A stretch of DNA of 64,000 bases, from positions 22,390,634-22,454,633 of the forward strand of contig OZ034970.1 of the NCBI GenBank assembly GCA_964030785.1, in the 5' to 3' direction. This document shows positions 1-64,000 of the stretch, piece by piece (the first letter of the stretch is position 1; every line of letters begins with the position of its first letter). The DNA is from Siderastrea siderea. Its lineage: Eukaryota; Cnidaria; Anthozoa; Scleractinia; Rhizangiidae. The notes under the pieces are model-generated. The model did no database searches, was not told the origin of the DNA, and saw nothing but the letters and a program-made list of their open reading frames with translations. The translations under genes were made by a program, and so were the position numbers.

Positions 1-130
1 TGTTTTCCGAGTCTTTTTGTTTCAGCAATTTTTCAATTTCTTGCTCGGTTGAAGAAGCGAATAGACGAGCCATGAATTTACTTGGCTTTCAGATGCCTCC
101 CACATTGCTCTTAGAAATCATGCATTGCGC

Positions 131-192
131 GCGCAACCTACAGATTATTCACTAATCCGCTGGCAGATTAGTCAATAATCCGTAGGTTGCGC
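131..192. repeat. 62-bp near-perfect palindrome
   Basis: GCGCAACCTACAGATTATT... is mirrored by ...AATAATCCGTAGGTTGCGC, with 27-bp arms and an 8-bp spacer. It is probably a small MITE or a repeat terminus. Confidence 0.6.
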
Positions 193-284
193 TGATTCCC
201 AGAATTAACTGTAGGCTCTTAGCCAATGAAAAGACAGATAGTGACTACAATGTATAATAATACCATATTAGCTGCGGGAGTTGA

Positions 285-720
285 ACCAAACAAGTTTGTA
301 ATCCGTTCGCGCAACGGCGGCATCATGTGTCGACACGTGCCTGTTTGATCGAACTGAAGACAGAATTTGAACTTGAACTTGAACAGGCAATTTCTATGCA
401 GCTCAGAGACAAGATCACTGTCATGAGGAACGTCAGAATTTACAACCTTAGTTTGTTAAACCCGAAGCACAAAACGCAGTTGTTCTCAGTTTAGAGGATG
501 CGGACGGAATGGTAAAAACAACACTCAAACAACTGGGAAAGCGATTCAACTCCTTTTACACGGCATCCGATTTGTATCTAAACATTTAGAGCTTTTGGAA
601 CACATAGCTACATCGAGTGCAGGTAAACCAGTCTCGATATTGCGTGGAAAAGCCATAAAAATGGAAAATTGGGGTAGGTCAGATTTTCTTTCGTTTAAAA
701 GAAAAATATAGCGGTAATCT
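285..720 (+). repeat. Interspersed coding-like repeat, copy 1
   Basis: It matches the reverse complement of about 12050-12460. The plus frame reads ELKTEFELELEQAISMQLRDK and continues similar to the better frame at 12333-12120 (minus), but has a stop (TAG) after LFSV and later indels. The protein (MQLRSKI..., then DGMVKTTFKQLEKRF) is not one I recognise; it could be a transposon ORF exon or a retrocopy. Confidence 0.5.
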
Positions 721-1553
721 TTGGTAAATTTGCTTCAGATTCATCAAAACAGAAGTCATATGCACCGTGGTTTAGTGCATATGCACAGCCTTTATAAATC
801 GCGATCGGGCACCATATGGCCTATTAATGTAGTGTTATGACTTCTGCTGCTCATCGACTTTCTATTCCTAAGTTCGTTGTTTTTGCTTTTCAGCTCATGG
901 AGATAGAGCTTTCCCAAGTACAATCGTAACAGCTTTGTCCCTTTGATCAAGATACAAAGAACACAGCTAATTAATTGGCGACACAGCTAAATTTGGCCGG
1001 TAAATATTAATCGAGAGAGAGACAGAGAACTCTCAAACTGTGATACTGTTTGGACATTTGGACGTTCTTAGAGCCCTTTAAAATCTTTGGGTGTGCTAGC
1101 TTTGGGGCAATAAATTAGGTTTTTGGACTCAGTTTGATTGCAGATTCCTAAAAGCCGCTAAAAGGAGTGATGATTCAGTTCTCAAAGGATATGCGAGTTT
1201 CTAATTAATAAATAGGTGATAGGATGTACGCTTGCTGTTATCTGCAAGACATGTAACTTTCTTTATCACGGATGTCGTAAGTGTCTAAAGTTATTCTTAG
1301 ACTGTTGCAGTTTTCTTTCATCACGTAGAAGCTACGGCTTCTTACGTATACATGGTTGTCGTTGAAATAGAAAGTTTAATTAAAACATTGCACCTCCATT
1401 GTCTTATGGCGTTGTTAGCATCCAATAGATAGCTCTCCAGCAGTTAATTGCGCTGCTTAGCAATTCTGACAGAGGTTGTTGTTTGACCTTCCTTTTTTGG
1501 TTTTGTCTAGACCAATCACATTGCTAGAAATCATATAGATAAAACTGTCTATG
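661..1553. other. No gene recognised
   Basis: AT-rich sequence with no convincing exon, motif or repeat pair apart from the tail of the repeat ending near 720. Confidence 0.5.
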
Positions 1554-2109
1554 AAATATACTCCCCCCAAGGTAACAAATGTTGAAGGCAAAATCTAACC
1601 TAAAATAATTTATTTTCTCATAATAAGTCACAATGAAAACATCTTCAAAGGAAGATTTATATTATTTTTTGCTGGTAGCTTTGTGTTTTCAGAGGAATTT
1701 TAAGCTGAATCGCTCTGACGAGGGGCTAAATCCAGATTTTGTATTTCACGTCCCCACCGACGCAGCACCACAGTTTCTTCAGCAACTAACCCCCTTGTTT
1801 GTTTGCTAATACGATGCAACAGACCAGCCTGGAAGAACCGAGCCTCAGACCTCTTTACCGTCCGATGGAAAGTCGAAAACGCTAACGAATACATCATCAC
1901 CACGCCTTAAAAAAAGGTTAAATGTGCCTGCCCGCTTGCAATGCTTACCTTTTTGCGGTAGTGACAAACGTTTCGTCTCTTTTTTTCGTTTTGGACTGGT
2001 CACGCTACCCAATAGCCAGGTTCTCGTGAGTTTTTTTTTTTTCGATCGATCTTTCTCTCACCTCTCACCCCTTCCCCCACCATCATCATTGGCTATGGCA
2101 AGATAGACC

Positions 2110-2280
2110 ATGATACTGGTGCTAAATTATTTGACAACTACTTTTGTTGCCATTGTTGTTTTCAACCCCTGTTTTTCCAACCCATCTCAAATCAATGGAA
2201 CATGCAGTAGAGGCCTGGATGAAAGTTTCGATTGCACCTGCCGTGTGGGATATTTGCCGCCCCTTTGTAGAAGTAAGTAA
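2110..2280 (+). CDS. Small secreted EGF-like peptide or first exon, antisense to the astacin paralogue
   Basis: From ATG at 2110 the frame encodes a hydrophobic start (MILVLNYL..., rich in Thr, Val and Ile), then one EGF-like module: NPCF, NGTC, DCTC, then GYLPPLC. The six-cysteine spacing fits EGF. Immediately after the last Cys codons is aagtaagt, a good splice donor (GT at 2273), so it may be the first exon of a longer gene; unspliced it stops at 2278-2280, giving 56 residues. The other copy at 50003 differs largely by synonymous changes, which suggests past selection on the protein. I found no downstream partner exon. Confidence 0.45.
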   Translation: MILVLNYLTTTFVAIVVFNPCFSNPSQINGTCSRGLDESFDCTCRVGYLPPLCRSK

Positions 2281-3241
2281 TGGCAGTACTATCCGTCTAA
2301 ACGCCTGAAACAGGCTAAGAATGAAATTAAAAGTGAGTAGGAAAAAAAAGATCCTCACTCTAAAGAGACCAGCTCTAATTGATATCAACTCCCGTTGGTG
2401 GTTTGAAGGCCAAACTCTGGGGAACTAAGATTCTCAGTTGCTTATATATTACAACAAATGGAACTGACCAAGTGTCATGGCTTAACGATATTTCTAGTGT
2501 TTTGAGCCACTTAAATCTTGTGGCTCTATTTAATACATTTGAGGTCTCCGCCCATGACCCTTTGTGTACCAAATAGCTTCATACCTCGTTGAGTCCAAAT
2601 TGACTGCATATTTTTGAGTTAAACGAAACTACAAAAGCAGCTAACCATAACCAAGGCCTTTTTAAAATACCTTATTCTTACAAATTTTCGCGCGTACTTA
2701 ACTTTGCCATTTTCTCGTTTTTGGAATTAATACTTGCGAAAAAAGAATGCGCGAAAAGTAAACACGTGAAATTTAGTACCGTATTATAAAAGAAAACAAT
2801 ACATGAATTTTAGGTGATGTGGGTCACGGGCTTGTTGGTAATGGTTCTTAGTTAAAACCGTTTCTTGTTTCGACTAGCACTCTTCCTCCGACCTCTTCAG
2901 AGTGTCCAGCTAGTTTGTGAAAATTATCTTTCTGCGAATCAGGGTTTGGGAGACTAAAGCAATGGCAAAAGCGTGAAATTCAATTAAATACGCTTGTGTA
3001 AACTTTTTTCCTGGAATCGCGAAAATTAAGTACTCGCGAAATACAGCTCCCAAATTTTCGCAAAATTAAGTAAGAGCCAACATTAGTAGGAATAAGGTAC
3101 TGAACTTTAAGAACCTATATTCCAACAACAATTAAAAGAGCTCTCCTTAAATATTTCCAGGATAAGTAAGCAGTTATATTCTGTTCTTATTTTGTGATAA
3201 ATACAAACCATATCTTGATTGCACAGTTAATCAGAACATAC

Positions 3242-3341
3242 CCGTGTGTGGCTCCACGATTTCGTGCACGGCGTTTTCCAGCCTTGCCGAGCAAAAAGTC
3301 AGGAGGACGACCAAGAGAATCACAGAGTTCCTTAAATGCAT
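3242..3341 (-). CDS. Exon 1 (signal peptide) of a second astacin paralogue, gene continues left of window
   Basis: A 100-bp exon matches the first exon of the full astacin gene in length, phase and splice donor context. It starts MHLRNSV, with a Leu/Val/Ile-rich core ending near a small-residue cleavage site. Differences from the other copy are scattered and leave the frame open. The donor reads ccacacacgg|gtatgt, with G replacing the A of the usual cag|gt. The remaining exons would lie at coordinates below 1, so this is probably the 5' end of a tandem paralogue, or else a stranded duplicate exon. Confidence 0.55.
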
Positions 3342-3490
3342 TTCAGCGGAGTTGTTTTTCTTGTTTGTAGCATAGTTATATTTCCAGCGATTTTACCTGC
3401 TCAACCTTAGAGTGGTCTGACATGCACAGTCGCTTCTCAATTCATTGGTTATTTACGTGTTTTATAAAACGCCTCCATAGCGGGTCACAT
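3342..3490 (-). promoter_or_regulatory. Putative promoter of the partial astacin paralogue
   Basis: The TATA-like GTTTTATAAAAC (about 3469-3480) and CCAAT on the minus strand sit at the same distance from the start codon as in the promoter near 51.7 kb, within a block that is otherwise diverged by point changes and small indels. Confidence 0.35.
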
Positions 3491-4413
3491 TGTTTGATAA
3501 TTGAATTAAGCTTTCAGACTAACCCATAATGGACCGTGCGACTGACGATGTTTTTGGCTTCGGTTATTTATATTGCTTTAACATGTTCTTAGACGCCAAA
3601 TAGGATACACTAGACAAGAACAATGTCACTTAGCTTCGCAGACAGTAATTTTGACTAACTACATATTTATTTTTTTATTGACGCCGATGGCGTCAATAAA
3701 GAGAAATCAAGAGAAATCAACGTCGCCAAAAAATCAGTCCAAATATTCAAACACGATCAACTGTAAAATTACGCTAATCAAATATGAAATTCATAATAAT
3801 AACCGTGGCTAAATAAATCACTGTTGACTCAACGAATACTCAGAAGAAAAAAAATAAATTAAAAAAAAAAAACGTTCTCAGCGTTTACAAGCCCGTTCTC
3901 CAGTATTAACAACTCATTAACAGACAATTTGGGCAAATCAAATAGGACATCCAAACCAGACCAAAATTCTCATTTACGAAACAATTTATTGAAGTGTAAT
4001 GCATCAGTCATTTCCAACAGTTCCCAATCCCTTCCCCCCTTCCCCCTCCCCCCCTCTTCCTGACCCCCGGGCATTCGGATTTTTTGCAAACAAACCAGCA
4101 ATTGCCCCACGGCGGGGACAAACGTTCTGTTCAAATGCACCGCGGTACAAGTAAAAGAAGTTTATTTCTTAGTTTCCGCGCTTATTTCATTCCAATCAAA
4201 GCTAAGTTAGGCCAAACTAAGCCTCAAAAATCTTATTTCTCTGTAGTTCTCCAAGACATCTTTCTCCAAAATTCTTCCCTTAGCAATTCGTTAGCAACGG
4301 CTCTAGGTCTCTAAGTCTGAATATTACACCAGTGAATGGTTTAATTCAACAAAAAAGATTGAAAACTAAACCCTGTCCGGCATCACAGAGCTTTATGGCT
4401 TATGTGAGCAACT

Positions 4414-5585
4414 ATGTCTCCCCTACAAAAGCAAAGTTTCATTTCCTACATAACATTGTTTTTGACTGTTTATCAAAAGTGAATTAAGTGAAGGACAATG
4501 GAGAAGTATTTCCAACTTTGAATTTACTTAGATGCTTATGAAAGAGAGGAAAATCTTTAACCTCTTTGGGTGTGTGGGTCTCAAGTTCCACAAATTGGGT
4601 CTAAGGACTGCATTAAACCCAGTCCCATTTTCTGGGCCAGTTTATGCTGGTCTTAATGGGGCCCTCTTTGTAAAAAGTAGCCTGGTCCAGGCCCCAAGAT
4701 GATGGGAAAACTGAAGTTTACAAAGATTTGGCAAAAATTTAAAGAAGCTATAATGTGAAAAGGCAATGCCAGTCCATGTTACTGAAATTGTTTGACTGGG
4801 ACATGAAAACAACAGAAATGAATAGCAAAATAAAATATAATTTTACAACAAGAACTGTAAGAAAATTACATTTGGACGACATCTTAGATTTGTTATATGA
4901 TTCGGTTGTCAAAAACGTACATTGCAAACGCAAAATAAGGATTAATAGTAGGCACGGCTATCCTCCTCAGTGTTGACTAAAACAGCTTTTATTGATGCCA
5001 GTCTATTTATAAACACTGTGGAGAGGCCGGAAGAAAGGCTTAAAATCCATAATAATTATTAACGTCTAATTTCTCAGTTTAATATAAATTGTTTTGTTAA
5101 TTACAAAAAGAAACATCACCTATGAGTAATCAGCTACGTAGTTCCTTAATACCACGAGAAAACTTCTTTTTTGATACGATACTTGCGCCTCATAAGCATC
5201 ATTTTTTAACAGATAAGTGTTACATCTATTTTTGGCTTCAATCTCATTATTGCTTCATGCAGTTTGTATTCTAGATTGAAGGATATCAAATTTGAGACTT
5301 CCCTTCTGTATTAAAATGACTATTTCGATATGTACTCTGCAGCACTATAGATTTCTTGAAATTATTCGTATGGAATTTCAGCTAAGAAAAAGTAGCATTC
5401 TTTGAAGACATTCCAGTTTTGTTTAATCCTAAAAAAATCTTTACTCAAAGATGCATTAAAATATTTTGAATATTCCGTCTTACTTATCTGCCATCCATTT
5501 CTTTTAACACCCTACCAATCCGTTTTCTCTAGTACAAAATAAATGTATTTATCATGGTTACGTAACCCATTGGGGGTTATGTTAC
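4414..5585. other. No gene recognised
   Basis: A 73-codon open frame at 4755-4976 has no recognisable motif, no start context and no splice partner. The rest is AT-rich. The left end borders the segmental duplication. Confidence 0.5.
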
Positions 5586-5729
5586 TAAATGCTTTCCAAA
5601 GTAACAACGTGTAGTTGGAAAGCGTTTTCATTACGGTTCGTAGCATTTTTCATCACGTTTGTGATAGCCTTTTGTTCTTAATTATATTTGACACTTAAGA
5701 TTGCGTACTACGTTTGACGGTATGCTTAA

Positions 5730-6132
5730 CAATTATCCTGCGAAATTATCTCCTGATACTTAGCCGACGAGGCCGTAGGCCGAGTTGGCTAAATCAGGGG
5801 ATATTCCGCAAATTCTCATCGACTACTGTTTTCAGAACGAGAAAAACTATGGTTTCTATGATGACAACGCTAAAAGCTAGCAACACATAATAAAAGCCAA
5901 ACAAAACTTCAAGAAAACGAAGTTTCGTGGAAAGTTTCCCCAGGGAGTTAAATTTCTGGAGAACCCTGCCAAAACTGCCTCGCTTTTCAAAATGGCCGCC
6001 TGAAGAAGATCTGCAGAGCACTTCCAAATATGGTCAGTTACGTATATCGCTGGATAGCTGTCATGTACGGATGACAGATATTGAGAGCTTCCTGACCATA
6101 TATGGGCATAGTGACAGCTTGTTGAATAATAA
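5730..6132. mobile_element. MITE inserted in the left repeat of the DIRS-like element
   Basis: It begins CAATTATCCTGCGAAA after TAA, contains the small palindrome CTTAGCCGACGAGGCCGTAGG..., and ends near GTTGAATAATAA. A longer relative is at 12858-13634. The A2 repeat at about 10381 shows the uninterrupted host sequence (gtatgctaataaatattt). Confidence 0.6.
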
Positions 6133-6471
6133 TAATAAATATTTGTACAAATATCGAGGTATTAGCATTTTTTGGCTATCTTGCCTTTCGGACAGTCACC
6201 GGGTGGTCACCAAACTGAAAGTCTATTTTATTCGTTTTTTTTCGGTTTTGAAGGATGGTTCCGTACCACAACTTACAGGTGCAAGTCTTTCTCAAGGTCC
6301 TGCAGTCACTGGTTCTTCTCATATCGCTGGCTCCGCAGCAGCTCAGGTTAGATCGCAGCCCCTGCACCGATGCTGGCGGAGTTGAAAAGTTTTCTCTCGA
6401 ATGAGCATTGTTCTTTTAAGGAGGAATTGAAAAGGTAGAACGACGAGTCCATCAACTCTGCAGTTAAGAAA

Positions 6472-6930
6472 ATGCGTTTAGAAAATTCGGCTCGCCACTC
6501 GTTTAAATCTAAGGGCAACGAGGAGCAATGCATTCATCAGGAGAAGGTTGCCACTTACTTCGATAATGTTATTCAAGCTCTTCATTCTGGCAAACTCCAC
6601 GAAGTCAGGAATACCTTGGAGGAAGGTAAGAATCTTGTTGTCATGCGTTTGAAGCATATAGTACTCGCCGATCTACATGGCTGGGATTTTGTTACCGAGT
6701 ACAAGCAGATTCCTATAGCTGAGGACGAGTCCGATGAGAAAAGGATTCGCAAGGTTCTTAAAGTCAAAGAGAGAAGAAAAGGGCGGAGAAAGCTTAAAAA
6801 GATAGAAAATTTAACTTCGAATTTAGGCGCCTCGCTCCTAGATTTACTAACGATCTTCCTGCTTCATTTTCTTCCATAAGCGGCTGTTTCCTCTGCGGTA
6901 AACCTGGCCCTTTCTGGAGAAGCTATTACC
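6472..6930 (+). pseudogene. DIRS-like gag remnant with degenerate zinc knuckle
   Basis: An open frame of 135 codons is rich in charged residues (EDESDEKRIRKVLKVKERRKGRRK), the pattern seen in DIRS gag proteins between the helical region and the knuckle. In a shifted frame at about 6880 comes GCFLCGKPGPFWRSY, a damaged CCHC knuckle in which the His is replaced. Packaging and RNA binding would be lost. Confidence 0.55.
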
Positions 6931-7269
6931 GTTCAAGGAACTCGCCCACCACGAACAGCAATTCCGACTACACTTGGCAACGCCAGTTGTTCCAGTTGCC
7001 CACGCAGCCAACCATTATGCCAACCACTCAAGGATCCAAGTGATTCCGGGTCCGGTGTTGCTGATTTCCATTTGACTCAGTACGACGATTCAAATGAAAC
7101 TGATGTTATAGAATTATTAAAGTTCAAGAACGCTGATGTGATCAAGCCTCCACTCCACTGTTCAAGGCCGTATTCCCGCTCGCAAGGCTTGGTCTGCCCT
7201 TGTAATTGGAATTCTGTTAAATTGTTACATGATTCCATTCGTTGCTCTTCCACCAACGTGCTACCTCAA

Positions 7270-8207
7270 AAACAACAGAAGTGCGTTAAATAATCCAGAA
7301 TTTGTTGTCAAGGCTATTAATGAGCTTTTACTGAATAGATGCGTGATAGAAGTATTCTCAAGACCTTATTGTTGTAACCCTCTTTCTGTTGTCGTGGGGC
7401 GTAAGCTTCGCTTAGTCTTAGATCTCAGTAGATCTGTTAACCCTTTCGTTAAGAAGTTTAAGTTTAAACATGAAGGTCTCCCACTTTAGCGGTTATGTTT
7501 AGAGAGAATTTTTGGTTTTTCACATTTGACATAGAATCTGGTTATCATAATCTGGATGTTAACTATAAGTTTTGGAAATTTCTGGGGTTTTCATGGTCTT
7601 TCGATGGAGTGGAAAGATATTTTGTTTTCAGAGTTTTGCCTTTCGGATTGTCTTCAGATTGTTATATATTTACCAAGATGATAAGCCCTTCGTTGCTCGT
7701 TGTAGATAGCTCGGTATTTTCGCCATTGTGAATCTTTGCAAAGATAGAATCTTTGCTTGCAGAACTTTATCAAATGCACAACCCGCAAGCACATTTGTTA
7801 GGTTTGATCTCCAGCATTCTGATTGGAAGTGGAATGAAAAGAAATCCAACTGGGAGCCTCGCCAGTTGGGGGAGTGGTTAGGTATTATCATAGATACAAT
7901 TCGAATGCTCTTTGTCATTCCTGAGAAAAAGATTGTGAAGTTAAAGTCAGTTTTGACTGGGCTTATTCATGAATTTCCTAACCTTAGCGTTAGGGACGTA
8001 GCACGTGTTTCCAGATTTGTAATTTCTCTTACTGTTGCATTAGGGCCTGTCGCCAGGCTATTTACTAGACAAATGTATTTTTTCATTCAGTTGAGGAAGT
8101 CATGGGATGACGTGCTTGTCGCACCAGAAGGGGTTTTACGAGAGCTGAAATTTTGGTTAACTCATGTAGAAGCCTTTAATGGCTATCCAATTAATAGACC
8201 TTTGTAG
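7270..8207 (+). pseudogene. DIRS-like reverse transcriptase remnant lacking the catalytic YxDD
   Basis: Pieces include LRLVLDLSRSVN, FDIESGYHNLDV and FVFRVLPFGLSS (fingers and palm), then WEPRQLGEWLGIIIDT and SVRDVARVSRFVISLTVALGPVARLF (connection). Between PFGLSS and KSNWEP the expected aspartate pair is missing, and a stop and a frame change occur around 7728, so a deletion removed the active site. Confidence 0.7.
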
Positions 8208-8810
8208 TCTAGCGCAGTTTTAACCTGCGATGCCAGCCAGTCTGGCTATGGTGCTCACTTAACTTTTGGTAGCGATCGGAAATTTTGTTCCGGAATGTGG
8301 AGCTTGTTTGAGCGTGCAAAGAGTTCTTCCTTTCGCGAGTTAATGGCTATTTTCGTAGCCTTAAAAAGCTTTCAGAGCTTTATCATGGGTAAGAAGGTTA
8401 AGATTTTTTCAGACAACCAGAATGTCGTTCGTATTGTACACAATGGGAGCATTGTCGCACGTTTGCAGCAGATTGCTGTAGATATTTTTAGTTTTTGTTT
8501 GACTAACAGTGTGTCTTTTCAGATTCAGTGGATTCCCAGAGCTGTGAACGAGTTGGCCGACTATTTAAGTCGTATTGTCGACCCTGACGATTGGATGTTA
8601 AGTCCTGATTTGTTCAAGTTGATTGCGAATCTGTGGGGTCCTTTCGATGTGGGCAGGATGGTGTGTAGTTATAATTCTCATTTGCCCCGAATTAACTCTA
8701 AGTTTTGGTGTCCTGGCACTGAGGCAGTTGAGTGCTTCACTCAGGACTGGGGAAAAGACTATAACAATTTTGTTTGTCCGCCTCCTCACCTACCACATGG
8801 AAACTTTTAA
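8208..8810 (+). pseudogene. DIRS-like RNase H domain remnant
   Basis: The frame reads TCDASQSGYG, then FRELMAIFVAL, KIFSDNQNVVRIV and NELADYLSRI, so the four acidic RNase H residues are all recognisable. It is followed by the DPDDWMLSPDLF segment usual after RNase H in DIRS elements. It is open from about 8220 to 8810 apart from its link to the broken RT, which makes it the best-preserved part of this element. Confidence 0.7.
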
Positions 8811-9196
8811 GGCTAAAGGCACTCTTGTTGTACCTGAGTCGAAATCTGCACCATTTTGGCCATTGTTATGTTCTTCCAATTGCCCGTTTTTGTCTACAGA
8901 ATTTTTTAAGGATTTTTGTTATATACCTAGATCACGGGACATGTTTCTTCCCGGCAGGGGCTCTTCTCTTGTATATACTAATAAGAAGTCCGTTTTTTCG
9001 GGCGTGCCTAAATTTCATGCTCTCGCATTTAGACAGGATTTTGCTAGCTAGTCGTGTTCGATTGGATCTGATGATTGCACTTATAGTCTTTTTTGTTTGT
9101 TCTTATAGACCTCTTTCAAGCTGGATTGTGGTCTGAGAGATTTAAGCCCATGTCTGACAAGTTTAAAAGAGTCTGGCCTACTCTCTTCCTACTTTT

Positions 9197-10120
9197 GTGC
9201 TTTGTTCTATAGCTACTTCTTCCAATGTTAAGTATAAAAGCGCATGGCTAAATTGGAAAAAATGGGAAAAAGACAACTTAGGCTATGATCAGTTTCCTGT
9301 TTCGCCTTTTTTGTTTTGTTTATACCTCAGGGAGAAAGTTGAGTCATGTAATTCACCTGCACCAATTGAATTTGCTGTTTATGCTGTTAGATGGGTCCAC
9401 AAAATTGCTGGGATTTCTTCCCCTTCAGAATGTAGGGGAAGAAATGTATGCAGAAGCGTCTAAGCGTTTATTGGAAAGCCGGTACAAGGAAAACAGTCTT
9501 TAGACCTAGGTGTGATTACCAAAGTTGCAGAAAAATTCAACACCCCACAGGCCTCTTTATTCAACCTGAGAACCTGTTTTATATTTTTTATATCCTTGCT
9601 GGTCTCATGCGTTGTGATGAAATTATTCATGAAAACAGAAGTCACGTTTCTATATTTCCAGACCAATGTCAATTTTTTTGTCCCAAGCGCAAGAATGATC
9701 AACGTTCTCAAGGTCATTACTTTTATTTTGCAGGGTCTGATAAAATTACTTGTCCTGTTTCTATCACCGAAAAATTGCTATCTAATTTGCCTGATAAGCC
9801 AGGTCAGCCATTAGTTTGTAGACTTTCGTCTAAAGGCAATGCACTTTAACATTCTATTAGCTATTCTAGAGTTACAGAAATTTTTAAGGAGGCTATTAGT
9901 ATTTCTGTCAAGGATTGCAACAGATTTGACACCCATAGTCTCAAAGGGGGGGGGGGGGGTGCTACTTACTGGCATTTCTGGTAAGCTTCTGGATAGGCAT
10001 GCTGTTTGAAAATCAGACAAATCTAAGCATAGTTATTTAAGCGTTAGTGTTGATGATAAGTTGAAAGTGCCAGAGCTATCAATTTATAACATTTCTGCCT
10101 CGCAACAGAAGAACCTGTTT
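9197..10120 (+). pseudogene. DIRS-like tyrosine recombinase remnant
   Basis: The N-terminal core-binding part (YKSAWLNWKKWEK, FAVYAVRWVHKIAGI) is followed, after frame changes, by the catalytic part: LAGLMRCDEI with the first Arg, KNDQRSQGHYFYFAGSDK, RFDTHSLKGGG where HxxR has become HSLK, then a stop. A run of G (about 9946-9959) sits exactly at that motif and shifts the frame. DIRS elements use this enzyme to insert a circular DNA copy. Confidence 0.65.
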
Positions 10121-10465
10121 TGCTCCACGTTCGTTTCTCGTCTTTGTTTTTTATCTCGCGCTGGTCCATGCTAGCTGTCCATCAGGCACCCCGGTGTTAT
10201 TACTAGCATTTTTTGTGCGAAGGGTAGTTAATAAACGAATAAATGCTTTCCAACGTAACAGCGTGTAGTTGGAAAGCGTTTTCATTACGGTTCGTAACAT
10301 TTTTCATCACGTTTGTGATAGCCTTTTGTTCTTAATTATTTTGACACTTAAGATTACGTAATTACGTTTGACGGTATGCTAATAAATATTTGTATAAATA
10401 TCGAGGTATTAGCATTTTTTGGCTATCTCGCCTTTTGGACAGTAGCCGGGTGGTATTACTAAACT

Positions 10466-12049
10466 TAAAATTATGAATTTAGTGTAAAGCTCTAACCCTC
10501 GGAGCTCTCTACGCTGCATTCGATCGAGGAGTACGTTCCCGGGCTTTTTTGTCCCAATAGGGTTTTTATTCCGGGTCTTTCGTACCGGGCGGCGTATCAA
10601 AGCATTGTATTTTCCTTTTATAGGTTTTTTCCTAGCTTTAATTTTTTTCGATATGCTTTTTATTCATGTAACTGCACTTGCACTGTCTTTAATTTCATTT
10701 TCTATAGTACTGTACGTGTATCCGTGTTGATCTTAAGTATTAAACGTATTTCGTTATATTTATTATTTGTTTAAGATCATTGTAATTGTTCGGTTTTTTC
10801 TTCGTTTTACCTTGTGCATCAACTGCGGTGTTATCCCGCTTATGTTATCTCAGTTAATTGTAAATACTTGCACTCTTAATAATCGTGTTTAATAAAGCGC
10901 TAGTCTATGCTGTCCATCAGGCACCCAGCACGAGTCACACTCCATAATTGCCGTTGTGTTATTACTCGCGCTTTTTGTGCGGTGTGCGAAGGGTAGTAAT
11001 GAAAATTGGTTCATTAGCGGGAGCGTTGGTATATATAGTGCGTTGCCTTCATTTATATCCATTCGAGTCATACGTCCGTCCCTTCGCCGTCAAATTAAAT
11101 ACCCAGTGACTAAGGGTTATAAATTGTGGTTTTTTTTAATTGTAAGTACAAAATATTACAAGTATTAGTATATTTATACTATTGTTATACAAGCTTGTAT
11201 TGAGATTGTTATTTGCTTGATATTTTCTTTGTATTGTGCTTGCATGTCAACTTTATTACCATACCGGTTGATTGTAATACATAATAAAGAGGGTCGTAAT
11301 ACGGCTCGTGTTGACACACCCCAATAGTGGTTGCTTATTACATGATAAATGTTTTATATTCGGTTGAGCGGGGAGCGAATTAGAATGTAAAAGTCAAGGT
11401 TGATAACTGCCATAGTTAGTTGTCCTGATACATCCCCAAAAGCCCCTTTTGGGAATATTCAATAAGGTTTACATTACATAAAAAATGAGTAAATTCACGC
11501 TAAATATAATTATTAAAAACTGGACTAGGTATATTGGATTTCTAGCATTCTGATTGGCTGAACAGAGCTAGGCTATCAGCTCATATACCTGCTGTGACCA
11601 AATATGGTCAATGAACACTCAACAACAAAGTGAGTTGAAAGTTTTTTCCTCGCGAGAAACCCGGCGAGAAAAATGGACGAGAAAAATCACTTGGCAGCGA
11701 ATTTAAAGACAGCGTCACCAACAAGCATCACCAACAGCGTCGTCTAACACAAGTCAAAATTGTTTGAAGCAACTGTGCAGAAACAGAAATTTAAGCATTA
11801 AGCGTTGTGTTGACAATTCATTTCTTTCATCGATCGTCCCGTCGATTTTTGAAATTGAACAAACGGTAGGTTTTATCAGGAAGGCTTTCCACTTCAAAAT
11901 ATCAAGACAAGACATAAAATAAAACACAGTGAAATGAGGCAGGAGCATTTAATAAAAACTATCACACGTTCCTGGCGAGTCGATGCGAAAATCATGAAGC
12001 AGTCTAAATAAGTACTAAAAAAATATAGCTGCAAAGTACCAAGAAGGAA
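10466..12049. other. Retroelement tail and unannotated AT-rich sequence
   Basis: Up to about 11000 this is probably the 3' end of the DIRS-like element, with the second B repeat near 10900. From 11010 to 12049 I see only short open frames and no recognisable motif. Confidence 0.4.
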
Positions 12050-12465
12050 GGAAGGGCGAGATTTTTTTTCGGCTTTAACACAAAAAAATGACACTCCCGT
12101 TTACCTGCACTTGTTTTAGCTCTTGTGTTCCAGCAGGTCCAAATGCTCAGATAGAAATCGGATGCCATGTAAACGGAGTTGAATCGCTTTTCCAGTTGTT
12201 TGAATGTTGTTTTTACCATTCCGTCCGCAACCCCTAAACTGACGTACAACTGCATTTTGCGCTTTGCGTTTAACAAACTATGCTGGTGTATTCTAATGTT
12301 TCTCGGTACAGTAATCTTGCTTCTGAGCTGCATAGAAATTGCCTCTTCAAGTTCAAATTTGTTCTGTCTTCAGTTCGATCAAACACGCACATGGAAGCTC
12401 CGTTGTGCGAACAGTGAGATGACAAACTTGTTCAGTTTCAACTCCAGCAGCTAATATGGTGAAAT
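12050..12465 (-). pseudogene. Interspersed coding-like repeat, copy 2 (open for about 70 codons)
   Basis: The minus frame is open from upstream of MQLRSK through ADGMVKTTFKQLEKRFNSVYM to ...NTRAKTSAG, then meets a plausible donor (aggtaaac) at about 12104. The related copy near 285-660 has the same aggtaaac at the equivalent place. The family is therefore probably an exon of a multicopy gene or transposon. No function is assigned. Confidence 0.35.
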
Positions 12466-12857
12466 TGTACAGCTTCAATCCGCTTTGAACGATGATTACA
12501 ACAATGTTTCAGGAAAAAATCAAACATGTACCATATTTCAGGGCCAATAATTAGAAGATTTTTTTTCCCCAAAACTTGTGATTGTTTGTTCACCTTCGAC
12601 CAGTTTTCATTGATTCATCCAACTTTGCAATGAAACGCTGCAACACTTCGCAAGGTTTTGGCGCCTTTTTCGTTCAGTCATGTGATCGATTCTTGTTCTG
12701 TTTAAATTTCTTTTCTCGTATTTCTCGTTCTTTCTTGTTTTTTTTTTTTTAAATAGTGGTTAAGTTTTTAATAAAACAATTATTCTACTCGGGCCTGCTG
12801 GATATCAAATGATTATAACCAACTCGGCGCTACGTGCCTCGTTGGTTATCTATTTAA

Positions 12858-13634
12858 CAATTATCCTGCGAAATCGCGCGGAATATCACCTGATACTTAG
12901 CCGACGAGGCCGTAGGCCGAGTTGGCTAAATCAGGGGATATTCCGCAAGATTGAGCAGGATAATTGTTTTATTATTCAACAAATTCCCATCGACTACCAT
13001 TTTCAGAACGAGAAAAACTACGGCTCTATGATAGAAACGCTAAAAGCTAGCAACACATAAAGCTTATTAATAAAAATCAAAACAGAACTTCAAGAAATCG
13101 AAGTTTACTACCGTTCACTTAAAAAGACTTATTTACAAACTCATGTTTGGAAATGACAAGACAAAGGAAAAAATATTGCTACCTTACCGAGAATAAGTCC
13201 TCTTCCTGTGAATTAAAATCTTTTCAACTTTAGTCTTTACAACTTTCCGTGAGCAAGTGTGCTGCTTCTTTCGCAATAGCATTTTCTTGGTTGAGTTCTC
13301 ACTATGAAAATTCCAAGTCAACCGCTGGATATCTTTGTGAGCTGAAGCACATACTTGTTGACATTTTGAGAGCATTTAATCGTGGAAAGTTTCTTCCAGA
13401 GAGTTAAAATTCACGGAGAACACTGCTAAAACTGCTTCGCTTTTCAAAATGGCCGCCAAACAAGCAATGAAAGAAAATCTGCAGTGCACTTCCAAATATG
13501 GTCATTTACGTATATCGCAGGATATCTGTCATGTAGGATGACAGATATTGAGGGCTTCCTTGCCATATATGGGCATAGTGACAATTTGTTGAATAATAAC
13601 ATTCGATATCCAGCGCGCCCTCGAGGAATAATTG
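12858..13634. mobile_element. 777-bp MITE-like element flanked by TTAA
   Basis: TTAA|CAATTATCC at the left and GGAATAATTG|TTAA at the right give short inverted ends with a TTAA target, as in piggyBac-type elements; the ends are too short to assign the family firmly. Its first 111 bp (12858-12968) form a self-contained foldback with CAATTATCCTGC at one end and GCAGGATAATTG at the other, so a smaller MITE may be nested inside it. Confidence 0.6.
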
Positions 13635-13762
13635 TTAAATATACGTTAATGAATACAGCAGCGGGGTTAACAGCAGTATTCAATGTATAGGTATATATAG
13701 GTTTTCCACGTTTAATAATAAAAGAACAATGGAAATACTTCAATTCCTTTTCTAGGTTCTCT

Positions 13763-14156
13763 TTAGACCTCACTCTGTATTTTAGGACATAGAATTTTTC
13801 TCGGTGAGGATGGTCGCCCGTCCGGTGTTGTAACTATTCTGGTGGTATTTTGTAGCTTAGTAACAGTTTTTTCAGTGAAAGCACCTTCCACTAAAAATTG
13901 CACTTTTCGTCCATTGTCACGATCACAAACAAAAATGTTGTGATGATTGCCACATTTCTCAACGCATAGACCTCAAGGGTGGTTGGGATTGTCCGTCACC
14001 TTTGCCTTGTTCTCCAATCTTGCGCAGAAACTTTCCTGAACGATCGAAGACTTTTAAACAGTTGTTGTCGCGGTCAAAAAAGATGAACTTCTTTTGATGG
14101 AAAATACATCCCGAGGGACGGCTGAGTTTTCCTGAAAAGCTATTTCCAAATTTAAG
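13763..14156 (-). pseudogene. NHL-repeat (TRIM-NHL-like) gene fragment
   Basis: The minus strand reads FSGKLSRPSGCIF, FFDRDNNCLKVFDRSGKFLRKIG, GEQGKGDGQ and then, after a one-base frame change near 13985, LCVEKCGNHHNIFVCDRDNGRKVQF, VTKLQNTTRIVTTPDG and a stop at 13763. These are NHL propeller blades as in the C-terminal half of TRIM2/3/71-like E3 ligases. A complete NHL domain needs about six blades and only about three are here; no RING, B-box or filamin region is nearby. Confidence 0.65.
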
Positions 14157-17009
14157 AGCGGACGTCTGTACATATCGAACAAGGGTGTGAAATATAAAAA
14201 TTTTGAAAAATCCCCCTAAAATTATGTAGACTACCTTACGCATTATATTAATGAAGATATAAATTTTAGTTTCATCGGATAGATATTTTGGCGATACCGC
14301 GGGTGTCAAGTTTGGGCGCTTCATAGCCTCCACCAGACCCCTTTTTCAACCCAAAAAGCTCTTATCGTATTAAAGGGACTTTAACACACATTTTGAGTGG
14401 TCATGTGCTTGAATTGGTTGTGACTAGAATATTTTACAGATTTTTAAATATTTACAAAATTTCGAGGATTTCACGCGAGCAAAATGTTGTTGAAATTCGA
14501 AGGCCTAAAATCACACCAGGTACCTAGTTCCAAACAGCCAAAGACATTCCACATTAAAAAGGAATCTCTAAGCTTTCAAAATATGGTTTTAAAACTCTAG
14601 GCAACGGATAAAATGAATCTATGGGAACCCGAAATTCAGGGAGCACTTGAGTGAAATTTGATCTTTCTGACTTGACAGTTTTGAGGTTCGGCGCGACAAA
14701 CAAATCAATACTCAAACAAATGTTTCAGCCAAAATACGTTTAATTTACGTAATCTCAAGTCCCAAAGTAATACATACATGCTTCATAGACATTAGGTGGA
14801 ACATTTTACATCAATTTTCATCCAAAAAGAACTCATATCTCGACTTTCAGGTATTTGAACTTGCCTCGCTAAGGTAAACATGTGGGTCAAGTTCTTATCA
14901 CGACACACAGCGAAGTGTTCAAAATCTACACCAAATATCTATCCTGTCTAGTATATAATCAGGTCTGCAATATGTTTGTTTACACCTTGTGTCCTTGTTT
15001 GTCTTCATTTCCGCAAAAAACTGGGGCAAACTACAGCGAAATCCCCGCGCGCTCTTGAGTCGAGATTGCGTTACATAACATGACACACAGGGAGACCCGT
15101 TACTTCAGGATTATTTCTGAGGATTATTTCTGATTATTTCTGAGTATTTGTGCGTCGTTTTATTTCCAGTTCCTTTGGGAAAAACCGTAAAGAGCGCTGG
15201 GTCTCCAGCTGTTCTTATACGCGGGCTTCCTTGTCTTACTCGGGAGTACCGTAAAATTCCAAAATAAGGCGCCCTCCCCCATTTTATAAGCCCCTGCCCT
15301 CAAATATAGGCCCCTTATTCTTGAAACGCAAAACACACTCCATAAAAAGCCCTCCGAATATAGGCCCCTTGAGCCTAAAAGTGGAATTTAACTTTCAATT
15401 TTTTGTCATATAGTTCCTGTTGTACATAGTGCAGATCTTGCATTTTACAACAACGCATAAAACCGGGTCGGATAACGGATTTTCCTTGGATCCTACGGCA
15501 GATATTTTCAGTCTCATTTTGCCGAGTTTTGTTGGGGACTGGCCATTAGATATCTTAGGGGAGGAGTGCAGAAATCCCAAAATAAAAATCGTGCAAGCCT
15601 AAATTCCAAGGAAAACAGTTCTTGCAAGGACAAAAAGAATAAAATGTGATAAAAAAAAATCACACCAAATAACTTTAAAAATCAAGCACAAACGCTACCC
15701 CAGGAAAGAAAAACCTGCACCTTCCCCCCTGGTCCGTCTCTTAGTGCTTTGATTCGTGCATGGATGTTCCATAATACATCTGTACATTTGCGGCGCTGTA
15801 CTGGCCTGCTTAACTCATCGTTCTTGTTTCTATAGTGTAGCTGATAACAGACCATAGATAGATCATAGAATGCAATTCCAATCTAGTTTAACAGTGATTA
15901 TCAAGTGCTTCTGAGTAATGCACAGTAGAGACCTATACAGTTAAGGTAATTTGTAAGCAATTTCTGTCAGCCTTACAAATTCTAGTTTTCAACGATTTTT
16001 TAAAATGGTTACTGTTTTGCTATTGCGATTTTTCCGTGACTTTAATTATCCCATTGCAGTTTATAGTTCCTGTGGCCATAACTTGACTGATTATTTAAAG
16101 TAATTTTCAATTTCCTTTGCAATAAAATGATCTTCGATAAAAATTGATGAATATGTTAAAATGATTATTAATAGAAAATCTATTGATATTTATCCATTAT
16201 TATGTTGTATGTGGTTTCTTCCCATTATTTTGCTGTGGTGTAGGATTTTATATACAGTGTTGAAACAATGTTGGGCCAACAAGTATTATTGTTATAGCGC
16301 TTTTGGCTCATTGAGAAAAAGCGCTCTACAAATTTGTTATTGATATTATCATTACAAAACTACAGCCAAACTACCCACATAACTAACATAGCAAATCCGT
16401 GCAATCAAAATTATTGCTTCCTTGGCGCGAATAGTTTTCCCGTACATTTCCACTGGCTACGTCAGAAAACAATTGGTTCATGGAAATTGAGTCATTTTGC
16501 ACTTGGAAGTTTGGACGGCATGCACTCGAGATGCTAGAGGTGTTGTCCGCTGTGCCATAAAAAACTTTTATTTTACACTTCTTTGTGCCTCACAAAATTC
16601 CCGCGTACAACATAACTCGATATACACACAATAAAACGTGGAGTACGCAGTGAAGTTAGATGAAGTGCTTCACACTACTACCTTTATTCAACAACTCAAT
16701 TAACTACTGCTAAGAAAAAATGATATATTGTGGCAAAAGTGTGATTGTGGTTTCACGAGTGTTAATGGGACATTTACAAGATGGCATCATTTCAATACAA
16801 CCACCAGAATTCTTCAGTGTTTTTTTCTGATGTAACTTAGATCCCTTTTTATTTAATTACCACTGGGATTACACAATTTTAGTCTTGACTAAGGAGAAAC
16901 GAAATGATTTCTGGTAGTTGAAGCTAGTGACGACATCGTGCAAATGTCCTTAATAACTATCAAACCAAAGAACTTACAATAAATTAAGAACACTACCGAA
17001 CACTTTACT
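14157..17009. other. No gene; dispersed short repeats
   Basis: At about 15248-15390 there is a run of AAATAAGGCGCCC/TATAGGCCCCTT motifs next to GTACCGTAAAATTCC, the kind of dispersed SINE- or MITE-like repeat common in marine invertebrates. At 16294-16336 a small GCGCTTTT...AAAGCGC hairpin resembles one at 32635-32670. Nothing else was recognised. Confidence 0.4.
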
Positions 17010-17010
17010 T

Positions 17011-17163
17011 AAGTGCCACAGTGGTGTTACGAATGTGCCACATTGGTTACGATAGTGCCACATTGGGTTACTAATGTGCCAGATTGTGTTGCCAATGTGC
17101 CACAGGAAGTGACGAAAATGCCATACTGGTTACCAAGGTGCCACGAAAAGGTTACAAAAGTGC
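17011..17163 (+). repeat. Degenerate 19-25-bp minisatellite (GTGCCACATTGGTTACGAA)
   Basis: About seven imperfect units carry GTGCCA followed by GGTTAC or similar. Units differ in length and sequence and lack conserved spacers, so this is a tandem repeat rather than a CRISPR array. A (CT)n tract follows at about 17176-17204. Confidence 0.75.
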
Positions 17164-17204
17164 CTTTTCATCTAGCTCTCTCTCTCTCTCTCTCTCTCTC
17201 TCTG

Positions 17205-18341
17205 GGTCGCTCGACACCCAGTCCCTGCCATCGTGTTGTTTCTTTAGACACGAAACTTAACCCCACATTGTCTCTCTCCACCCAGGTGTATAAATATACA
17301 TACTGCTGGGAGTAACCCTGTGACATACTAACATCTTATCCAGGGGGGAGGAGCAATACTTTCAGTTGCTTAATGCTACGGAAAACGGGATAAGCACCGC
17401 CCAGGTGGGCCACCTTGGCTCTTGTGCTACTTTTAACCTACCTTCGCAAATTTGTAATTAAATCACGTTTAAATATATTATTCTTTTCGAGAACATTTCA
17501 TACAAGCTTAGAACCGGGCCAGTCGACCGAGTATTTCTTTAAGACGTGTTTTTTTGTTTTTTGTTTTATAAAAAACGCAAGTAAAGTGTGTTCAGTCTAC
17601 GAGATATTTAAGTGCAAACTGGTAAATCCATATCTCTGTGGGGCTTGAGATGTGGCTAAAGTTTTTCCTAATTTTTTTTCCTTTCCTCTTGATTTCACCA
17701 GATATTCTTTACCCATTTTCGTCTTACAAGCACCTCGTGAATAGTCGGTGTCTCAAATCCTGTTGAATTTCAGCAATATCCCGGATGACAACTAAGCCAT
17801 AAGGGATATTCTTCGTCATGTAACGATACCTGAAATCTCACGAATTCTTTGTCATCTGTTGTCTTGACAGTGTTCGCGCCAGTCTCTTATAGCTGGAGTG
17901 TAAATTAGAGCTCTGCTGCTCATTACGGCAATGTTCGCGCAAAAATACTTCGAGTTGTCATCTTTTCGTGTTTTGGTAGAATCTAACTGTTTTCGATTAG
18001 GGTTGAAGAATAATGTGCAAGTACACCACCAAGCTTTTTAGAGGCATTTTAAGGACAAGTTTAGGAGCAAGTTTTTCGCCTTCTCGAGTGTTTTGCAATT
18101 AATTTTTTGCGTGCCTTTCGCGAAGTTGATTGCTGATACGATCCTGCAGTGCCTTGCCTCGGGAGCTATATAGGTTGGGGGCAATGAAGATGAAGTGCAT
18201 CCTCTCCTTGTAACGCATCTCACCGTTGAACCTGAGGCCCAGGCTTTGTAAGGACAATAGGTTTTAGAATTTGTAGATTGTGGTAATAATAACTTCTATA
18301 ACAATAACTCTTTATAGTCTCAATCTTCTAGCCGTGCAAAA
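17205..18341. other. No gene recognised
   Basis: Unique-looking sequence with short open frames only, none with a known motif. Confidence 0.4.
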
Positions 18342-19046
18342 GTGCCCTACAAGTCGATGATAAGCCGTAAACCCTCGACCATCTTCATCAGCTTCTCCTG
18401 TAAGTCGACAAGCACTCGTATCAAATCGTGTGCGATGACAAGTGCGGGTGACGACCATATCTACCTTCCTCTAACAGCAGAAAGTACTTCAGTTCTGAAT
18501 GGGGCGGGTGGTTCTTCACAAGGAATGTCATCCCTTTTGGATTGAAGCTTTCGACCTTCGTTCAACACACCACCGGCCTGCTCGCCTCCCACTATGTTTG
18601 TTCCATTGGCATCCCTTTCCCTTGTATATGGATGATTGCTATACCTCTCAGACTCCTTTACCACAACATCCGAGCCTCGCGGCGTCCCTTGGTCCGGTTG
18701 AGCTAAATCTCGCCAGTGCACACATTGCATCGTTTTAGTCTGTTTGACCCTAGCTAACCTGTGTTACTTTATTGGGCCCCAGAAATCCGTTCTTCGTCCG
18801 TCGCAAACCTTTCCATACTTGGATGTGCTTATGACCCCCCGTTTGCAGGCATTTACAATAATTTTCACCTTTTTAAGCGCGAAGAAAGACAAGGTCGTTC
18901 ATCTTGTCGAATCGGTCTTGAGCTCCGATCAAGTTTCCCTGATCGATTTGGCGAGGCTAGCAGGGAAGTGTGTATCCATGACTATCGCTGTACCGGGTGG
19001 TGAAGCGAAGAGAGAAGCGAAGCCAAGGTTGGAAGCGAACTCCTAA
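18342..19046 (+). pseudogene. Second reverse-transcriptase relic with YMDD motif
   Basis: In changing frames: VIPFGLKLSTFVQHTTGLLASHY, then IPFPLYMDDCYTS (catalytic YMDD), then LDVLMTPRLQAFTI and VSLIDLARLAGKCVSMTIAVPG. The LARLAGK...SM segment is typical of DIRS- and related gypsy-type RTs before RNase H. It is badly decayed, with no full frame. It differs from the element at 7.3-8.2 kb, which lost the catalytic motif. Confidence 0.6.
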
Positions 19047-19284
19047 CCGTTGATCAACGAACATTCTTCGTCGTTCACGTTAACGGATTCCTATTTTTAG
19101 AGCTGTAAATGGCTTATTTTCTCAGTTCTACGTCATGACTACGTGCGGACACAGCTGCGCTACAACGGGCTCCGACAAGGGCAAGCAACAACTCGGCAAC
19201 GCCAGTCAGGCACAGGAAGAATTTTACCAACCGTCAAACGTCAATTTGAAGTCTAAATGCAATGGGCTCAGTAAGATTTGTCAC

Positions 19285-19456
19285 CTCTCAGATTGCAGCT
19301 TCAGGGCTGTAGGAATAAGTGTCGAGGTAACTAATCAGCACATCTCTCGTGTTGACGACTGACAAACGACCATTGTTTTATACCCGAGGAACCACGTCAG
19401 TGAAAATTTTTACCTCGACACCTATTTCCTACGACCCTGGACAGCAATCTGAGAAG
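19285..19456. repeat. Inverted repeat, 46-bp imperfect arms
   Basis: CTCTCAGATTGCAGCTTCAG...GTCGAGGTAA (19285-19330) is mirrored by TACCTCGACACCTATTTCC...CAATCTGAGAAG (19411-19456) around an 80-bp loop. It is MITE-like. Confidence 0.6.
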
Positions 19457-21066
19457 CAACAAATTCTTAGCATGCCCATCATAGTTAGCAGTTTCGCCCT
19501 TCTTCACACCTAGAACAGCCAAAGCACCTCCTAGGACGTGCTGAAGGCCATCTTTAAAGCTCTGACTGCTGTCAACTGGACTCTTTGCCGTGTACGCACA
19601 ACCTTGCCGACTTGCCTTCTCAGTCCCAGTGCCTGGCGGATTCTCGTTTATCCAAGAGATAGCTGAAAGCGGTTACAAGACGCGTTCAGAGGTGATCTCC
19701 ATATCTTACACCTGCTTGCCATGGAGTTAACGTGCTTTAGATATTTAGATATAGTATCCTTCACCCGCCTTAGCTGTTTGCCAAACCCCACGCAATCTGT
19801 GTTATCCCCATTTTTCCGCCGTTTCGTCATTTCCGGCTGTTAAGCTTCGTCGTTTCCCCATGGTTCTCCATTCAGTCTGTTAATCGTTTAGCAGGGCGAT
19901 GTGGGTGTGCTGCATCCACCCATTAAGATTTTTGACCTAATTGCCTTTGGATTTGTGAGCGTTTTACGGCGACACTCTCACACAAGCCAAGAGACATTAT
20001 GGAACGATGAGAACTTTGCCAGTCAGTTTTCCTTCCAGTGTATCTCACGCGCTCATACTTTTATCCCTTGGGTGCATTCATTAATAAAATTTGCCTTCGT
20101 TTTTTTTTCTACCCATCATCATTCCCTTTGGGTGGTGTCTAACTCCAGTTCCGTCCTTTTTCATGTAAGGTTTTGCCCCAATTACGTGCATTTTTGTTCG
20201 TGCTGCTCACTGTTCTGATTGTGAATATCCGAACGATCTCGATCTCCGAGTTTGCCAAATGTGCGGATTTGGAGACCTGTCCTTCCTCCCGCGCAACCTC
20301 TTTCAGCTGCCCCTGATATATTTGCCTTATACAGCCGCCTTGGCCACCTGCAGGGCTTCAAATTTGGTTTCTGCTGACCAAGGGACAGTCTTTAAGAAGA
20401 TTTCTCTAGCTTTCTAAGTTCCTTGCCAGGCATACAAGGGCCCACGGGAAAAGATACAGGTTAACGTGTTCTCCTTCGCTCATATAGGAATGCATGAATT
20501 ACCCGACTGTGGCTACCTTGTTCGCCTCTCCTATGCTACCGTGGACAACTATATTTGAAAGCTCCGGGCAATTTTTAAGTATCGTGGGAAGGGAACTAGC
20601 ACTAGTGTTAGGAAACTCTACAGCCTCGGCTGAAGTGAAGGCTTATCTTTAATCCTTCACGTTTGAGCCACCCTTCCACCCCCCCCCCCCCCCCCCCAAT
20701 ATGGGTTTTCTTCATTTTCAATACGATTTTTCATCAGCACTTGCCGTTTTCAGTAACTGTGTGTATATCCCTCAGACACATTTTGACGTACGCTTGGTGA
20801 GAAGCAGTTGCTATGATTACGAGATATGATGTGATAAGTAGCAGGTGGTCAAGCCATTTTTGGGTATAACTGTGTGTTTTTCACCTTTTTAGGTGAAGAA
20901 AGCACAAATTGTACACAAAAGCAGCAAAGTTTTTAATTATGTCATATTTTACATGACTAGCGTCCAAAATTTCAAATTTCCGCCGTTTTTTAAAATAACT
21001 TCTAATTTTTGGTAAAATCCAAAATGGTGGCTAAAACAGGCCCCCAGCAGCGCCGCAAGTCATAAT
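19457..21066. other. No gene recognised
   Basis: Contains a poly-C tract at about 20679-20697. The open frames at 19648-19830 and 19901-20218 have no recognisable motifs. Confidence 0.4.
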
Positions 21067-21566
21067 AGTTACAAAATGGGGTTGGGAGGCCTGCACGACT
21101 CCTACTTCACGTTTTCGTACGCTTCGCCTTACATGTCTCGGTCTTTCCACCAATTTTGCTTCTTGTATTTTTGTAGTGGGTTTAGAAAGGAGGATTCTTA
21201 AATGGTTACTGAATTGAGCCATTTCAACTTAAACGTCGCATTTTGACTTTGATCTCGAGGTCATATCGGTCCTTTCTGATAACCGTTGGATTCTTGCGGA
21301 TTGCGCGCACTGTTTGTTATTCTCAGTTAAATTTGACCTCGGATCATTTGTTAAGCGACTAAATGTGGTTTCTATGCCGCTTTCGGCATACTAGATTCTT
21401 TGAGTCTGGCTCGTTTAGGAACTTGATACTGTTTTTCAGCCTCTCATGTTTGTAGTTGTGACAATAAAGGATCTGAAATATTACCTGCAACGTGATGTGT
21501 TAATTTCCCTGCTGATGTTTGTAACGCTGGGCCCAGCTTATTTGTATAATTCTGTCACAGGATGTT
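21067..21566 (+). repeat. 500-bp direct repeat, left copy
   Basis: Nearly identical to 22476-22974, with a handful of substitutions. It starts AGTTACAAAATGGGG and ends CAGGATGTT, and contains acaataaagga, which could act as a polyadenylation signal. It may be the terminal repeat or tail of a retroelement such as the relic at 18.3-19.0 kb. It lacks TG...CA ends, so LTR status is doubtful. Confidence 0.65.
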
Positions 21567-22475
21567 GTTTTTCGCATCACGGAGTGTGATCTATAGATCC
21601 TTCTCGTCATGAAACTGACGTTGTAGCTTCTTTCTAGCTATGTAACGTGTAATAGATGGCTGAACTCTGCTTCAGTCAAACATGTGTGAGTGAGCTCCTC
21701 TTGAAACTGAGAGATTCGTGTCTAGGAGCTTTATATCTTTCCTCCTGTTCTTAGCAAGTCTATCGACTGCGTGGTTGTGTATGCCAATATGTACAGGCAA
21801 GACCATGGTTTCGACCCTCCACATGGGTCTCATCAGTTGCCGGGATTGGCTTTGTAAGTTGCTCTTTATACAAGCTCATGTACTTTGCGAGAATGACAAG
21901 ACATTCTGTGAGGAATAGGTTATGCGTTGTGTATTTATACCCACTGTGCGGATCGAAAATCCTGTATCCCTATTGGCTATCCAAAAGGAGCCAACTGTCA
22001 AATGTGGTTTTCGATCCTTTTTGCGTTTGAAGCTTGCGTGGGTTCGTCTTTGTTCTGTGTTTTTGAAATTGAAACACTCTATCTTTGTTTGAATGAGGAG
22101 TTGCCCGTTATCTGATTTGCTGCGTACACCGCTTTTTTTTATTTTTGCATAAACTGCAGCGTAGTTGCTTTGAATATGGTACGTATTGTCCTTCTACTCC
22201 TCCCTCTGTGATGTTTACTGAATGCTGATTTTTCACACGTTTGCTTTATAATTTGGCGGCATTAGTTCTAAGTCTTAAGCACGTTTGTGAACGGTTTGAA
22301 TGAGGAGTTGTAAGTTATCAGGCGCGCACATAATTTCTGCATAATCGGCAGCGTAGATTTAAGTATGGTGCGCTTTGTTTCGATGTTTTCCCCTCTACGA
22401 TGTTTTGTTCAAGTGCTAACATATCGTGCTACTCACATGAAGCAGAACGGGGCCTCCCTAAAAACAATCAATCAC

Positions 22476-22974
22476 AGTTATAAAATGGGGTTCGGAGGCC
22501 TGCACGACTCCTACTTCACGTTTCGTACGCTTCGCCTTACATGTCTCGGTCTTTCGACCAATTTTGCTTCTTGTATTTTTGTAGTGGGTTTAGTAAGGAG
22601 GATTCTTAAATGGTTACTGAATTGAGCCATTTCAACTTAAACGTCGCATTTTGACTTTGATCTCGAGGTCATATCGGTCCTTTCTGATAACCGTTGGATT
22701 CTTGCGGATTGCGCGCACTGTTTGTTATTCTCAGTTAAATTTGACCTCGGATCATTTGTTAAGAGACTAAATGTGGTTTCTATGCCGCTTTCGGCATACT
22801 AGATACGTTGAGTCTGGCTCGTTTAGGAACTTGATACTGTTTTTCAGCCTCTCATGTTTGTAGTTGTTACAATAAAGGATCTGAAATATTATCAGCAACG
22901 TGATGTGTTAATTTCCCTGCTGATGTTTGTAACACTGGGCCCAGCTTATTTGTATAATTCTGTCGCAGGATGTT
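22476..22974 (+). repeat. 500-bp direct repeat, right copy
   Basis: Partner of the repeat at 21067. The 0.9 kb between them holds a second, diverged tandem pair of about 215 bp (units starting at about 22090 and 22300, each beginning gaatgaggagttg), so the locus arose by at least two rounds of tandem duplication. Confidence 0.65.
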
Positions 22975-23378
22975 TATATATGACATCTTGAACATGACAT
23001 CAAAGGCTTCTTACGAAAGGCAAAATCTCGCCGAAATATTGAGACACAGCATAAACCTAGGGGAGGGGTTCCATCAACCCCCGTTGTACAACGGTGGGGT
23101 GTGACTTTGATTTTACGTCGGAGGGCTAAGTCCATCACTGGACTAGCCACAGCAAATCGCTAAGTTTTTCACTAAATGTTTACCAGTGTCCTTTTGTATA
23201 CCCACAGTTTAATGACCTTTACCTGTTCCAAACAGAGGCAGGGCTGAAGAAAAATAAATCGTCTGCTTTTTCTACTCAGAAAAAGGAACAACAACAATAA
23301 CAAATTCAATTGCTGCATCGTACGTACAGCGTTTTATTTGTAACATTATTGAAAAAAACTGATTTATACGCTTCACAG

Positions 23379-23450
23379 GGATTTGTCCTCAAACGCTATA
23401 CCGGTCCTACAAGACGGTGTGCTTTCCAACCTGACCACATTAAGAGCACT
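23379..23450 (+). CDS. Single 72-bp leucine-rich-repeat exon
   Basis: The exon is bounded by cttcacag and gtaagt, is exactly 72 bp, and encodes one 24-residue LRR (DLSSNAIPVLQDGV, SNLTTLRAL) with phase-1 borders. That is the one-repeat-per-exon format of LGR/relaxin-receptor, LGI and related LRR genes. I found no other LRR exon within the window. The 5-kb inverted-repeat structure starts 62 bp downstream. It may be an isolated relic or part of a gene with long introns. Confidence 0.55.
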
Positions 23451-23856
23451 GTAAGTCAAAAACAACTTAATGTATTAAACTGAAAAAAGGTAGCCAAATC
23501 ATTTGATGAGCCTTAAGAGCCGCAGTCTGTAACTTTCGAGAATCCGCGGTCAGGAAGCGAAAATTCGAATTTTCGTTTTCTACACCAAAAAGACCCTTTT
23601 GGTGAACCTTTTTAAAAATATTGATACCCAAAAGTTCCAGCGAGTCTTTATTTTGACAAAAACGGGCAAAGTTCGAAAAGCTGCCCAACCGCCGTCGAAG
23701 GCCGAGTTAAATTATGCAAATTAGCGTATTTTCAACTCGCCAGAACATGACAACAAAAGCTCGGACTAAATTCACTTTTTCGCCATTCGTTATTCATCCC
23801 TTGGACTTCCTTTTAAACTATATTTCATTGCCATGTTAACAATTTTTGTTTGCTAA

Positions 23857-24099
23857 TTACACGCTTAAAAAATGTAGCATTCGCTCTTCAGTTGATTCAT
23901 CGAATTTTACCTTATTACGGAAGATCACAGCACCGGGGGTATACGTATCTACAGGGCAAAAAGGGATTCTATCGAACGGGCAATTATTCTTCTTTATCAT
24001 ACTGAAATGGTTAGTTTGGCCCGCAAAAAGCAAGCGCGCTATAGGCAAAAACGTAGAGCCCATTTTCACACATTTCGCCGTTTTCTCTGTTGTTCTCAT
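23857..24099 (-). CDS. 80-residue conserved frame in the left arm of the inverted repeat
   Basis: The frame runs from MRTTEKTAKC to ...MLHFLSV and stop. The right-arm copy (27948-28184) keeps the frame with about ten changes, but its end is altered by a poly-T tract. There is no signal peptide, transmembrane segment or domain that I recognise. Shared frame could reflect recent duplication rather than selection, so coding status is uncertain. Confidence 0.25.
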   Translation of the reverse strand: MRTTEKTAKCVKMGSTFLPIARLLFAGQTNHFSMIKKNNCPFDRIPFCPVDTYTPGAVIFRNKVKFDESTEERMLHFLSV

Positions 24100-24781
24100 A
24101 TTACAAGCTGCATATCATTTTGAAACAAAAATCAATGATGTCGTTGGTCATTCTGATCAATGCTCCCAATTTTATTTGTTTTTAAATTTTAACACTTTAT
24201 ATCTGTAGCAATAACTTGACTTTTTTAATCAAACTAGATTATTTTCAAATACGGGAAAGTTAATTATAAGCACTAAATAAACAATCCTCTTACGTGTGCA
24301 CGGGGGAATTCGAACAAGAAGCTGTACAAACGTCGAAAAGAATTAGGTTTTTAATAGAAAACCGCCGAGTAGCTGCCACCTTTCCATCTTTCGCCAATCG
24401 ATATGCTTTTAGTTGACGTACCGATTATTAGACTTGCTTAGTTTAATAGGAACTTTGAACGACAAATATTACAACGTGTACCATGAGAGATAAATTCTAC
24501 TGCGTCACACCACACTACAGACAATCTGATATCACTAAAATTTTGATTTTGCGCCGTAAAATGTAACGCTTAAACATGCATAACAACACTCTCAACAACA
24601 TGTTTCTGCTGAGACTATGTTAATATAAATAGGTATAAAGGAAAATACATTATTTGTATAAGGCGCTTCTCTCTGTTCGCTCTGATTTCAATTATCCGAC
24701 TGGAGTCAAAGGCCACCTACGAAATCTTTTTTGTTCCCTATATAAGTATAGTTATTCACTTACTCGTCTTTTTGTGGTACA

Positions 24782-24854
24782 GACGTCTGAACAATGCGGA
24801 AGATGTCTTATCCCCTTCGAAGAGAAGGCAGCAAATTGGAATTTTCTTCCTGGT
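24782..24854 (+). CDS. Possible isolated plus-strand exon
   Basis: Between a good acceptor (cgtctttttgtggtacag) and gtaggt lies a 73-bp frame reading TSEQCGRCLIPFEEKAANW, with a CxxC pair. It lies inside the inverted-repeat structure on the strand opposite the other exons there. No partners were found, so confidence is low. Confidence 0.15.
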
Positions 24855-25515
24855 AGGTGTAGGTTTTTATCAGTTGTGGAGGCGATAACAGGCTGTCACG
24901 TTGCGTGACATACAAATGCAACCGCAGCCCGTCCGCGAAAATTAGAAAAAGAAAACAGAAAAAGGGAAACGAAAACAAAAACCACAAGAAGAGTGGCAGA
25001 AAACACATTTTCCTAAGAAAATGTTCTCGACTCATCGACAAAACCAAACACACTGAACACTGCCAACCAAAACACTGCCCTTATATCTTGTGTAAATTTT
25101 GAATCCAACGTACAGATTTAATTTATTTGGACAATTTCAGACAACAAATACAACTCGGCATGAGCTCCTGCATCTGCACATGCACACTTAGCGATTCTTG
25201 ACTTTGAATATCGCAAGTCCTCATTCGATTGTTTATAACATTTCCAAAATAATTTGGCTTTTTTCGTACACATATTTTTGTCTTAAAGTTACTGAATTCC
25301 ATTTTTTTTGTAGGCTTTAAGTAGGATTTTGTCAGGTTTCCCAGCAATTTATCAGGTCCTTCAAGCACCTTTTGCGGTCAAAGTAATAACAGGAATGTTC
25401 AAGCCTAAACGGTTAGGCTATCACAATTCGACTCTCTTAGTAACTGTTAGACTTGCTACAAGTCGCTCGTTTTTTCTCGGAGGACAAAACAGATGTTTAG
25501 CAGGTGATTGCAAAA

Positions 25516-25634
25516 CTGGTGTGCGACAAATGCAGACTTGCAGACTTGCAGAATTGTAGACTTATAGGGCCTGCAGACTTTGTGACGTTTAGTTAAATTA
25601 TGTGAAGTCTGCAGTCTGCATTTGTCGCACACCG
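25516..25634. mobile_element. Small foldback MITE
   Basis: GGTGTGCGACAAATGCAGACT at one end is mirrored by AGTCTGCATTTGTCGCACACC at the other (with a short insertion in the right arm), enclosing about 70 bp with further gcagactt repeats. Confidence 0.6.
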
Positions 25635-25866
25635 TTGCAAAACGTGCTCTGCATATGTGCATGTGTTGGGCGGTGAACGATGTTTAGATGATTGCGCGCG
25701 GAATATTTGTGTGTGTTGCGCGTGATGTGATGAAATAACAAGTACCAGCCGCCATTTTACTTCACGCGCGCGGATTGCGCGCGCGTCCTCCATAGCAGTT
25801 AGAACGAGCGACTTGGGAAACTTGGAGCAATTTGCTTGTGTTTAACTTGTATCCGTTGTACCATAC

Positions 25867-26690
25867 CTGTGTTGCTTCTTTTTCGCTGCTTTCAGAGCTT
25901 TCTTTATCTAGGGGTGTTTCAGCGACAGGAGACAACTTGCTTGGACCAGCGGTTTTCAACAGTTCTTGCAAATGCTCTCTGCAGCGCTTGCATATTGCTA
26001 AACCCATGAGATATAAAAAGTAAAAGATGGATAAATATTAGCTGAAATAGTTCATTTACATGATTTTTTGATAGATATAACTGCTTGAACATTATCTAAC
26101 AAAAACGGCTAAAATACCTTACACTACCTATCATGTTTAAACTATGAGTCATTTAATGTTGAAAAGATTACTTACGAGATCCAACAGGATGAAGTTCCCT
26201 GGCTTTATTAGAGACAAACGAAGATTCGTTACTGTTCATCCCTCGGTCACCTTTCACTGTTGAAGATTTGTGTCCTGCCACTTCATCTGGAACACAACAT
26301 CTCACTTTTCCACTCCTCTAACGAAGACCGTACGTACTTCTCAGACTTCTCACGGTGGTGTGGGCAAATAGTCAGCGATTAAGTGGGACATCTCTACTGA
26401 GAATATACCTGAAGGAGAAGCAAAGAAGTGCACAGTGCCGCCCATTAATAAATGCATCTTCTAAATCCTCCAAAGACACAAAGAGGAGGTGCGAGTTCGC
26501 TTAAAGGAAAACTTTACCTGCTCTCACCAATAACAGCGTTCATCCGCGCCGACTTTAAGTGATTTAAGATGAGGGTAACGTCCTTTGTGCATTCTCTCAG
26601 GGTGACACATTGCAAATCTTGTGCATTTCTGGAGCTTGATCCACATGGCGTAGTGCAGTTGAATAAGGACGAAAAGCTACTAGATGCCAT
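25867..26690 (-). CDS. Unknown Cys-rich protein, three phase-consistent exons (partial, 3' end not found)
   Basis: Exons 26528-26690, 26176-26286 and 25867-25997 join in frame (phase 1, 1, then 0) to give 135 residues. The start is MASSSFSSLFNCTTPCG at 26690 in a good context (atATGGC). Next comes LQCVTLRECTKDVTLILNHLK, then a Ser-rich linker, then PICKRCREHLQELL, then an acidic Ser-rich tail (DKESSESSEKE). The CxxxC and CxxC pairs suggest a zinc-binding module. Donors gtgaga, gtaagt and gtatgg and their acceptors look sound. I do not recognise the family. It lies between the long inverted arms, so it may be the element's own gene or a captured host gene. Further exons towards 24.1 kb were not found. 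Confidence 0.5.
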
Positions 26691-26800
26691 ATTAGCAAAC
26701 TGACGTTGATGCTCGATAGTACAAGTATTGAGAAATGTAGCAATGAAGTTTCGAACTGGCGCGATTTGTTTGCTTTTTTCATTAGCTGAGTAGACCGTGT

Positions 26801-26916
26801 TTTCCTTTTTCATTCGTGGGTTTGACTGCCAAGAAGACGTATTTGTTTTGATTTTGTCCCACAAAAACAAAACAAATACGTCTTCTTGTCAGTCAAACCC
26901 ACGAATGAAAAAGGAA
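26801..26916. repeat. Strong hairpin: 49-50-bp arms, 17-bp loop
   Basis: TTTCCTTTTTCATTCGTGGG...GTATTTGTTTTG is mirrored almost perfectly after a 17-bp loop, with a single one-base length difference between the arms. It lies about 110-226 bp upstream of the start codon at 26690, in the presumed 5' region of the unknown Cys-rich gene. Confidence 0.75.
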
Positions 26917-28913
26917 AGTTTTTTTTTTTGCTCCTGCAACAAGCTGCCATCGCTAGTTCGCATCACTTGTTTTTGATTTTTATTCTCTTCATTTTTATTA
27001 TTGTTCTGGCTAAAAAAATCTTTCCTAGCGTATAAACCATTTTTGTGAAAAATGTTCAGCTACTCGGGTAAGAAAAAGGTCACTTTTCACGCAAATATTG
27101 ACATAGGATTTCCTGGCCATTTTCCCGCACAAGTATATCACGTTTCATTTGTCACGCAATGTGACGTCTTGTTGCCACGATTTAAATAGCATTTCTTGCA
27201 CATGTTCCATCTTTCCTTTGCGAGGAAACCAATGTCTTCAGCAACTTTAGCACAAACATCCAGCCTTAAAACAAGTAAGTCAGCTTTTTACGATTTTTAG
27301 TCGAACTAAGGCTACAGAATTACACGAAGACAAATTACGGGCGAACGATACTGTATGCAAATGTGTTTATAGAATAGGACGAGATAGCTATAGACCAAAT
27401 CATTTTCTCAGAAAGTGACTGGAAGCTTATAATCAGGACTGTGTGATTGAAGCTAAATTATCACTGCACACTTCGACGTGTAAGGGTGCAAATACATCTC
27501 GAATTTACGTGCACAATTCGTTTTCGCTGCTTTCGCGTTCGAATACAGTTTATTTATTTACCGACGGTTTTGCTGAAACCCTCCACAGCCAACAACACTG
27601 ATTTTCATTTCAAAATTCCTCGAACGGACAACGCCTGATTAAGACGTCAGCTTAAAATGTATAAAAAGTCGCTGAAATGGGAAATAAGCGAGTCAGCGAC
27701 GTTCAAACTATACCTTATAGAGCATTTTCAGCAAGGCGATCTTTTATGCCTCACACGCACGTGTAAGCAATTTGAATTGTTTATTCAGTACTTCACATTT
27801 TCTGTATTTGAAAATATAAATCTGGTTTCACTGAGAAACAAAGACAGGCTATTGCAACAATTGAAAATTGTTAAATTAAACAAATACAAATGGGATCGCT
27901 GACCAATACTGTTGTGCTTTGCTTCAAAACGAAGTGCCGCTTGTAAAATGAGAACAACAGAGAAAACGGCGAAATGTGTGAAAATGGGCTCTACGTTTTT
28001 GCCTCTAGCGTGCTTGCTTTTGACGGGCCAAACTAACCATTTCAGTATGATAAAGAAGAATAATTCTCCGTTCGATAGTATCCCTTTTTGGCCTCTAGAT
28101 ACGTATACCCCCAGCGCTGTGATCTTCCGAAATAAGGTAAAATTTGATGAATCAACTGAAGAGCGAACGTTTTTTTTTTTTTAAGCGTGTGGATAGCAAA
28201 CAAAAATTGTTAACATGGCAATAAAATATAGTTTAAAAGGAAGTCCAAGGGATGAATAACAAATGGCAAAAAAGTGAATTTAGTTTGAGCTTTTGTTGTC
28301 ATGTTCTGGCGAGTTGAAAATACGCTAATTTGCATAATTTACCTCGGCCTTCGACGGCGGTTGGGCAGCGTTTCGAACTTTGCCCGTTTTTGTCAAAATG
28401 AAGACTCGCTGGAACTTTTGGGTATCATTTTTTAAAAAGGTTCACCAAAAGGGTCTTTTTGGTGTAGAAAACGAAAATTCGAATTTTCGCTTCCTGACCG
28501 CGGATTCTCGAAAGTTACAGACTGTGGCTCTTAAATTCTTCCAGTTTGGAATAGAGGTTAAGCTATATTTAATTAACATAGGCAGAAATCATGTTTGCTT
28601 GTTTTTTTTTTGCAAGTAATGTTTCGGGGGTTATTTACAACCAAATGACAACTCTTCAATGCATTTTAATTTCTTAGAAACGCAGTGATAATGCTCATTT
28701 AGGTTTTACATTTGCACTTTCTTAGAACAATGCCTCTAAACTAGATCACCCTTATAATTTCCTGCTTTGCCACAAGTACACACGTACAAAAACCTTGTTT
28801 CCAACAAACCTTAATTTAAAACCAATAAAATAGTTAAACAATTTAAAATAAGTTTCCCTCTCTTTAGCTCAATGCGGCGGGGCTCTAGTTTCCGTGAAGC
28901 TTACACGAGGTAT

Positions 28914-31900
28914 TTAACACTTGTTACAGCTCTTCTTACACTGTTCTCGCATGAAATCCACATTCTTGTCGCACTCTCCAAGTTTTGCCCACAGTCCACA
29001 TTTAACGTGGTTGTCTCCACAGGCTTAAAAAGAAATAAAGCAAAAATCAAAACCATTCTTAAGCATTTATAAGCTGTTTCCAGAGCCCTGCGATAGCGAC
29101 AGCGGGTCATATATCTAAAAAGAAGGCGCGCTTTTCTCATAATTCAGCATTACCCTGGATGAGTCTTAAACTTATTACTATATAAGTAGCACGCGCATGC
29201 TCTGATTAGTTCACTACAGTTAGGCTAAAAGCTACTATTCTTGGATTGTCTACATTATAAATTCCTTTTAATTACTCTGTGAGTTCAAGTACAAAGAGAC
29301 TGACAGAAATAATTGTTAAACTTACCGTAAAAACTTTAGTTTGATTTTCCCTCTTCAAGTAGACTGAACGCCAAATTTTAAGGGAAGGTACGTTTTTCTT
29401 GAGGGGGGAGGGCTGGGGCCTCAGAGGGAAGGGTCATCAGTGAAAGTGAGCACCAAAAGGGGAGGGCCATACCTCATGTGAGCTATTCAAGGGAGGGTCA
29501 CACATCTTTTCCAGAATTTTTTAATGAAACTTTTTGTGATGTTGCTTTTCATTTTTCTTGTAGATTAAGATTTTCTTTTCACCTACTTTGATTTAATTTG
29601 GTGTTTTATTATAGGTACTAGGTTACATTTCTACATGTATATTATGCCATGGCACATAGTTTTTCTCGGAGGACTTGTGTCCTTTTCTCGGCCGTCCGTA
29701 TCGAGAAGTACTTGACTCAGGTATCGTTTCTTCAGCTTCTTGCTGTTGGCTATCCACTGCCTGATCTCCTGAGTCGTTTAGTTCTGTCGGAAATGTAGGA
29801 AATATTTGTTTTTGAGAGGCAGATTTCGCATGCTAAACAAATAAACCTTTCTGTTAAAATAACCAACAGCAATCCCGGCTATTCGGAGAAAGAAGCGCGT
29901 GTATTTTGCCTTAGCTATTTTATGTTCAAAACTTTTATAATACTCAAATGCTTCCATATTCAAACTTCAGCTATAAAATGTGAATATCCCACACTGATTG
30001 TTCGCATTTTCCTTGTTTCAGCGCGCACACGTTCAATATCGAGATATATTCATATTCAAACACTTTAAGTTCACAAGCGAAACGTTCTGAGGTTTCTACA
30101 GCATGGAACATACCATGTAGTAGTGAGGGGAGGGTCGCACTTTTGTCAGTCACCTAAAGGTGGGGGGTCAGGAGTTTTTTATTAAAACGCAAGGGAGGGC
30201 CAACACTTTTTTGGGAAAAAATACCAAAATTCCCCAGCCCTCCCCCCCAAGAAAAAACGTACCTTCCCTAACCATTTCCTCTCTACATAAGGTCCCTGCC
30301 CCCTACCCTTAGATGTTAGGCCAAGAGCAGGTGTTGACAATAAACGCGCCTCCACTCCAAAAAACATTTTTGTTTTTACACGCTGCCTGCGCGTTCATTA
30401 TATCCTAAGCACCAAGCATAAACAACTCACCACAAACATGGCAGCTTCTGACACAGTTGTCAAGCATCCAATCCTTGTTAGCAATACATTCTTCTTTCTG
30501 GGCCCATTCACGACATCTCCAATGCTTGTCTTCACAAACTGGAAAAAAAAATTGATTGAGTAAGCACTGACCGCCATTCGTGTTCCTTTGCACGTGTAAT
30601 CGTTACCCCCGGAGGACTCCCCAAACAGCGTTAGGAGGCTGGTCACCGAAGGAAAATTTGAGAGAGATCTCTAAAAGCTTCGTTTTTTCGAACTAACACC
30701 TTAGGACGTACAAGACCACGAATTGTAGGCACAAAGTTGTGGTTATGACACCGTCATTTTCATCGGGAATCCATGCTGGATTCGATATAGAAGCCCATAA
30801 TTACTCGAAAGACTCTTAGAATTCAAAACACATCCAGCAACTTAATGATAGCATCCAGCAAATTGATGATACAGTAATATATTGTTCCACTTTTGTATCA
30901 TTTTACTATACAAGGGTAAGAGAACGCGCAAAATATGCCAGCGTATTACACTGTACAATTCCGGTTTGACCGGATTTTTGTTTAAGGAGGACGAAGCTAA
31001 AACAAAATGCAGTGGAATAATAAACCTCTTATTCGGTTTTTTGGTCGACAATACGAGCGGACATTTTATTCATTGCTAGCATTGCAAATACTATGGAAAT
31101 CGTAAAATATCTGCGCATATTATCTACCTGTTTTCATTTGGTTAAACAGTCATCTAAAATACTTAGGGCTAAGCACGGATGTTACTAAAACGGGGATGGG
31201 GAATGGGGAATGGGGAATGGGGAATGGGGAATGAGAAATTGTGGTCAGCGGTAATACCTAAAAAATTACGTTGGAGTCTGCGCAGTACGGCGAAGAGACG
31301 AGGACTGCACGTGGTAAGCGAAAGATGGAAGGTAAGAATATTTACCTGCAGTTTTTCCCGAGTTTTCGGAATTACGGAGTTTCTCTTTATTAAAATTAAC
31401 CACAACTATTGATTTGCAGGCAGTGAGAGTGACGATGATGTTAAGGATCACGAGTTAATCGTTATCGACAGGTTGGTGTAAAAAGATTCGTATCACTTTG
31501 AGTACAGTCGCTTCGAGTGTTATTACTGAAAACTACGAGTAAATGTTCTCTCTATTTTGACGTTTTAGCGACGAAACAGTGGCAGAAGATGATTCTATGT
31601 TTGCAATTGCGAGAATGAATCTTTGTCTAAGGTATGAAAACGTAGAATGCGGCTTCGAAATTTCAACCGACAGCTGATGAATTATTAGAGCACTTGCTAT
31701 CGAATTTCGAATTGATTTTAATGGCGTTCATATTTGAGTTACAATCTAGGTTCATTTATGGTTTGCAGAAAGAACTGAGTGAAGTGACTAGAACATTGAG
31801 CTATTCTCCATGCTTCTTCTCTGGGGTATTTTCTTTTTAGTTGAAGAACAGCTTAACATTGCAGTCACATCACTCAGTTCTTTCTGCAAACCATAAATGA

Positions 31901-34224
31901 ATCTAGATTGTAACTCAAATATGAACGCCATTAAAATCAACTCAAAATTCGATGGCAAGTGCTCTAACAGTTAAGCAGCGGTCTGTTGAAATTTTCAAGC
32001 CGTATTCTACGTTTTAATACCATTGACAAAGATTCATTCTCGCCAGTTTAAAACTTAGAATCATCTTCTGTCACTGTTTCATCGCTATAACGTCAAAATA
32101 CACAGAACATTTACTCGTAGTTTTGATATTAACACTCGAAGCGACTGTACTCAAAGGGATACGAATCGTTTTACACCAACCTGTCGATAACGATTAACTC
32201 GTGATCCTAAACATTATCGTCATTCTCACTGCCTGCAAATCAATAGTTGTGGTTAATTTTAAAATGACAAACATAACAGCAAGGCTGATCTGACTACGTA
32301 GAAAGATTTGACTCTGCAATAATTCCAAAAACTCGGGAAAAACTGACAGATAAATATTCTTACCTTCCATCTTTCGCTTACCACGTGCAGTCCTCGTCTC
32401 TTTGCCGTACTGCACAGACTCCAGCATAATTTTTAGGTATTACCGCTGACCAAAATTTCTCATTCCCCATTCCCCATTCCCCATTCCCCGTTTTAGTAAC
32501 ATCCGGCTAAGCACTGATCAATTGTATTAAAACTTAAGTCGTCTCTACACACAATGATTGATTGATTGATTGATTGATTCATTGATAGTTTTATTGATTG
32601 ATTGATAATAATATTAATAATAATGAATTTATAGAGCGCTATTTCTATTGCTATCCAATAGCGCTCTACAATAATTTTAAAATGTCACCAATAAAATTGA
32701 TAAAAACGTAAAAATATCTGAAACATGAGAAAAATAAACTAACTAATAAAATAACTAAGCTGTAAAAATGAAAAAAACTAAGAATCATTAAAACCTTTAA
32801 ATGAAACTAACTAATTAACTAACTAATTGATTTAGCTGAAAGGCTATGTCAGCAAATCTTATGTTATTAAACATGTTTAAAATTTAACTTTATAATTTAA
32901 GAGTCAACAGATTTATTACCACACGTCCCACAGCTCAAAGCACATTGATGTGTCATAAAAGCTGGATTCTTCGAACACTCTCCCATCTTCATCCAAATAG
33001 GACACTGTTTCTCGTCACTATCCTTACACATAGCAGGCCGTCTGTTGTCTTAAAGGTGAACATCAATTAAGAAAACAAATATGTTACTAAAAAACGAACC
33101 TTGCAAAGGAGACGACCAGGGGAGTCAACAGTTTTTCTTCCATCTTTCCATGTTAAGGAAAACACGACATGATGGCTCACTTTGCGTTATCATACGTGAT
33201 GTAACGTCATGTTGGGCTATGTAATTATTTTATATTAAATTTGACCACAGAGTAAAATGACAGTTATCCTGGAAAAATGGGGGGCGGGGTGGGGGGGGGG
33301 GGGGGGGCTTAGCGTTATCGAATATTCATTTAAAAAGAAGTAATAAAGAACAAAGGAAAAACAAATTTTAATTTACACGTGTTCTTGATTGAAATCAGAA
33401 TTAAATTCTGTTTTAAATATTCAGCAATGAAGGAGAATATCTGTGCTGCACGCCCATCACTGACCTGATGAAGGAGTTACTGCACCCGTCGGTGGATCTG
33501 GCATGAGAAAAAAAAGAAGCATATAGTTTATTTAACTGTTGTTTCCTTAGAATGGTGCAAAAAAAGGTAATTTTGGTGGAAGCTGTGAAAAATTTTGTCC
33601 AGATAGATCCAGAGATGGTAAAAAAATGGTGAATCGAATTTTAACGTCATATTGTGGGGAGTAGTAGCCTTAAAATCTCCCGAGCCAGGGTCTCATGTGT
33701 AAGCCGCCTGACGTCCAGGTCGAAGTGAAATTTGGAAAATCAACACACATGGCACCCACTGGAACTGAAGGCAGGTCACAGAGGTGGGAGGCGAGTGCTC
33801 TCACCACTAAGCCAACTTGCTCCCAAGAAAGTGCATTGAATATGATGTAATGGAATGAAGTTTGATGCATTGGGGCACAATGTAATGTAATGTAATGTAA
33901 TGTAATGTAATGTAATGTAATGTAATGTAATGCAAGCTAGGGTAGCGTATATATCATGAACACTGAGGATGTGATCGGGCGTCAACTTCCAGTCAGCTTT
34001 GGTCGGCACTGGATGCCGCTATCATTCCGTCTATGATTTATCCACCCACTCTACCCTTGAAATGTGAGAGAAAGGATCGGATCAGATCGGATCAAATCCG
34101 GTGAAGATCGAATAAGTAAGTGGATGACGTGAGATCACATGGCTGAGGAAGGGCGGCGCAGAAGAAAAAGAGGAAGAATAAGTAGTAGTAGTAGTAGTAG
34201 TAGAAGAAGAAGAAGAAGAAGAAG

Positions 34225-34255
<31 letters not shown>

Positions 34256-34630
34256 GCAACAACGAAACCAAAAACAACAATAAACAAGACGAAGTACTTA
34301 CGGCAAACTTGGCAGCTATTCTTACAGTACACACGCATGTATGCACGATTGTTTTCACAACCGTTAGGCTGCATAGCCCACACCGGACAGTTTTCATTAT
34401 CGTCTTTACATTCTGTTGTTTTGGAAAGAAAAACGAAACGAATACAAGAGATTAAAGAAGCCTCCTGTTTCCACCAGAGAAGGTAGAATAGGTTAAGGTC
34501 AAAAGTTCAGCGTTTATCCTACCACAAGTGTCGCAGCTCCTTGCACAATGTTTGTTCATAAAGTTAGCAGTTGTCGTACAGTGCCCGGCGGCCTTCCATT
34601 TGGAACAAGACACATAGTCGTCCTGACAGA
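28914..34630 (-). CDS. Astacin gene exons 14-19: five ShKT domains and Pro/Thr/Ser mini-exon
   Basis: Exons 14, 15, 17, 18 and 19 each encode one six-cysteine ShKT module of 35-36 residues with phase-1 borders. The last one ends with the sixth Cys directly followed by TAA. Exon 16 (33465-33497) is 33 bp and encodes a short PPTGAVTPSS-type linker with good splice signals; it may be optional, since skipping it keeps the frame. ShKT modules occur in ion-channel toxins and in many non-toxic secreted enzymes. Lys-Tyr dyads needed for channel block were not evident, so a binding or localisation role is more likely than channel block. Confidence 0.85.
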
Positions 34631-34636
34631 CTGGGG

Positions 34637-34694
<58 letters not shown>

Positions 34695-37600
34695 GTATGT
34701 ATGTATATAAATGAAAAAAAAGTACTCCAGCGCAAATATCGCATAAAGTCATGTATGTAGCTTAAATACTACTGAAGGCCTAACAGCAATCAGTCATATT
34801 TAGGGAATTGGTTTAAAGAGAATGATGTCAGTCTTTACAACGTCGCATTAAGATTAACGACCAAGGTTATGAGCTGAAACTTACAGCAAAGTTCCGCATC
34901 TATGTATACGTCATCAATGGCGATGTCAGAGTACCCAGGCAGTCCAACTTGGGCAATGATTTTGATCTAAAGGCAACCAAACATCCCAAAAAGTAATTTA
35001 AGAAATGGCAAATGAAATTTAAATGCAATTTAAGAGCAAGTACAAGCTGAGGTAAATGCCAAGAATTGACAGTCTTCACGTAAACAGGGCGGACTGTTTC
35101 TGTCTAAACAAATAACTGATCTGAAAGGTTTCCTTGTTCGTAAAGTTCCTTCGTATGCTACCCTACATAATTGCAAGTAATAGTTGGCCCAGTGGTGGCC
35201 TCCAACAATCTGGTCAATCCGGACCGGGTACGGTATAGGTGCCATATGTTGGTTTAGTTATTTGGTTAAGTTCCCTGGCTTTTTGTCAAAGTTATTCGGT
35301 TTTTCTCCTTTCATGTCAATCAATGTCTAAAATCCTATTTGGATACACAAAAACCTGCGCAGGGTTTAACTTTCGGATATTCTGTACATATTATGAAGAA
35401 ACTAAGTAAATCGCTTCTCTGTTTGCTAAGTAATTGTTATTATTTCATTGTTACCTTAAATTTCCTTCCCTCCGGGATATCTAAACTGGCCTCAGCTCCA
35501 ATCCAGTCCAAGCCTTGATCACCAGTTTTGTAAAAAATAGTTTCTGCTGGTTTTCCATGTTCCTGTAGTACGACAAAGAGTGAGCCCATTGTAATTCCGT
35601 ACATGTTGTAAAAGAACTTCATACATTGTCCACCTTTGAGGGCAGTCAGCAAAGGGCTCTCAAGTATGGCTTGATTGCCAGCTTGGGCGGGACTGGATGA
35701 CTCCATGTTTAGGTAGTAACCTGCAAAAAGAAAAAAAATGATACCTCTTACATCACTTGGAACATGCACCTATGCATAAGATGGATTTGTATCCATCGAA
35801 TGCTAATTCGCATTCAATTAGCATAATGTGGGTGCTTTGCTTTGACGATCGTGCCATAACAACACATAGTCCCCGTCAGTTCCTACATCTGAAGTCCAAC
35901 CTTTCCCGAGTCAGAGGAAAAAAGAAGTGCCTTGAGAATTAACAGTGTAATATACTTGGTGTCTCCATAGTTCACATTAAAAAATACCTGTGCCTGTGGT
36001 ATGGTCTGCGCTTGGTCCAGTTTCCATTGTTTGGGTAAAGTACGTATTTCTGCGCCATTGTATTTGCCCGACGTTTTTCCACATGCCCATTCCTCTCTCA
36101 AAATCCGTGTCGTCATCCCCTGCAAAGACGTTTAAAAATAAATTTGAAAACCAAACCTTCCAGTAGCTATAAAAGGGGATGCATCCATGGACCTTCATTT
36201 ACAGCCTCCGTCAGCAACGCTATTTTTGATATCCCTAAGGATGTGGTGTGGTTTACATAAGCCATTGTAAGTGCTGCGAAAAGTCGACAAAAGAGCTACA
36301 TGGAAGAGACGGAGTGAATTTTAAGGTTCAAGGAACACGATAACAATAAAAGAGAGGGTGATCATGCAATGGAATCGATGAACGCAATAGAATTACTTCA
36401 AAAAAGTTGTAGTTGGATCTTGAATTAACAAAGTCTTTAAATATCAATGAATATTAAGTAGTAAGAAACATGGGTACGTAGTTCCTGTGTTGTTAAGTAC
36501 AAAGATCAGACGAATCCTCACCAAGATTACATCTTCTAGTTGTGCACACGTCTTCTTCTTGACTGCTTCCAGGGCAATATTTTCCACCATGTTTTGGTTT
36601 AGGATTGTCACACACTCTTATTCGACTTCTCCTCCCATCGTCACACTGTGCATCACATTTGGTCCAGGCTGACCAACGTCCCCAGTGGCCATCAACCTTA
36701 GCTGTCACAAATAAAAAAAAAAAAACAAGCCTTTTGTTTGTGGACTCCTTGCGCGTCTCATGGCAGTTACAAGATTCATGATATAATAAACAACCACCCT
36801 TTACATCCATAGAAAACGTTTGTCAAATCTTCTAAAATCTCCACTCAGTACCACAATAAAAGAAATCACACACACAGACACAGAAAAAGAACCGTTCACT
36901 AGAATGCGTATCACAGCTGGTCACTGTACAAGATTCGTCAACCGACGTTAAGTGAGAATCAGTTTGCGTTCAGATAAAGCTTGCATCTAGGGATTAGTTT
37001 CTAAAGTAACACAAATTTCCTTGGCAAATTTAACCAGCTAAACTAAAATGTCAATTAAAAAGATTGTGCTTTTTACTGTTTTAGCAACCTGAAAGGTGGA
37101 TGCTCTAACTTACGTCCAGACTTATTAATAATGTCGTTCCGGTTAGAAAACAAACAAACAAACAAACAAAAGAAGCTAGGCTTCTAAAGTGCTAGCCCTT
37201 CTAACACTGGAATTTCAATTTTTTTTTTACCGGAGAAGTCAGCTTTTACCTGGGCACTCGTGACTGCCGCAATTTACTTCCTCCGTTTCAATACCATACG
37301 CATTGACATTTCTGCCGCAATACTTGGGATTCCCTGAATGGTAGCAGTAGCGCTGACGCTCCTTCTTACAGAATTCGTTACAAGGAGTAAAACGTGACCA
37401 TTGAGTCCAGCCGTAGTTTCGGCCTGTAATGCGAAAAAGAAGGTTATTGAAAAAAATTTTCCAACAAGGTCGCATATATTGACGACTTACAAATGAGATG
37501 ATTCCTTTCTCGAAACTCTTCGGGACTTCACAGTCCGAAACCGGCGTTTAGGGACGTGGCTCTTATAGCATTTGTGATGCCCTCATAAAACCAGAGCCTT

Positions 37601-40600
37601 AACAGAACTGTCACATAAATCTGGCACGATTAACAAAAAGGCAATTTCAGTTCAAAACAGTTGGTCTTGTCACTAATTGCGGGTTTTCTTCTTATGTTAC
37701 ATGCAAAACAATTTACAGTACAACTTGGCTGCGTTTTGGCTTAAGTTACAGGTAACAGCCAGAAATTGCATTTCGTTCTTAACAACTGCCAATCGCTGCA
37801 ATGATGGAGTGAAAAGGTTAACAGAAACATCAACAAAAAGGTTATAAAGCCATTTTATACATTACAACATTGTTTCTTGAAACAAAACGAAACAATGGCT
37901 AAACAAGCAACTGAGAGCTCGGGACCACAGCAGAGTTCAGTTACACTACATACTTTGGCAATCGTACAAAGCATTAAGTTCAGCAATATCAAGAGGACTC
38001 AGTGTTTTTCCCGGCGTTCCAAAGTTCTCGCTTGGGTTGTCAATCCGCACAATGGTATCCATTCCATTCTTTGTGAAAGCTTTCCTGTCGTAGTGCATAA
38101 TGGACTGGAAATCGTAATCTTTTCCAACCCTGTCAATTGTCTTGTAGGTGTACTTGTCAAACTGATCAGAAAACTCTGTCAAGCAAGTAAAAGTGTGAGG
38201 TATTGTAATTATTTTTCAGTGCCAAAAGTTTAACTGTACTCAAATTGAGACTAAAAATCAATGTAACAAAAAAAAAACAATGTAGCTAAAGTTAATCAAA
38301 AGTTTGAAGCAATCCCTTTAAAGTTGCATCCCAGACTGAAATCGATTATGTGAAATAAATGAGGCCCAGATGAGGTCTACATGAGTTATATTCCATTTCA
38401 GATCAACCTTCTCTCACCCAACCAAAATAAACAGATCAGACGCACCACTGTGTATTGTTCTGGCCCCAGTTGTTCAAAAGTTGGATAGCGCTATCCACCG
38501 GATAAATCTCTATCCAGTGGATAACGCAATCGGTTTCCCTAACACTTATCCACTGGATAGTAATTTATCCGGTGGATAGCGCTATCCAACTTTTGAACAA
38601 CTGGCCCTGGACAACAGGTCCACCACAATATTATACATCCTCTCTGAGACCCCTGAGGTGGGGGAGGGAGAGGGCTGAGGCTCTTTTCGTACCCAGTCCC
38701 ATAGCAGTTACTTCAGTTCCAGTGACAGAAACCTCAAAACCCCATACTCGTACCCAGTTCCCATGCATTTGATTTTATGGTGAAAGCGGATCGGATACAC
38801 GTTAAATGCAAGCGACTGGAAAGAAGAATGTTTGATTTCCAAATAAGGGACAATTGTGGCCACCCAACACCACCTCCTTACACACAAACACCTTGTTTTC
38901 CTTCTAGATTTTCAGTTAAACCAGAAATTCCATCTCTTCCTTCCCCCCCCCCCCCCACTCCCATCGTCATATATTGAGTATAATATATATGATATATATG
39001 GTTATAAGATAATGTAATATAATTATATTATATAATTAACAATTATTCGCCTCAGACTTAGTAAATATTCGCCAATTATTACTGAGCCTGAGGCAAACAA
39101 TTGTTTTTGTATAATTTTGAGATGTGGACATCAAAAAGTAAACAAACAAACAAACAAAAAACAGCTAAAACATGACAAACAACACACGAGAAAAAGTAAC
39201 AGCTTAGCAGGCGCGCCTTGAAATGTAATATTCACCGGAAAGTACGCTGAATATTGCGTTAAAAAATATATATATACTCATATATAATATATATGGTTAT
39301 CAGATGAGGAAATACTCTGTTTAATAAGTTGAGAGGGTAAAATGGTAATACAACTCAAGTCTAGTCGTAATCAAGATAAGGTAATTCACCGTCCATAATG
39401 TTTTCCCACTTAATTTGCACAAATTGGTCTCGATCTTCTCTAGCTTGCTCGTGGAAAAACCCTGCAATTGATGAATTAGGGGTTAAAACATCAATGCAAA
39501 AAGAGAAAGAGAGCAAAGAAGCAAATCGTCGAAAGTATCTTGTCAAAAAGACGAAAAAACCCTGTTATACTGTTATAAAAAGATGAGGGTGTCTTGAATG
39601 AAAATAGTGTGCACCTACCCAAGGCATGTAGAAGCTCATGTGTAATAGTACCCACAAAATTGCATCCGTCTCCTATCGAGATTGTCTGACGACCAGCCTC
39701 AGCGTACTTCTTTCCCACCCTGGAGGAACACCTGAAAGAAAAAATAAGGCGATTCGGTGATCAGCTGAAATCCCAAATGTTTAAAACAGCATCTTCGTAG
39801 AAAAGACACGACGGCTGTTGCAACAGCTAGGCAGAACATGTGATCAACAAAACGAAATAACGAGTGAAAAACATCCTACGTCTAATCAGTTATATGACCT
39901 GAAACGAAAAAGTGTAAAATACTATACAACAGTCATGTAAGTTTCCAATATTGTACAATATCCAAGAAGCACGTAGCTAGTATGCATGAATTTTACTTCC
40001 AGTAGGAGAAGCAATAGAGTTTGACCAAAAAAATGGACAACCGATGGGGGCAACATGTCTGCAACTTGTAAAACAGGCGATGTTAAATTTGAGGGATTAC
40101 TTTGGAGGCGGAAAACGTGCGATAGAAGACATTAATAGGTGCGGAGATGCAACAGCAGGCATGGATGTAGCGTGACATCCACACAACTGCCGCATAAGAA
40201 ACTTGGAACGAGGAGACGGCATCCTACAGAGAAATCAATAACACAAGAAACCGCTCCGGTACACGAAGAATAGGAAACCTTGTAGTACATGTAGTTTAAG
40301 CGGCTTTAACATACCCGTCGCGATTATCAAATTCGATGTAATTCCTATGTCCATTGTACGGAACAAAACGCAGACATGTATGCCGGTGGATGTTCTCAAT
40401 TGCTTTCATTAGGTTTCCTCTTATGTGGGCTAGATTAAGAAGGAGAGTTCTTATTAAATGGATGAATAGTCTGTGTTTAATTAAATATCTTGCGCTGAAT
40501 TTTGTCTCGAGGTTGGAAGCACAGGCATATGTCAACCGTTTTTCAGTAACAAAAAATGAAAAGAGATTAAAATGCAGCCAACAGTTGAGTTACATGTATT

Positions 40601-43600
40601 CTAATTGTCCTGTGTGTTGAACGAGATCTATAAATATCAGTGGGAGAGACTTGGGACGTTATTATGGAAAAAGTTAAGCAAACTTCCAAAGTCGCCATAT
40701 TGGATGATATTCTGGCCATGGGGTCCCCAGGTAAAAACCAGTGAAGCCATAATATTAATATCGCGATACCTTGTATAGGAAATACCAAATTATTCATTCA
40801 TTTGATGAATATCAAAACAATAAACAACAAACGTCCTTGCAGCAAGTAAGGGGCTTACCTTGGCAAGTATAACAAGTTCCCATCAAAGGGACATTGTCAC
40901 CATGCTTATTTTTAGAATAACTTTGAAAAACTAAAAGACATTCTAATCAGAGGAAACCCAAAAATATTGGTTGAGGTTAAACTTGAAAACATCAGGCAGA
41001 TGTTTCCAAGGTTACCCTTTGTTCAGTTCTTGGGACAATCGCCAGAAACAGACGGTGGTTTGTTCTTCTTTTGATAAAATCTTTGATTTACTTCTCTTGA
41101 CGTCCTATGAGTATTCTGTCTGCGAGAAAAGGCATTCAATTTAAGTGTTAGCATTTTTTCACATCAAAAAGTGAGAATCCTCGTGATGACAGAGTCCCTT
41201 TAACTTTACATCTCCTTAAGACTAAATGTTTAATGTATAACTTGTAGCATACATACACATGAACAACGGAATTCTGTACGGGATGGTCCTTGATGTCCAG
41301 AGTCGCTTTCGGGATCGAAGAGCATTTCTTTTAGTTCTAGTTACGGATTGTCCTGCTCGCCTGCAACTTTTTCCAGGATGAAGTTCTTCGTAAAGTTCAC
41401 AATCGAGTATCATGTCTCCTTGGTCAAAAAAGAAACCATGTCCTAAAAAAAGATACAAAAATATAGCTTAAGAAAATAGTTCCCTATCAAAGAAAATGTT
41501 CTTCATTACTGTAAATCAAGGTGGCTTTGGCGTGAACCTATAACCTTTAACGAAAACGTTCGATTGTGAGAGGTAGTTGCTGAATGCAACTTGATGCTGA
41601 TTCTGACCCAGCGGTTTGAGCTAAATACAGAGACATGTTGAAAGTGAAAACATTTGTTCTTGAAAGAATACTAATTCTACCTTGATTGGCTATTTCAATC
41701 CTCGCCTGCACATTTTCCTGATATTCCCTTTTGTCCCGCTGTTTTTTCTGCGCCTGCTGTGTTTTCTTTTGCTGATGTTTCCGCCAGTGGGCAAGATTGA
41801 CAGCGATAATGCGTCCCATTACATTCTCATATTCTGTTGGTAAGAGCATAGTAAACTTTTGAATGTATCAGTCGTTTCAACAATATTGGTGAGAAGTACA
41901 CGCACCCATCAGGGATCACCTTTTTTTGATTGGCTATCAATTTAAACTATAACTACTAAATGATGAATATGTACTATATCTTATCCCCCCCCCCCCTCCC
42001 AAAAAAAAAACCTGGGGAAACGTTCATGATCATACCTCCGACACCTTTGCCAGGAGACCAAAATTAAAAATTTACTGCTTGAGTTATGAAGTATTAAAAC
42101 ATTACAGCGGTTCACTCTAACACGCGACCTTCAAGGAATTTTTCCTAACAGCCAAATGTGTTTTTGGTGGATGTCAATCATCTGTTTCTATCATAATTTT
42201 TTTCGAATTCTCTCGCGCTAATTGGCTCTCTCTGATTGTCACATGTAACGCAATTCTTTCTGGGGCCGTGGATAAACTGATTTTACAAATCTGTTGTGCC
42301 CTCCTGTTCCTAAAATGCCTGTGACTGAACTACAATTATTCTGGAAATATTCATTGAGGACACAATCTGTAATTTGAAAATTTTGACTTTTAATTGACGT
42401 AACTTCTCAGAAACCAACTGCGAAGCAAAAAGAAGGGATTATTTGTGATAGTCGGACAGCTGATGAACTCAGAGAAGTATTTATGATTCAGTAGATTTAA
42501 GCACTTCTTCGAATAGAATAAAGGCCAGTTTTTATACAAATTTGCTTCCAAAGTTTACTTTCGTTAAAACAAGTTTGCATCGCTTATTTTCGGGCGTTTT
42601 GAATGCATTTGTGAAGCCATGCTCGATTCAGTGAATAAAACTTTTGTCGAGCGATTTGTTTTGGTACTTTCAAGCAATAATTGAGAGTCTGCCATATTTT
42701 GCTGTCGGTTAAAAATACACAAAATCGTCAAAGCGTGGTTAAAACTTCCCGCAACATAAAATGTTTTCATTATTTCACTGGGCGCTAAATTTACTGCCAG
42801 ATTGTTTTTCATTCATGATCAACGAGCGTTCTTGATTGAGTAAACCGCTGTAAAATTAAGTTAGCCCAACCTCTTTCTGCTATGTCCTTAATCTCAGGAT
42901 CAGTGTATGTCCTGCTGTCATCTTGTGTCCTTCCTGAAAATAAAAGATAAAAATAATATAAAATAAAAAATAATATCGCAGATAAGAAAAAACGTCTTTG
43001 TTTAAAAGAGGTCAGGACAGTTGTTGTTTTGTGGAGGAAGGACAAGTAAAGAACCCAGAGCAAGGACAAGAGCCGAAAAGAAACTCAATATGCTACAGTA
43101 AAATGTAGCGCCTAGTGTACGCAATCCCAGGGCGCGTCTCATGGGTGGAACGCAAGCGTTACGTTCTCTCCACTTAGCGCCATCCCTCCGTCACCAAAAG
43201 GTTTGTTTAGACAATCGATTTCTGATTAGCTATCTAGGCAGGTTGTCGTCTTTGTATGTGTACTCATTAACCAGATCACCTCCTCCGAGACTTTATCCAG
43301 ATCATAATTTCGAGTATCATTAGGTAGGACAACGTCTAGGCCATGCGCCGGTGGTTACGAGTTTTGGGATGATAAATTTCTCGATATATACTGCTGTATA
43401 GTTTATTTTTAGATAAAGAGGGAGGAAAGAAAAACACAGGAGCAAATAAATCACCTGTATTGACATGCATGCATGTATTGACAGTACCTCCAATGTCACA
43501 GACAATCATTTATCAATTACTGGATGAGGTAGAGTAAATAGCGTGAATTTTGAAGGCCGAAGTCCGAAGTCCTGAGGCGAAAATGCGAAAACCGATTCTG

Positions 43601-46600
43601 ATCATTGTTTATTAGGCATTGTTAAGTACCCAGCACAATGCTGAGCACACTAAAAATTTCTTCTGATGGCGACACAAGAAAATCCACTTGGAGAAACGTT
43701 TGTAAACACTTATAATGACAACGATACATATCTCTAGATATGACAGCAAAATTCGCTGTCAGCGCAAATTAGCTGGATGTTCTCAACCAATGAGAATAGA
43801 AAGGTCTAGAAATAATGGCTACAATGTATAATAATTCCAACTATTGGCGCCGTTGCGCATTTTTGGTGCCCTTGCTCATTCTTTAACATAAAAGTAAATA
43901 TACTACCCCACAAGGTTACAAATGTTGAAGGCAAAATCTAATAATCTCAAAATAAGTCACAACGAAAACATCTTCAAAGAAAGATTTATTTTATTTTTTT
44001 GCTGGTAGCTTTGTGTTTTAAGAAGAATTTTAAGCTTTCACTTCTCTTGGGGATTGTAGAAGATTATGACGATGATGACGATGATGCTGATGAAAATGAG
44101 TGAGTGGGACGCAAAATCCTTATAAATAACCATACCTTCACATAGCACGTTGTTCAATTTGAGTCTCAAGTGTGACGTAATCGCGTTTTGTGACCATGGC
44201 CGATGAGGAGACGGATTTAAATGCACTGGTGAGTTCCATTCGCTAACTTTTTTCAGTCTGCGTTGCGGGCATAGAAGAAGAACAGAGAAGCTCAAGTCTA
44301 CATGAGTTTAGTGCTTCAAACGAAAACTATGGGAGGTTAACCTTGATGCTTCTCCTTTCTTGGTGGGATGCAAGTCCAACACGGGGCATCCCCCAGCATC
44401 TCGATAGGTTTGCTTAAAAAAGTTTCGCCAATTTCCATTTATTTCACTGAGTGGAGGGAAGTAAAGTGGAGTGAAGTTCTTGACTAAGGAACCAATACGA
44501 TGTAACACAAAATTTTGGATTTATCAACTGAGTTGATAAGGTAAATTGGCCACCGTAAAGAGATTGAAAGCTGACGTTTCGAGCGTCAGCCCTTCGTCAG
44601 AGCGAATCGCTCAAAGGGGCTAAATCCAAAATTTCTCGTCCCCACCAAAGCAGCACCTCAGTTTTTTTCAGAAACTAACCCCCTTGTTTGTTTGTTAATA
44701 CGATGCAACACACCAGCCTGGAAGAACCGAGCGGTTCAGGCCCGTAACCAGGGGCGGTGCACGGGGTGCGTTCGCACCCCGCCACAGGCCCCAAAGGTCC
44801 ACATTTTGATACTCAATGTCCGAGCTAAGGAGTACAGTCGGTTAAACTGAAGGATACTAGTAAATCTTTAAAACTTAACAGTGATAGTTAAACAAAACCA
44901 AACGGCGGAAATAGCAGTATGTATTCACTGATAAAGTAAAACAAGCTGCACTCTAGTAGCCCGAGCCACGCAGAACATTTCAATGAGCGCAAAGATGTCG
45001 ATCCGAGCTTATCTAAATGGATAATGAAATCAACGTGCTGCACGCTTTGCGCGGAGGTCTAGACGAGCGAGTCAATGACACGGGAGTCACAATTTTTGTC
45101 AGACACGTCTGCTAACGCGTCGGGTAGTATTCTCTGTTTGTCCGAGCGCATGAACGCCCGATGCTAAATCAGTTTTTTGTGTAATATGTTATGGGTAGGA
45201 GAGAACAGGAAAATAGAAAGCGGAAAGCTTCAGCTAAATCTTTACAGTCTCTCGATACATGGGTCAGTAAAGTACCTTGTGAGGAGCTATCAGACACTGA
45301 CAATGACAGTGCAGTCTGCGACGACAGCCTGGCTGAGATCACGACTTTAGATCTATTTCAGTTAACTACAGTTTTACAGCGAGATATAGAAGGTAAATCA
45401 CGGTTATTTTCGCGATGTCCACCGGCCTTGATCCCAGTATTATGCTCTGAGATTTACTCGGTATTCCTCAATATGAAACAGAACTACATCGCTTACTAAA
45501 CAGCCAGTAAGGGAACACAGAGTAACAATTCAAACCATCAAAAACGAAGTTTTTGAGTCACAAAGAGGGAAAATAATTTTATGTTTCTACTCGTCTCTTA
45601 TCGTCATTTCCTGATGTCAATATTTTATGAGAAGCCGACGTGTACTCTCTTAACAATTGCCTACTGTTTATAAAATTGTAGAGACTGCGCAAGCTCCAGT
45701 ACCTGAGAATACTGATGGCAACCTCACGCTGCATCACTTAGAACCAGTGATGCAACAAGAAATAAATGACATCGGGACGTTTTCGACGACCTCTGAGAAA
45801 TTTGGTTCTTGTGCAAACAAGTTGCCAGTTGGTCAGAAATATCACTTGATTAAAGTCATTTTGTGCCATCGATTAACTACAAGTTTCCAATGCGATTTCT
45901 TCATCAGTGCCGAAGAGGGTTTCAGTCATGATACCTCAGTGAGTATCCATGGATGGTCTACAGCCCTTCAGTAGATGGAGAGTATTCTATAAACACTGTG
46001 CTTTGATCACATCTAGGCATTGCAGGTAAGATAAGGGTGCTTTTGTTAACAAGCCTTTCATAAACTGGCATAAGCTTCAAGAAAAGGCAAAAAAAAGAGC
46101 AAGTGAAGTACTACCGGTATCACGACGCAATGATCGCCACCGAATCCTTCCTTAATTCTGTTGAACACCCAGAGTGAACAACCGATTAGATGACAAAAAG
46201 AGGAAGAATATTATCAGAAATAGGCACATCGTTAAATGTATTTCAGAAGCCATCCTTTTCTGTGGTCTTGAACGGTGAGGTTCGTGGCAATACAGGCAAC
46301 TTCTTAGCTGCTCGGCAGCTAACTACGACGACATTTGCATGGGCCAGGAAAGGCTTTCGTCCCTTGCACTAATGCACATCCATGATCAAGTTAAAATTGA
46401 CTTGAATAGGGTGGTAAATCTGTTTGCCACCAAACACCCACAGAGACTGGAGCTCGGGACAATCCTGAAGAATTAGTCCTGCAGTGTTTGATGTATCATT
46501 TGACATCGTAAAATTAGTCGTTTATAACTTTATTCAAACAATTGTATTCGACAAATGTAATATTCATTTCCTATCGTGTACTTTGCCGTTGCAATTTCTC

Positions 46601-49600
46601 ATGTACTGCTACTTTCCTAAATAAACGGATCAGACAATAAAAAATACATTTCGGTAGCTTGGTCCACTTTGGCCTCGTTAGCACCTAAAATCCCACATAA
46701 AATCCTGGTTACGGGCCTGCGGTTGACCTTTTTACCGTCCGATGAAAAGTACAAAAAGGTAGCCAATGCATCATCGCCACGCCTAAAAAAACGGTTAAAT
46801 GTGTGTTACGAGTTTCGTTAAAGGAGTGGTTCGTTTGTAGACGGAACGCAGGGTTGTCGGTAACAGCAACAAGCAGATTTATTCCAGGATGAAAGTAATC
46901 TTTTCAGCTTACAGCACTACTGCAATGTCACACAGACTCTTCTAACACGGCACACAGCTCAGCACACAGCCACTTCACTAGGTTCGACACACAGCACGGC
47001 ACACAGCCACTTCACTAGGTTCGGCACACAGCACGGCACACAGCCACTTCTCAAAACTCTTTTAAAACTCCTTAAACTCTCTCTCTAAACTCTCTCAGTA
47101 GACTGGAACGCTCTTACTTATATACATATCACAACAAGTTCTAGAAACTTCTACGAAATCTATTTTTAGTAACATTACATTATAACTTACTATCTAAAGA
47201 AATCATATAATCATTTAAATGACTAAGCACTTTATAATGTTCTAGAGAGTTCTATGGAATGTTCCGGAGGGTTCTGAGTAATACTAGACAATTTTCGTAA
47301 CATAACCCCCTCTCAAGAAGAAATTTGCAAAATTTCTGCTAACAACGAAAAATTGTCTAAAAATATTAGTCCGAGGATAAGTCTAATGGTTGCTCTTACT
47401 CTGATCCCTTAATGGTCTCCACTAACTTCTGATGCATCGTCTTAATCTGGAGCAGCATCCTTGGGTAATTTAAGCTGCGCCTCTGCACTCCTTTTACTTG
47501 TGTCAGTCTCCTGAGAGTGACTCGGGTCGTCTGCTGCTCTAGCACCTGGCACATTACCAATGACAAGATCATAGATCGCATGGGGAAGACATTGTGCTTC
47601 AACAATACCAGTGAGATAAGGAGTATCCACATAAATCCTCGCAACTGGAACTTTCCTCACTGTACCGTCGATTAGTACCATATGGTTATTTTCACCAGTG
47701 TACTGATCCTCGGCGACAAGCTCCTTCTTAACAACAATACCACTGCAACCAGTGTCTCTGAGAACATTAACGCTTGTATTTCCCACTTTGCCTTTTACCA
47801 CTGGCATCCAAGCTTCCGCTAACGGCTGAACACACACACTACTCACCACGGGGACTGATTTTCCACAGGCTAACATTAACTGGTTATCTTGAATACACGA
47901 CTCCAACTCTTCTTTTGTAGCTCGTACCAGGGGCGATTGAACTAAACAGCCAGCACTGATGTGATTACGGGGCGCAGGGTTACTAATCTTGGTCTGACCT
48001 CCTGGTCTCTGTCCTATAGATTTACAGTTACGCGCCTCATGACCTTGCTTATTACACAGATAACATTTCCTTACTCCATTCAGGCAGTTGAAAGACTTAT
48101 GGCCTCGGCCATTACACTTAAAGCATCTCACCGTTGAACTATCACTCAGTGTTCTCTCAGGCTCAACATCATCTGTCTCCTCAGGTGCCTCGTTCTTCAC
48201 AGGGTTGAACAGATGCTTACCATGTGCTTCTAAATACTGGTCGGCTATCTTAGCAATCTGATCCAGGTTTTCAGGTGCCCTCTCACGTAAATGAACAGCA
48301 AGTTCCTTGGGACATGAGTTGATGAACTGTTCTTTGACAATCAAATCCCTCAAGCCTTCAAAACTCTCAGTAGTTTTAGAAAGTCCAATCCACCTCATAA
48401 GATACTTAGTCAAACGGACAATAAACTGGTCAGGGCTCTCATCAGACTCAGGTTTTGACAATCTAAACTTACGGCGGTATCCATCCTCCGTTAAATCATA
48501 CCTCTTCATTAGGGCCAACTTCACTTGATCATAATCCACGGCAGCTTCTTCTGATAAACGGGAATAAACATCCAGCGCCCGGCCAGACAACAAGGCACTC
48601 AACTTGGTAGCCCAACCAGTCTTTTCCCACTTGGCATTGGTTGCAAACCTCTCAAAGCGTTGAAGATATGCTTCCAGATCATCCCTGCCGTCAACAAATG
48701 AGGGTAGTTTAGGGGTCTTGGCCTGATCCTCTCTATTAGGTACTCGATCAGTAAGGTTATGCTCCTGTCCTAAACGTGCAAGCTCCAACTCATGTTCTCT
48801 CTTAGCAGCCTCCATGGCCTCTTTCTGTTTCAAAAGTTCAGCCTCCATTTCTAATTTTCTTAGTTCACGCTCTTGTCTTCTGGCTTCTCTCTCCTCATCC
48901 TCTCTTCTACGCCTTTCCTCCTTCTCTTCTTCTTCTTTTCTTCTCTCTTCCTCAAGTTGTCTACGTTTCTCTACTCTCTCTTCCTGCTCTCTTCTTCTCT
49001 CTTCTTCTCTTTCTTCTGCTTCTTTCCTTCTTTTGTGCTCTTCTCTTCTTCTCTCTTCTTCTAGTTTCTGTTGATTTTCCACAAATGCGAGCAGCTTTGC
49101 CCCCTCTAGTCCCATTTCTTTTCCTAACTGTACTAGTTTCTCCATGATGCTTCACAGTACAATCTCAGTAAACACACAGTCAGCACTTCTTTCACGTGTT
49201 TCGTAAACCACACTCAACGGCTTGTACTGATCCTTTCCTGGTTACTATTGTCCACAAAACGATTCTTTTACTCCTCTCAGGACAGGCCCCCAATGTTACG
49301 AGTTTCGTTAAAGGAGTGGTTCGTTTGTAGACGGAACGCAGGGTTGTCGGTAACAGCAACAAGCAGATTTATTCCAGGATGAAAGTAATCTTTTCAGCTT
49401 ACAGCACTACTGCAATGTCACACAGACTCTTCTAACACGGCACACAGCTCAGCACACAGCCACTTCACTAGGTTCGACACACAGCACGGCACACAGCCAC
49501 TTCACTAGGTTCGGCACACAGCACGGCACACAGCCACTTCTCAAAACTCTTTTAAAACTCCTTAAACTCTCTCTCTAAACTCTCTCAGTAGACTGGAACG

Positions 49601-51610
49601 CTCTTACTTATATACATATCACAACAAGTTCTAGAAACTTCTACGAAATCTATTTTTAGTAACATTACATTATAACTTACTATCTAAAGAAATCATATAA
49701 TCATTTAAATGACTAAGCACTTTATAATGTTCTAGAGAGTTCTATGGAATGTTCCGGAGGGTTCTGAGTAATACTAGACAATTTTCGTAACAATGTGCCT
49801 GCGCGCTTGCAACGCTAGCGACCTACCTTTTGTCCCTGTCGCGCTAGTGACAAACGTTTCTGTTTTTTTTGGGGGGGGAGGGGGTTGGACTGGACACGCT
49901 ACCCAATAGCCAGGTTCTCGTGAGTTTTTTTTTTTCGATCGATCTTTCTCTCACCTCTCACCCCTTCCCCCACCATCATCATTGGATATGGCAAGATAGA
50001 CCACGATACTGGTGCTAAATTATTTGACAACTACTTTTGTTGTCATTGTTGTCTTCAATCCCTGTTTTTCGAACCCACGTCAAATCAATGGAACATGCAG
50101 TAGAGGCCCGGATGAAAGTTTCGATTGCACCTGTCGGGTGGGATATTTGCCGCCTCTTTGTAGAGGTAAGTAATGGCAGTACTATCCGTCTAAAACCCTG
50201 AAACAGGCGAGGAATGAATTAAAAGTGAGTGCGAAAAGCAAAAAAAAAAAAAGATCCACACTCTCCAGAGACCAGCTCTAATTGATATCAACTCCGGTTG
50301 GTGGTTTGAAGGCCAAACTCTGGGAAACTAAGATTTTTAGTTGGTTATATATTACAACAAATAAAACTCTGACCAAGTGTCACGGCTAAACGATATTTCT
50401 AGTGTTTTGAGCCACTTAAATCTTGTGGCTCTATTAAATACATTTGAGGTCTCCGCCCGTGACCTTTTGTGTACCAAAAAGCCTCATACGTCGTTGAGTC
50501 CAAATTGACTGCATATTTTTGAGTTACAAAAGCAGCTAACCATAACAAAGACCGTTTTAAAATGCCATATTCTTACAAATTTTCGCCCGTACTTAACTTC
50601 GCGAGGAATTGCGAAAATTAATACTTGCGAAAAAAGAGTGCGCGAAAAGTAAACACGCGAAATTTAGTACCATCAAGAGAAAATGAGGGGACAGAGAGGG
50701 ACACTGCCAGCCCAGGCTTTGGGATATGTCAAGTTCGGTAAAGTTATTTTTAGACGGCCATTTGAAGCGGAAGTCCGTTTTCTGGACGTCCGCATAAAGG
50801 CAACCTCGATCTGGCGTTTGAAGAACCATTCAAAATTTTGCTTGTAATGGCGGACCAAGTGGTGTTACGTTTTGTCGATGAAAACGACTTCGAAAAACAA
50901 GGGAAATGGTATTTATGCGGACGTTTCAGGAAACAGGCTTCCGTTGAAAAGCCAGTCTATAAATAACTTTTGTGGAATTGACATATCCCAGCCAACGCCC
51001 TCAGAGTCCCTCTCTGTCCCCTTATTTTCTCTTGGTACCATATTATAAAAGAAAACAATAGATGAATTTTTAGATGTTGTGAGTCACGGGCTTGTTGGTA
51101 ATCGTTCTTTGTTAAAACTCTTTCTTGTTTGGACTAGCACTCTTCCTCCGACATACAGTTTTCAATTACCCTCAGAGTGTACAGTTAGTTTGTGAAAATT
51201 CTCTTTCTGTGAACCAGGGTTTGGGAGACTAAAGCAATGGCAAAAGCGTGAAATTAAATTAAAAACGCTCGTGTAAACTTTTTTCCTGGAATCGCGAAAA
51301 TTGAGTACCCGCGAAATACAGCTAACGAATTTTCGCAAAAGTAAATAAGAGCGAAAATTAGTAAGAATAAGGTACTGAACTTTAGAACCTGTATTCCAAG
51401 AGCTCTTTGAAGAGCTCTCCTCAAATATTTCCGGGATAAGTAAGCAATTCTTTTCATATTTTGTGATAAGCACAAACCATGTCTTGATTGTACAGTTAAT
51501 CAGAACATACCTGTGTGTGGCTCCTCGATTTCGTGTACGGCGTTTACCGGCCTTGCCAAGCAGTCAGTCAGGAGGACGACCAAGAGAACCACAGAGTTCC
51601 TTAAATACAT
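28914..51610 (-). CDS. Secreted multidomain astacin metalloprotease (astacin-TSP1x2-MAM-ShKTx5), 19 coding exons
   Basis: Zinc endopeptidase predicted to be secreted and active outside the cell. I rebuild it from GT/AG borders as complement of 51511-51610, 42871-42933, 41681-41833, 41257-41442, 40315-40429, 39619-39731, 39390-39461, 37954-38175, 37250-37423, 36522-36701, 35988-36119, 35455-35720, 34885-34966, 34523-34630, 34302-34412, 33465-33497, 32920-33048, 30431-30538 and 28914-29023. The phases agree throughout and sum to 2457 nt, 818 residues plus TAA. Order: signal peptide 1-24, propeptide 25-152, astacin about 153-341, TSP1 342-399 and 400-459, MAM 460-619, ShKT 620-655 and 656-692, Pro/Thr/Ser linker 693-703, then three ShKT to 818. 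Zinc ligands are H237, H241, H247 and Y296. Cnidarian astacins with ShKT tails serve in development and in venom; which applies here is not shown. Least certain are exon 1 (8.6-kb intron), exon 5's acceptor and the mini-exon at 33465. Confidence 0.88.
29382..30268. mobile_element. 887-bp Harbinger-like MITE in the last astacin intron
   Basis: The ends GGGAAGGTACGTTTTTCTTG and its complement are flanked by TAA on both sides, a 3-bp target duplication as made by PIF/Harbinger elements. Inverted similarity continues through a G-rich stretch (GAGGGCTGGGG). No transposase frame was seen. Confidence 0.65.
31177..32504. mobile_element. 1.33-kb foldback element with 10-bp target duplication, carrying an exon-like module
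   Basis: The ends GGATGTTACTAAAACGGGGA and its complement are flanked by GGCTAAGCAC on both sides. The arms (about 31177-31790 and 31862-32504) are inverted copies; the loop is about 70 bp. Just inside each end is a GGGGAAT tandem tract. The long target duplication and long arms fit a Mutator-like or foldback family. The arms contain spliced-looking coding segments. It lies in the intron between the third and fourth ShKT exons of the astacin gene. Confidence 0.75.
31271..31631 (+). pseudogene. Three-exon module inside the foldback element (left arm)
   Basis: Segments 31271-31331, 31420-31471 and 31569-31631 are bounded by gtaaga, tttgcag, gttggt, ttttag and gtatga, and join in one frame: LESAQYGEETRTARGKRKMEG, SESDDDVKDHELIVIDS, DETVAEDDSMFAIARMNLCLR. 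The protein is acidic, with a basic KRKM patch, and is not recognised. The inverted copy (32427 leftward, minus) has an ATG where this one has ACG, but stops in the second exon. Neither arm is a complete gene. Confidence 0.4.
33274..33307 (+). repeat. G-rich tract in astacin intron
   Basis: A run of about 30 almost uninterrupted G on the plus strand (C on the transcribed gene's sense strand), between exon 17 and the 33-bp mini-exon. Confidence 0.8.
33881..33932 (+). repeat. (TGTAA)n pentanucleotide microsatellite
   Basis: About ten perfect units in an intron of the astacin gene. Confidence 0.9.
34181..34262 (+). repeat. Compound trinucleotide microsatellite (AGT)n(AGA)n(ACA)n
   Basis: Three adjoining trinucleotide tracts lie 40 bp downstream, in gene direction, of the exon encoding the second ShKT domain (exon 15). 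Long poly-Leu, poly-Phe/Tyr and poly-Arg/Thr frames over it are artefacts of the repeat. Confidence 0.9.
34640..34693 (+). repeat. (AAAT)n tetranucleotide microsatellite
   Basis: About 13 units in the intron directly before ShKT exon 14, which starts only about 10 bp away. It lies within or beside the polypyrimidine and branch-point region of that intron. Confidence 0.9.
34885..36119 (-). CDS. Astacin gene exons 11-13: MAM domain
   Basis: Three exons encode about 160 residues. They begin with TDFERGMGMW, equivalent to the DFE...CGW start of MAM domains, have GPSADHTTGTG at the exon 11/12 border, and end with the typical SDIAIDDVYIDAELC strand. MAM domains mediate adhesion and dimerisation in meprins, which are also astacins, so the combination has precedent. 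The junction between exons 12 and 13 is phase 0, the only internal exception in the TSP1-to-ShKT part of the gene; it lies inside the domain rather than at its edge. Confidence 0.85.
36522..37423 (-). CDS. Astacin gene exons 9-10: two thrombospondin type-1 repeats
   Basis: Each exon encodes one TSP1 module and has phase-1 borders. Exon 9 has WTQWSRFTPC, two further closely spaced Cys and a C-terminal CGSHECPG. Exon 10 has WGRWSAWTKCDAQC followed by RSRIRVC and ends CTTRRCNLG. The WxxW tryptophans are of the kind that are C-mannosylated in this family. TSP1 modules commonly bind matrix glycosaminoglycans, so these probably place the protease on extracellular matrix (inference). Confidence 0.88.
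37954..40429 (-). CDS. Astacin gene exons 5-8: catalytic zinc-protease core
   Basis: Residues 168-341. Exon 5 carries HTCLRFVPY, exon 6 the zinc helix HELLHALG, exon 7 FFHEQAREDRD, and exon 8 the Met-turn SIMHY with the tyrosine ligand. The four cysteines of the family (C186, C207, C229, C340) are present, so both astacin disulfides can form, and every catalytic residue is intact. For exon 5 I chose the acceptor after ctccttcttaatctag: it restores phase and gives 24 residues between IPY and the first Cys, as in crayfish astacin. An acceptor nearer AGGAAAC would create a stop or a shorter loop. Confidence 0.88.
38465..38604. mobile_element. 140-bp MITE in astacin intron 7
   Basis: CCAGTTGTTCAAAAGTTGGA and its complement form the ends, with nested GGATAGCGCTATCC palindromes, so the whole element folds on itself. 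Confidence 0.75.
39033..39112. repeat. Small foldback repeat
   Basis: AACAATTATTCGCCTCAG is mirrored by CTGAGGCAAACAATTGTT with TATTCGCC/GGCAAAC differences. It lies next to ATATAT-rich sequence in an astacin intron. Confidence 0.45.
41257..42933 (-). CDS. Astacin gene exons 2-4: propeptide and activation site
   Basis: These three phase-1 exons encode residues 34-167. Exon 3 is rich in Gln and Lys and probably helical. Exon 4 has FFFDQGDM (residues 109-116), resembling the FxGD aspartate switch by which astacin propeptides block the active zinc. It then has a basic RSRKR stretch ending at residue 152, directly before LW, where the mature astacin domain normally starts, so a furin-type protease could activate it. 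Two cysteines (C120, C132) in the propeptide are unusual. The mature N-terminus ends in TIPYRI, the first conserved strand. Confidence 0.82.
44036..44607 (-). mobile_element. Insertion ending in a hammerhead-bearing repeat, Penelope- or retrozyme-like
   Basis: Absent from the equivalent place in the duplicate at about 1706. Its right end reads CCGTAAAGAGATTGAAAG followed by CTGACGTTTCGAGCG, a repeat end I associate with Penelope-like elements in many animals. The body has no recognisable reverse transcriptase or GIY-YIG sequence, so it is a short relic. Confidence 0.45.
44563..44607 (-). ncRNA. Hammerhead ribozyme-like motif (minimal type I)
   Basis: On the minus strand: a GCT stem I strand, the core CTGACGA, a stem II GGGC-TGAC-GCTC, GAAA, then ACGTC with cleavage predicted after GTC, and AGC closing stem I; outer AUU/AAU pairs extend stem I. 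Stem III has no loop (palindromic ACGT), and one extra A follows CTGACGA. That is the minimal form that works better as a dimer in Penelope-like elements and newt satellite. Activity is not shown. Confidence 0.4.
44737..46719 (+). mobile_element. Non-autonomous hAT transposon, 1983 bp
   Basis: The terminal inverted repeats CAGGCCCGTAACCAGG and its complement are flanked by CGGTT. The 5-bp target duplication is confirmed by the uninterrupted duplicate at about 1834. It carries broken pieces of transposase and is far shorter than an autonomous hAT, so it is an internally deleted copy. Confidence 0.75.
45191..46476 (+). pseudogene. hAT transposase remnants (ZMYM1/TTF-type-like)
   Basis: An N-terminal piece, 45191-45499 (MGRREQENRKRKASAKSLQS), a middle piece, 45657-45974, and a C-terminal piece ending at 46476 with ERLSSLALMHIHDQV, then VNLFATKHPQRLELGTIL. 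The last is the hAT dimerisation motif. The catalytic centre between them has been deleted. Confidence 0.6.
46804..47302 (-). repeat. 3' LTR of the gag-protease element
   Basis: Same 499 bp as the other LTR. The polypurine tract GAGAGGGGG followed by TTA abuts it on the minus strand. The ATGTG target copy is at 46799-46803. Confidence 0.9.
47442..49145 (-). CDS. Gag-protease polyprotein of the LTR retrotransposon (567 aa, intact)
   Basis: Residues about 20-130 form a highly charged Glu/Arg-rich coiled coil. About 155-315 is a gag capsid-like, SCAN-like helical region (LEAYLQRFERFA, ALLSGRALDVYSRLS, LKRY-like KRYDLTEDGYRRKF, QFINSCPKELAVHLRE). Two CCHC knuckles follow (CFKCNGRGHKSFNC and CYLCNKQGHEARNC). 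The last part has an aspartic protease active site in a VLRDTGCSGIVV context. The frame is open with no damage and stops at 47442; the polymerase part is simply missing. The start Met is the first in frame after the LTR leader. It is the product of a transposable element rather than a host gene, probably Ty3/gypsy-like. Confidence 0.85.
   Translation of the reverse strand: MEKLVQLGKEMGLEGAKLLAFVENQQKLEEERRREEHKRRKEAEEREEERRREQEERVEKRRQLEEERRKEEEEKEERRRREDEEREARRQERELRKLEMEAELLKQKEAMEAAKREHELELARLGQEHNLTDRVPNREDQAKTPKLPSFVDGRDDLEAYLQRFERFATNAKWEKTGWATKLSALLSGRALDVYSRLSEEAAVDYDQVKLALMKRYDLTEDGYRRKFRLSKPESDESPDQFIVRLTKYLMRWIGLSKTTESFEGLRDLIVKEQFINSCPKELAVHLRERAPENLDQIAKIADQYLEAHGKHLFNPVKNEAPEETDDVEPERTLSDSSTVRCFKCNGRGHKSFNCLNGVRKCYLCNKQGHEARNCKSIGQRPGGQTKISNPAPRNHISAGCLVQSPLVRATKEELESCIQDNQLMLACGKSVPVVSSVCVQPLAEAWMPVVKGKVGNTSVNVLRDTGCSGIVVKKELVAEDQYTGENNHMVLIDGTVRKVPVARIYVDTPYLTGIVEAQCLPHAIYDLVIGNVPGARAADDPSHSQETDTSKRSAEAQLKLPKDAAPD
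49294..49792 (-). repeat. 5' LTR of the gag-protease element
   Basis: TG...CA ends. It carries several internal copies of a cggcacacagccacttcact-type 30-bp unit, plus a TATA-like tatatac stretch. No difference from the other LTR was found on reading through both. Confidence 0.9.
50003..50165 (+). pseudogene. EGF-like exon, second copy, start codon lost (ATG to ACG)
   Basis: The six-cysteine EGF-like frame and the gtaagt donor at 50166 are kept, but the start codon of the other copy is ACG here. It lies in intron 1 of the astacin gene, on the opposite strand. It may be dead, or may be used as an internal exon if an upstream acceptor exists; I see no AG-bearing polypyrimidine tract directly before NPC. 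Confidence 0.4.
50674..51034. mobile_element. 361-bp MITE with 33-bp inverted ends
   Basis: CAAGAGAAAATGAGGGGACA at the left is mirrored at the right with one to two mismatches. GTACCAT flanks both sides, and the duplicate at about 2777 has a single copy of it (gtaccgt). The 7-bp target duplication does not settle the family. Confidence 0.75.
51511..51610 (-). CDS. Astacin gene exon 1: signal peptide and start codon
   Basis: The minus strand encodes a 33-residue start beginning MYLRNSV, with a Leu/Val-rich core and a likely signal cleavage after about residue 24 (PVNA). It ends in phase 1 before the donor gtatgt, which fits the phase-1 exon at 42933. The same exon, also 100 bp, occurs at 3242-3341, which supports its being real coding sequence. 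The 8.6-kb intron after it is filled with mobile elements, so a missed small exon is possible, though the phase joins cleanly. Confidence 0.7.
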
Positions 51611-51760
51611 TTCAACGAAGTTATTTTTCTTGTTTGTAGCATAGTTATATTTCCAGCGATTTAACCCGCTCAACTTTAGAGTGGTCTGACATGCACAGTC
51701 GCTTCTCAATTCATTGGTTGTTTGCGTGTTTTATAAAACGCCTCCATAGCGGGTCACATT
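51611..51760 (-). promoter_or_regulatory. Putative core promoter of the astacin gene
   Basis: About 120 bp upstream of the start codon the minus strand has a TATA-like GTTTTATAAAAC (about 51728-51739), with CCAAT between it and the start. The whole block is conserved in the duplicate upstream of 3341, including the TATA-like box (about 3469-3480). Conservation is partly just recent duplication, so function is inferred. Confidence 0.4.
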
Positions 51761-51904
51761 GATTGATAACTGAATTAAGTTTTCAGACTAACCCATTGGA
51801 CCGTGCGACTGACGATGTTTTTGGCTTTGCTTATTTAAATTGCTTTAACTTGTTCTTAGACGCCAAATAGGAAACGCTAAACAAGAACAATGTAACTTAC
51901 ATAA

Positions 51905-54440
51905 CGAGCAAGACGTTCTCAGCAACCAAAAAATACCTTGGGATCCCGCTGAGATACCAGACTTTTAGTCAGGTATCTCTACGTGAAGCCCAGTGACTTA
52001 CTAGCATTCCATTGTAATTAATTCTGTTTTGATGATCGTTTCTGTTCAACTTAGGCGTTAATTTTCGCGCGAATGTGTTATAATCTTTAGCGTGAAATTC
52101 ATTTTAAAATTGCTTGTTTTTAATTTTATATTCTACTTTTGTTAATGGCGTTTGAGAGATATATATAAACAAGTTTTAACTGCGGTTTTTATACCTAATC
52201 GTACCTTTTCGGTACGCTTCGGCGGCATATCAGGCGAGTTTGGTCGAGCCGTGGTTTGTATTTTGGCGAGACGTAGTCGAGCCAAAATACCCATGGTGAG
52301 ACCAAACGAGCTTGATATGCTGCCGAAGCGTACTAAAAAAAGGTGCGATTAGGTATTTACCGTACCCAAATTCGTCTTAAAACCCGGCTTTTTTTTTAGT
52401 TACCGTGATCAGTCAGGCGTTGTAGAGCGACACGTATTTACACTTCTCTGGTCGTCAATACTCTTCTCCAACTCCTCATCTGCCATTTTATTTAATTCTT
52501 TTGTTTGGAGTTTCATTTTCTGAATCTTGGAAGTCCAAATTAAGAAAGAAATTTGGAAAATCCGGCTCCATTGTGAAACCAAAAAAGTTTCAGCGCTGTC
52601 CGTAAAGTTCACTCGAGTGCCCGCCAGTGTAGCCGCTTCCAATTTTGGCGCGAAATTGTGTTTTTCTTTTCTCTCTTACCGTTAAACAAATTACTTTCTC
52701 GTTTAACAAATGTAATAGTTTTACGTTTCGTTGTATTTCTGTTGTAATTTTCGCCTCTTAAGTCTGCAAAAAAATGCAAGTTTCACAAACTGTCCATGAT
52801 ATCGTAGGATATCAGGTCAGTGACTTGATATCGTAGAAAATCATGACAGTAAACAAGGCTTCTGATTGGCTAATTGGCAGGAAACGCTTTTTTAGAAAAG
52901 TGTAGCTTTGAAGAAGAAAAATTTAGGCTGTTAATCACGCGACGGAGTTCCATCGGCAAATTGAAAAAACTGCACTGTAATTTAAAATTGTATCCCACTT
53001 CACTCGATCGGCTAGGCTCGATTTCTGCCGCTCCCTCACAGCGGCTGGTAATCGAGCCTATCGATCGGCCAAACCTGAAACAAACCTGAAACGGGGATAT
53101 CTTCTGGATTTCTTCCAGAGCAGCTAACAATATCCTTTTCCGGTAGGAAATTTATACCGCGTTTACATATTCCACTATAACGAAGATGCAAGCCTTCTGC
53201 CATGAAATAGTAAAACATGTATAAAGACCTATGGTACCGACATAGGATTTTAGATCAGTATCTAGACTACGCGCAGTCTCTATTCACTCAAGATTAGTCA
53301 AACAATCATCATAATGCGCGCACCATGTTTTCACTCCAAAGGCCATTTTCGTGCCCGCTCGCGTCTCTCGCGTGTCCTTTATGCTTTGTCTTCTCGTACA
53401 CTTGCCAGTATCATGTACAAAATAAATACAGGGCGAACCAAAATGAACTTACACCGGTTTGAAAGTCGCACCGGCATTAGCCCCTCAAATTTTATTCCGG
53501 TTCCATCTTGCGAAATACGGACAGCATACGCTAGCGCAGGGCTCCTTGCTAGCGAAGTGTTTTTTGGTTCTTTTGGTACACAGAAAAATAGGCACAAGCA
53601 TCAGAAAAAAAGAAATTTTCAGTCAAAAAAAGTGAACATTTAACAGGCGGGTGTCAAATACACAGGCTTTTCGTACGAATATAAAATAAGACAATAATTC
53701 CAAATCGTTTTTTCGTTTTTTGGCAGGCGATTTTCGCGCTCGCTGCCGGTGTGTTGTTTTTGCTCTATTATCCCTGAAAGGAGACTGAGACTTCTAGCGA
53801 ACGGACGGAACTTTTATCTTATCTAAAGAAAGCGATCGAAGGAATAACTTACCTCGGTTTGCAGTTATTTCGCTAGACTACCAGCTACATGTTACGGTCG
53901 ATTCGCTGCATAGCTGAAGACGTTTTGCTGTAGTGATCTTTAGTCCGTGCCGCATTGTTTGTAGGTAATCTTCGCCGTCATCACGTTTGCTTGCCTTAGA
54001 TTTGCAACGCAGAATGTCAAAAACAACACCGCATAAGAAACAACTCTTCTTTGTTAACTCTCCGATCAGGAAGACTAGAAAGCCCACAACGTCTGCGAGC
54101 TGATACTTGTAGCCACTTCGTTCAAAAACGTGCCAGTGAACGGGCTACACTGAAACGCCACATTTCACAGATCTAATTTAGCAGCTGGATGAAGTGCTTG
54201 TAGACATTCCAACCCGCCAATTAACGAAAGTAGCCATTTGCAGAAGGAAAGGAGTAAAGGATTAAGTAATCGAATTTTCCCGCCCTGGTCAAAACAATTA
54301 TGAAATCTAACCTTTTTAGAATTGTCAAAAGAGCCCTATTGAAACGCTGCGAGAGTGAAACCGCAAGCCGAATACCATAACGTTACCAGACCTTGCGAAT
54401 TTTTAAACTTCCGGTTCTCTCTGCTCGTGACTCTTTTCCA
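51905..54440. other. 2.5-kb block present only in copy 2 of the duplication
   Basis: The duplicate passes directly from caatgtcactt to cagacagtaattttgac (about 3630-3650), so this block was inserted here or lost there. It holds a foldback MITE at 52192 and a minus frame at 52409-52642 whose second half reads MADEELEKSIDDQRSVNTC. That resembles the N-terminus of the DUF3504/Crypton-like recombinase proteins common in cnidarian genomes, though only a fragment is present. No inverted ends or target duplication were found for the whole block. Confidence 0.4.
52192..52355. mobile_element. 164-bp foldback MITE
   Basis: TACCTAATCGTACCTTTT and CGCTTCGGCGGCATATCA at the left are mirrored at the right (TGATATGCTGCCGAAGCG, AAAAGGTGCGATTAGGTA), with a short loop containing a second small palindrome. 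Confidence 0.75.
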
Positions 54441-55373
54441 GACACTAATTTTGACTACCTGCATATTGATTTTTTGATGCCGATGGCAATAAAGTTCGTG
54501 TTCCAGAAGAAAAATCACCGTAGCGGATAAAAAGTCCAAATATTCAAACACAATCAACTGTTAAATTACGCTAATCAAAAGAAGAAATTCATAATATTGA
54601 TATCAAGTACCGTAGCTAAATAAAACACTGTTGACTTAATTAACAAATACTCGTGAAAAAAAAAAAATTTCACAGTATCAAGTTCGGTCACCATCATTCT
54701 ACCCTAGGTGTCGGAGGCCTTCTCATGGTCTCCTCCCTCCCATACAACACGCCTCTTATGTTATGGCCGACCAGACTTCCTGCGAAAGCGTGCCGCGAGA
54801 AAACCTCTGGCACCCAGGTTACCATCGTTAATAAGTCATCACCAGACAATTTGATTCAATCAAATAGGACATATAAACCAAACCAAAACTCGCATTTATG
54901 GATGAATTTATTTGTGGCAAGGTCCGCTTGAGGTGTAATTCATCAGTTATTTCCAGCATTTCCCATCCCTCCCCCCCGGGCCCACCCCCGTACATTAGGA
55001 TTTTTTGTAAATAAACCGGCAAATGCCCCACGGCGGGGACGAACGAGCTGTTCAAATGTACCGCATTATAGGTAAAAAAAGTTTATTCCTTAGTTTTCGT
55101 GCTTATCTTCATTCTAATCAAAGCTAAGTTAGGCCAAACTAAACCTCAAAAGCCTTATTTCTCTTTAGTGCTCCAAGACAACTTTCTCCAAAATTCTGCT
55201 ATTAGCAACTCCTTAGCAACGGCTCTGGGTCTGTAGTTAAGTTTGATCCTTCTTAAAGTCTGAACATCACACCAGTGAATGGTTCAAGCAAGGAAGCTTG
55301 AAAACTACTCCCTATACGGCATCACAGAGCTTTATGGCTTATGTGGGCAACGTCTCCAAAGGGACGACAGGAA

Positions 55374-55374
<1 letters not shown>

Positions 55375-55432
<58 letters not shown>
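55375..55432 (+). repeat. (GAT)n trinucleotide microsatellite
   Basis: About 19 perfect units just beyond the right end of the segmental duplication. Confidence 0.9.
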
Positions 55433-55433
<1 letters not shown>

Positions 55434-55538
55434 CATGTATGCATGCTAGGACGTCTATGTTGCATACAACTGTGAAGATTCCCTGCAGGTGTGTTACATA
55501 AGGTATAAACTGGCTATTTGAAGTTCCCGCCTTTTCTC

Positions 55539-55546
55539 TGACGTCA
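55539..55546. promoter_or_regulatory. CRE/ATF-type site TGACGTCA
   Basis: A perfect palindromic cAMP-response element lies about 100 bp upstream of an ATG in a good start context (ccaaaATGGCG at 55645). Another TGACGTCA at 59703-59710 has no gene near it, so chance occurrence cannot be excluded. Confidence 0.3.
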
Positions 55547-55644
55547 CCTCCGCTGGCTAGCTTTGCTTCGTGAAATTTTAGGGCGGCAGCGAAAATGCAA
55601 AAATTACAGTGAAAAACCTGGCTGGAACTTTGAGAAGTTCCAAA

Positions 55645-55833
55645 ATGGCGACTCTCTCAGTTGATGCGGATATCGTTTATCAGACAAAAAACAAGGAAAG
55701 AAAAGCATTAATCCAAATTTCACTCTTATATGAGTACTTTCCATTGAAAGTCTTACTTTCTACTTTCAATAACTTTTCGGTAAAAACAAATCAAAGCTTT
55801 ACGCAAAACAATGATATTCCCCTGTTGGGATGA
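55645..55833 (+). CDS. Possible first exon or small ORF (MATLSVDADIV...)
   Basis: The start codon context is favourable and a CRE-like site is upstream. The frame runs 62 codons to a stop, with a possible donor (ttttcg|gtaaaa) at about 55780. That phase does not match the exon at 56083, so the two are not shown to belong together. No motif was recognised. Confidence 0.25.
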   Translation: MATLSVDADIVYQTKNKERKALIQISLLYEYFPLKVLLSTFNNFSVKTNQSFTQNNDIPLLG

Positions 55834-56082
55834 GGGTTTCAAAGTTGATTCCTTAATTTAATATTTCTGTAAGCTTGTTATGAGATATCAGCGTTTGTTC
55901 TTCATGCTCTTTTTTAATGATAAAATGTAAGTCCTGTATTATCGCTAGTCTATCCTTTTTCTCTACTGTTGGCTAACGGCTCTTTCTGTTTGTAAACTAA
56001 TTCTCAAACAATTGGTAACGTTAGACCTGGTCATTCTCCAAACAATGTCGTCAAGAGTCAGAGCTTAGCCTTACTTTTCAAG

Positions 56083-56368
56083 AAAATTCATTCCAGTTGA
56101 ATTCGTACGGTGTAAAATTTATCATGCCCTGTTTGATAAGCCAGATGACAGTGGTCAAGTATTTATCATGATCACTACCGAGGGTAGTGAAATTCGCATC
56201 AGAAAAACACCGTTCAAGGATCCTCGTTTGAATGATCACACAATAGAGGAACTTATACAAACTGCTTTTCATGGCTCAAAAGTAATCTTGGTTTCCCTGA
56301 ACAAAGATGAACCACTCCCCACTTTGAACGAATGGCCGGTTGCGGAAGTCATCTCTACAGTCAATTGA
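56083..56368 (+). CDS. Candidate terminal exon of an unknown plus-strand gene
   Basis: Starts after the acceptor ccttacttttcaag and is open for 94 codons to TGA. The middle reads DDSGQVFIMITTEGSEIRIRK, then DPRLNDHTIEELIQTAFHG, KVILVSLNKDEPLPTLNEW. The sequence is compositionally protein-like and not obviously repetitive, but the family is not recognised. It ends 117 bp before the stop codon of the oppositely oriented GPCR, so the two would be tail-to-tail. Confidence 0.4.
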
Positions 56369-56484
56369 ATAGTGTGTGTTCGGAAAGGATTGCTGTTACC
56401 TAAAGTTTTTGTTCTGTCTCAGTCTCTCGCAACTGATCCGTAGTCGTCTTTTTAAGAAGGTGACGACGACGACGGCGACGACGA

Positions 56485-56500
56485 CTACGACGACGATGAC

Positions 56501-56534
<34 letters not shown>

Positions 56535-58419
56535 TCATCGACTGAAGCTGAATAGTTGTTGGAGGCAGACAAAGCTGTGGCACCTCCTTCGCCCGTTTAA
56601 CTCTCTCCGAGTTGAAGACATCAAGTTGTGAATGATGCAGGATTTTCTCTGGGGCCAGGTTCCTCTCCATTACGGGTGCAGTGTGGTGTCCTTCATCTGA
56701 TGAATGTACAGTGTGTTGGAACGTCAACAGTCGGCGGAATTCTCGTTGGAAAGGGGGACTCAAGGCACCATAGATGATGGGGTTGAGAACGCTGGAGGTC
56801 TGGAACAGGAACGGTATTACCACAGCCAGTGCGTGAGGGGCCTTGCCAATGATGACCCTTAAGATGAAAATGACCCCAAACGTGGGAAGCCAGCAGAGCG
56901 CGAATGCGAAAACCAGGATAAAAAGAACTTTGGACAGGTTAATTTCCTGAACGCTTACACCATTTAGGGAAAGAAACACGCCCGCGTTGTGTTCACGGAT
57001 CGTTCTGGAAACGTGGTAGTAAGAGAAGCAAACCAGTGACAAGCAGAATATGACCACAAGGAATACGACGATTAGGGTAAAGACTGTTTCTGCTCCTCGG
57101 CTCGCAAAGGTGTAGGCACAAATTGACGAGGCAGGATTGAAATTGAATTGTCCCACACCAAAGATTGTAGGAAAGAGAACAAAGGCAGCGATCATAAGCC
57201 ACAGGCTAGCCAGCATCAACAACGAACGCCTGCCACCAAACAGCTTCTTATAGTGCTGTGGCTTTACAACTCGAACGTACCTAAAAGACAATAATTTAAT
57301 ATGTTACATGTTAAACGCGATTTTTTAAAAGAAACTGTATATATATTTTTGTCTCAAACACACAAACGTAGGTTAACAAATCAACGAGACGCTTTTTTTT
57401 AAAATTGAAAAAGGAAGAAGAAGCCAGCTCGCCCACAACACGCTCTTCCTTGGTCAAGTTACGTAATACATGCCTTTACCCGCCAACAAATGAAGAAAAT
57501 ACCAGAACATAACCACTCCGAGAAAAATCTTGCTAACTTCAAAAATAAGTATATTAGCAAGAAATTAAACAACACTGAACAGAGAAATAAACCTAATATT
57601 TCAGTTCTTATTACAAGACCATTATCAAATTAAACGTAACAAAGCAAGTGTAGACCTTATAAAGTTCAACACATACACACACATTTACATACACTTTACG
57701 CAAGTTAAGAATAACTATTTTTACTAGTTAAGTCACTAGTTAAGAATAACTATTTTTACAAGTGCGGTGCTGGGTTGGGGATGAAGAAGTGAAAGCACCA
57801 CTGCATGGAACAATGGTGTTACTTTATCGTCCCCCGACTTTTCTAATAGTTGCCGTATCGATTTTTGTGTGAAACAATAAGAAAACTAGAAATTCGGTTA
57901 AGTTTGGTTATATACTTGAAAAGTAGCCTGAGATGACAAGTGAAACGCTTTGAAATGGATTGGGTGCCATATTGCGTTCCTGATTGAAACAACTTTATCA
58001 CGTGGACAGGTTATTAATGATTATTACTAACACCCATCGAAATACCTGTTAACCGCTGCCAACGTCATCGTTGTCATGGAGATATACACCAGGAAGTGGA
58101 CCAAGAAGCCACTCAGGCGACATGCAGGCAAACTGAACACCAGTCTTCCAGTTACCACGGTGCTGGCAAAAAGAGTTCCTGGAATACTTGCATTCAAGAG
58201 ATCGGTTACTGCGAGGGCAGCGATGTAGGTATTGGTGGAATTCCGTAGACGCGGATTTCGACGGAGTGCGACTAAAATGAAAACATTGCCAATGACAGCG
58301 AGAATGACGAGCGAAATGGACGCCACGGATTCAAACACAACCAATACTGCGCTTCTTGGTGGAAGGTGGACCGACATTGTGCAGTTTTGGAGTCTTGATG
58401 TTGTTTGATTTGTAAACAT
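56485..58419 (-). CDS. Rhodopsin-like (class A) GPCR, two exons, 389 aa
   Basis: Seven-helix plasma-membrane receptor. Exons 58046-58419 and 56485-57280 join within the Arg codon of NRY (AAC AG|G TAC), giving 1170 nt. Seen: two N-glycosylation sites before TM1 (NQT, NCT), GN at residues 44-45, D73 in TM2, C100 before TM3, NRY at 124-126 in place of DRY, LCWLP in TM6 and NPIIY in TM7, followed by FQREFRRLL, an amphipathic helix 8. NRY is typical of melatonin-type receptors and of many cnidarian class A receptors, but the ligand cannot be told. The opsin retinal-lysine position is Gln, so it is not an opsin. I start at 58419; an in-frame ATG exists upstream at 58551, but a splice acceptor (ttgacag) between them suggests that part is intron. 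The C-terminus is a polyserine tail encoded by a TCA microsatellite. Confidence 0.85.
56488..56535 (+). repeat. (GAT)n microsatellite inside the GPCR coding end
   Basis: It encodes about 15 consecutive Ser on the minus strand and extends into the stop codon region (imperfect GAC/GAT units continue past the TAG). Confidence 0.9.
57660..57770 (+). repeat. Short tandem duplication in the GPCR intron
   Basis: agttaagaataactattttt occurs twice about 30 bp apart, within the 765-bp intron between the two GPCR exons. Confidence 0.6.
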
Positions 58420-59414
58420 AGACCTTGCTGAGTTAAAAGAATTGCTTCCTCTATCAGCTGTCAATAAAAACGACAAATAACTTTCCCAATGCACTTTAAG
58501 TTTCACGAATAACACTTTCTCGTGGCAACAACTAAGCAGAATTTTCGTCAATCGCAGGCGTCTGAACTCTTTAAAATGCGCCAGTAAGCAGGAGTCAGTA
58601 GAATAAAAGCTTCGCGCGCCGAGGTCAGTTCAACTGAGTAAAGAAAATATCCCGTGTTAATCAGCCCGGAGACTCTGTTCAATCAGCTGCCAGGTTAAAA
58701 AATGTCTCGACTTGCGTTCGAACTTTCCTCGGTTAATAAATAGATATTTGATTATTTTTCACTTGCCGTCCCAGTTGGACCTGAAGCTGACTTCATGCTG
58801 ACATCAATATTTGGCCTTGAAACAAATTGTTTTGATCAGTTCGGTGGGACAGTTTCTAATCAGTTTAGTCTGTGGAAGCTACCATGAAATGAAAACTGAA
58901 TCTCAGTGAGAGCTTAGTCTGAGCTTTTCTATGTTTGTGTTTTAGTACACTCGACTTTAGAGCCACTTTTCTAGGACACTTGTCTAGGACAATTTAGCGT
59001 TTATGTTCACTAATTGGATTTCAAGAAAGTACACAGGAAAACTGATAAGTGTTCACTGCGCCAAAACGTGTTCATTTCTCACGCATTATATCACACTATT
59101 GATTGGAATAATTCAACAACAGAAGAGGCAGCAATTTAATCCTTTCAACGAGAGCTCCCGAGTAAACAAAAAAAATCGTGAAATTCGTTTGGAAAACATC
59201 GGAAAAGCTTCACTTCTCAGGCTCAAGAGTGCTTTTCGATAGCTTTCATTTTGGAGTTAACTTGTCACACTAAACGATTTTATTCATGTACTTATAAAGC
59301 TATTAAAATCATGCAAACTAAATGACTAAAGCATCCTTACAGGATGCATGGCCAACGTAAATTGTCGTGTAACTTCTGTTCTCAAGTTTATTACTTCAGC
59401 AAATCGACGAAATG

Positions 59415-59459
<45 letters not shown>

Positions 59460-60435
59460 GCAATAATAATAATAATAATAATAATAATTAAAAAAAACAT
59501 TCCGACTAGGTTCCGACGAAAAACACGTTTGGATTAAAATATGGGCTGCTCAAAATTGCTTTGCATATTTCGAACTCTTTAATTATAACCCATTAAAAGG
59601 GTTTTACTGGAAAATGAACCACTCGTAAAGTTCATAAGAACCTTCATCCTGGACTCGAGGAGCGTATTTTCGATATCGTTTAATACTATAGTAAGGATAT
59701 CGATGACGTCATTTCCCGCTTTTACGCTGTAATGTTGTGCAAAAATGCTCTTTCGCTGCGCTCGTTCGTAAAGCTTTAAGAATTGTTTTTACCACTCGAA
59801 AAAATCATATCTTTGCGTCGTCATGAAAAATCTCTCTATAACCTGATACATTGGATAGCTAACGAGAATTTAAATAAGTTTTCTTTTTCTAGCATTTGAT
59901 TTCTGTTGTCTAGACGTGTTGGAAAAATTAAGCACTTGGACCCCATTAAGAACTATAATTATCATTTCATTTTGTCTTTCCGCCGTGAATTACTTGAGGC
60001 TCTCAGCGGCTTTTCCGTGGAACGAAAGTTAACTTGATGAGGAATTATGCCCAGCTTGCTGTCACGTATCTTAGCTAAGGAAATTGAAAACTGGATTTGC
60101 ATTTTTCTTTTGTAAATGAGAAAGAAAAAAGATCAACGAGAAACTCTGAAAATTGAGTCCGGGACACGAATTTCATTTTATAATCATGTAGGTGAAAGAT
60201 TACTTGCTTTCCTCTTGTAAATCTGGAATTATCTCTTACAGACTGCACTAGTGCAGTGCGACGAAATTACTAAAACAGAGAATAATCCATAACGCGTCTC
60301 CAATAAACCGTGGGAAGAACATTAAACTGGCAGTTTCGTTTGCCGTAGGAAGCCGACTCTTTCTCGCCACATTTATTACATGTACTGAAATGCAAATTTT
60401 ACCCTGTTTAAAACTAGTTGTCCATTCAAGCCAAT
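58420..60435. other. Gene-poor stretch upstream of the GPCR
   Basis: 58420-58560 probably holds GPCR 5' UTR or intron. Further on I see an (AAT)n microsatellite (59413-59488) and a TGACGTCA site at 59703, but no convincing exon. Confidence 0.4.
59413..59488 (+). repeat. (AAT)n trinucleotide microsatellite
   Basis: About 25 units, interrupted once by a CAA-type unit. Confidence 0.9.
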
Positions 60436-62050
60436 TCAGTTAATTTTTGTGACAAACCGTCGCTGTAAATACATGGAAATGCCGACAAGGTCACTTTCCT
60501 TATTGCTCAATAAGTACGGAACCAACTCTTGCCTTATCAAGGTGCGAGGCTCGTGGGTCGAGCGCGGTGCAGGTGCAATTATACGACTTTCGGAAGGGAT
60601 GTTGTGTACGAACTTACGATCTGTCGCTTCAGGTGTTCCATTGCCGGATTGCCGAGGATTGAAGCGTCTTACTATGCGCGCGCTAATCACGTAATCATGT
60701 TTTTGAAACAGTTTTAAACAAAATAAAGCTCCTTTGCGTTGTTTCACCACCGGTTTTGGTGACTTCTGACCTTCTAGAAAACTACATAGATGCAGTACCA
60801 ATTTCGATTCTTTTCTTATATCAAGCACTTAAAAGTCGTACTCGTTCTCAATCAGGTGCTTGTAGTCCGATCTGAAGGTCGCCAATTAGTTGTCGAAAAC
60901 TATTTGTCATCGGCAACTAATTCTGTCCGATGCAAGCATTTCACACATTGTCGAAGTGTTAGTTCTCGATAACTAAGTCAGGCCAGCGAGAACTCATTCT
61001 CGTTCCCAGAGCCTACGATCTGTTCTGTCAGCGGCGCGCGGTGGGATCGTAGGGCTCTGGTATCAGCCATTACCGGATGTCGTGAAATTCCCGACATCCG
61101 GTAGCGCATGTCTAATTCGTTAAGGTGCTATTGCGCCTGCTCCGTTCTCGTCCGTGGAGCTCTAGGCATGACAATTCTGACAACAACTGAGAAATCTGAA
61201 TTCCTATCGATCGAGTCGTGGTGCTTTATGGATCGACTGAAAGCTGTTCGGGACCCTCTTAATCTCCTGCAATTAGCGGAAAACCTGGAGCTTTAAAAGG
61301 ATTTTTTTTTAAAAGGAACAAACTTAAGAAGCTGCCTTTCGTGTCGTAGTTGTTCAGAAGAACGATTGTCCCTGCATTTTGCTCACGGGTTTTGGATTTG
61401 TATCTTACCTGATTAAAGGTATAATATTATTGCATTTGCGTTATATTGAATTGTACAGTTATTTTATTACATTCCTCTGGTTTCTGTTGTATGAGAATGT
61501 CAACTGTGTACTTATCGTTTCGCCACTAAACGCTATACTGTATTACGTTTTACCCCATCGAAAACTTCCAGAAGCATTTGGCGTCCAAGTTTTTAAACAT
61601 CGACATCAAGAGGTCATTACAAAACTTGATGAGACAGTTACATGTAAGTTTATTTATGGACAAGCTGTAGTTTTGTAGAAAATGCTGTAGCGAGGAAAGA
61701 ATCGCTGGCATTTAGCGACAATCTCAACACTTTGAATTCATAATTTGGTCGCTTAATCTGCCCTAAGCCGCATTCTTTGCGTGGAAATTGATCAAGTCAA
61801 TATATTAATTAATGCCCTGATTAATTCAATCGGAAATAAAACGATATGGGTAGAAGCCAAAAAATTTTTACGTTATTACGCATACAGTTTGAATGGGCCA
61901 ATCAAAAAAAATTAATTGTTGGCCGTTACCAGAGCTACAAGAGACGTAATTTAAAAAAAGCCGCGTAGCTCTGGGTACGAGAATGGTGAGAGCTTGGCAA
62001 CTAACGTTCACTACGCATGCTGAGTCATAACGCAGTACGTTTCCAAAATG
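60436..62050. other. No gene recognised
   Basis: A 130-codon minus frame (60436-60828) and a 99-codon plus frame (61379-61678) have no recognisable motif, splice partners or start context. At 61070-61105 a small palindrome (ACCGGATGTCG / CGACATCCGGT) is present. Confidence 0.4.
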
Positions 62051-62540
62051 TGTGCAGTTACGATCGGTTGTTGACAACCAAATCAATCATTCCCACACAC
62101 GGGAAAAGCGGTCAGAAACGTGGTTGTCGACAACCAAGCAGTTTCTATTTTCGAAAAGGAAAACTGCCTAGTTGCCGACAACTAAACATTTAGCTTATAG
62201 TTGTCGACAACTTGTCTCAAGCGGCCTTCACACGTCAAACTAATGTTGGCCAACTCGTGTTGACAAACTCAAATTGGTGTTGTTGTGACACAACAACATG
62301 TTGGCAAACTGTTGGCGACAAAAGGAACTTGTCTCTATTCTCGCCAACTTTTCGCCAACAGTTTGCCAACGTGCTGTGGTGTCGTTCACACACACCAACT
62401 TGAGTTTGCCAACACGAGTTGGCCAAGATTAGTTTGACGTGTGAAGGCCGCTTCACACGCAACGTGTTTTAGTTGTCGATGACAATTAGCTGTCGATAAC
62501 AAATAGTTGTCGACAACTAAATGTTTAGTCTGTGGCGGCC
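62050..62540. mobile_element. Repeat built on GTTGTCGACAAC-type motifs, interrupted by a MITE
   Basis: Palindromic variants of AGTTGTCGACAACT recur at about 62064, 62121, 62175, 62200, 62470, 62490 and 62508, and a related run is at 60885-60975. The arrangement on both sides of the nested MITE looks inverted. Presumably one MITE was split by another. Confidence 0.5.
62221..62451. mobile_element. 231-bp MITE with about 58-bp inverted ends
   Basis: GCGGCCTTCACACGTCAAAC at the left is mirrored at the right end (GTTTGACGTGTGAAGGCCGC). Inverted similarity extends inward through GTTGGCCAACTCGTGTTG. It sits inside the GTTGTCGACAAC repeat, so it is the younger insertion. Confidence 0.8.
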
Positions 62541-63608
62541 CTAACAAACTTTACATTGTGATAATTTTTTTGCAAAACAAAGATTTAATTATTACGCGTA
62601 CGAACATTCGTGTTCAAAAGTTGACGATCTGTACTGATTTACAATGTCTGTAAGATGTTATCTTGTAATCAGAGGAGGAAATCCCCAATTTTTCTTTTGC
62701 TCAGCCAGAAAAACGGTTGAATCTGAATACAAAATTCCAAAACTCAGAAATATTCAGTAGACATATTGTCCAACTAAATACACGAATTTAATCACTTGCA
62801 AGGACCTTTATACCGGGTAAAATTAATCATCTGAGGAGGGCTTTGAATTCAGTCTCATGGGAAATAGGGGGTCGAATGACTGAGAAAATGAAATGCTTAT
62901 TAGGATGAACATTTTATATAAAGAATACTAATGAACATGAAATTTCATATAAAACGTTCATTCCAATTAGCAATTCAAAGAGAGCAAAAAAAAAAAGAAA
63001 AAAAAAAGAAAGAAAAGAAGCAAATCAACAAAACGCAATGAAGTAAGGTTAAACTTACCATCAGAATCTCAATTTCATACACAAGAAATACTTTTAACTC
63101 TAGAGTTGACAAATCAGTGCCGTTTAACAGTTCACAAAGTTTGTGCGTGATTTATGTGATTTTTCCTTGTGTCTTGTAGCAGTTATCTTCCAAAAATTTA
63201 TGGTACAGTTATTGAAAGCACAACCAGACAAAGCAGCGTACGCATTCCTTGCAGCCACTAATCTGGCTGCTCAACATTAGGAATACGAATATCACTTAAG
63301 ATGTCATCAGAAATGTCGAAGTCAGGGACCGTTCAGGGACAGTTATTGAAGCTGTTCAAAACAATCACGACAGGTGTTTTAACAAGTCTAAAACTTCTCA
63401 CGCTTCGCCCTCAAATTTTTAAACTTGATAAAACACTGCTTAAGTTTTCAGACGTATCTTTCCTTGTCTTATACACCCCCTCTCCCGCCCCTCCCCCCCC
63501 CAAAAAAAACACTAAAATAATTCTACTTGTAGTCATGTTAGACTGTCTTAAAACACCGGTCCCTAAACAACACTGACTTTTAACTTCAAAACGGTACATC
63601 ACGAGCTG
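62541..63608. other. No gene recognised
   Basis: AT-rich with poly-A/AG tracts (about 62988-63020) and a poly-C tract at about 63493-63500. No exon-like segment was seen. Confidence 0.4.
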
Positions 63609-63856
63609 TTTAACCATTCACCCCAAAAAATCCGGAAATTTCGTTTGGAATTTAAATGAGAAGACTAACTGCCGTTTCCCAAATGGAAAATTTCCTGAGA
63701 AAACAGGATTTTTTGTTTGAAAGGTAGTCCAGAGTTGTTTACCATTTACCCAAAAAGTCCGGAAATTTCGGTTGGAACGTAAAGGGAAAGGCTAATTTGG
63801 TCTTCACAAACGGAAAATCTCCGGAGAAAAAGGGATTTCTTGAAAGGTAGTCCAAA
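63609..63856 (+). repeat. Two diverged tandem units of about 120-130 bp
   Basis: Each unit begins TTTA(A)CCATT and contains TCCGGAAATTTCG, GGAAAAT.TCC and GAAAGGTAGTCC. Units at 63609-63737 and 63738-63856 differ by many substitutions, so the duplication is old, or the two are copies of one dispersed repeat. Confidence 0.6.
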
Positions 63857-64000
63857 ATTCCCAAACGGAGAATGTACGTTCCCTTTGCTCCTTGCTACTA
63901 TTTCCAGGCCTTTTGGCTTTTCTCGGTACCTGTGGAAATGTCCGTGGAAACAGAACATGCACACCCTGTGGAAATTTCCATCTGGGGCTTTGATGCATCC

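What the first reader, a model, noticed from the sequence alone, without database searches (positions are those of the whole stretch)
31177..32504. Foldback element carrying an inverted pair of a three-exon module
Perfect 20-bp ends, a 10-bp target duplication, 0.6-kb arms, and in each arm three short segments with correct splice borders that join in one frame (TARGKRKMEG, SESDDDVKDHEL, DETVAEDDSMF). One arm has the ATG, the other the open frame. It may be an exon-capturing or gene-derived foldback; I know of no description of this module.
Basis: partly seen in the sequence, partly recalled or inferred. Interest (0 to 1): 0.75.

Follow-up and report, generated by a model that had tools for sequence, protein, structure and literature searches.

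The report
Hairpin transposon carrying inverted gene start
This is a small non-coding jumping gene of the foldback kind whose two mirror-image arms each seem to hold a decayed copy of the first exons of some gene, most likely the front end of a larger parent transposon; it is a neat variant of known elements rather than a new kind.

Summary
31177-32504 is a palindrome with 20-bp identical ends, a 10-bp target duplication GGCTAAGCAC, 7-bp tandem repeats behind each tip, 0.63-0.66-kb arms and a 31-nt loop. Each arm has GT/AG-bordered segments reading inward. Details need correction. (i) The right-arm 'ATG' is not conserved; a better start is in both arms (31325, context AAAGATGG). (ii) The left arm lacks one base in exon 3 that the right arm and two outside copies have; with it, exon 3 joins in frame to a fourth segment that runs to the palindrome centre. 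Such a three-intron chain is in 0 of 3000 shuffles and 0 of 3068 other stretches, but the base was added after the fact. Seven predicted proteins from other contigs are unspliced reads of the same arm, three with clearly different flanks: a dispersed family. Arms diverge equally in exons and introns, with stops: no sign of coding now. Best reading: a non-autonomous Mutator-like foldback made by inverted duplication of one end (tip, leader, first exons) of a larger element. No donor was found; the genome search did not complete, so self-derived versus captured host exons stays open.

The parts
31167..31176 (.). left target site duplication GGCTAAGCAC
32505..32514 (.). right target site duplication GGCTAAGCAC
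31177..31191 (+). left terminal tip GGATGTTACTAAAAC
   Evidence: the 17-mer ATGTTACTAAAACGGGG has only these two matches in the window with up to 3 mismatches, 0.12 expected
32490..32504 (-). right terminal tip, reverse complement
31192..31233 (+). six copies of the 7-bp repeat GGGGAAT, left
32461..32489 (-). about four copies of the 7-bp repeat, right
31177..31810 (+). left arm (634 bp)
31842..32504 (-). right arm (663 bp; 43 nt longer in intron 1)
31811..31841 (.). loop, also read through by P0001
31325..31331 (+). coding start of exon 1: ATGGAAG, context AAAGATGG
   Evidence: chosen as best start by the chain search; same ATG in the right arm at 32370
31332..31419 (+). intron 1 (left arm), phase 1
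31420..31471 (+). exon 2, SESDDDVKDHELIVID
31472..31568 (+). intron 2, phase 2; weak donor and acceptor
   Evidence: scores 2.49 and 0.93
31569..31631 (+). exon 3, DETVAEDDSMF, then frame-shifted in this arm
   Evidence: right arm, P0001 and P0007 carry one base more
31632..31768 (+). intron 3, phase 0 in the longer copies
   Evidence: GTATGA...TTTGCAG
31769..31810 (+). fourth segment KELSEVTRTL..., cut by the palindrome centre

Best explanation
A non-autonomous foldback element with the ends and target duplication of Mutator-like transposons, moved in trans by a transposase that is not in it. It arose when one end of a larger parent element (tip, 7-bp repeats, 5' untranslated leader and the first three to four exons of a gene reading inward) was copied in inverted orientation in place of the other end, perhaps at a short inverted repeat that is now the stem by the loop; the palindrome then spread as a unit. 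Shown: palindrome, target duplication, inward module in both arms, several copies at different places, no sign of coding constraint between the arms. Inferred: that the module is the front of the parent transposon's own gene, how the palindrome formed, mobilisation in trans. Any effect now would come from the DNA hairpin or a double-stranded transcript, not from a protein.
For: Anatomy. Module unlikely by chance (with the limits given there). Both modules read inward and their start lies about 90 bp behind the last terminal repeat, as expected of a gene driven from a transposon end. Left-arm introns are short, 88, 97 and 137 nt. Seven predicted proteins on contigs of seven different lengths align to the arm (P0001-P0007); P0002, P0004 and P0006 have clearly different residues upstream of the tip (P0005 differs too, but shows only two or three), so at least three insertion sites. 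P0001 runs from exon 3 through the loop and about 20 nt beyond. Exon versus intron mismatches between arms 15 of 178 versus 23 of 302, Fisher P 0.73; 2 silent and 2 stops among 12 changed codons. Precedents: Galileo copies that lengthen their TIRs by inverted recruitment of the region between TIR and transposase (PMC3573991, passages); Mu killer, with two TIRA ends and inverted partial mudrA (PMC3440606, passages); mosquito MULEs with long TIRs, 8-10-bp TSDs and subterminal tandem repeats, one called a type 2 Foldback (PMC5225508, passages and section 6).
Against: No parent element or transposase was found. The spliced peptide has no significant Pfam match in the first version or the corrected one (best E 0.093, below the cut-off) and no match in solved structures. 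The seven proteins are unspliced open frames chosen by the query and say little about splicing. Splice dinucleotides are kept in 15 of 17 cases in the copies against 1499 of 1971 (76%) adjacent base pairs overall, no clear excess. P0001 could be a single-armed copy, since it ends about 20 nt past the loop.
Confidence: 0.6

Rival explanations
1. Captured host exons: a Pack-MULE-like foldback that picked up the 5' exons of a cellular gene and duplicated them with its arm.
For: Animal transposons with captured sequence exist, including Ssk-FB4 in fly (PMC8277862, abstract and passages); non-autonomous mosquito MULEs carry host gene fragments (PMC5225508 section 6); a 15-kb insertion with MULEs at both ends was called suggestive of a pack-MULE in Nematostella (PMC9842752, passage). 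The peptide is acidic, with ELIVIDSDE resembling a SUMO-binding motif (recalled), which could belong to any nuclear protein.
Against: The module starts right behind the terminal repeats and reads inward in both arms, and introns are short. No host homologue was seen, but the searches were nearly blind to spliced proteins and used the uncorrected peptide. The survey of 100 animal reference genomes reports no Pack-MULE.
Confidence: 0.22
2. The 'exons' are chance: an ordinary long-armed foldback whose arms happen to contain splice-like borders and short open stretches.
For: A two-intron chain as good turns up in 4 of 3000 shuffles and once elsewhere in the window; the three-intron score needed a base added after the fact; 64 kb were searched by eye. 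Copies do not keep frames; other, unspliced frames are open in some copies, e.g. P0001. Splice dinucleotides are not clearly more conserved.
Against: The three-intron chain, using a base that three other arm copies have, is in 0 of 3000 shuffles and 0 of 3068 stretches; the chain search picks by itself an ATG with a good context that both arms share.
Confidence: 0.15
3. Two separate elements or solo ends inserted head to head rather than one palindromic element.
For: Arms differ at 48 aligned sites and by 43 nt in intron 1.
Against: One target duplication encloses the pair, and P0001 shares the loop and the first ~20 nt beyond it.
Confidence: 0.03

Closest known systems
Mutator-like foldback elements (Muta1/Muta5 of Aedes aegypti; Tm1 of Meloidogyne; Drosophila FB4, its kinship recalled)
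   Same: 8-10-bp target duplications, long terminal repeats with short tandem repeats behind a short tip, non-autonomous derivatives
   Different: here the arms also hold a leader and three to four exon-like segments, and only a 31-nt loop lies between them; no transposase was seen, so kinship rests on anatomy
Galileo 'extended TIR' copies (P superfamily, Drosophila)
   Same: internal sequence next to the terminal repeat duplicated in inverted orientation, giving longer arms
   Different: 7-bp target duplications and a P-type transposase; in the passages read the recruited stretch lies between TIR and transposase, not spliced exons
Mu killer (maize)
   Same: two copies of the same element end with the first part of its gene in inverted orientation
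   Different: Mu killer is one locus that silences MuDR; here a dispersed, decayed family and no silencing evidence
Pack-MULEs / Pack-TIRs
   Same: exon and intron fragments inside transposon ends
   Different: no host donor known here, and the fragments sit in both arms

Membership tests
Mutator-like (MULE) superfamily | 8-11-bp target site duplication (PMC6446971, passage) | tested here: met
   10 bp
Mutator-like (MULE) superfamily | long terminal inverted repeats | tested here: met
   634- and 663-bp arms
Mutator-like (MULE) superfamily | MULE DDE transposase in the element or in a partner with the same ends | tested here: inconclusive
   the element has no room for one; the search for a partner did not complete in 15 of 15 tries
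Foldback structural class | long inverted arms with subterminal tandem repeats and little or no middle | tested here: met
Pack-MULE / Pack-TIR | captured fragment traceable to a cellular gene | tested here: inconclusive
   no significant Pfam or solved-structure match; host genome not searchable
Mu killer-like silencer | inverted duplication of the 5' end of an active partner's gene | tested here: inconclusive
   inverted module shown; partner not found
Mu killer-like silencer | hairpin transcript and small RNAs | not testable with these tools
   folding predicts one long hairpin, -942 kcal/mol, which any palindrome would; no RNA data

The most novel reading that the evidence does not exclude
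A mobile, Mu-killer-like family: copies dispersed in an animal genome each carry the promoter-proximal end and first exons of their own parent transposon as a hairpin, so that any read-through transcript makes double-stranded RNA against the parent gene, and the element spreads the silencing of its own mover.
Probability: 0.1. Interest if true: 0.7.

Novelty: new variant of a known kind. Interest (0 to 1): 0.35.

Why it matters
If the module is the front of the parent's gene, these copies give the tips, leader and first exons by which the autonomous partner can be found, and a natural series of hairpins to test whether foldbacks silence their movers in an animal. In Nematostella, injected double-stranded RNA gives siRNAs and moderate knock-down (PMC12768352, abstract), so the route is plausible in a cnidarian, if this is one.

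Tried and rejected
Rejected: the right-arm ATG as the start (right arm and P0004 only; Ser at that codon, in the other frame, in P0002, P0003, P0005 and P0006). Rejected: the TAG acceptor ending at 31749 for intron 3 (score -3.05 against 2.96 for TTTGCAG); it keeps the left arm open only because that arm lacks a base. It was still used in the peptides.

Led nowhere: the tip pattern in viral contigs (0) and genome contigs (1 match, L001, inside a Bacteroidetes gene with no other similarity); related loci in viral contigs (11 pattern matches, none confirmed); Rfam and tRNA scans of the window (none); Pfam on the spliced peptide and solved structures.

Literature: ten searches of an open-licence library. 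(the latter with tip and repeat letters) gave 0 papers. I saw listings and abstract starts only, and parts of the lists (12 of 16, 10 of 499, 12 of 14, 15 of 1,975, none of those 15 with a foldback term). In these I saw no description of this element; that is weak evidence of absence.

Not done: a structure prediction of the short acidic peptide, which would say little.

Full report
What is there. The window holds a 1,328-bp palindrome at 31177-32504. Its ends are identical over 20 bp, it is enclosed by the 10-mer GGCTAAGCAC (31167-31176, 32505-32514), and behind each tip lies an array of the 7-bp unit GGGGAAT, six copies left and about four right. The arms pair over nearly their whole length, 87-97% in the five main ungapped blocks, leaving a 31-nt loop. 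No other part of the window matches the element at E 0.01. Mismatch between the arms rises from 0 in tip and repeats to about 13% near the centre, and the right arm is 43 nt longer in intron 1.

The module. In the left arm three segments with GT...AG borders join in one frame. First, the start: the right-arm ATG at 32427-32425 is ACG in the left arm; of five outside copies that cover it, four have Ser in the other frame, which excludes ATG, and P0004 (Cys) is compatible. A different ATG, in the same frame and in the context AAAGATGG, is in both arms (31325 and 32370). Of six outside copies that cover it, P0007 begins there, P0003, P0005 and P0006 are compatible, and P0002 (Gln) and P0004 (Ser at the Trp codon) have lost it (one search scores single bases and so lists P0004 as compatible, but Ser cannot give TG). 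Second, one base: the right arm, P0001 and P0007 have one base more in exon 3 than the left arm. With it, exon 3 reads DETVAEDDSMFxTGENESLSK. Third, a fourth segment: in that frame exon 3 joins at phase 0, through the acceptor TTTGCAG ending at 31768, to KELSEVTRTL..., which runs to the palindrome centre. So the module looks like the front of a gene with at least four exons, cut by the centre.

Chance. On the left arm as it stands the best two-intron chain is this module (score 13.5); 4 of 3000 dinucleotide shuffles reach it (largest 17.6), and 5 of 3068 overlapping stretches of the rest of the window, all at one place. With one base added and a neighbouring one changed, the best three-intron chain is again this module (19.8); 0 of 3000 shuffles (largest 12.7) and 0 of 3068 stretches reach it (first run of 150 and 146, none reaching the two-intron score). 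The controls were made from unaltered sequence, so this favours the module somewhat. The second donor and second acceptor are weak.

Other copies. The third protein search gave seven proteins among 40 candidates, the weakest at E 3.3e-8; its query was built from the arm, and all seven align to it. They are predicted open frames through the unspliced arm, mostly in another frame than the module. P0002, P0004 and P0006 have clearly different residues upstream of the tip; P0005 shows only two or three; P0003 starts at the tip. Contig lengths (longest contig of each) are 700, 2,195, 10,637, 517,059, 548,891, 681,998 and 2,997,463; organisms are not named, so copies may come from more than one species. 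P0001 covers exon 3 to the loop and about 20 nt past it, but its first ~99 residues have no clear match in the window: in that copy something else joins within intron 2. Of 48 substitutions between the arms, other copies side with the left arm at 18, with the right at 10, and do not decide at 20, so both arms have their own changes, the right more.

No sign of coding now. Between arms, exons differ at 15 of 178 and introns at 23 of 302 sites (P 0.73; intron 3 counted to 31749, the fourth segment left out); of 12 changed codons 2 are silent and 2 are stops, both in the right arm. That count starts at 31269, so its first three codons lie upstream of the start that I prefer, and its last two lie in or behind the frame-shift. 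Splice dinucleotides in the copies are kept in 15 of 17 cases against 76% for all adjacent pairs, no clear sign of constraint.

How it most likely works. The tips, repeats, long arms and 10-bp duplication are those of Mutator-like foldbacks, e.g. the mosquito families with 8-10-bp duplications, long TIRs and subterminal tandem repeats (PMC5225508, passages and section 6) and Tm1 (PMC3169594, abstract and passages). The simplest source of the module is the parent: its place right behind the repeats and its inward direction fit a gene driven from the transposon end. Inverted duplication of the region next to one end is known from Galileo (PMC3573991, passages), and one that includes the first exons from Mu killer (PMC3440606, passages). 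The palindrome would then move in trans. I hold this at 0.6. Capture of host exons (0.22) is the main rival, because neither parent nor donor could be looked for: the genome search did not answer in 15 of 15 tries, and the corrected peptide could be tried only against Pfam (best E 0.093, below cut-off) and solved structures (none). The transposon class rests on anatomy only; no transposase was seen.

Where it comes from. Pfam finds TSP_1, MAM and rhodopsin-type receptor domains in the window, so it is animal DNA. A cnidarian, perhaps a coral or anemone, is my guess from recalled resemblance, not a result.

Verdict. Real, probably gene-derived, and ordinary in kind: a foldback with an unusual arm. 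Interest 0.35; it would rise if the parent were found and shown to be silenced by these hairpins.

Noticed in passing
46804-49792: LTR element with 499-bp LTRs that are 100% identical and one 569-aa minus-strand ORF (SCAN and zinc-knuckle matches above cut-off; gag and aspartic protease matches below it); no other minus-strand ORF of 100 aa or more lies in it: a very young gag-only element. 5-bp target duplication ATGTG; a related repeat near 1906-1960 shows the unfilled site.
   Followed up: partly
50674-51034: Small inverted-repeat element with CAAGAG ends and an apparent 7-bp target duplication GTACCAT; a related repeat near 2770-2785 has the empty site with one base different.
   Followed up: partly
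23513-24129 and 27918-28534: Inverted pair of about 0.62-kb arms, 93.5% identical, 3.8 kb apart; no target duplication evident by eye in the printed flanks.
   Followed up: partly
8208-8810: RNase H-like fragment of a retroelement (PF17917, E 1.4e-10); the open frame before it (7710-8207) gave no convincing Pfam match.
   Followed up: no
38466-38604, 26801-26917, 62214-62458: Short palindromes with 93-97% complementary arms, possibly MITEs.
   Followed up: no
31506-31530 region as seen in P0001 (residues 1-99): In the copy behind P0001 unrelated sequence joins the arm inside intron 2; origin unknown.
   Followed up: no
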